A DNA stretch of 32,353 nt, taken from contig JAMONT010000057.1 in assembly GCA_027066455.1 (NCBI GenBank), positions 1 through 32,353 on the forward strand. The letters are read 5' to 3'. Below are positions 1-32,353 of this stretch, in pieces. Within the stretch, counting starts at the first letter, position 1. Every line of letters starts with the position of its first letter. Source of the stretch: Candidatus Altimarinota bacterium. GTDB taxonomy: Bacteria; Patescibacteriota; Gracilibacteria; BD1-5; UBA6164. The notes below the pieces were generated by a model. It saw only the letters and a program-made list of their open reading frames with translations. It searched no databases and had not been told where the DNA came from. A program made the position numbers and the translations under genes.

Positions 1-270
1 TGATTTACTATTTTCTGAGTATCAGGATGAATGTGATATTTGTATAATTGAATTACAGGAGCTTTTTCATGAGAAAATCCTGAAGTATTAAAACAAACAC
101 TTGAAAATTATATGGATAATAGGTCAATTTTTTATGATATTATTTGAAATTTATTTAGTATTATTTTAAATACAATTTGAACAGTTTTTATATTTATTTT
201 TACTTATTTATTTTATTTAAGAATTGATAGAGAAGAAAAGTATCAAGTTCAAGAAAAAGAAGAAATGTAA
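1..270 (+). CDS. C-terminal part of an unidentified membrane protein
   Basis: The window opens inside this gene; frame 1 is open with TGA read as Gly and ends at TAA 268-270, leaving 89 visible residues. The visible part starts with a Gly-rich hydrophobic stretch (GVSGGMGYLYNGITG) and continues with a charged segment. A membrane-spanning segment of about 20 residues rich in Ile, Leu and Phe follows at roughly residues 50-73. The protein ends in a short charged, presumably cytoplasmic tail. Several TGA codons lie in the hydrophobic part, which supports reading the frame with table 25. The N-terminus is outside the window, so no family can be assigned. Confidence 0.75.
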
Positions 271-310
271 GGAAAAAAATTTTGCTGAAAATAAATTCTA
301 TAAAATAGAA

Positions 311-350
311 ATTAAAAAGTAAAAATTTTTTTTGCTTTTTTTAATTTAAA
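311..350 (+). terminator. possible AT-rich hairpin after the first gene
   Basis: An imperfect inverted repeat pairs AATTAAAAAG..AAAA with TTTT..CTTTTTTTAATT and ends in a T-rich run, 40 bases after the stop of the first gene. The stem is almost only A-T pairs, so its strength is doubtful. Confidence 0.35.
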
Positions 351-360
351 GTATTATAAT
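331..360 (+). promoter_or_regulatory. candidate promoter for the MFS-acyltransferase pair
   Basis: A perfect TATAAT at 355-360 is preceded at 18 bases by a weak TTTGCT. It lies about 70 bases before the ATG of the MFS gene, the first gene of the next transcription unit. Confidence 0.4.
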
Positions 361-433
361 TATATTAAGGAAAATTTGAAAATTTTCTATTAAATAGACA
401 AATAAAGAAAAATTTAAATTTTTAAAAAAACAA

Positions 434-1639
434 ATGCAAAAATACAAAACATTTATAATTTTTATAATCCTAACAGCCATTTGGAGTAGTTTATTTTCTA
501 CAATAAAATATTTTTTTTGGTGAGATTTGAGTAATTGAATTGCTCCAGATTTACAAGTTTTATCTGGATATTTGAGTTTATGAGGAATTTTGGCTTACCT
601 TTTAGGCTGAGCTTTGGCCTATACTTTTTTGAAAAAATATTTACTTTTTTCTTTTTCTTTTTTGACTCTTATTTTTGTAATTATTGCTTATTTTTTTCCT
701 ATAAATTCTACATTTAGTTTAGCTTTTATAATTTCTGGAATTTGATTTTTTTATTGATTATGGGTAGTTCTTAGAAGTATTTTAGTTTCAATTGAAATAC
801 AAAAAACCTGACTTGAAGATACAAAAATAAATGGAATAATTTCAATTGTTTTTATAGTTTTTTTAATAATTTGAACAATTGTTTGAAGTAAAATTTTTGA
901 AATTTTTTGACATGAATGATTTTTAATAATTATTTTTTTACTTATTATCTCTAGTATTGTTTCACTTTTTTTAGATTATGATAATATTTCTTTAAAAGAT
1001 TTATTTAAAAATGGTTTTAAAAGTTATAAATTAGAAAGAACTCATAAATTGAAAGTTGCTCTGAAAAATTATTTTCCAGAATTAAAATATATTTTCAAAA
1101 ATTTTTCTTTTATAATTATTTTTTCAAGTATTATCTGGTCAGTTTCAACAGTAGTTTCTCAAAAGGCTGTAGAATATAGTGTTGAAACTTTTCAAAAATT
1201 ACCTAGTCAAGCAGCTTATTTGCTTTTATACTCTAGTATTTGAGCAATTTTGTGAAATATTATTTCAAGTTTTTTAGGAAAATATAGATGGAAAAGTTTT
1301 TTTGTTTTAAATATTTTTCTTTGAATTTTAATAATAATTTTTCCATTTTTTAACCAAACATTTTTTCAAGTTTGAATAATTGCATTTTTAGTTTGATTTG
1401 TTTTTTGAAGTTCTACAAATTTAATTGATTCTTTTTATTTAAGTAAACTCTGAGAACAAGACAAAAAAGAATATGGTAGTGCAACTTATGGACTTATTTT
1501 TTCAATAATTTTGTTTGCAATAATGTTTATTTCTAGCTATATTGATAAAAATTATTGATTTGACAAATTAATGTACATTTTATGATGAGTAATTTTACTT
1601 GTAAATATTTTAAATTTTAAAAAATTTTTATGAAAATAA
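434..1639 (+). CDS. MFS-type transporter, LplT-like candidate lysophospholipid importer
   Basis: A 401-residue, strongly hydrophobic protein of about 11-12 predicted membrane spans, the size and organisation of a major facilitator superfamily carrier. It starts MQKYKTFIIF; TGA codons encode glycines throughout the membrane helices. The stop TAA (1637-1639) overlaps the ATG of the next gene (1630), so the two are translationally coupled. That neighbour is a PlsC-type acyltransferase with an acyl-carrier domain. In many bacteria an MFS flippase (LplT) is encoded with or fused to such an acyltransferase (Aas), so the likely job is to move lysophospholipid across the inner membrane for re-acylation. 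The MFS assignment rests on hydrophobicity, length and context, not on a read signature motif, and the substrate is inferred. Confidence 0.68.
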
Positions 1640-2808
1640 TAATCCTAATATACAAATTCTTTTTAAAAAGAAGATATAAGTTAGAAATAAAAAATACAGA
1701 AATTTTAAAACATAATTGACCTGTTTTACTTTTACCAAACCATGTGGCTTTAGTAGATCCACAAATTTTGATAACTTTTTTGGACAAATATCTGAACCTT
1801 TCTCCAGTAGCAAGTGAAAAATTTTTTAATGTGCCTATTTTGAAACAAATAATGACAGCCTTAGAAACAATTCCAATTTGAGAAATGGAAGCTTGAGCTG
1901 ATACTGAAAAAGTAAAAAAAGTTTTTAATGATGTAACAAAAGCATTAAAAAACTGAAAAAATATTTTGATTTATCCTTCTTGAGAAATTTATAAACAAGG
2001 TTTTGAAAGTATTATCTGAAAACAAGCTGTTTATAATATTGTAAAAAATATGCCAGAAAATACTAAAGTTGTTGGGTTGAGACAAAAATGACTTTGGTGA
2101 AGTATGTGGAGTAAGGCTTATAACTGAGGAAAAACAGGATTTTTTGCATTATTTTGAAAATGAGTTTTTTATGTTTTTGCTAATTTAATATTTTTTGTTC
2201 CAAAAAGAAAAGTAAATCTTGAATTTGAAGATATTACAAAGCAAATAAATTTGTATAAAAATATGAGTTTGTGAGAATTTAATAGTTTTTTGGAGGATTT
2301 TTTTAATACAAACCCTTTAAAAATTATCCCATCCCAACCTTCCCTTAAGCCTAAGGGAAGGAGTAATAAGTTTGAAGAAAAAGCTACTTTTGTAAAACAT
2401 TTTTGGTTTTATAATGATGTAAAAAACAAAAAAGAACCAGAAATTATAGAATGAAGTTTAAAAGATTTGAAAAATACAAAAAATCATGATTTGAGTCAGA
2501 TAGATGAAAAAATAAAAAATAAAATTATTGAAAAGATTGTGTTGATAAAAGAAATAGATAAAAAAAATATTTTAGAAAATTCAAAATTAATAGTAGATTT
2601 ATTTTTTGATAGTTTGGATTTAGCAGAAATAAAAAGTTTTGTTCAAGCTAATTTTTCTTGAAGTTCTAATACTCCAATTACTGATTTAAAAACCGTTTGA
2701 GATTTGATAATTATGGCTGTAGGACAAAGTGAAAATGTTGAAAAAATGAAAAATTGTGAATGGAAAAAATTTAATGAAAAAGGTAATTTGCTCGATAAGT
2801 TGGTTTAA
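1630..2808 (+). CDS. PlsC-type acyltransferase fused to an acyl-carrier domain
   Basis: 392 residues. The N-terminal half is a lysophospholipid/glycerol-phosphate acyltransferase: the catalytic HxxxxD motif is seen as NHVALVD (His about residue 38). A second conserved block, YPSGEIYKQG, matches the PlsC substrate-binding region (EGTR-like). A C-terminal domain of about 90 residues (roughly 300-390) resembles an acyl carrier protein; its DLFFDSLDLAEI segment puts Ser328 in the place of the phosphopantetheine-bearing serine of the D-S-L motif. The ATG overlaps the end of the MFS gene. It probably re-acylates imported lysophospholipid with an acyl chain carried by its own ACP domain; no AMP-ligase domain is present, so the source of acyl groups is unclear. 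The linker between domains contains a GC-rich palindromic repeat read in frame (2323-2367). Confidence 0.8.
2323..2367 (+). repeat. GC-rich palindromic element, type B, embedded in a coding sequence
   Basis: Core inverted repeat TTCCCTTAAG/CTAAGGGAAG, with a CCCATCCCAACC arm. It is nearly the reverse complement of the copy at 19476-19517 and related to the one at 23775-23820. Here it is translated in frame as IIPSQPSLKPKGRSN within the interdomain linker of the acyltransferase-ACP protein. Its base composition is far from the AT-rich surroundings. Confidence 0.85.
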
Positions 2809-2889
2809 AAAAATCTGGAAAACTAATTTTAAATAAAAAAAATTAAGAATAATTTATAAGTAAAAAAAATTAATTATTAAATAAAAATT

Positions 2890-3816
2890 ATGAAAATAAT
2901 AATAATAAGTTTAGCTTTAATTTTAGTTTTAAATTCTTGTGGAAATGTAAGTCAGGAAGAAGAAAAAGCCTTAATTATTTCCTCAAATCAGGGAGAAAAA
3001 AAACAAGACAAAAAGGAAAAACAAGAAAAAATTGAAGAAAAAAATATTTTAGATAAAAAGCAAAAAGAAATTTATAATTATCTTGTAGAAAATAAAGATA
3101 CTAGTGAATTTACTGAAAAATTAAAAAGTATTAATAGAGAAAAAAGAAAAAAAATATGTGAAAAAATTGTGGAAGAATATTATGTTTCTGATCCAAAATT
3201 TGCTTTTAGTTGAGCTAATTGTCTTTTACATAATGGTTATCCAGAAAAAGCAATACCATTATTTGCAGAATATATTTTTTGAGAAAATAATAAAAAATAT
3301 TTTAACTGAAGAATTGGTTATGGTTGGTTACATGCTTGAGATTGGTATGAAGTATGATGAGAAGTTTTATGAAATATGACAAAAAATAGAGAATTATATG
3401 AATGGATTACAGATGAAATAAATAATGAAATTTATAAAAATTCTTCAAAATATTTAAAAATAAACCCAGATGTTATTTGAATAATATTGAAAAGTAAAAA
3501 TAGATATTTAGCAGAAAATATATGAAAAAAAATATCAGAAAAAAAGAAGGAAATAAATAGTTGTTATAATCAAATTATTAATATAGATTGATTTCAATGT
3601 GAACTAAATATTTCAGAAAAATATGCTGAATGTAGAAAAGAAATTCAATGAAAAAATATTGATAATGTTTCAGAAAAGTGTGAAAAAGTTTTTATTGAAA
3701 ATAAACCTAAATTTAAAAATTGTAAAATAAAAGAATTAAAATGAAGTAAAATAAAAATTGATTGCAATGAAAATGGAATAATTAAAAATATAATTGATGA
3801 AAAAATAATTAAATAA
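2890..3816 (+). CDS. lipoprotein of unknown function, Lys/Glu-rich
   Basis: 308 residues with a clear lipoprotein signal: MKIIIISLALILVLNSC, lipid-anchored Cys at residue 17. A highly charged, probably disordered or coiled Lys/Glu/Gln stretch follows (residues about 25-70). Then comes a region reading FGANCLLHNGYPEKAIPLFAEYIFG, which looks like a TPR/Sel1-type helical repeat. The C-terminal third holds several Cys residues (CYNQ, FQCEL, YAECRK, KCEKV, NCKI, DCNE) that may form disulfides, plausible given the DsbA-like and thioredoxin-fold proteins encoded nearby. The protein is presumably anchored on the outer face of the cell membrane. No family recognised. Confidence 0.8.
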
Positions 3817-3953
3817 TTTAAATAGAGAATTAAAAAAATTTTATAAAATAGCAGAAAACTATATTTTCTAAAATTAAAAAATTATGTATATAAAAAAAAA
3901 TTTAAAAAAAATTGATTTTTTAAGGTAAATATATTAATATAACAATATTAGCT

Positions 3954-3959
3954 TATAAT
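3954..3959 (+). promoter_or_regulatory. candidate -10 box (TATAAT) before the unknown gene at 3988
   Basis: TATAAT lies 28 bases before the ATG at 3988 but only 8 bases before a competing ATG at 3968. Transcription starting just downstream would favour 3988 as the true start. No good -35 box at standard spacing; TTGATT at 3912-3917 is too far. Confidence 0.4.
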
Positions 3960-3987
3960 AAAATTTTATGAAAATAATAATAAATAT

Positions 3988-4956
3988 ATGAATTTGAAAT
4001 GAAAAGAAACAGATTTAAAAAAATTAGATGAAATTTTAGGGAAATTATTTTTTTGAGAAGATTTTTTAGTAAAAATAAACTGAATTCTAGAAAACTCAGA
4101 AGAAAAAAATTGAAAAATAGATTTTACTGACTTTTTTTCTAAAATTAATACTTTAAAAAAAAATTGAAAAAATATTTTTAGGAAATATTGAAATGATGAA
4201 GAATCTAAAAAAAAAATAATAACTTATATTATTAATGAAATAAATTTGTTATTTAAAAACTTAAATATAAGAAATATTTATAGTTATTGATCAAAAATAT
4301 CAATGTCTGATTTTGCTGATTTATCTTTTTCTAATATGTTAAAAAAAATAAAATATTCAAAAAATCATGATATAAATAAACAAGAAGCTATTTGATGGAA
4401 TTGTAATAACTTGATTATTTTTTTATATAAAGTATTGTATGAAGATATTATTTGAGAAGATAAAGAAATAGATGTAAAATTTCAGATTAATTGAAATACT
4501 CATTGAAAATTATTTTTTAAATTTAATAAAGAACTTATTTCTTTGGAAGAAGATAAATGATTAATTAAATTAAAAACTATTAATAGAAAAAAGTATGATT
4601 TTAAAAAATATTTTGTATATATATGAGCTAAATTTAATTTAAATTATGAAGATTACTTAAATATAATAGATGATAAAATTTATAATAAAAAAAAGTTGGT
4701 TTTTATATATGATAATAATAAAATTATTTTTTATAATTTGCCATGATGAAGATTATTAATATGATATTGAAAAAATAAAAAAGTTTTAACAAAAGATTTT
4801 ATTCAAAAAGATATAAAATATTTTTGAAAAAAAATGGAAAGTTTTGAAAAAATAGAAGATATTTTACATAAAATTTGTAATAATGATTTTTTTGAAAAAT
4901 TATTTTTTGAAAAAATTGATAAAGATAAATTAAAAAAAATAATATATAATTGTTAA
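3988..4956 (+). CDS. hypothetical cytosolic protein
   Basis: 322 residues, no signal peptide or membrane segment, rich in Lys, Ile, Asn and Gly (Gly mostly TGA). Visible elements are a basic, aromatic central part, the segment IGWNCNNLIIFLYKVLYEDIIGE near residues 132-154, and a following NTHGKLFF. A Cys and a His in this order can occur in papain-like or transglutaminase-like folds, but nothing else supports that and it should not be taken as a call. The start was chosen because the earlier ATG at 3968 is in another frame that ends after 16 codons. That earlier ATG has the start context typical of this genome (AAAATTTT ATG AAAATAATAATA), so a frameshift between 3968 and 3988 is possible. Confidence 0.65.
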
Positions 4957-5038
4957 GTCCAAAGGCATTGTTTAATAAATTTAGTAGGGAGTATGCAAAA
5001 ATCTGTGTAAATAGAAAATTTTATATATTCCCTTAGCT

Positions 5039-5695
5039 TTATTTTTTTATAATTTTTTTTAAATTATCCTGAAACAAATCAATCACTAATTCATCAGTTT
5101 CTTCTTTTATTTTCTCAAGAAATTTTTTTATATTTGTTAATTCTTCGAGATTATAATTTCATTCTTCATAATATGAATTAATTTCTTCTATAAAAGAAGT
5201 ATTTCAATCACTAAATATACTATTATTTTCTATTTCAATTAATCCTTCAAATATTTTTTCTATATCTTCTTTTATTTTCTGTATTTCTTGTAACTTTTCT
5301 TTTTCTTCATTATTATTTTTTTCAGAATCTTTTCATTTTTTTTCCTCTAATAATTCTTTCAACATTTCATTATTTTCTAAAGTAACTTTATGTTTTTTAA
5401 GTTCCATAATAAAATCTATATATACAAAATTATCAATTTTTCATATATTTTTCACAATTATTTCAAATTTTTTTAGAAATCAATCATTTATAAATTCATC
5501 TATTTTTAAAATTACAATCTTACCTTCTATTATTCAATCTTTTGTTTCTTTTGTTTCTGAAATTATTTTATATTTTTCTACAAGACTATCTAAAAACTCA
5601 TAAGAAGATTCTGAATTTTTTAAATCATTTAGAGATATATTTTTAAGATGTTCTAAACTTCATTCACTATATTGTTTATTATTAATATCTTTCAT
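5039..5695 (-). CDS. hypothetical acidic coiled-coil protein
   Basis: 218 residues starting MKDINNKQYSEGSLEHL. No signal peptide. An N-terminal region of about 115 residues with alternating hydrophobic residues is followed by a Lys/Glu-rich segment (about 116-150) likely to form a coiled coil. A helical, acidic C-terminus ends DLFQDNLKKIIKK. The general plan, a structured N-terminus then a charged linker then helices, is shared with the 394-residue protein at 17318-18502, but I see no convincing sequence identity. It is transcribed opposite to both neighbours and stands alone. Function unknown. Confidence 0.7.
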
Positions 5696-5845
5696 ATTTT
5701 TATTTTTTAATTAAGTTAAAATAGTTTTTTTTGTATATTGAATATAATATATTATTTTGGATAAAAAGTCAAGCTAAATTTTTTATTTGCTTTTTAATCT
5801 TAATTAATTAAAATATTTATAATATTTAAAAATAATAAAATAATT

Positions 5846-5962
5846 ATGAAAAAAATAAAACACTCTAAAATGTTTGACCCAGAAAGTGTAAAAAGAACTT
5901 CTGCTGCTTTGGAAGCTTTATTTTTTACTAAAAAAACTAAAAAAATATGCAAAAAAAGTTAA
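5846..5962 (+). CDS. micro-ORF, 38 residues, overlapping the HEPN-like gene
   Basis: ATG at 5846 with the AATAATT leader typical of this genome and a TATAAT at 5818-5823. The product begins MKKIKHSKMFDPESVKRTS and ends in a Lys-rich tail with one Cys. It overlaps the start of the next gene by 16 bases in a different frame, which suggests translational coupling. A small basic ORF coupled to a HEPN-like protein could be an antitoxin or leader peptide, but that is inference only; it may also be non-functional. Confidence 0.5.
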   Translation: MKKIKHSKMFDPESVKRTSAALEALFFTKKTKKICKKS

Positions 5963-6543
5963 ACTTTTATATAAACTTTTTTAAACAAATAAATAGGTTT
6001 GAATTTATAAAATGAAATGTTGAGCTAAAAAATGCTTTATATCTTTTTTCTGCTTATGTTTCTTTTTTATATTATGAGGAAGTTTTAGAAATGAAAAACG
6101 ATGATGAATTGCTAGAAATAAAAACTCATTCAGCTTTTATTTATCTTGGTTCAATAATAGAAGCTGTTTTTTTCTATTTTGTAGAAGAAAAATTAAAAAA
6201 TGATGAAAAATCTAAAAGAAAATATTTAGAAATAGAAGAATATAAAAAAGTTCAAGATTTAAAAAAGTGTGAAAATTTATATATTTGTGAATTAATAAAA
6301 AAAGAAGTTAATTTTAATAATAGTATAAATTTTAATGCTTTAATAAATTGAGCAAAAGATAAAAAATTAGTAGATGAAAAAATTATAGAAAGAATAAATT
6401 CTTTTAGAAAAATGAGAAATAGAATTCATATAAATGTTTATAAATCTTGAAAACTTATAGTTCTTGATGAATTAGAAAAAGCCTTTATTGAAACAAAAGA
6501 AATTTTAGATTATTTAGAAGATAATATTGAAGAATACAAATAA
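5947..6543 (+). CDS. HEPN-like helical protein, candidate RNase or toxin
   Basis: 198 residues, all-helical in appearance. Near the C-terminus (about residues 154-165) it carries FRKMRNRIHI, which resembles the R-x(4-6)-H signature of HEPN-domain ribonucleases, often seen as RNxxxH. The preceding SAFIYLGSIIEAVFFYF segment fits the long first helix of such domains. HEPN proteins occur as toxins, abortive-infection factors or accessory RNA-binding proteins. The adjacent micro-ORF might be a partner; no nucleotidyltransferase antitoxin is adjacent. Two TGA codons are read as Gly. Assignment is by motif appearance only. Confidence 0.6.
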
Positions 6544-6596
6544 AAATTTAGCTAAAAAATTCTTACAAAAAAATTTAAAAAATTAATAAAAAAATA

Positions 6597-7493
6597 ATGA
6601 CTAAAAAAATAACACTAATAATTTCTATAATTTTTATTCTTTTTTCTTGTTCAAATACACAAAAAAATGATTTTAAAGAAACAAATAATATAGAAAAAAA
6701 ATCTTTTGCTTTTGAATATCCAGATTTAGAAACAATAAATTTTGCTTGAGAAAAAACTCCTTTTGATGAAGAACGTTTTTATAACAAAGCTAGATTTGAT
6801 AAAGAATTTTTGATAACTTCAAATAAAATTTATCAATTTATTTTATATGTAAAAAGATATGATTTATATATTCCTTATGTTGAAAAAGAATTAAAAAAAG
6901 CCTGAATTCCTGATGATTTTAAATATTTGGCAATAGCTGAATCAGCTCTAAAAAATAAAGCAATTTCTTCTGCTTGAGCAGGTTGAATTTGGCAATTTAT
7001 GCCTGAAACAGGAAAAAGATTTTGATTAATTGTGAATAATGAAGTTGATGAAAGATATCATTTCAAAAAAGCAACTTGAGCTTCTATAAAATTTTTGAAC
7101 TTACTTTATAAAAAGTTTTGAAACCGGACTTTGGTAGCTTCGGCTTATAATAGATGAGAAAATGGAATTGCTAGAGCTTTGAAAAATCAAAAAGTTGATA
7201 ATTATTATGATTTAGAATTAAATGATGAAACAAGTAGATATGTTTTTAGAATTATTTCTATAAAATATTTACTAAAAAATTATTTTAATAATTCAGAAAA
7301 AATAACTTGATGAAATTTTGTAGAACCTGAAACAAAGACAATAAAAATAAAAGAAATAAAAGATTTGGTAGAATTTGCTAAAAAACATAATACAACTTAT
7401 AAAATAATAAAAAAATTAAATCCATGGATTATGTGAAAAAAATTATCAAAAATAAAATGAAATACTTGGGAAATAAAAATTCTGAAAAATTAA
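6597..7493 (+). CDS. lytic transglycosylase lipoprotein (SLT/MltD-like)
   Basis: 298 residues. Lipoprotein signal MTKKITLIISIIFILFSC (Cys18), then a short linker and a GH23 soluble-lytic-transglycosylase domain at about residues 80-225. Family blocks are well kept: YLAIAESALKNKA with the catalytic Glu at residue 115, AGGIWQFMPETGKRFG, and SAYNRGENGIARAL. Glycines of the AGGIWQFM block are encoded by TGA/GGT. A C-terminal tail (KEIKDLVEFAKKHNTTYKIIKKLNP) looks like one LysM peptidoglycan-binding repeat, as in MltD. The enzyme cleaves the MurNAc-GlcNAc bond of peptidoglycan with formation of 1,6-anhydroMurNAc, for wall remodelling or, in an episymbiont, possibly host-wall attack (inference). 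Confidence 0.9.
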
Positions 7494-7610
7494 TTAAAAA
7501 TACTTTTAGCTTTTGTGCAATAGATTTTTGCATAAAAAACTAGAAATATTTTTTTTTTAAATATAATATAACTTGAAGATTTAGAATTTTTAATATTTAA
7601 TTATACTATT

Positions 7611-8933
7611 ATGAAAAAATTATTAGTTATTTTAACTATAATGTTTTTAGTTAGCTCTTGTGTTACTAAAAAAGAAGAAATTAAAGAAGTTGATAAAGAC
7701 CTTCCTAAAATAGAAACTAATTCTTGAGAAGTTGAGAAAAAAGTTGAAGAGGTTGAAGATAAAAAAGTTCAAAAAGCTTCAAAATGATTAGAATTTACTT
7801 TGATTAGTGATAAAACTGAAGCACTTTCTAAAGAATTAAAAGTAATAGAAGATGTTTCTATGAAAATAAAAAGTGATTCTATTTTAAAAGATGCTAAATT
7901 TACAAGTATTGATTTTTTTGATGAAGAAGCTAAAAAAATTCTGAAAGAAAATAATATAACTCAAATTCCTGTTTTGCTTGTAAATAATGATGTTTGGATA
8001 GAATGAGAAGTTCCTGAAAAAATTAAAAAATTAAAAGATTGACTTTTTATAGTTAGAGAAGGTTTTTATAATCCTGAAACTAAAAAATATTCTCAAGAAA
8101 TGTGAAGTTTATGTTCAAATAAAATTGATGATGATGGAAATGGAAAAACTGATTGTGAAGAATCTAGTTGTTTACAATTAAATCCAAATAATATATGCGA
8201 GAAAGAATTAAAGCAAAAAAGAGAAAAATCTAATCAAAAAATAAAAGATGCTAAAATTCAAATAGAAAGAGAACAAGAGGTAAAATTAGAAAAAATAAAA
8301 TCTGAAAAACCAAATGTTGATTTATATGTTATGAGTTATTGTCCTTATGGAACTCAAGCTCAAAAACCTTTCATTTCTATAATGAAAAAATTTGATGAAA
8401 TTACTAATATTGATATAAAATATGTTCCTTATGTTATGCATAATAGCCAAGGAGAAGGTGAAGAAAATTTATTACAACATTGTATTAAAACAACTCAAAA
8501 AGAAAAATTTGTTAGTTATTTAAGTTGTTTCTTGAAAGATTGAAATTCTAAAGAATGTTTAGAAGAAACTTGAATTGATGAAACTAAACTTGAAACTTGT
8601 GTAAAAGAAACTGATGAAAAATTTGAAATTACAAAAAATTTGGCAGATAAATCTAAAAAATTTCCAGATTTTAATATAAATAAAGATTCAGCTTTGAAAG
8701 CTTGAGTAAAAAGTTCTCCTACTTTGGTTGTAAACTGATTAAGAGTTGTTGTAACAAATAGAACTGAAAAAGGTTTTGCAAAAATTATTTGTTCTACTTT
8801 CAAAACTACTCCAGAAATTTGTAAAGATATAAGCAAATTTTCTGATAAAAAATATAATCCTTGATTTGGTTTTGAAGAACCAAATTATGCTGGAACAGAT
8901 GAAGAAGCTCCTGCTTGATGTGCAGCATACTAA
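7611..8933 (+). CDS. thioredoxin-fold lipoprotein with CPYG motif (GILT/DsbA-like)
   Basis: 440 residues. Lipoprotein signal with Cys17 (FLVSSC), then a Glu/Lys linker. A first thioredoxin-like half (about 60-150) contains the cis-Pro-type strand ITQIPVLLVNND. A Cys/Asp-rich insert near 165-190, beginning CSNKIDDDGNGKTDC, resembles the calcium-binding CxDxxDNDGDGxxDC motif of secreted proteins. A charged coiled segment follows, then a second thioredoxin fold beginning VDLYVMSYCPYGTQAQK with the matching cis-Pro strand SSPTLVVNG. The active site CPYG has one Cys, not CxxC, as in GILT-like and archaeal/CPR relatives. It likely acts in disulfide exchange outside the membrane. A strong hairpin terminator follows. 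Confidence 0.8.
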
Positions 8934-8945
8934 AAAAATAATAAC

Positions 8946-8983
8946 AAAAAAACTAGTAATTTAAAATTACTAGTTTTTTTTCT
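8946..8983 (+). terminator. Rho-independent terminator after the CPYG lipoprotein
   Basis: Near-perfect stem AACTAGTAAT/ATTACTAGTT with a short A/T loop, followed by eight T. The preceding A run also makes it usable for transcription from the right. Confidence 0.85.
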
Positions 8984-9004
8984 CCCTTTTTTTTTATTTA
9001 TTTT

Positions 9005-9043
9005 TCTCCCTTTTTTAAAGGGAGTACCCGCAGGGGGAGGGAT
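9005..9043 (+). repeat. GC-rich palindromic element, type A, intergenic copy
   Basis: CTCCCTTT..AAAGGGAG hairpin followed by TACCCGCAGGGGGAGGGAT. The same sequence, with small changes, occurs twice in uvrC (22576-22614 and 23572-23611). Here it is between the terminator and the end of the opposing 187-residue gene. Confidence 0.9.
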
Positions 9044-9051
9044 TATTTTTT

Positions 9052-9615
9052 TTATAATTCCCTTTTATATTCTCATTTTCAACTAATTATCATATAAATA
9101 TCATAAAAAGATTTCAAAAATCAAACTGTTATTCAAGCTCACAATTTTATTATTTTTTCTCAAGAATTAGTAGTTCAAACAGCTATTCAAGCCAAAACTT
9201 TTCAATTTTTAGCAGATTTTATAAAATTATTAGAAAACAAATTTTTTACTATTTTCCCATCCTGCTCAGTAAAAACTTCTGAAAAATCATCTTGTTCATT
9301 TTCTTCTTTTTCACTATCTTTTATAAATTCTTCTTTAAATTTTTTCAACATATCCAAATCACTTTTTAATTCTTCTATTTTATCAGTGCTAAAATTCTCT
9401 TTTTCATTTTTTCAAATTTCTCATTTAAGCATTTCTTTGATTTCTGAACTACTTAAATTTAGTTTTAATTTCAAAAGACCTTTTACAGTACTTGATGAAA
9501 GTTCATATTTTTTTTCAATCAAATTTTTTAAAGACTTAGAAAAAGCCTCTTTTTTTAGCTCTTCTTCCCTATTATTTTTTTCCTTTTCTTCTAATTCTTT
9601 TTTAATTTGATCCAT
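9052..9615 (-). CDS. hypothetical protein with charged coiled N-terminus and Gly-rich hydrophobic C-terminus
   Basis: 187 residues. Residues 1-30 are a Lys/Glu coiled coil (MDQIKKELEEKEKN). A helical segment with two SSS-containing repeats (YELSSSTVKGLLK and LNLSSSEIKEMLK) follows, then an acidic stretch. The C-terminus is Gly-rich and amphipathic (NGKVLAGIAVGTTNSGEKIIKLGAGITVG), followed by FLKSFYDIYMIISGKG. The C-terminal part could be membrane-interacting, like a glycine-zipper segment. It lies 19 bases downstream of the TPR lipoprotein on the same strand, so it is probably co-transcribed with it. Most of the C-terminal glycines are TGA. Function unknown. Confidence 0.7.
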
Positions 9616-9634
9616 AATTTTTTTTAAATATAAA

Positions 9635-11233
9635 TTATTCTTCTATAAGATTATCATTTTCCTCTTCTTCTAATCTTCTTTTTTCAGCTTCCTCTTCTTC
9701 CAATCTTTGTAATCTAAGAGCTTCAATAACTATTTTTCTTTCTTTTTTTGCAAGTTCTCAAAATTCTCAATTTCTATTTAATCACACAGTTGCAGAAAAA
9801 TGAATAATTGCTTTTGAATAATTTTGTTTTTGTTCTTCTAAATATCATAAATTAAGTAATACAAAAGGATTTTTATCGTCCATTTCATATCATTTTTCTA
9901 AATATTTTTGACTTTTTTTCAAATCTCAATTTTCTCTATAAATCCATCATAAATATCAATAAAAAATAGGATCTTTTGGATATTTTTTTATTCATAATTC
10001 TATATATTTCAAAGCTTTTATTTCATTTCAAGCCAAAATATTATAATAAATTGCTAAAGTTAAATCATCAATACTTATATCTTTTTGACTTAATAATTTA
10101 TCAAATTCTGCTAACATTGCTTTTTTTTGTCACAATTTTGCATAATTATAAATCAATCTTCTTCTTAACTCAATTTTATTTTTATATCATCTTTTCAAAG
10201 CTACATTAAAATATAGATTACTAGCAATGAATTCTCAATTCTTCAAGTTTATAACTCATAAAATATAAGCAATTTTATAATTATTTCTTTCAGTATTATT
10301 ATTATATATTTTCAGTAAATATTCTTTTGCCTCATCATATTTTCAAAGTTCATAATAAGAAATTCAAAGTAAATTCAAAGCTGGTAAATATCAAGGAAAT
10401 TCTTTTAGTAATTTTTCTCACATAATTGTTACAAGTGGAAAAGTTTTATTTTTATAAAAAGCATTTATAAATAAAGCTTTTTCATAACTAGAACTTTTTG
10501 CTTGAAAATTTTTATTTTTATCTATTGCAATTTTGATATTATTCATACTATTTCAAATTTTTTTATTTTTTTTGAAATAAGTCCCAAAATCATTTTTACA
10601 CTTTTCAAAATTAGTTATACAAGTTAGAGAAATACTATAATAAATTTTATCTTCTTTAGATAAACTTGTAGAAACTATAATTTGTCTCATATTTTCTCTT
10701 TCTGTAGAATCTTTCAAATTAATTCCAGCAAAAAGAGCAAAGTCAAATTTTTCTTTATTTACAACTTTTTTATTTTTTACTTCTAAATAATATTCTAAAG
10801 CTTTTTTAAATTTTTTTAGTTCAAAATAAGTATCACCTATTTTTGCCAAAATTTTATCATCTCAAGGATTTTTTTCCAAAACTTCTAAATATTTTACAAG
10901 TGCAGCTCTAGGTTGAGAATGGTCTAAAAAATAATCTCACTTTTTTATAATAGCTTTTAAACTAAGTCTAGTTTTTAAAATATCATATCTTTGTTTTATC
11001 AATTTTTTTTTATCAGCACTACTCATCAATTTCATTCAATCTACACTTTTAATATCTTTTTTTTCTTGTTCAGATTGTATTTTTTTCAAAGCTTGTTCAC
11101 TTAAAGAAATATCTGATGGAGTATTTTCTTTTGTAATAGAATCAGGATTTATTTTTTTAGAATCATTTTCATTTGAACAAGAATTCAAAAGAAAAAGACT
11201 TAAAATAAATAAAATTATTAAAAACTTTTTCAT
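9635..11233 (-). CDS. TPR-repeat lipoprotein
   Basis: 532 residues with lipoprotein signal MKKFLIILFILSLFLLNSC (Cys19). After a Ser/Asp-rich linker it is built of tetratricopeptide-like helix pairs. Examples are PRAALVKYLEVLEKNPGDD, KFKKALEYYLEVKNK, YLPALNLLGISYYELGKYDEA, PKDPIFYGYLGWIYRENGD and NPFVLLNLGYLEEQKQNYSKA, with the typical W/L-G-Y-A-P spacing. It ends in a Glu/Arg-rich tail (RLEEEEAEKRRLEEEEN). TPR lipoproteins scaffold envelope complexes such as secretin or pilus assembly factors; the pilin gene downstream in the window makes that one option, without direct proof. First gene of a two-gene unit with the 187-residue protein. Confidence 0.85.
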
Positions 11234-11298
11234 TATTATTTTTTAATATTAAGCATAAATTTACTATTATTATAGTAAAAAAGATAAATAAAACAAAT

Positions 11299-11333
11299 AA
11301 AAATAGAGTTAAAAAATTTTAACTCTATTTTTA
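11299..11333 (-). terminator. hairpin terminator after the DsbA-like gene
   Basis: A stem AAAATAGAGTTAAAA/TTTTAACTCTATTTT with a two-base loop lies downstream of the DsbA-like gene. On the minus strand it is followed by TTATTTGTTTTATTT, U-rich but interrupted. Confidence 0.7.
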
Positions 11334-11379
11334 ATTTTCTTTTTTTATATAAAAAATTAGTTATTTAAAAAAATATCAA

Positions 11380-12258
11380 TTATTTTAATAAAGTATCAAC
11401 TTTTTCTTTAAAATTTTCAAATGGATATGCTCAAGGTAATACATCCCACTCACCTGTTTTGTTATTTATAAAAACATTTCAAGGAGTTCAAGTTATTCAA
11501 AATAAACTTCTACCTTCTTCCATTTGAGATTCTGCTAATTTCTTAATTTCATCTGAATCAATACAAGTTTCAAATTCTTTTTTATCTAAACCTAAATCTG
11601 TAGCAATTTTTACAGCTTCATCTTTTGTTTTATATTTATTTTCAAATGATTTATCTATAAAAGCATAATATTTTTCAACTCATCCTATTTTTCAAGCACA
11701 TAAATTTGCAGCAGCTTTCATAGGAGCAAATATAGCAAATTGTTTAAAAATAACATTTACTTTTCAATCATATTGTTTCAAAATTTCTTTAGTAGCACCA
11801 GAATCATGCAATTTTTTACAAAAAGGACAATTCATATCACTATATTCTACCCAAGAAATTTCAGCATCTGGATTTCATAAAACATATGTATTTTCTTTTG
11901 TAATTTTTTTAGCTTGTTCAAGGCTAATTTTTTTAGCAGTTTGTGGTTGTTCATCTGGATTTTTTGTATGGTCATGACCTTCATGTCCTTCCTCTACACC
12001 AGTTTCTACTTCTTCTTTTTTATCTGAATCTTTAGTTTCAGAATTTTCAGAATCATATTGTTTTAAACCTTCAATAGTTTGTTTTTTTGTAATTTTTACA
12101 ATTTTTTCATAATTTTCTTTACCTCAAACTTTTTCATATTCTATTTCTAAAATAGAATCTTTTACCTTATCTCAAATTTTTTGAGATAAAATATAATGAG
12201 TCGAACCTGTAGTTATTATTATTAAAAGTACTAAAATAATAAATTGTATATTTTTCAT
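11380..12258 (-). CDS. DsbA-family thiol:disulfide oxidoreductase, membrane-anchored
   Basis: 292 residues. The N-terminal hydrophobic segment (IQFIILVLLIIITTG) is an uncleaved anchor or signal. A charged His/Asp/Glu linker containing EGHEGHDHTKN follows. The DsbA/thioredoxin domain starts at about residue 115 (ENTYVLGNPDAEISWVEYSDMNCPFCKKLH), with the CPFC active site at Cys144/Cys147. A long helical insert follows, and the cis-Pro loop reads GITGTPGNVFINNKTGEW. This is the DsbA-like (Thioredoxin_4) type common in CPR. It should catalyse disulfide formation or isomerisation outside the membrane. It follows the Spy/CpxP-like gene by 28 bases on the same strand. The His-rich linkers of both may bind metal. 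Confidence 0.9.
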
Positions 12259-12286
12259 TTTTTATAAGTTATAAATTAAATTTTTT

Positions 12287-13222
12287 TTATTTATACATAG
12301 CTTTTAACTCTTTCCCCATATCATCACAATGTTTTTTAAAAGCTTTTTCTTTTGTTTTATCTAAATATAAAGCAAATCTAGATTGACAACCTTTTCTTTT
12401 ATTTTCAACTATTTCAAAAGTTTCATCTAAAGTTCATTTTTCTTTTGCTTCACTAAGCATTTTTTTAAATTTTATTTGAGCTGCAGCTCTTTCTCATAAT
12501 AATTCTACCAATGATTCTTTTTGCATTTCTGTTAAATCTTTTCTAATAAATTGTTTAACATCTTTAAAATCATGTTTATGTTCTTCCATAGCAGATTTAG
12601 TTTCTATATCTTCTTTAATATCTTCAATGATTAATTCTAAACCTCTAATCATAGACATAAATTTTTCAGATTTTTTATTTTCTATAGAACTATAGTAAAA
12701 TTTATTAATAATTTTTTCTAAAGTTTTTCATTTTTCAGCATAAATTTTTTCTATTTTTGATTTCAAAGTTTTTTCAAATTCTCATTTATATTTTTCTGCT
12801 AATTCTTCAGAAACAAATATTTTTGCAATTAAATCATCTCAATGATTCATACACATATATTCAAAACCTTCTTTATCAGCCATAAAAGTTTTTAGCTTTT
12901 CAGCCATAGCTTTTCTTTTCAAAGACATTTTTGAAAATTCTTCATATTTATCTAATTTTCCAGATTTTATATCTTCAATCTTTTTTTTCATCATTGGCAT
13001 ATTTGTTTTTCTTTTTTTCAAGATAGTTTTTAATTCACTTTTTTCTTCTTCTGTCAAATCTGTTTTAACAAATTTTGTAAAAATTCAATATTCAGAATTA
13101 TCATAAAACATAGAAGTTCAATGTTTTTCTCATTTTGAATGAGAGTGAGAATTAGCATTTGTAATAGATACAGAACCAAAACTAACAAGTGCAATACTAG
13201 TTAAAACCAAAATTTTTTTCAT
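12287..13222 (-). CDS. secreted Spy/CpxP-like helical protein with two LTxxE/Q repeats
   Basis: 311 residues with a cleavable-type signal (MKKILVLTSIALVSFGSVSITNANS) and a short His-rich start (HSHSKGEKHG). The mature part is helical, Met/Lys/Glu-rich, and contains two related segments. KTDLTEEEKSELKTILKKR begins near residue 53 and RKDLTEMQKESLVELLGER near residue 230. Each resembles the LTxxQ motif of the Spy/CpxP/ZraP family of periplasmic stress chaperones and metal sensors. One Cys pair (MCMNH and KRKGCQSR..KKHCDD) could be oxidised by the DsbA-like enzyme encoded 28 bases downstream. Family assignment is by motif appearance; chaperone role is inferred. Confidence 0.7.
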
Positions 13223-13362
13223 AAACATTTTTATTATATAATTAAAAAAGCACAATTTTTTAATGCTTGGGAAAATTATATTTTATAACCTTAAATTTTC
13301 CTTAAATTAAACACATTTCAGCTTGATTTTTTGTGTTTATATTTTTTAATTATTTTTTAGAT

Positions 13363-13392
13363 AAAAAAACAGAATATATTTTTATATATTCT
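13363..13392 (-). terminator. terminator after the prepilin gene
   Basis: Inverted repeat AGAATATAT/ATATATTCT with a 4-5 base loop. Read on the minus strand it is followed by GTTTTTTTATC, a normal U-tract, about 30 bases past the pilin stop. Confidence 0.7.
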
Positions 13393-13422
13393 ATATTTTA
13401 AAATATTTTTAATTTTAAATTA

Positions 13423-14016
13423 TTATTTTTTTATAACTAATCTAGTTCATTCTGTACCACATGTAATTGTAGAGCCTCAAGTTGATACACATTCTAAAGA
13501 AGCTGCTGTAATTGCTGCACTTACTACTGTATTATTACCACTATTATTAGAATCTAGATCAATTCATAATTCAATTCTAGTATCATCATCTCAACCATCT
13601 CATTTAGCTTTTTTTTCTATATTTCAATCTTGTTCAAAAGTAGCTGAAATTTCATAATCCTGACCTGGTATAGTATTTTTGTCTTGACCTACTGTATAAA
13701 TATAATCAAATGCTGCATTAGTTCTAGAACTTCAAGATTTCGGATCTTGTGGAAGTTTAGGAGTATATGTAGTTACTCAAGAAAATGCGTAATCACCTGC
13801 ATTATTTGAGTTAGGATATTGATCTTTATCTTGATAAAATTGCTCTATTCATGACTGAACAGCTTTTATATCAGTTATTCTAGTTGAATCTCTAGCTTTT
13901 TGAATTTGACTTGTATATACAGATACAGCACCTGTAGCCAATATTCAGATTATTGTGATTACTACTAATAATTCTATTAGAGTAAAAGCCTTTTTTGTGT
14001 ATTTACTTTTTAACAT
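13423..14016 (-). CDS. type IV prepilin (major pilin-like)
   Basis: 197 residues. The N-terminus is a textbook class III prepilin signal: a short basic leader MLKSKYTKKA, then FTLIELLVVITIIGILATG, with Glu at position 5 of the mature protein. Prepilin peptidase should cleave before the Phe. The globular part has a pseudopilin-like pattern (YYQDKDQYP-type segment FYQDKDQYPNSNNAGDYAF). It ends with a Cys pair (LECVST and TITCGTEG) that may form the C-terminal disulfide loop of type IVa pilins. It is single-copy with its own terminator and an inverted repeat in its leader. In episymbiotic CPR bacteria such pili mediate host contact or DNA uptake (known for related lineages; inferred here). Confidence 0.93.
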
Positions 14017-14037
14017 AAACTTTATTTTTAATAAATT

Positions 14038-14075
14038 AAATATACTTTTTTTTATAAAACAAGAAAAGTATATTT
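14038..14075 (-). promoter_or_regulatory. 12-bp inverted repeat upstream of the prepilin gene
   Basis: Perfect arms AAATATACTTTT and AAAAGTATATTT separated by 14 bases, 21 bases before the pilin ATG. It could be an operator or a leader hairpin; the U-tract after it is too poor for a normal terminator. Confidence 0.5.
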
Positions 14076-14091
14076 AAAAAATAAATAAAAT

Positions 14092-14114
14092 CAAAAAAAA
14101 AGTAAAATTTTACT
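14092..14114 (-). terminator. hairpin and U-tract after the zinc-ribbon gene
   Basis: A palindrome AGTAAAATTTTACT lies 13 bases past the stop of the zinc-ribbon gene and is followed on the minus strand by eight T. The stem is short and A-T rich. Confidence 0.5.
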
Positions 14115-14126
14115 ATTCACTAATTT

Positions 14127-14351
14127 CTATTTTATTTTATAATTTACTTTTAATCATTCTTTTGTCCCTAAAACTATATTTTTTTCTTCACAAGTTTTAC
14201 AGATAAAAACATAAGCTTTAGGCTTTAATCTATCAACTTCAACTAATTTTTTACAATTTTTACAATAAAAAGAAACTTCTCATCTTTCTGAGTTAAATTT
14301 TTCCAATTTATTTCAAAGTTCTTCTATATTTATTAAATCATTATATGACAT
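14127..14351 (-). CDS. small zinc-ribbon protein
   Basis: 74 residues, MSYNDLINIEELG at the start. Two CxxC knuckles (YCKNCKK near residue 30 and ICKTCEE near 52) about 20 residues apart make a classic zinc ribbon. The rest is basic. The same architecture is used by CxxC-containing RNA- or DNA-binding accessory proteins frequent in CPR genomes. It lies 76 bases downstream of the DUF4153-like gene on the same strand. It ends in TAG, rare here. Molecular role unknown. Confidence 0.8.
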
Positions 14352-14427
14352 ATTTTTTTATTAAAAATTATTTTTTTACTTTTTTTATCTTTTTTCTCTA
14401 AATAACTATAATAACTTTTAAGTTTTT

Positions 14428-16413
14428 TTATTTTACAAGTAAAAATCAACTAGTATTTTTTCAAAAGAATCTAGAATTTTCATCATTTTCTTTTTTATAT
14501 TCAGGATTTATTATAGCTATATTATTAAAATATAATTTATATTTTCCTGATTCAAGTTCAAAAATTAAATCTTTTTTTTCTAAATTATGATTATTATCTT
14601 TTCAAAATTTTTTTAATAATTTTTTAGAAATTTCTTTTGTTGAAAATTTTACAATTATTTTTTTATCTTCTTTTATAATTATTTCTTCTTTATCTACATC
14701 ATATTCAACATATTTTTTATCTCATTGAATATATTGAGAAAATTTATAAATTTTACTATATCATTTTATATTTATCGGAAAAAAATCTTGATTATAATTT
14801 TTTGAAAAATTAATATATTTTCTATTTATATTAACTTTATAAGAATATTTTTCTACTTTTATTTTTTTTACAATTCAAGAAATAATTTCCCATTTATATG
14901 GTTCTTTATATTTTTCTTCTCTAAGACTTTTTAAATATTTTTTATTATAACAATCATTTATTTGATATTTATAATATTTTTTATATTTACATTTTTTCTT
15001 ATTTTTGTTTTTTTCTATTTGTTTTATTTGTTTTTTTATATTTTCTTCCCAATCTTTTTTATCTTTTTCTAAAATTTCTTTATAAATTTTTGGAAATAAT
15101 TTTTTTATTTTTTCACAATTATTAAAATTACAAGAATATTCAATTCCTGAGTAAATATTTTTACTTAAACTTTGTGAAATATCTGAATAATTTTTTAATG
15201 GAATTATTTTATTATTTTGTAAAATTTTTGCTTTTTCCAAATTATTTTCAAGTCTTTTTAATTGTCTTTCTTCAGGAAAATTATAAACATTATATTTTGG
15301 AATAATAGAAATAATTATTATAAATAATGTCAAAGTTACTGGTAAAAAAATCAATTTTTTCTTTTTACTTATTACAAAATACAAAGAAATTATTAAAAGC
15401 CATAATCCAAAAACTACAATAAAATATCTATTTATTGTAATATCATACTGATTTATTCTCAGATAAATTGCATAAAAAAGCATAAAAATTTGAGGAATAA
15501 CAGCTAGAGGAAAAATTTTTCTAAAATTTTTTATTAATTTATTTTTTTCTTCAAAAATATATGAAAAAATATAAGCTAAATATCAAAAAATTGAAAATCA
15601 AATTACAAGCCAACTAACTTCTCATTTTGGCCAGTTTGAAAAATTTGAAAGAACTTTTATAGTATAAGCATAAAGTATAAAAAAATATAAAAATACAAAT
15701 GGAATTACTACAAATTTTATCAAAAATGAAAAAAATGCATTTTGTTTAAAATTATTTTCTAAAAAATTTTTTTTATCTGGAATTTGTGTTAATGCAAATA
15801 TTGGAGTTACAATAGACAAAGATAAAATTGCCCAATTTCAATAAGTTTTTTCTCAAGCTATATTTAAGTCAAAGAGCGCATCTGTTGCCATAATTCATAT
15901 TGCACCAAGTCCAAAAAGTAGTCAAGCAAAAATAAAAGTTAGCAGAATTAGAACAGAAATATTATAAAAATATGTATAAAAAACTAATTGTTTTGGATTA
16001 AAATTTTTTAAATAAGGAGCAAAAAATAAAAATGCTATTATTCAGCTAAAACTTAAAAAGAAAAATACAAAATTTTCAAAATCATTTATATCAAAAGAAA
16101 AAGTATTATAAAAAATTATTCAAAATCATATTGGAATAATTTGGAACAAATTTCTTTTTATTCTTGAAAAATTGGAAGTTTCAGTTGATAAATATGTTCA
16201 TATACTAAAAACAAAAGTCATAATCAAAGAAAGAATAACAATAAAAATTCTTTCCTTATAAAAATCAGAAATACTATTACTATAATGTAATTGAGTAAAA
16301 AATAAACTTGCTGTAATAAAAATTATTATTATAGAAATAGGAAATCTCTCACAAATATTAATCAAATTTTTTTTCAAATTTTCTGAAGAAAATATTTTAA
16401 ATATATTTTTCAT
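14428..16413 (-). CDS. large multi-pass membrane protein, DUF4153-like
   Basis: 661 residues. The N-terminal two-thirds (about 1-390) has roughly 10-12 hydrophobic spans. It begins with a short cytosolic segment and FPISIIIIFITASLFF, a layout that matches DUF4153 membrane proteins common in CPR. Later landmarks are FAPYLKNFNPKQLVFY, TPIFALTQIP and SNWPKGEVSWLVIGFSIFGY. The remaining C-terminal region is soluble, very Lys-rich with several Cys (CNFNNCEKIK, KKCKYKKYYKY, NDCYNKKY), and presumably outside the membrane. A promoter with TTGCAA-15-TATAAT lies directly upstream and is shared as a 46-bp repeat with the toxin-antitoxin unit. Function of the family is unknown. Confidence 0.7.
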
Positions 16414-16438
16414 AATTATTTTTTTAGAAATTAAAAAA

Positions 16439-16484
16439 TTTTAATACATTTTTATTATACTTTTTATAAAATTTTTGCAAGAAA
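16439..16484 (-). promoter_or_regulatory. promoter repeat copy 1, driving the DUF4153-like gene
   Basis: Contains TTGCAA (16475-16480) and, 15 bases on, TATAAT (16454-16459) on the minus strand, about 40 bases before the ATG at 16413. The 46-bp segment recurs at 16949-16994 with one mismatch. It sits between the toxin stop and the DUF4153-like start. Confidence 0.75.
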
Positions 16485-16496
16485 TAAAAAACAATT

Positions 16497-16754
16497 TTAT
16501 TCTTTATAATTCCTTAACCATTTATAAACATCTCATCTCTTTCAAAGAAATAATATTTTTATTTCAGAATTTATTTTTTTAAAAATTATTCTATAAGTGC
16601 CTATTCTAACTCTATATAAATTTTCATATCAATTTAAATTTTTTATATCATAATTTTCAAATTCCATATTTAAAATATCTAAAATAATTTTATCAAAATT
16701 AATTTTAGAGTTCATATTTATAATTTTTAATTGCTTTATCCAACTTTTTACCAT
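16497..16754 (-). CDS. RelE/HigB-type mRNA interferase toxin
   Basis: 85 residues. The core reads YENLYRVRIGTYRIIFKKINSEIKILFLGKRGDVYK, the hallmark of RelE/ParE-superfamily toxins: LYRVRIGxYRIIF, then a strand, then a KRGDVY end. The conserved basic residues (Arg in RVRIG, TYR, KRGD) needed for mRNA cleavage are present. Three of the four glycines are TGA. The ATG at 16754 follows the antitoxin stop by three bases. Such toxins cut ribosome-bound mRNA when the antitoxin is lost. Confidence 0.9.
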
Positions 16755-16757
16755 TTT

Positions 16758-16931
16758 CTATTTATTAGATAAATATTGTAAAAATTCTTTTTTTCAAACT
16801 CATTCTTTTCAAAAATCTACAACATCACTGTAATATTCATCATCATAACTATATAATGTTTTCATAGATATAACATTATATTTTATTTTCTTAGCAATTC
16901 TATCTGGAACTTCTACACTTATTATAGCCAT
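16758..16931 (-). CDS. antitoxin partner of the RelE-type toxin
   Basis: 57 residues, MAIISVEVPDRIAKKIKYNV, then an acidic tail (DDEYYSDVVDFGKEG). The first 20 residues look like a ribbon-helix-helix strand and helix (ISVEVPDRIAKKI). The acidic C-terminal part would wrap the toxin. It is immediately upstream of the toxin with its own promoter repeat, the standard antitoxin-first order. Such antitoxins repress their own promoter and bind the toxin. Confidence 0.85.
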
Positions 16932-16948
16932 AATTTTTTAAAATTAAT

Positions 16949-16994
16949 TTTTAATATATTTTTATTATACTTTTTATAAAATTTTTGCAAGAAA
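16949..16994 (-). promoter_or_regulatory. promoter repeat copy 2, driving the toxin-antitoxin pair
   Basis: TTGCAA at 16985-16990 and TATAAT at 16964-16969 on the minus strand with a 15-base spacer, about 35 bases before the antitoxin ATG. It differs from the copy at 16439-16484 by one base in 46. Confidence 0.75.
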
Positions 16995-17002
16995 AAAAGT
17001 TT

Positions 17003-17293
17003 TTAATCTACTAAATCTTCCAAAATTTCAGAATTTTTATTTTCACAAAATTCTTCATAATTTTTTTTATAAAATTTATAATGCTTTGAATTTTGGTGTA
17101 ATTTCAGAGTTTCTTCACTTTCCCAAGATTCTATTACAATAAATTTTTGTTTATTTTCTTGTGACCAAAAAATATCATAAAGCAAACATCAAAATTCATT
17201 TTTTGAAGCAGTTATCATAGTTTCAAGTAAATTTTTCAATTCTCTTATTTTACTTTCTTTTGCAAAAAAAGTTACTTTTTTAGTTATTTTCAT
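17003..17293 (-). CDS. antibiotic-biosynthesis-monooxygenase (ABM) fold protein, YgiN-like
   Basis: 96 residues. Starts MKITKKVTFFAKESKIRELKNLLETMITAS, continues EFGCLLYDIFWSQENKQKFIVIESWESEETLKLHQNSKHYKFYKK. The order of strands, the IESW..E..L..H..S.HY motif and the size are characteristic of dimeric ABM ferredoxin-like proteins such as quinol monooxygenases. These act on quinones or reactive electrophiles, or as heme-degrading relatives; the substrate here is unknown. It is followed by the promoter repeat of the toxin-antitoxin pair and preceded at 24 bases by the 394-residue gene on the same strand, so it may be co-transcribed with it. Confidence 0.87.
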
Positions 17294-17317
17294 AAGTTTA
17301 GTTTTTTTTATTTTTAA

Positions 17318-18502
17318 TTAAAATTCATTACCAAAAGAAAAAGGAGCTTCTGTTCATTTATTTAAATTATCTAAAAATAGCTTTTTATCTTCCTTACTTA
17401 AAAAATTTTCTTCTTTGATAAAATTTTTAATTTTATCAATATTTCTTCCTTTAATAAAATCTTTATTTATTTCAGAATAAAATAAAATATCATATTTTTT
17501 TAATTCTTCTTTACTTTTTACTTTCTCTAAATTATCAAATAAAGTATTTATATTATTTTCTGTCAATAATCATTTTTCAGCAAATTTTTTTAAATAACTA
17601 TTATTAATAGTTAAAGAAATATCTTCCTCAATTATTTGAAAACTATTTGCTACCATCATAATTATAAAAAATATATTAAATGAAGCTCAAAAATCTTCCA
17701 TACTTTTTTCCTCAAAAAAATTATACATTTTTTTTATAATTTCTTTATAATTTTTTGATCCTAAAATATATTCTTCTAGTTCTTTCATCTTAGGTAATCA
17801 TTCTAATAATACCTTTTTCAATTTATCTAATAATTCTTTATTATCACTAAATAAATCTAAAAAATCTTTTAACACCTCTAAATCATATTTATAGATTTTT
17901 CATTCTGCTAATTTTCATAATAATTTTTCTAATGCTTCTTTATATTCAATATCTGAATTAAACTTTTCTTCTTCCTCAAAATATTCCTGTTTTTTAGACT
18001 CAGTCATAGGTTTTAAAAAAGCATCTGTAATTTTTTCTTTTATAGTTTTTTCATCATTTCTATTTTCATTTTTTCCTTTTTTTCCTTCTTTTTCTTCAAC
18101 TTTTTTAACTCATTCTCAAGTATAAATAATTTTATTTCATTCTAATTTAAAATTATTAAATTTTTTAAAATTTCATAAATTTAATGATGTTTCTGTAATA
18201 TCATTTTTTAAAATTATTAATTTTCAATCTGTTGTTATTTCTTCAAAAATTTCTCATTTTTCAATTTTTATAATAACTAGTTTTCAATTTTCTCAATTTT
18301 CATCTAAAATCCAAATACCTATTTTATCTTTTTCCTGAAAACTTATTTTTAAATTTTCTCATAATTTATATATTTTTGTTCAAATTTCTAATATGCCATT
18401 ATTTGCAAAATATCCAAAAAAATATTTAGGAATATTTTTATCTTTATGATTTACTATTATTTCTTGTTGTCTAGGAGTAAAATTTTCTCATCCAAAACTC
18501 AT
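17318..18502 (-). CDS. hypothetical two-part protein with charged linker
   Basis: 394 residues. An N-terminal beta-rich region (about 1-130) contains FFGYFANNGILEIGTKIYKLGENLKI and KIGIWILDENGENGKLVIIKIEKGEIFEE, which look like strand repeats. A disordered Lys/Glu/Asn linker (KKVEEKEGKKGKNENRNDEK) follows. A helical C-terminal region reads KYDLEVLKDFLDLFSDNKELLDKL, ASFNIFFIIMMVANSFQIIEED and so on. No signal peptide or clear membrane anchor, although residues near 288-302 are quite hydrophobic. Most Gly codons are TGA. It shares only overall plan with the 218-residue protein at 5039-5695. Family unknown. Confidence 0.75.
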
Positions 18503-18549
18503 ATTTTTTTTTGTTAAAAATTAAATTTTTCATATTTTTTTTATTACAT

Positions 18550-19176
18550 TTAACTATATAACCGATTTTCTTGTGAAAATAATAAACCATTTTTTTTATT
18601 TGCCTCTGTAGATTTAATAATTTCTTCTATAGTTTTAGAAAAATTATCATCTGAAAGCATATCTCTCATATGACTAAAACGTGCACTAATAAAATGACTA
18701 AATGTAACACCAAGTGGTGAAAAACCATCCCACCTATCTACGTTGAATAGTATAGGTTTTAACTGGTCTGGAAGTTTTGGTGTAATTTTAAAATCACATA
18801 TTCCCCAATATGCATTTGGTATTATATTTAAAATAGTTTGTGCAAAATAATACATCATACCATCTAATAACCATAATGTTTTTTCACTATAATATCCTCT
18901 ACTATCATCACCTATACTTTCTAATTCTATATATGTCCAAAGGGGTGGATTTATATAATTTGGTAAATTAATAATTTCACCATTAATAACATCTGGATAA
19001 ATATTTTTCCAAATTACAGTTAAAGATTCTTTTGAAAAATCTAAATCTGTTTTAGAAATATTTTTTTCAGTTTCTAAAAATTTACAAAATTTATCTAAAT
19101 TTCCTTTCATTGAACCAACATATTGATTAAAATAAGTTGGTACTGTTGTTCTTTTTAATGTTTTAATATATTTCAT
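18550..19176 (-). CDS. hypothetical protein with standard-code glycine usage, likely recent import
   Basis: 208 residues, MKYIKTLKRTTVPTYFNQYVG at the start. Soluble, Trp- and Pro-containing (WGICDFKITPKLPDQL, VDRWDGFSPLG, FSHFISARFSHMRDML). No family recognised. All ten glycines are GGN and there is no TGA at all, while its neighbours use TGA for most glycines. It also uses CGT and CGG arginine codons that are rare nearby. This makes it readable in the standard code from end to end and points to recent acquisition. The start overlaps the end of the nucleotidyltransferase fragment. Confidence 0.75.
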   Translation of the reverse strand: MKYIKTLKRTTVPTYFNQYVGSMKGNLDKFCKFLETEKNISKTDLDFSKESLTVIWKNIYPDVINGEIINLPNYINPPLWTYIELESIGDDSRGYYSEKTLWLLDGMMYYFAQTILNIIPNAYWGICDFKITPKLPDQLKPILFNVDRWDGFSPLGVTFSHFISARFSHMRDMLSDDNFSKTIEEIIKSTEANKKNGLLFSQENRLYS

Positions 19177-19448
19177 ATTTTTTCTTTTATTATATTATTA
19201 AAAAATAATTTTTGTTCTTCTTTCATATTTTCATTAAAAACCACTATATCAATTTTTTCTTCAAAATTTTTAAAAAATTCTCTTTCTAAAATCAAAGATA
19301 ATTTTAAATTAGAAATTTTTTTATCTTTATTAATTACAAGCAAATCTATATCTCATCACTTTTTTTCATCATCAACTCTACTTCAAAATAAATAAAAATC
19401 TCAATTATAATTTTTATTAAATAATTTAAGTAATTCTAATTTTTCTTC
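19155..19448 (-). pseudogene. minimal nucleotidyltransferase (MNT) without a recognisable start
   Basis: An open frame of about 97 codons preceded by TAA, reading DFYLFGSRVDDEKKGGDIDLLVI, then EKIDIVVFNENMKEEQKL. This is the core of a Pol-beta-type minimal nucleotidyltransferase: the GS(R) loop followed by the metal-binding D-x-D (DID) and a later strand with the third acidic residue (IDIVV). No ATG, GTG or TTG is present before the GSR motif, so it is either truncated at the 5' end or starts at a non-standard codon. The GC-rich palindrome at 19476-19517 lies just upstream. Reading TGA as Gly carries the frame past the next gene's ATG and ends in TAA at 19155. MNT proteins often pair with HEPN toxins; here the neighbour is an unrelated 208-residue protein. 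Confidence 0.65.
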
Positions 19449-19475
19449 TTAAAAATTAAAACAAATTTTGTAGCT

Positions 19476-19517
19476 ACTCCCTTCCCTTAGACTTAAGGGA
19501 AGGGCTGGGGATGGGAT
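19476..19517 (-). repeat. GC-rich palindromic element, type B, intergenic copy
   Basis: CTTCCCTTAG/CTTAAGGGAAG hairpin plus GGGCTGGGGATGGGAT. On the minus strand it is close to the copy in the acyltransferase-ACP gene (2323-2367). It lies between the startless nucleotidyltransferase and the VirB4-like gene end. Confidence 0.85.
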
Positions 19518-19537
19518 AATTACTAAAATTCTTTCCT

Positions 19538-22009
19538 CTACTGCACACCAATTCTATATTCTATTTCTTTCCCTACAAAAGCTACATCTCTACCATATTT
19601 TAATCTTGATAATTCCTTCATTGCTTTTGCTATTTTTTCATCTCAAGTTTCTAGGTATGGATTTATTGGAATTATTGAAAATCCTCAGGTAGGTTGATTA
19701 TCCACAAAAAGATTAATTGCAGCCTTGAATTTGTCCATATTAATTAAATCTCTATCAGAAAAATTTGGAGCCATTTCTTTAGCTAAAAATTCTGCATCTT
19801 CTGGCCCAATTTTATACATCATTTTTGTTCAAACATTACCAAAAATTGCTGTTTTTAGATTAACACTTGATTTACTAAGAGAATCAGATTTCTCTAATTG
19901 TCATAAATATTGATGTCAAATATTAAGTGAAAGTCTATATTTTCTGGCTTCTGATAAAATTGATTCAATTGCATCAGTTACATAGTTTTGAAATTCATCT
20001 ATATATAAGAAAAAATCTTTTCTGTCTTTTTTAGCAATTTTATCTCTTCTCATGGCAGCCATTTGCAATTTTGAAACTAGCACCATTCAAAGAAGCTGAG
20101 AATTAATATCTCACAAACTTCATTTACTCAAATTAACAAAAAGAATTTTTTCTTCTTGCATTATTTCTCAAATATTAAAACTAGATTTTGTTTGACCAAT
20201 AATATTTCTCATTGTAGAATTCGTAATAAATTGACCAAATTTTGCAGCAAAATAAGGAATAATTTCTTGTTTTTCTCTATCTCACATTGAAGCATAAGTA
20301 TTTTCCCACCAAGATTTTACTATTGGATTACTTACATGTCTTGTTCTTTCTTTTTGCCAAGTTGGGTCAGTAAAAAGCCTTACTAAATCAGTAATTGCAG
20401 CTCAACCAGGATATTCCATCAAAGCTAAAACTCAGTTTCTAAAATAATCTTGAAGTCTAGGCCCAAAAATTTCATTACCAAAAAGTTTTATCATAATATT
20501 CAAAGCATCTTGAGCAACCAAATCCATTTCACTTTTATCTTGAATTTCAAGTAAATTAAGTCACATCGGTCTTGAAACATCTGTTGGATCAAAAAATATC
20601 AAATCATCAGCTCTTTCTCTAGGAACAAATGGCAACAAATCTTTTGCCAAATCTCCATGAGGATCTAAAACTCATATTCAGCTTCCATTAGCTAAATCTT
20701 GTCTAGCCATAACTTGCATAACTGTAGTTTTTCATGTTCAAGTTTGCCCAATTACATAAAAGTGCCTAAATCTATCTTCTGTTTTTAGTCTCACTTCCCT
20801 TTTTACTCATCTATAAATATTGTGTCAAAGCAAAATTCACTCCTTTGGAATATTTGAAGGAGCTCTAACAATTTTGAAATTTTGCCATTTTATTTCTGGA
20901 GTTTTATTATATTTTGTATGAGGAAAATGGAAAAGACTTGATAATTCTTCTACATTTAAAATAGATTTTTTGAAAAATAAAACAAGAGGTTTTTTGAAAT
21001 ATCTATAAATATAATTTTTTATTAATTTTTTATCATTATGGTATGTAGTAGAGGAAAATTTATTAAAATCTGGATATGCAAATTGAGCAAAAGCTCCTGA
21101 AATATTTTTTAATTCAGACTCTATAATTCTCAAATTATTTCAAGCTGTAATTATTCTAATAATTACTTCATAACCAGTTTTGTCAGCCTTTTCATCAACA
21201 GTTTTTGCTCTTTCTTGAGTTAAGGCACTTGTTCTATTTTCTTCACCTTTTGGACTTTCTTTATCTTCCCCATTACTTGTAAATAAGGCAAAACCCCAAG
21301 AAAATATTTTAAGCAAAAATTTGAATGGATTTAAACTCATTCAATCTTTTGTTCATTTCATTATTTCACTTGAAACTCTTGAAGTTTTTGTTTGCCAATC
21401 ATCATCAACAGGTCTCAAAAGAATTTGAATAACAGCAGATTCATCTTCTTCTAATTTTGAAATAGAATTAGTAATATTATTAATAGGATCACTTTCTAAT
21501 TTTTGGTAAGTTTTGATTGGATAAAAATAATCTCTTGATAAATAAAGTTCAGTTCAAAGTGAATATTTTTTTCCTTCAAAAATATTTTTTTCAAGAGTTT
21601 CTTCAATAATTGCATCAGGATAAAATCAATTTATCTGTTTTTCAATTAATTCTTTATATTTTTTTGGTAAAACTACATAAAAATAAATTTCATTTTTATC
21701 AGCAACATATTCAAGTGAAATCAAATCTTGACCTAAAAGTTTTGAAGAAATTGAAGAACTAGAAATACTTTTTGCTGAAGTTAAAAGTTGTTCCATTATA
21801 GAAATTTTTTCTTTGAAATCTTTTGCTGTTTCATTTTTTTCATCTTGATCAGATTCTTTTTTTGGCATTGTAACCATCAAAAAACACAAATCTAAAGTTC
21901 TTTTTTTATTTACTTTTGTTCTATATAACCACAAAATAGCCTGAACAATTACAAAAAGTAAAATTATTCAAGTTATGAAATTTAAAAGTCCTGTGACAAA
22001 TGGTGTCAT
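19538..22009 (-). CDS. VirB4/TraG-like P-loop ATPase (type IV secretion / DNA transfer family)
   Basis: 823 residues. An N-terminal membrane helix (about 6-27) is followed by a large N-terminal region to about 410. The ATPase core has Walker A GQTGTGKTT at about residues 421-429 (two of its glycines are TGA) and FFLYIDEFQNY with Walker B acidic residues Asp671/Glu672. It also has VLDPHGDLAKDLLPFVP, a conserved block of the CPR T4SS-like ATPase/TraM-recognition family, and sensor-like NIGHQYLGQL. Homologues are near-universal in CPR, often with type IV pilus or conjugation-like genes, and are thought to move DNA or proteins across the envelope; the substrate is unknown. It ends with TAG. The next gene upstream on the strand is uvrC, 155 bases away. 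Confidence 0.88.
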
Positions 22010-22117
22010 AAATATTTTTTTTATTTAAATATTTTTATAGTTTTCCAAAATTATTTATATTTAATATTATACTATTTTTTAAAAAAAAATAAAGGTTTTT
22101 TTATTTTTTTTCTTATT

Positions 22118-22148
22118 TTGCAGCCCCTTTTTCAGGAGAGAGGGCTTT
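22118..22148 (-). repeat. GC-rich palindromic element after uvrC, possible terminator
   Basis: GCCC...GGGC arms around a purine/pyrimidine stretch (CAGCCCCTTTTTC, GAGAGAGGGC). On the minus strand it lies just past the uvrC stop and is followed by GCAAAATAAGAAAAAAA, so it has little U-tract; any termination role is doubtful. It shares CCTCTCTC and GGCTGCAA with the element at 30158-30217. Confidence 0.6.
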
Positions 22149-22164
22149 TAAAATAAAGTTTTCC

Positions 22165-24177
22165 TTAAATAATTCAATGATTTTCCAAAATTTCTATTAC
22201 ATTTTTATTCAAAACTTTTTCCAAATCTTCTTTTTTTGTTTCTTGTAATTTTTCCACACTTCAAAAATTCTTCAAGATTTTTTTCCTAGTTTTTGGTCAA
22301 ATTTGGGGCAAACTTTCTAAAATATTTTTTTTATTTGCTTTGCTTCTAGAATCTCTATTAAAAGTTATTGCAAATCTATGAGCTTCATCTCTCAATTTTT
22401 GAATTAATCTAAGTTCCAAACTATTTTTTTCTAAAATTATTTCTTTAAAACCACCCCTGAAGTTTTCAACTTCTTTCCCCTCCTTAATAAGGAGGGGATT
22501 AAGGGGTGGGGAGATTACATACAAAATTTCCTCTTTTTTTGCTATTCAAACTAAATTTATGTTTTTCCTATATTTTCTCCCTTTTTCAAAGGGAGTACCC
22601 ACAGGGGGAGGGATTTCTTCAAAAATTTCATAAACACTACTCAACTGAGCTTTTCATCAGTCTATAATTATTAAATCTGGATAATTTTCTAATTTTTCTA
22701 ATTCCAAAATTCTTCTTTTTGCAATTTCTCTCATTGAATCAAAATCATTTATCTCTTGTTCTTTAAGGGTTTTTATTTTGAATTTTCTATATTTATTTGA
22801 ATTTATTTTTCCATTTTCAATTACACTTCTAGAAGCTACTGTATGAGTTCCAGAAAAATGACTTATATCATTACATTCAAAAATAATATCCTTGTTTATC
22901 CTTTCAAATCCCAAAAGTTCCAAAATATTTTTCATAGTCCCTTTTGTAAAATTTTTTGTAGAAAGACTTGCAATATGTTTTTTATAAGCAAATTCATACA
23001 AATTTTTATAGCACATTTTTAGTAAATCAGCTTTTACTCAAATTTTTGGAATTTCTAATTTTATTTTTTCAAAAATTTCTTCTTTTAATTTTATTTTTTT
23101 TTGAATAATAATTTTTGGAATTTTTTTATTTTTTTCTAATTCTAAAAAAGAAAGTAAAGAGGTTTTTACAAAATTTTCTAAAACTTTTTCCAAATTTTCT
23201 TCTAAATTATTTTCTATTTCATAAGGATAAAATCAAGTAATTTTAGAATCTCTAATTTCTATTTTTCAAATAAAAATTTTATCAAATTTTTCTAAATAAT
23301 TAATAATATCATAATCTCAAATAATTCATTCTCTTACAATTTGTTTTTGGTCCAAAATTTTTATAGATTCTATTTGTTTTTTCAAAATTAAAGCTCTTTC
23401 AAATTCAAGATTTTTAGCAAAAATTATCATTTTTTTTTCTAAATCTTTTATAATTTCTTTATAATTTCCTTTTAAAAAATATTTTATTTCTTCCAATTTT
23501 TCAAAATATATTTTTTTTTCCAATTCTTCTTTATTAATTTTATTTTCTTCTATTTTTTTTGTTCTTATATTTTCTCCCTTTTCAAAGGGAGTACCCGTAG
23601 GGGGAGGGATTTTTACTTGGGGTGAGGTAAATAAATATTCATCTAAATTATAATTATTTTTATTTTTAAAAAAATTATTTTTTCAAACTCAATATCCAAA
23701 AACTTTTTTTAAAACTTTCAAAATATTATCAACATCCTGAGATGAAATATATGGTCAAAAATATTCTGCTTTTGTCTCCCTTTCTCCCTTGGGGGAAAGG
23801 GCTGGGGATAGGGGGTTTTTATTCCTAACTCTAATGATTTTTGGAAATTCTTCACAAGTAATTTTTATATAAATATGATTTTTTCAATCTTTCATCAAAA
23901 TATTATATTTTGGAAGATATTTTTTTATAAGATTTGTTTCTAAAATAAGACTTTCTGTTTCATTTTCAACTAAAATATATTTTATATTTGTAATTTTTTC
24001 TAGCATTTTACTTTTAGCAAAATTTAGTTTATTTTTTGAATTAAAATATGAATTTACTCTTGAAGATAAATTAACAGATTTTCCAATATAAATAATCTCC
24101 TCTTTTTCATCAAAAAATTGATAAATTCAAGGAGATTTTGGCAAATTTTCTAGAATATTTTTTAGTTTTGCTTGCAT
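22165..24177 (-). CDS. uvrC: UvrC, excinuclease ABC subunit C, with four in-frame palindromic inserts
   Basis: 670 residues against about 600 usual for UvrC. It makes the 3' and 5' cuts of nucleotide excision repair with UvrA and UvrB. The GIY-YIG nuclease is at the start (SPGIYQFF, residues 15-22; YIGKS from 30). AEYFGPYIS follows near 140. A UVR helix pair (residues about 220-260) has ERALILKKQIESIKIL. The C-terminal RNase H-like nuclease has CNDISHFSGTHTVASRSV and DGGKAQ near 502. LRDEAHRFAITFNRDSR and a helix-hairpin-helix end (LPQIGPKTRKKILKNFGS) complete it. Extra sequence relative to the family lies at about 120-134, 189-202, 522-534 and 555-576; all four correspond to GC-rich palindromic elements. 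Catalytic motifs are intact, so it is probably functional. Confidence 0.96.
22449..22515 (-). repeat. GC-rich palindromic element inside uvrC (longest copy)
   Basis: Outer arms ACCACCCCT/AGGGGTGGGG and an inner palindrome CCCCTCCTTAATAAGGAGGGG. Translated in frame as VISPPLNPLLIKEGKEVEN, then FRGGF, between the YV strand of the nuclease domain and SLELRLIQKLRDEAHRFA. Confidence 0.88.
22576..22614 (-). repeat. GC-rich palindromic element, type A, inside uvrC (C-terminal half)
   Basis: Read on the coding strand it gives EIPPPVGTPFEKGRKY in frame. It differs at few positions from the copy at 23572-23611 and the intergenic copy at 9005-9043. Insert follows the SVYEIF helix next to DGGKAQ. Confidence 0.9.
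23572..23611 (-). repeat. GC-rich palindromic element, type A, inside uvrC (linker before the UVR domain)
   Basis: Translated in frame as KIPPPTGTPFEKGENI, the same phase as the second type A copy in this gene. Both share the flanking TATATTTTCTCCCTTTT on the plus strand, which suggests a wider element than the GC-rich core. Confidence 0.9.
23775..23820 (-). repeat. GC-rich palindromic element, type B variant, inside uvrC (N-terminal half)
   Basis: CTCCCTTTCTCCCTTGGGGGAAAGGG hairpin plus GGGGATAGGGGG. Translated in frame as KNPLSPALSPKGERET between IIRVRN and the conserved AEYFGPY block. The same phase is used by the type B copy in the acyltransferase-ACP gene. Confidence 0.85.
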
Positions 24178-24252
24178 AAAAATTTTTTATTATATATTTT
24201 TTTTATTTTTATATATAAATGATACTTTTTTTTTATTATAACAAAATTTTTT

Positions 24253-24768
24253 TTAAACACAAACTTCTCACACAACATTTTTTACAAGAGCTTTATTATC
24301 ATATGGAAATTTTTTATTTTCTAAATATCTAATAAGAGCATAAAAAATACTATATTGATCAAAACTTTCATATAAAAAAGCATTTCCAGAACTTTCTCAG
24401 GCATCAAATTCTTTTAAAATAGATGACAAATAATTATTACTATTAACAATTGGGACAACTCAATATTTGAAATAATTTTCCAAACTATCTATATCATCAT
24501 CTCCTACTATAAAATCAAATCATACTTTTTTTTCTAATGAAATTTTATTTATAAAATGAAGGTTTTGTGTACTTTTAAATTTTTCATTATTTGTTAAAAT
24601 AACAAAATTTACAGGTAATTTTGATAATCCATAAATAAGATGTTCCAAAACTTCTCATTTTGTTATATCAATAAGTCAAAGAGATTTATTTTTTCTCAAA
24701 AGCCCTAATTCCCTAATAATTATATTTTTATACTTTGTTTTTTGTACTAGTAGTTTAGCTAATTGCAT
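24253..24768 (-). CDS. orphan GT-B glycosyltransferase-like C-terminal domain
   Basis: 171 residues, MQLAKLLVQKTKYKNIIIRELGLL. The segment KLPVNFVILTNNEKF, then DFIVGDDDIDSLENYFKYGVVPIVNSNNYLSSILKEFDAGESSGNAFLYE, resembles the C-terminal half of glycogen/starch synthases (GT5). There a similar LYGTIPIV..TGGL..TV..GF.F region binds the nucleotide-sugar. A full GT-B enzyme needs a second N-terminal Rossmann domain, absent here, so it may be a degenerate or regulatory domain. It lies 75 bases upstream of uvrC on the same strand. Confidence 0.55.
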
Positions 24769-25090
24769 TTTTTTATTATTTAGAATTTGTTAAAATAATT
24801 TTTTTATAAAGCTTTTTTCACATATTTTCTTTAATACACAAATATTTTAGCATACAAATTTTATTTTTACAAAAAAATAACTAAAAAAACGTTTGACAAA
24901 AAATATATATAAATTTAAATTAATAATTTAAGCTCAATAATATTTTATAAAAATAAATATATTTAGTATCTCTTTTTTTATATTTTTTTAGTAAAAAATT
25001 TTTTGAATAATATTTTTTTACAAAAAATAAGTTGTAAAAAAAGTTTTTATATATAAAATATTTTTACTTTAATTAAATAAAAATAATAAT
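24769..25090. other. 322-base intergenic region with divergent promoters
   Basis: No ORF of note and no RNA gene seen. On the plus strand a perfect TTGACA (24893-24898) has only AT-rich -10-like sequence after it (TTAAAT at 24915). A better candidate nearer the SSB-like gene is TTGTAA (25032-25037) with TAAAAT at 25054-25059. The region separates the minus-strand glycosyltransferase-like gene from the plus-strand SSB-like gene; the rest is A/T runs. Confidence 0.5.
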
Positions 25091-25381
25091 ATGGCAAAAA
25101 CATATATTGAATGAACAAGCTGTAAAGCTATAAATTGACAATTTTGAGAATTTTTCAATATTTCTATAAATATTGAAAAAATACAACAATATGCTAATGA
25201 AAAAGGTTATGTAAATATGACTATGAGTAAAAGAAGAGAAGTTGGACAATATTGAGATACTCATTATTTTACATTAAATGAATATAATCCTGAAAATAAT
25301 AATAATTCTACTACAGATAACAACCAAGCAACTAAAAAAGAAGATAATGAAGATATTTCTGTTGAAGATGTTCCATTTTAA
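25091..25381 (+). CDS. small single-strand-binding-like protein with acidic DVPF tail
   Basis: 96 residues. The N-terminal 65 residues form an apparent small OB-like beta domain (MAKTYIEGTSCKAINGQFGEFFNISINIE, then YVNMTMSKRREVGQYGDTHYFTLNEYNP). A low-complexity Asn/Thr/Glu linker follows, and the protein ends EDISVEDVPF. An acidic tail ending in (D/I/V)PF after a disordered linker is the partner-docking tip of bacterial SSB. Standard SSB is longer (about 115-residue OB fold), so this may be a divergent or phage-type SSB, or another protein with an SSB tip. A strong terminator follows. Confidence 0.65.
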
Positions 25382-25400
25382 AAAAAATCTTAAAACTAAA

Positions 25401-25440
25401 AAAATCAAAGCAAAATATTTTGCTTTGATTTTTTTAGTTT
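25401..25440 (+). terminator. strong hairpin terminator after the SSB-like gene
   Basis: Perfect stem AAAATCAAAGCAAAA/TTTTGCTTTGATTTT with a three-base loop and T-tract. The A run on the other side lets it also serve the 49-residue minus-strand gene. Confidence 0.9.
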
Positions 25441-25448
25441 TTTTATAT

Positions 25449-25598
25449 TTAAATAAGTAAAGACAAGGTTTCTCTTTCATCTTTAGTTAAATATCAAATA
25501 AATCTTAAAAAATTTTCTTTTTCCTCTTTAGCCAAATTAGATGATTTTAAAATTTTTCATCTAAGTATTTTTAAAGCTTTTGTTTCTAATAATACCAT
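25449..25598 (-). CDS. small helical ORF, 49 residues
   Basis: MVLLETKALKILRGKILKSS, then NLAKEEKENFLRFIGYLTKDERETLSLLI. Two TGA codons are read as glycine in otherwise helical text. A promoter with TTTACA, 16 bases and TATAAT precedes it, and the strong terminator at 25401-25440 ends it. These signals support a real gene, although no family is known. Confidence 0.55.
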
Positions 25599-25611
25599 AA
25601 TTAAAAATTAT

Positions 25612-25639
25612 ATTATAAAACATTTTATTAAAATGTAAA
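25612..25639 (-). promoter_or_regulatory. promoter of the 49-residue gene
   Basis: On the minus strand TTTACA (25634-25639) and TATAAT (25612-25617) with a 16-base spacer, about 14 bases before the ATG. Nothing else was recognised between 25599 and 25788. Confidence 0.55.
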
Positions 25640-25788
25640 TACATTATATACTATTAAAAATGGTTTGTAAAATATTTTATACAAAAGTCAAGAATTAAAT
25701 GCTTTTTTAAGTATTTTTTCTTTTAATTAAAGGAAAAGTAAAGAATAAAATTATTTATAAAAAATATAATTATAAAAAAAACATATTT

Positions 25789-26109
25789 TTACATATGTTT
25801 TTCTAAAATAGCTTTCAATTCAGGAACTTGTTGAACTCAAACTAGTTGTTCAACTGGTTTACCATCTTTAAAAATTATCATTGTTGGAATACTTTTTATT
25901 TTAAATGCTCCTGCAACTCATGGATTATCGTCCACATTAAGTTTAGACACTTTTGCATTTTTTCACATTTCAGTTGCTAGTTGATCCAAAATTGGGATCA
26001 TCATTTGACAAGGCCCACACCATTCAGCCCAAAAGTCAACTAAAACTATTCCAGTAGATTTTAAAATTTCTTCTTCAAAATTTACATCTGTTAAGACTAC
26101 TACACTCAT
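25789..26109 (-). CDS. trxA: thioredoxin
   Basis: 106 residues, the normal size of thioredoxin. [20 protein letters not shown] carries the WCGPC active site (Cys31, Cys34), followed by [31 protein letters not shown] with the cis-Pro of SIPT. The buried Asp (Asp25 in VDFWAEW) is present. It reduces protein disulfides in the cytosol using thioredoxin reductase or another donor. The in-frame TGA codons fall at glycines of the family (NPGVAG, LVGV), while the two active-site Trp are TGG. This gene alone excludes UGA=Trp. Confidence 0.97.
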
Positions 26110-26191
26110 ATTTTTTATTTTTATAAAGTAAAATACAAAAATTATTATAATTCTTTTATTAAAATAATCAAAAGATTTTTTGCATTTTTTT

Positions 26192-26218
26192 TTGCAATTA
26201 AAAAATTTTTACTATACT
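26192..26218 (+). promoter_or_regulatory. promoter of the secreted-protein gene
   Basis: TTGCAA (26192-26197) and TATACT (26213-26218) with a 15-base spacer, 34 bases before the ATG. Same layout as the two promoter repeats near 16.4 and 17.0 kb, suggesting a genome-wide promoter type. Confidence 0.65.
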
Positions 26219-26252
26219 TAAAAAAGTAGATTTATTTTATAATATTAAAATT

Positions 26253-27206
26253 ATGCAAAACAAATTAATAAACAGTAAAAAAAATATAAGTATACTAAAA
26301 AGAGCATTAGTTATACTTATTCTTAGCTTTTTTACTTTTAGTGTAACAAATATTTCAAATGCTAATAGTTTGGTCTCAAAAAATGAAAAAGTACAAATTA
26401 ATGCTTTTATTACTAATTATTTGAATAATGTATCAAAAAAATATAATAAAGAAAAAATAATTATTAAATTTGTCAATATAATTAAAAAAATAGATATTTT
26501 AAAAATTAATTTTCAAAATAGACAAAATGTTGCTAATAAAGAAAAAATTCTTCAAATTTTATGAATTATAAAAACTGAAATGAAAATTTATCTTGGAAAT
26601 TTAGATAAAAAATCATTAACAAAAAATATGAAGAAAAAGTTAAAAGAAGTAAATATTATAAAGGATTGATTAGCTGATAGTAAATTTTTATATAATTGAA
26701 TAGAGGTTTTTAATCAATGAAATAATAAAATTAGTACAGCAAAATGAGGTCAAGTTGTTTATTTTATTCGTTTACAAAATAATAATTTAGATAATCTTTC
26801 AAGCCAAAAAAATGAAGTTTATCTTAAAAAAGCTCTTTGGAAAAATAAAAAATTATCTAGACAAACTTTTATAGCAAGATTATGATATTTTACAAATTCT
26901 GATTTATATTCTATAAGAGAAGATTTTACAAATCCTCCAACCTGTTATGATACTTTTAAATATTATAAATGAACAAATTATAATTGAATACCTGATTCTT
27001 TAACTTATATGTCTAAAAGTTTAGATGAATTATCTAAAAAATTAAAAAATGCTGGTACTCTTACAACAGCTTTAAATCATAATTGAGTTATGTGTCCTAA
27101 TCCTAATCAAGTAAATAAATTAAGATGGTTAAAATTTGATGTAAAAAGTTGACTTGCTGATACTATAAAAAATGATATTACTCCTGCACTTAAAACATTA
27201 AAATAA
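26253..27206 (+). CDS. secreted protein of unknown function
   Basis: 317 residues. A basic start (MQNKLINSKKNISILKR) precedes a hydrophobic signal segment ALVILILSFFTFSVTNISNANS with a likely cleavage after Ala-Asn. The mature part is Lys/Asn/Ile-rich, mostly helical. A Cys pair lies near the end (NPPTCYDTFKYYKG and HNGVMCPNPNQ). No domain recognised. It stands alone with its own promoter and two hairpins after it. Secretion and a Cys pair fit an oxidised envelope or exported protein. Confidence 0.8.
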
Positions 27207-27208
27207 AA

Positions 27209-27245
27209 AAATTCTAAGTAAAATCTTACTTAGAATTTTTTTATA
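27209..27245 (+). terminator. terminator after the secreted-protein gene
   Basis: Stem AATTCTAAGTAA/TTACTTAGAATT with a four-base AATC loop and a T-tract, a few bases past the stop. Confidence 0.85.
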
Positions 27246-27253
27246 ATTTTATT

Positions 27254-27284
27254 AGCAGAAGATTCTAGTATTCTGCTTTTTTAT
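27254..27284 (-). terminator. second hairpin, facing the cNMP-binding gene
   Basis: AGCAGAA/TTCTGCT stem with a loop of about ten bases. T-rich on the plus side (TTTTTTATTTT). On the minus strand it starts two bases past the stop of the cNMP-binding gene. Confidence 0.6.
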
Positions 27285-27285
27285 T

Positions 27286-27699
27286 TTATAGAATTTTTCA
27301 TTTATTATTTTTCTTTCTTTCTTCTATAATATTTAATATTTTTCAAATAATTTCTGGATGTTTTTCTTTCAAAGTGTCTATAGCAAAAGCTAAAATAACT
27401 AAAACAACAGAATCTTTTTTAACTCTTACAGAGGACATTCTTATTTTTTCATCTGAAAATATTCACATTTCTCAAACTATATCTTCTGCATAAATTTCTC
27501 ATAAAATAATATCATCAGAAATATATGATTCTAACTTTCATTCTAATAAAACATATAAAGCAGAAGCTTCATCTCAATTATTAAAAAGAATTTCACCTGT
27601 TTTTAAACTTCTTTTTTGACTTATAGATTCTAAAAAATAAAGCTCTGAATTTGTCAATCAAGACAGTAATTTTACATCTCTTAAATTAAGCATTTGCAT
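27286..27699 (-). CDS. cyclic-nucleotide-binding (Crp-type) domain protein without DNA-binding domain
   Basis: 137 residues forming one cNMP-binding beta-roll. After an N-terminal helix (LSGLTNSELYFLESISQKRSLKTGEILFNNGDEASALYVLLEGKLESYI) comes LGEIYAEDIVGEMGIFSDEKIRMSSVRVKKDSVVLVI. It has the GDEAxxLYVLLEG and GEMGxFxxxxRxSSVRA-like signatures, which place the phosphate-binding loop at the Gly-Glu-Met and the following Arg. The helix-turn-helix of Crp/Fnr is absent, so it is a stand-alone sensor module. Nearly all its glycines at these positions are TGA. It may regulate a partner such as the pilin genes next door, but no proof is visible. Confidence 0.85.
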
Positions 27700-27763
27700 A
27701 AAAGTTTTATTAAAGTAAGTATTATCTATAATACTCAAAAATTAAATTTTAACAAGATAATAA

Positions 27764-28960
27764 TTATTTTGTATCTAAAATATCTAACATTTTATAAATG
27801 TAATCAGAACCTTTTTTTATAATATTAGCTCATAAATATTTTATAATAATATCATCAGAATCATCAAAAGGAACTAAGTATATTCATTTCATAGTAGTTT
27901 TTTCATATCACTGAATCCTATAAAGAATAGTTCAAGTAGAAGTATTTTCCATAAAAATTCAATAATCTTCATTTTTAAAATCAAAAATAAAATCATTAGT
28001 TGTAGGATTATCTGAAAAACTCAAAACTCAAGAGTCATTTTGTAAATATCCAATTTCTCAACCTGTTGAACTATAATTGTAAGATTCTAATTCTAATAAT
28101 TCTCAATAATTTTCAAAACTATTTTTATCAAATTTTACAATTTTTAAATCTATTTTTTCATCTACATCAAAATATAAAATTCAAGTAGAAGTATTTCAAA
28201 TTTTTACATTTATATTATCATTATTATTTGTATTTTCATCTATAATTTTATTTGTTTTATAATTATTCCAAAAAACATTTATAAGTCAAGAATTAGGATA
28301 AATATAAGAATAATTTACTTTTCTAGCTTTTACATCATCATCTTCAAAAGCATTTCACAAATTATCATCTGGATAATCTGTTCAAGAGCTAACTGTTCAA
28401 GTTGAATTAGTTCTATAATTATCACTATTAAAATCATCATCTATACTATCAATTCCACCTAAACCAGCTCCATTAAAATTTATTTTTGTTGTATCAGAAT
28501 CAGAAAATTGTGTTTCAAAATTTAATCATCAAATATCTACTAAAAGTTCCTTTTCAGTTTTATAAATAGCTCAAGAAAAATTTGCATAATCATTATCAAA
28601 AAAAATTAAAAAATCATCTCATGAATAAGTTCAATAACAATAAGCATTTTGCGAAGAAGTTGGTGAATATAAACTAGTATTATTAATTCAAATATTTACA
28701 TTTCAACTCATAGTAACACTATTTGGACAAGAAAAATTATCAGTATATCAATTTCAATTTGAATTTAATTCTTTAGTGTATTTTATTGCCAATTTTCACT
28801 TGGAGTAAATTGTACTAAGTAAAATAGTATCAATATTTTCTATTTTTTTATAATATCTAAGAGTTGAATTATTATTAAAAACAATCATTCATAAAAACAT
28901 AGTTATTATAACAAGTATCAAAATATAAATCAAAATACTTGCTTTTTTATTTTGTTTCAT
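27764..28960 (-). CDS. large exported protein with prepilin-like N-terminus (PilX/minor pilin-like)
   Basis: 398 residues. A short basic leader MKQNKKAS and a hydrophobic helix ILIYILILVITMFLGMIVF resemble minor pilins of the PilX type, which lack a strict Glu5. The remaining 360 residues are Asn/Ser/Thr/Asp-rich with Gly (NNTSLYSPTSSQNAYCYG, DSIDDDFNSDNYRTNSTGTVSSGTDYPDDNLGNAF). This composition is typical of a surface-exposed beta domain, and two Cys may form a disulfide. It is 9 bases downstream of the pseudopilin gene at 28970, clearly one operon. Probably a pilus-tip or adhesin-like minor component. Confidence 0.75.
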
Positions 28961-28969
28961 TTAAAAATA

Positions 28970-29626
28970 TTAAAAAATTAAAACTAATTTAAAAAATTCT
29001 TTTTTATCTATATTTTTCCATTCTTCTCAATCTAAATTATAACTATAATTAGGAACTAATTCAAGTTCTAAATTCAAAATTGTATTAGAATTATATGTAC
29101 CTACCTGAAAATCTTTTGTATAAATTCCTTCAAAAAGCTTATCTTTGTAAATTTTATAATCATAAATTTTTTCTGGATTTGTTCCAATTTCTGCTAATCT
29201 ATTTTGAGATAATTCTGAATATCACAAAAGTTTTTCTCAATATTTTCCATAATCATTATCAAATTTCATAGTATCTTTATTTACTATTCAAATGGCAATT
29301 CAAAAAGTTTCTTTTTCATTTTTTAGAAGAATTATATCACTTCAAACTCAAACATCAAAGCTTTTTACAAAAGAATATTTATAAAAAGCTTCTGAAAAAT
29401 TTTTCATTTTTGCATTAAAACTAGAAAAACTTAAAAAAAATTGAGTTTTTTCTTTTGACTCTTTAACTTCTTTCAAAGAATCAACTATAAAACCAAACAA
29501 AAACATAAACAAAATACTACTTATACTTATTGCAACAATTGTTTCAACTAATGTAAATCAAAAAATATTTTTATTATTTTTTAATTTTTTATCCTCAAAA
29601 TTAATTTTCTTAAAAAAAGATTTCAC
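28970..29626 (-). CDS. type IV pilus pseudopilin / minor pilin with GTG start
   Basis: 218 residues. The frame has no ATG before the prepilin motif; GTG at 29626 (KSFFKKINFEDKKLKNNKNIFGF) is the best start, although no RBS is present. The class III signal is clear: leader ending in Gly (NIFG) then FTLVETIVAISISSILFMFLFGF, with Glu5 retained. The Gly before the cleavage site is a TGA codon. The globular part has little else recognisable. It is followed by the PilX-like gene and opposed by a third pilin-like gene across a 63-base divergent region. Confidence 0.85.
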
Positions 29627-29689
29627 AATAAAAAAGAGTTAAATATAATAAAGATTATTCTCATTATATTTATTTTTAATTTTTTTCAA
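29627..29689. promoter_or_regulatory. divergent promoter region between two pilin-like operons
   Basis: 63 bases, A/T only apart from a few C/G; must carry promoters in both directions. I cannot place convincing -35/-10 pairs in it. Confidence 0.35.
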
Positions 29690-30154
29690 ATGATAAAGAA
29701 CAAAAAAGCTGAAACACTTTTCACAATTGTGATAGGAATGGTAATTCTTTCTTTTATTATTACTGCTTTAACAACAATAATAATTGATTCAAGAAATGAA
29801 CAAAACACTTTTAATGATTCTAGATTATTAACTATTTTAAAAAATAATACTTCTAATATTGCTACAAAACTAAGTACTGATAATATTTCAGAAAATAGTA
29901 TTTTTTATATATATAAAGATAAATTAGCAAAAGAATTCTTAATATTTACTTGAAGTAGTAACCCTGCTGACCCAAGTTATGAAAATTATAAATATAAATA
30001 TATAGACCAATATTGAGAAAAAATTGATTTAGATACTTTTGATTGAAAGGCATATCAAAGACTTTTATGGTTAGAAAGAGAAGATACTTCTATTGATTGA
30101 ACAAAAAATCAAGTAATAAAAGCAGTTGTTAAAAGATTAATTGAAAAAAATTAA
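29690..30154 (+). CDS. pilin-like exported protein
   Basis: 154 residues: a short charged leader MIKNKKAE, then a hydrophobic helix LFTIVIGMVILSFIITALTTIII, then a soluble part (DSRNEQNTFNDSRLLTILKN, GSSNPADPSYENYKYKYIDQYGEK). The leader and helix fit a minor pilin or pseudopilin although the canonical GFTxxE is replaced by AETLFT. Together with the two genes on the other side of the divergent region it completes a set of three minor-pilin-like proteins, as in PilV/PilW/PilX clusters. The mature part is shorter than the main pilin. Confidence 0.7.
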
Positions 30155-30157
30155 TTC

Positions 30158-30217
30158 CCCAGAAAACCCCTCTCTCTTGTATTCTCTCCCTTTCAGGGAG
30201 AAAGAGGCTGCAAGAAG
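30158..30217 (+). repeat. GC-rich palindromic element between pilin-like gene and flippase
   Basis: TCTCCCTTTCAGGGAGA hairpin preceded by CCCCAGAAAACCCCTCTCTC and followed by AAGAGGCTGCAAG. It shares CCTCTCTC and GGCTGCAA with the element after uvrC (22118-22148). It may also act on transcription of the flippase gene. Confidence 0.75.
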
Positions 30218-30245
30218 ATAATAATTTAAATAAAAATAAAAAATA

Positions 30246-31781
30246 ATGATAGACCAACACAAAACTTTGGCTGAAAAATTTTTGAAAAAATGATTTTGGC
30301 TTTACCTTTTTTCCTTTATTATAGCTCCTATTTGATATATAATAAAAATAATTATTTCTGGAAATATAAGTGTTTCTGAACTTTGAATTTTGTATTGAAT
30401 AATAAGTTTAGTAACTTTACTTTCAAGTTTTAATGATTTTTGAATGACTGAAAGTTTGCTTCATTTTTTACCAAAATATATAACAGAAAAAAAATATAAT
30501 TATGTAAAAAGTTTGCTTGTTTATGCTTTTTTAGCTCAAACTATAACTTGAATATTAATTGCTAGTTTTTTCTTTTTTTGAGCTGATTATATAGCTTTGA
30601 ATTATTTTAAATCAAATGATGCTATAATTTCTTTAAAAATATTTGCAATTTTCTTTTTATGAATAAATATTTTTCAAATTATTTCTACTTTTTTTATGGC
30701 AATTCAAGATACTTTTTTAAATAAAATAATAGATTTATTAAGAATGTGATTTGTTTTAATTTCAGTTTTAGCAATATTTTTTCTTGATTTATCAAGTTTG
30801 GTTAATTTTTCTTATTCTCGGCTTATTTGATTATATTTCTGAATTTTATTTGCAATAATGTTTTTCTATAAAAATTATTATTCTAAATATCTAAAAAATG
30901 AAAAAATTATTTGGAGCAAAGAGTTTTTTAAAAAAATATTTTCTTATGCAATTTTAGTATTTATTTGAGCTCAAGCTGCAACTATTTTAGGACAAATGGA
31001 TATGCAAATGATTATTTATTTACTTTGAACAACAGATGCTGGTTATTATACAAATTATCTTTCAATTATTGCAATTCCCTTTATGATAATTTGACCAATT
31101 TTTGCTTTACTTTTTCCTATATTTTCTGAAATGTATGCCAAAAAAGATTTTGAAAAAATAAAATTAGTAAAAACTACTTTTGTTAATAATTTTTCAGCAA
31201 TTGCAATAGCTTTTAATTTTTTATTTTTTGTTTTTTGACCAATAATTGCTTATATTTTATTTTGAGAAAAATATATTTTTTCAGGAGAAATTCTCAGATA
31301 TGCTATCTTATTTTTAGTTTTTAATTTTTTATTACAAATTAATTTTAGTATTTTAGCTTGAGTTTGAAGAGTTATTGAAAGAGTAAAAATTATTTCTATT
31401 GCTTTAGTTTTTAATTTTTTTCTAAATTTAATTTTAATAAATTGACTTGATATAATTTGATTTGAATGAATTTGAGTTGCTTGAGCAGCTCTTGCAACTT
31501 GAATTGGTTGGATTTTAATTTATTTACTTAGTGAATTATTTTTATGAAAAAAATATTTTGTAAAAATTGATTATAAATTTTTATCAAAAAATATTTTTTT
31601 AATGTGATTTTTATGATTATTTTTTTATAAATTTTTAATTCCTATATTTGATTGAGTTGGAAGATTAACCAGTTTTTGAATAATGTTTTTAATTTGAATA
31701 ATTTGGTTTGTAATATTTTTTGCAATAAATTATAAAGAATTTAGATGATTTTTTAATCAAATTAAAAATTTTAGAAAATAA
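30246..31781 (+). CDS. polysaccharide/lipid flippase (Wzx/MATE-MurJ superfamily)
   Basis: 511 residues with about 14 hydrophobic spans, the typical size of Wzx/MVF-type flippases. Landmarks are IIAPIGYIIKIIISGNISVSELGILYGI at the start, NDFGMTESLLHFLPKYITEKKY, a motif common to the polysaccharide-synthesis family (GLxxxLxRFLPxY), and GQMDMQMIIYLLGTTDAGYYTNY, also typical (D..ILGxxxGxYxxA). A central FPIFSEMYAKKDFEKIK loop follows. Most Gly codons are TGA. It would move lipid-linked glycans across the cell membrane. It follows a GC-rich palindrome. Confidence 0.88.
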
Positions 31782-31794
31782 AATAAAAAAAGTT

Positions 31795-31822
31795 TTGATT
31801 TTATTCTTATTTATATTATAAT
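31795..31822 (+). promoter_or_regulatory. promoter of the AAA ATPase gene
   Basis: TTGATT (31795-31800), a 16-base spacer and TATAAT (31817-31822), 39 bases before the ATG. Confidence 0.6.
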
Positions 31823-31861
31823 CTTAATGAGATGAGTTTTATTTCTGTTACAATATAAACT

Positions 31862-32353
31862 ATGAAAGATATATATCTTAATTTAAATAGATTATTAGAA
31901 TCAAAATTAAAAAAAATAAATTTAAAATATAAAAGAACTTTGTTTAATAAAATAGATTTTTCAAAAAATCTTATTTGAATTTATTGAGAAAGATGAATTT
32001 GAAAAACCTATTTAATGCTTCAAAAATTAAAAGAAACTTGATGATTTTATTTTTCTTGTGATAATCCAATAATTCAAAGTACAGATTTATTTAATTTTAT
32101 AGATTTTCTATCAAATGATTTGAAAATAAAATATATTTATATTGATGAAATTCAAAAAAATAAAGATTGGATAAATATCATAAAATCAATTTCTGATTTA
32201 GAATTTGATTCAAAAATTATTTTTTCAGGTTCAAGTAGTTTAGATTTATACTTAGGAACTATAGATTTAGCTAGAAGATGAAAATTTTATAATTTACATA
32301 CTTTAAATTATTTTGAATTTTTAAATTTATTTTATAAAGAAAATATTAAAAAT
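31862..32353 (+). CDS. AAA-family ATPase (AAA_14/DUF4143-like), 5' part
   Basis: 164 residues visible; the gene runs out of the window. Walker A is YGERGIGKTYLM (residues 41-52), with three glycines of the loop encoded by TGA. Walker B is YIYIDEIQKNKDW (Asp95, Glu96), and IIFSGSSSLDLYLG follows as the sensor region. FYNLHTLNYFEFLNL comes near the end, matching the hP.s..Ef family motif. ATPases of this AAA_14 type, usually with a C-terminal DUF4143 nuclease-like domain, are widespread and of unclear role, sometimes associated with defence or toxin-like functions. The C-terminal domain cannot be seen. Confidence 0.87.

Follow-up and report, generated by a model that had tools for sequence, protein, structure and literature searches.

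A PlsC-type acyltransferase with a built-in carrier domain, probably one half of an Aas-type system for lysophospholipid reacylation that is split in a Gracilibacteria-type CPR genome

The MFS and PlsC-ACP genes

Here, we describe an MFS carrier gene and an overlapping gene for a PlsC-type acyltransferase that ends in an acyl carrier protein (ACP) domain (PlsC-ACP; Table 1). Both lie in the window, which is the entire contig C57 (32,353 bases); the draft genome it belongs to comprises 1.49 Mb and is 97.7% complete. Close relatives bearing names are mostly 'Candidatus Gracilibacteria' MAGs, and the preliminary description, made from the letters alone, was right in assigning the DNA to a CPR host. 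Reading frames were open only with TGA read as Gly (code 25), as in Gracilibacteria and SR1. The standard code (code 11) was tried and rejected: it left no ORF of at least 80 aa across the MFS/PlsC-ACP region, and all frames were recovered with code 25. Elsewhere in the window, inspection by eye also picked out proteins resembling prepilins, with an N-terminal FTLIELLVVI or FTLVETIVAI stretch, and a large ATPase, putatively of the conjugation/secretion type (13423-14016, 27764-29626, and 19538-22009 cover both).

Table 1. Coordinates of the features described, numbered from the first base of the window
Feature	Position	Strand	Details
MFS carrier, predicted cassette transporter	434..1639	+	code-25 ORF, 401 aa, 22 in-frame TGA
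PlsC-ACP protein (P0001)	1630..2808	+	code-25 ORF, 392 aa, 15 in-frame TGA
PlsC-type acyltransferase domain (aa 1-231)	1630..2322	+	PF01553, E 4.9e-13 to 1.5e-12, above cut-off; 5kym
Catalytic NHx4D motif (N37, H38, D43, P44)	1738..1761	+	invariant in 53 homologues
Acyl carrier protein domain (aa ~284-366)	2479..2727	+	phmmer, family profile, alignment, predicted structure
Ser328 codon, predicted 4'-phosphopantetheine attachment site (D-S-L)	2611..2613	+	invariant Ser
Low-confidence C-terminal tail (aa 367-392)	2728..2805	+	pLDDT 58-73

The PlsC-ACP gene starts 10 nt before the MFS gene ends (1630 versus 1639), which bears out the coupling of the two genes first proposed, and an identical 10-nt overlap was found in a relative (G002). 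Pfam MFS_1 scored just below its cut-off on the MFS protein (32.6 bits versus 33.4; E 5.5e-8). Its AlphaFold model (pLDDT 85.9) has the MFS fold (Z 37 to SLC37A4 over 366 residues), and a fold search with this model returned general MFS carriers only. At E<=1, no match was obtained in NCBIfam with the protein, or among PDB sequences with the protein and its profile; hmmsearch and hhalign detected no relationship to the MFS domains of fused homologues from other phyla (see below). As for the suggested LplT-type carrier, the MFS fold is present; unlike the carrier of Escherichia coli LplT/Aas, the window MFS has no sequence link to LplT detectable in these three comparisons. The gene lies at or close to the cassette in most relatives. 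Our guess is that it carries a lysolipid or another amphiphile, possibly as an LplT-like flippase.

The AlphaFold model of the PlsC-ACP protein has a mean pLDDT of 90.8, and its first 250 residues match Thermotoga maritima PlsC (5kym, Z 14.5). The motif and the fold of PlsC/LPLAT acyltransferases are thus both found, alongside the PF01553 match, in agreement with the initial reading of the gene. The best curated NCBIfam match of the PlsC part was PRK08633 / PRK06814 (E 4e-21). On the NCBIfam Aas model, the window protein (74 bits) and the ligase of the same genome (420 bits) did not reach the cut-off of 1221, but this full-length model is inapplicable because of the split and the ACP domain.

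The carrier domain had been proposed from its D-S-L motif (residues 327-329), which is weak by itself, as DSL arose in 8.7% of shuffles of the same protein. Pfam PP-binding was silent on the window protein; homologues from other phyla exceeded its cut-off. Matches to PDB ACPs were found over residues 292-360 with phmmer (E 0.005), and a family profile matched solved ACPs at E 3e-11. D327 and S328 are invariant columns of the 53-member alignment, and all 75 aligned rows that reach the Ser328 column, the window's own counted, have Ser there. The ACP region of the model (pLDDT 92-98) resembles solved ACPs across residues 289-366; residues 291-366 superpose on T. maritima ACP (6lvu) with Z 11.7 and 1.8 Å over 76 residues, in a four-helix ACP fold. 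Judged by profiles and predicted structure, the C-terminal domain is a true ACP, and both the proposed attachment serine and the ACP-like fold expected of a structure prediction were recovered. The tail behind it (aa 367-392) marks the point where, in the alignment with fused proteins, these relatives run on into a ligase domain.

Ligase, phosphopantetheinyl transferase, and relatives

The genome has a single AMP-ligase (contig C9, L035:14071-15675; 534 aa, 22 in-frame TGA) with AMP-ligase motifs intact. Among curated models, its best match is the ligase portion of acyl-[ACP]-phospholipid O-acyltransferase (PRK08633 / PRK06814, E 2e-125), with the acyl-ACP ligase model PRK06334 second (E 6e-103) and CoA ligases far behind (E 1.5e-63); on this ranking, it is of the acyl-ACP-synthetase type. 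A single Sfp-type phosphopantetheinyl transferase (PPTase; P0003) is encoded on contig C27 (L036:7030-7638). It exceeds the PF01648 cut-off, and its Sfp motifs (GxD, W..KE...K) are conserved, with H68, D85, W120, K123-E124, and K128 invariant (n=10). The preliminary description had considered the ligase missing, which it is not, and had named a PPTase in the genome as a check, which succeeded. Both genes lie on contigs other than the window's, and their link to PlsC-ACP rests on relatives.

The closest ligase, that of G008 (L162:790-2574, 81% identical), ends in an ACP domain of its own with a D-S-I motif, which matches PDB ACPs at E 5e-6. A PPTase is also encoded in G008, but PlsC-ACP was not found there; the ACP seems to be attached to the ligase instead. 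Because of this case, an ACP remnant was sought downstream of the window genome's own ligase, and none was found.

PlsC-ACP was found in 15 of 99 related genomes, the window's own counted. In most relatives, the ligase is adjacent to or fused with it, so that the pairing of a PlsC acyltransferase with an acyl-ACP-type AMP-ligase that characterizes Aas is found both there and, through the C9 ligase, in the window genome. In G002, PPTase, MFS, PlsC-ACP, and ligase genes follow one another in that order, contiguous and overlapping; in G009, G023, G031, and G037, the four lie within a few kilobases; and in G058, G065, G070, G074, G076, and G097, PlsC, ACP, and ligase form a single protein of about 850-910 aa (~880). 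The pair of genes first described as minimal is therefore part of a larger set. In the vicinity of the cassette, permuted papain-like proteins of the C92 type (YiiX/YaeF) were found repeatedly (L028:3180-4478, L025:11648-12946, L026:5024-5722).

Across the 99 genomes, 14 of the 15 PlsC-ACP carriers have the ligase (p 6e-15), counted at E below 1e-100 since weaker matches are other AMP-ligases or fragments, and 14 of 15 have the PPTase (p 5e-14), although such p-values overstate independence among genomes that are kin. PPTase was not detectable in G097. With the three genes almost always found together, the carrier domain of PlsC-ACP is probably the one that the PPTase serves. Patatin was found in 14 of 15 carriers versus 34 of 84 others (p 1e-4, likewise among kin); its gene adjoins the ligase in G023, G031, G033, and G037 and the fused protein in G076. 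The window genome (G000) encodes a patatin-like phospholipase on contig C83 (L165:5081-5866; 261 aa, E 1.6e-38), unlinked to the cassette.

Pairwise identities of PlsC-ACP and ligase are correlated (r 0.88). In a tree of concatenated sequences, the split genes group together (100/99), either as neighbors of the fused CPR sequences or nested among them, and the nearest outsider to the CPR clade is a fused Bacteroidota protein (L091; 100/100). On these sequences, the tree fits an ancestral fusion that split once; with weak support at the node where the fused lineages meet, the events may also have run in the opposite order. In the window's genome, the pieces have additionally moved apart along the chromosome. 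Among 287 genomes drawn from across the phylum, the window's own was the sole one with a match, and as far as sampled, the set is confined to some close relatives within the class.

One carrier stands apart in layout. At L034:6514-14442, G054 has PlsC-ACP and a ligase remnant, then an AurF-like oxygenase, KAS III, a second AMP-ligase, an SDR, and a PPTase. In this CPR-class genome without FabB/F-type ketoacyl synthase, the locus seems to encode a pathway of its own, for acyl compounds or hydrocarbons.

The metabolic setting was drawn from single-family searches. No ketoacyl synthase was found in the window's genome or in any carrier, with two weak matches across the 99 genomes, and no PlsY in 19 genomes, 12 of them PlsC-ACP carriers. 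The cell appears unable to make fatty acids; for an acyltransferase drawing on a cellular acyl-ACP pool, no donor is evident, and a built-in ACP that takes its load from free fatty acids would be a sensible way round this. Pfam PP-binding found no ACP over the whole genome, a result uninformative about other ACPs because the model also misses the window's own. CoaE was sought and not found; the PPTase must therefore draw on CoA that is imported or made by another route.

Proposed mechanism and alternatives

We consider it likely that two parts of an Aas-type system for reacylating lysophospholipids, split in this lineage, are encoded in the window: its transporter and its acyltransferase/carrier half. 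The scheme that follows starts from the domain identities, the presence and co-occurrence of the genes, and the conserved catalytic and carrier residues described above; from these we infer the lysolipid acceptor, the direction of transport, the role of patatin, and all reactions, the last by analogy with Aas and chlamydial LpaT/AasC. The Sfp-type transferase of contig C27 would attach phosphopantetheine to Ser328 of the built-in ACP, which the AMP-forming ligase of contig C9 would then load with a scavenged free fatty acid that it has activated. The tethered acyl-ACP would swing to the PlsC domain, and the acyl chain would pass to a lysophospholipid brought to the inner leaflet by the MFS carrier (or the carrier may move another amphiphile). 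The patatin-type phospholipase encoded elsewhere in the genome may provide lysolipid and fatty acid. Throughout, the tethered ACP would stand in for the free ACP that is supplied in cells with fatty-acid synthesis. Acylation of lysolipids, as first suggested, is retained as likely; of the two acyl sources then offered, the host or a separate ligase, the ligase is found on contig C9, and pre-activation by the host is not required.

Where the acyl groups come from separates this scheme from a minimal two-gene pair that works without a ligase, on groups pre-activated by the host or taken up as acyl-CoA or acyl-ACP. No ligase lies on the 32-kb contig, and chlamydial CT775 can also accept acyl-CoA (PMC5693948). 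Yet a matching acyl-ACP-type ligase and a PPTase are present in the genome, and the ligase, adjoining or fused in most relatives, accompanies PlsC-ACP in 14 of 15 carriers; we regard the two-gene pair as very unlikely. About equally improbable is a set whose product is not a phospholipid but a specialized acylated compound (a glycolipid, an acyl-amino acid, or a secondary metabolite). Such a product is suggested by the genes that follow PlsC-ACP in G054 (see above), but this is the sole locus of its kind and its Aas-type ligase is a remnant, whereas other carriers have phospholipase and MFS neighbors and the NCBIfam model that best fits the ligase is one of phospholipid acylation.

The same enzymes could instead do housekeeping, reacylating lysolipid from lipoprotein maturation or repairing the cell's own membrane, rather than building membrane from host lipid. 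Several window proteins have lipobox-like N-termini, and E. coli Aas reacylates lysolipid after Lnt (PMC6167442). That the set occurs in just 15 of 99 relatives, though all are expected to have lipoproteins, and that patatin is associated with it, which suggests external lipid, make housekeeping unlikely, if less so than either reading above. Reacylation by the split Aas-type system is also the core of a broader proposal, which we put forward tentatively and at somewhat less than even odds: that a subset of Gracilibacteria-type CPR has a self-contained host-lipid salvage cassette (phospholipase, MFS, ACP-tethered ligase/acyltransferase, and dedicated PPTase), which would be the cell's main ACP-dependent chemistry and, in cells lacking fatty-acid synthesis, a route from stolen lysolipids and fatty acids back to diacyl phospholipids. 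The gene set described here, which would use the phospholipase products lysolipid and fatty acid, is concrete and conserved, and bears on how CPR bacteria obtain their membrane lipids.

Comparison with known systems

As in E. coli LplT/Aas, an MFS gene lies beside a PlsC-type acyltransferase, the AMP-ligase is of the same family, and the same reaction is proposed. In E. coli Aas (719 aa), PlsC is directly joined to the ligase and free ACP is used (PMC11416262), whereas here an ACP domain follows PlsC, and the ligase is encoded apart from both, by a gene of its own on another contig. The curated models PRK08633 / PRK06814 (length 1140-1147) have PlsC from ~413 and the ligase from ~614, with no space for an ACP between them.

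Fused PlsC-ACP-ligase (~880 aa) and MFS-PlsC-ACP-ligase (~1300 aa) proteins were found in Desulfobulbaceae, Lentisphaerota, Planctomycetota, Acidobacteriota, and Bacteroidota. These share domain order and carrier Ser with the window system but are one chain where the latter is split, and their MFS part has no detectable relation to the window MFS. Tandem-fused LplT-Aas proteins are termed uncharacterized in PMC11416262, and in the literature searched, we found no published description of a PlsC-ACP-ligase fusion or of an internal ACP in Aas. By its sequences, the PlsC-ACP-ligase architecture is common to several phyla and not private to CPR, which makes the CPR form a new Aas variant. Internal-ACP Aas proteins, present in several phyla, are apparently an uncharacterized class, in which tethering could free reacylation from the cell's free ACP pool. 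According to PMC7242380, no enzymes that produce or require ACP were identified in its CPR genomes, a statement with which the window's PlsC-ACP set contrasts; PMC12455944 describes an acpP gene transferred into Patescibacteria.

In Chlamydia, split LpaT (CT775) and AasC (CT776) act on host fatty acids and lysolipids, and the accessible parts of the two sources make no mention of an ACP domain in C. trachomatis LpaT (PMC6167442, PMC5693948). An acyltransferase that is separate from the acyl-ACP synthetase, in a bacterium that depends on a host, is shared with the window system; unlike here, CT775 and CT776 are consecutive, and Chlamydia's own fatty-acid synthesis supplies ACP. A Chlamydiae MAG (L141:812-3518) encodes PlsC-ACP and an adjoining separate ligase, split as in the CPR relatives, on a long branch in the tree.

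Follow-up and report, generated by a model that had tools for sequence, protein, structure and literature searches.

The stretch of DNA analysed here (the window) comprises 32,353 nucleotides of Candidatus Altimarinota bacterium, has a G+C content of 20%, and contains genes whose reading frames stay open only under code 25, in which TGA means glycine and which is the code of Gracilibacteria and SR1/Absconditabacteria. The genome assembly to which it belongs consists of 1.489 Mb in 102 contigs and is 97.66% complete. Near the beginning of the window, an ORF for a PlsC-type acyltransferase contains a palindrome of 45 bases that is translated in frame under code 25, as the first-pass annotation had proposed, and a uvrC gene further along contains four palindromic elements (table 1). 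Copies of types A, B, and E also occur outside ORFs; the type E-like copy (30166–30208) has a shortened arm and was left out of the 76 typed E elements described below.

Table 1. Coordinates of the palindromic elements in the window and of the two ORFs that contain them
Feature	Coordinates	Strand	Description
Host ORF, PlsC-type acyltransferase	1630..2808	+	392 aa, code 25; PF01553
Type B palindromic element	2323..2367	+	translated IIPSQPSLKPKGRSN inside the acyltransferase ORF
Hairpin of the type B element	2338..2361	+	10-bp arms, 4-nt loop; exact pairing
Type A element, non-coding	9004..9044	-	directly behind the stop of ORF 9052-9615 (-)
Type B element, non-coding	19474..19519	-	~20 nt after the stop of ORF 19538-22009 (-)
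Host ORF, UvrC	22165..24177	-	670 aa, code 25, four elements; UvrC domains (Pfam)
Type C element in uvrC	22473..22504	-	read PLNPLLIKEGKE
Type A element in uvrC	22575..22615	-	read EIPPPVGTPFEKGRK
Type A element in uvrC	23572..23611	-	read KIPPPTGTPFEKGEN
Type D element in uvrC	23776..23815	-	read NPLSPALSPKGERE; 39-nt insertion relative to five homologues
Type E-like element, non-coding	30166..30208	+	between ORFs 29690-30154 and 30246-31781

Pfam assigns residues 18–123 of the first ORF product to the acyltransferase domain. The element had been placed in an acyltransferase–ACP linker; the acyltransferase half of this description holds, the ACP half has no Pfam match (E ≤ 0.001), and a DSL-like motif close to the C terminus no more than hints at an ACP. 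The hairpin of this copy, whose core is CCCTTAAGCCTAAGGG (type B), has a predicted folding energy of −9.8 kcal/mol (z −4.5), and its 24-base pattern matches the window twice (2338–2361 and a relative at 19480–19503), where chance predicts no match. The element peptide is absent from all six acyltransferase homologues compared (42–61% identical). At the DNA level the insert is a block of 57 nt that is missing in five homologues, with L191 carrying some other sequence nearby, and it is located between two stretches that are conserved among the homologues.

The type D element of uvrC (core CCCTTTCCCCCAAGGGAGAAAGGG) is likewise an insertion, of exactly 39 nt by DNA comparison; this length and the 57 nt of the acyltransferase block are both multiples of 3. 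Eight of ten UvrC homologues have nothing at this site and the other two, L198 and L209, have other sequence there. Extra sequence different from the elements is also found near the loops used here in the UvrC homologues L198, L199, L209, and L211 of related bacteria, and because some homologues carry such sequence, the UvrC loops seem to have been lengthened repeatedly in the family and to be repeated insertion sites. In a structure model of UvrC (mean pLDDT 73, pTM 0.38), three of four low-pLDDT segments coincide with inserts, a weak result since the alignment lacks the inserts, which alone could cause low pLDDT. The uvrC and acyltransferase copies had been considered one subtype read in the same phase. 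The phase is the same if the copies are aligned on TCC at the left and AAG GGA at the right, but the subtypes differ (D and B, respectively), and the agreement proves nothing alone given that each copy has several open frames.

The elements are about 40–50 nt long and are repeated throughout the genome. The type B core has 24 copies and its reversed control none, a generic tag-plus-hairpin pattern gives 142 matches versus two for the reversed pattern, and the arms of types E and D give 96 and 29 matches, the reversed control of the E pattern being uninformative because it is itself nearly palindromic. We typed 169 elements into six types (A 21, B 22, C 2, D 27, E 76, and F 21). Edge and orientation filters left 22 of the 24 B copies and 27 of the 29 D matches; the 76 E elements are among the matches listed, some of the others being too near contig ends, and at least two of the F copies run opposite to the canonical sense. 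By a strict rule that calls for an ORF of at least 60 nt before and at least 45 nt after the element, 93 of the 169 are in-frame coding copies (A 5, B 8, C 2, D 26, E 34, and F 18); types F and C come only from loci retrieved in the search for other types, and their coding fractions therefore do not describe the whole genome. A pair of stem positions in type E covaries, with 42 copies reading CC-G, 33 TT-A, and one TT-G.

The coding copies fall in 58 host-gene clusters (68 host ORF references before single genes seen through several loci were merged), 20 of which contain more than one element. A Pfam family was found for 28 of the 30 host ORFs searched, and these, named partly from sets of domains, include Mfd (six elements), RecG, PriA, a UvrD-like helicase, MutL, DnaE, DnaX, ValRS, an IleRS-like ORF, FtsJ, HtpG, LepA, an ABC-F-like protein, a chorismate-binding enzyme, RNase HII/QueH, and macroglobulins. 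The RecG-like (L077) and PriA-like (L093) ORFs each have, besides two palindromic elements, a DUF559 domain that lies within or ahead of the helicase part, the N-terminal part of the IleRS-like ORF (L251) has further matches to histidine phosphatase and GNAT acetyltransferase domains, and an ORF with a lamin tail domain contains four E copies while another contains two in tandem (L109, L103).

The first-pass annotation had raised phase conservation from two copies only, and a genome-wide check of phase enrichment finds it in types E and D. Type E is read in one phase in 32 of its 34 coding copies, giving xLSPESSLPxxEKGATK or an LEFS variant; in the two exceptions the left arm reads PLSGILSP and a shifted loop length restores the right arm to EKEAT. 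In type D, 17 of 21 sense copies have the left CTATC in the same frame; a further five coding copies were called antisense, including one whose short ORF (L096) may be no gene. Forty sense-read coding copies retain the right end, GCT ACA (or GCA), and all of them have it in the same frame (E 32, D 3, F 3, and B 2); in two further F copies it is retained on the opposite strand. The small types A and B are weaker and have no clear single phase by themselves: the hairpin phases of the eight B coding copies are divided 5, 2, and 1, and the five A coding copies use two phases (three sense and two antisense). The idea that only one phase is open fails, as on average 4.9 of six frames are open per E coding copy and 4.7 per D copy; nor do E and D use all open phases equally. 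For type E the observed phase has P = 6e-20 under equal use of the open frames and P = 4e-14 against the highest expectation from target preference (0.32), and it persists with higher classifier thresholds (29/31 and 26/27). Because the commonest type, E, keeps almost always to one frame though others are open, the encoded content seems to decide where the repeat survives.

Several properties of the encoded peptide were compared among the open frames. The used frame is the most disorder-prone one in 53 of the 93 coding copies versus 20.9 expected, it has the best codon score in 50 of 93 (mostly E), and hydropathy is ruled out as the rule for the used phase, with no effect at 22 of 93 versus 20.9 expected; in all three counts the copies of one type are not independent, and the scales used were KD and TOP-IDP. 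By type, the used frame ranks first for disorder in 25/34 E, 6/8 B, 11/18 F, and 7/26 D copies (6.0 expected for D); disorder propensity therefore accords with the phase in use for E, B, and F, and D does not follow it. The more polar SPESS subtype of E has 27 coding and 15 non-coding copies, versus 7 and 27 for LEFS (Fisher p = 2e-4). Such strictness would not follow from simple tolerance, because PLSPALSPQG, accepted in type D, resembles PLSGILSP, rejected in type E. The earlier suggestion of selection for a tolerable ORF fits the phase bias of E and D and is weaker for A and B.

Orientation extends beyond the ORFs. Among the 42 non-coding E copies, 36 are co-oriented behind the upstream gene, whose stop codon precedes the element by a median of 9 nt, two are opposed, and four could not be called. 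This bias cannot come from an ORF filter. Relative to the frame of the upstream gene these copies are divided 15, 14, and 7, with no clear lock. The 26 E-like copies in related genomes include 24 non-coding ones, whose orientations divide 9 to 8 with seven lacking a call, although the coding score was trained on this window and may perform worse in relatives. The two coding copies look orthologous and again end in EKEAT. Because the E-like copies in relatives are mostly non-coding and of unbiased orientation, the in-gene expansion seems particular to this genome.

We consider it probable that these elements are GTAG-tagged, REP-like mobile palindromes filtered by translation, comparable to the Rickettsia palindromic elements (RPE). 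In our proposal, a superfamily of such palindromes of about 40–50 nt would have spread through an AT-rich UGA = Gly genome, probably once mobilized by a single-strand (HUH-like) transposase. Copies lie in A-rich surroundings and mostly in the transcribed sense, and they are found either right behind stop codons or inside ORFs. Inside ORFs, translation would act as a filter, so that only frame-keeping added lengths persist, in protein loops, and the persisting phase would give one specific peptide, free of stops and enriched in Pro, Ser, Glu, Lys, and Gly. We infer that the filter is purifying selection on this peptide. In this way the lineages may in effect have turned into palindromes that code for protein, each main type having its preferred phase.

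The phase might instead be set at insertion, by machinery that prefers a target or strand state such as the displaced non-template strand or a codon-periodic A-rich motif. Consistent with this, the orientation is common to coding and non-coding E copies, the right flank is A in 77–92% at three positions in both, a target model built from the non-coding flanks already predicts about 75% sense insertions (a sense bias of 75–82%), the right-end frame is identical in 40 of 40 copies across four types, and 69% of AAAAAAG runs in ORFs are at a codon boundary. However, the same target model gives the used phase in just 22–32%, AAA and AAAA runs are about equally frequent in all three phases, and 69% per copy cannot yield 40 of 40 (4e-7). 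On these figures we reject flanking-sequence preference as the cause of the phase and regard phase setting at insertion in general as unlikely.

The inserts could also be beneficial, with the peptide (as a linker or tag) or an mRNA hairpin used by the cell and kept by positive selection. The same peptide does occur in mostly unrelated hosts, the stem covaries, copies stand right behind stop codons, and repair genes are hit (Mfd six times and UvrC four times), which echoes the repair-gene bias among the intragenic examples given in PMC3733652. The hosts are nevertheless without an evident common function, their homologues do without the inserts, and the loop residues of the peptide vary freely, so that we judge a cellular benefit to be rather unlikely. 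Mobility itself may be coupled to gene sense and codon phase, with the right end closing on a codon boundary in the coding strand; this we hold to be improbable, but if true it would describe a mobile element whose insertion is translatable by design.

Ancestry or ascertainment, in the form of duplicated host genes or a classifier that favours the phase, is largely refuted and very improbable. One host pair (L154 and L173) is 98% alike and some hosts contain several copies, but hosts are otherwise mostly unrelated and the used phase of E is kept in 25 of 27 copies when one copy per host-gene cluster is counted, which excludes host paralogy. Classifier bias is rejected as well: from 1500 simulated random insertions of real E copies, the same classifier made 1189 coding calls spread over all six phases, 247 of them in the used phase. 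Mitochondrial byps are hairpins skipped by the ribosome, and the GC-rich hairpins within AT-rich genes seen here might be skipped similarly, with the peptide never made, but this is scarcely credible since skipped elements need neither frame nor freedom from stops and the coding copies have both, type E being phase-locked.

GTAG-tagged REPs are associated with Y1 (RAYT) transposase genes (PF01797). None was found in this genome (97.66% complete); 17 of the 48 family genomes searched have the family, and none of the elements lies beside the Y1 gene at the 11 Y1 loci examined in relatives. Because the own genome shows no Y1 gene and the Y1 loci of relatives lack the elements, mobilization is something that we infer. 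Flank profiles have no evident target-site duplication, which together with terminal inverted repeats characterizes MITEs, and the exact empty site was not resolved for type E. The Y1 genes L120, L121, L122, L123, and L188, from five related genomes and without these elements beside them, have a PNHFH motif and are RAYT-like.

Protein-coding palindromes are best known from Rickettsia, and the elements described here would be a second, unrelated case, with 93 coding copies in one genome and the commonest type in one phase. Such a case makes it testable whether repeats survive in genes via chance tolerance, a peptide tuned to be harmless, or biased insertion, and the enzymes that carry the inserts, some of them several, include those of repair and replication (UvrC, Mfd, RecG, PriA, MutL, and DnaE). 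As portrayed in the portions of the RPE literature that deal with hosts and peptides, RPE are palindromic repeats in frame in unrelated protein genes, DnaE among them, with a conserved peptide per family at solvent-exposed sites (PMC10969869, PMC2229807, PMC3767692). The elements here are also in frame in unrelated protein genes, with DnaE again a host, and have a conserved peptide in E (32/34) and D (17/21 sense) and, more weakly, in A and B. They differ from RPE as characterized in those portions in length (about 40–50 nt versus about 105–150), in a host that is neither Rickettsia nor Wolbachia and reads UGA as Gly, and in a GTAG-like tag.

GTAG REPs are described, in the passages of PMC3733652 on their structure and location, as short palindromes with an unpaired GTAG end and many copies, often just behind the 3′ ends of ORFs; most are intergenic, and the intragenic ones listed are in uvrA, uvrB, recB, and other repair genes. 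Our elements resemble those described there as short multicopy palindromes with a stem and a small loop, and type E ends in CTACA in the sense direction, which is GTAG on the other strand. The GTAG end (GCTACA or a near form) is present in 32/34 E, 2/8 B, 3/26 D, 5/18 F, 0/5 A, and 0/2 C coding copies. The differences are that 93 of 169 typed copies are coding here, whereas the passages of PMC3733652 on location give mostly intergenic REPs and no phase rule, that no Y1 gene was found in this genome, and that many D and A copies are without the GTAG end. REPIN/RAYT systems share REP-like hairpins and some adjoining inverted copies but differ in that no Y1 transposase was found here. A literature search found no paper linking such repeats to this group. 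The elements are best filed among the protein-coding palindromes, as a form that works like RPE except in length and host and resembles GTAG REPs without the transposase partner.

Type B also occurs in two further arrangements. On contigs C29, C67, and C93, B copies form pairs in opposite orientation, 56–85 nt apart, like REP dimers. Two B copies that are not among the coding counts, L006 (G000:C25:8538) and L021/L004 (G000:C17:9482), occupy the N-terminal end of type IV pilin-like ORFs just ahead of FTLVEL, within the leader peptide that prepilin peptidase would remove.
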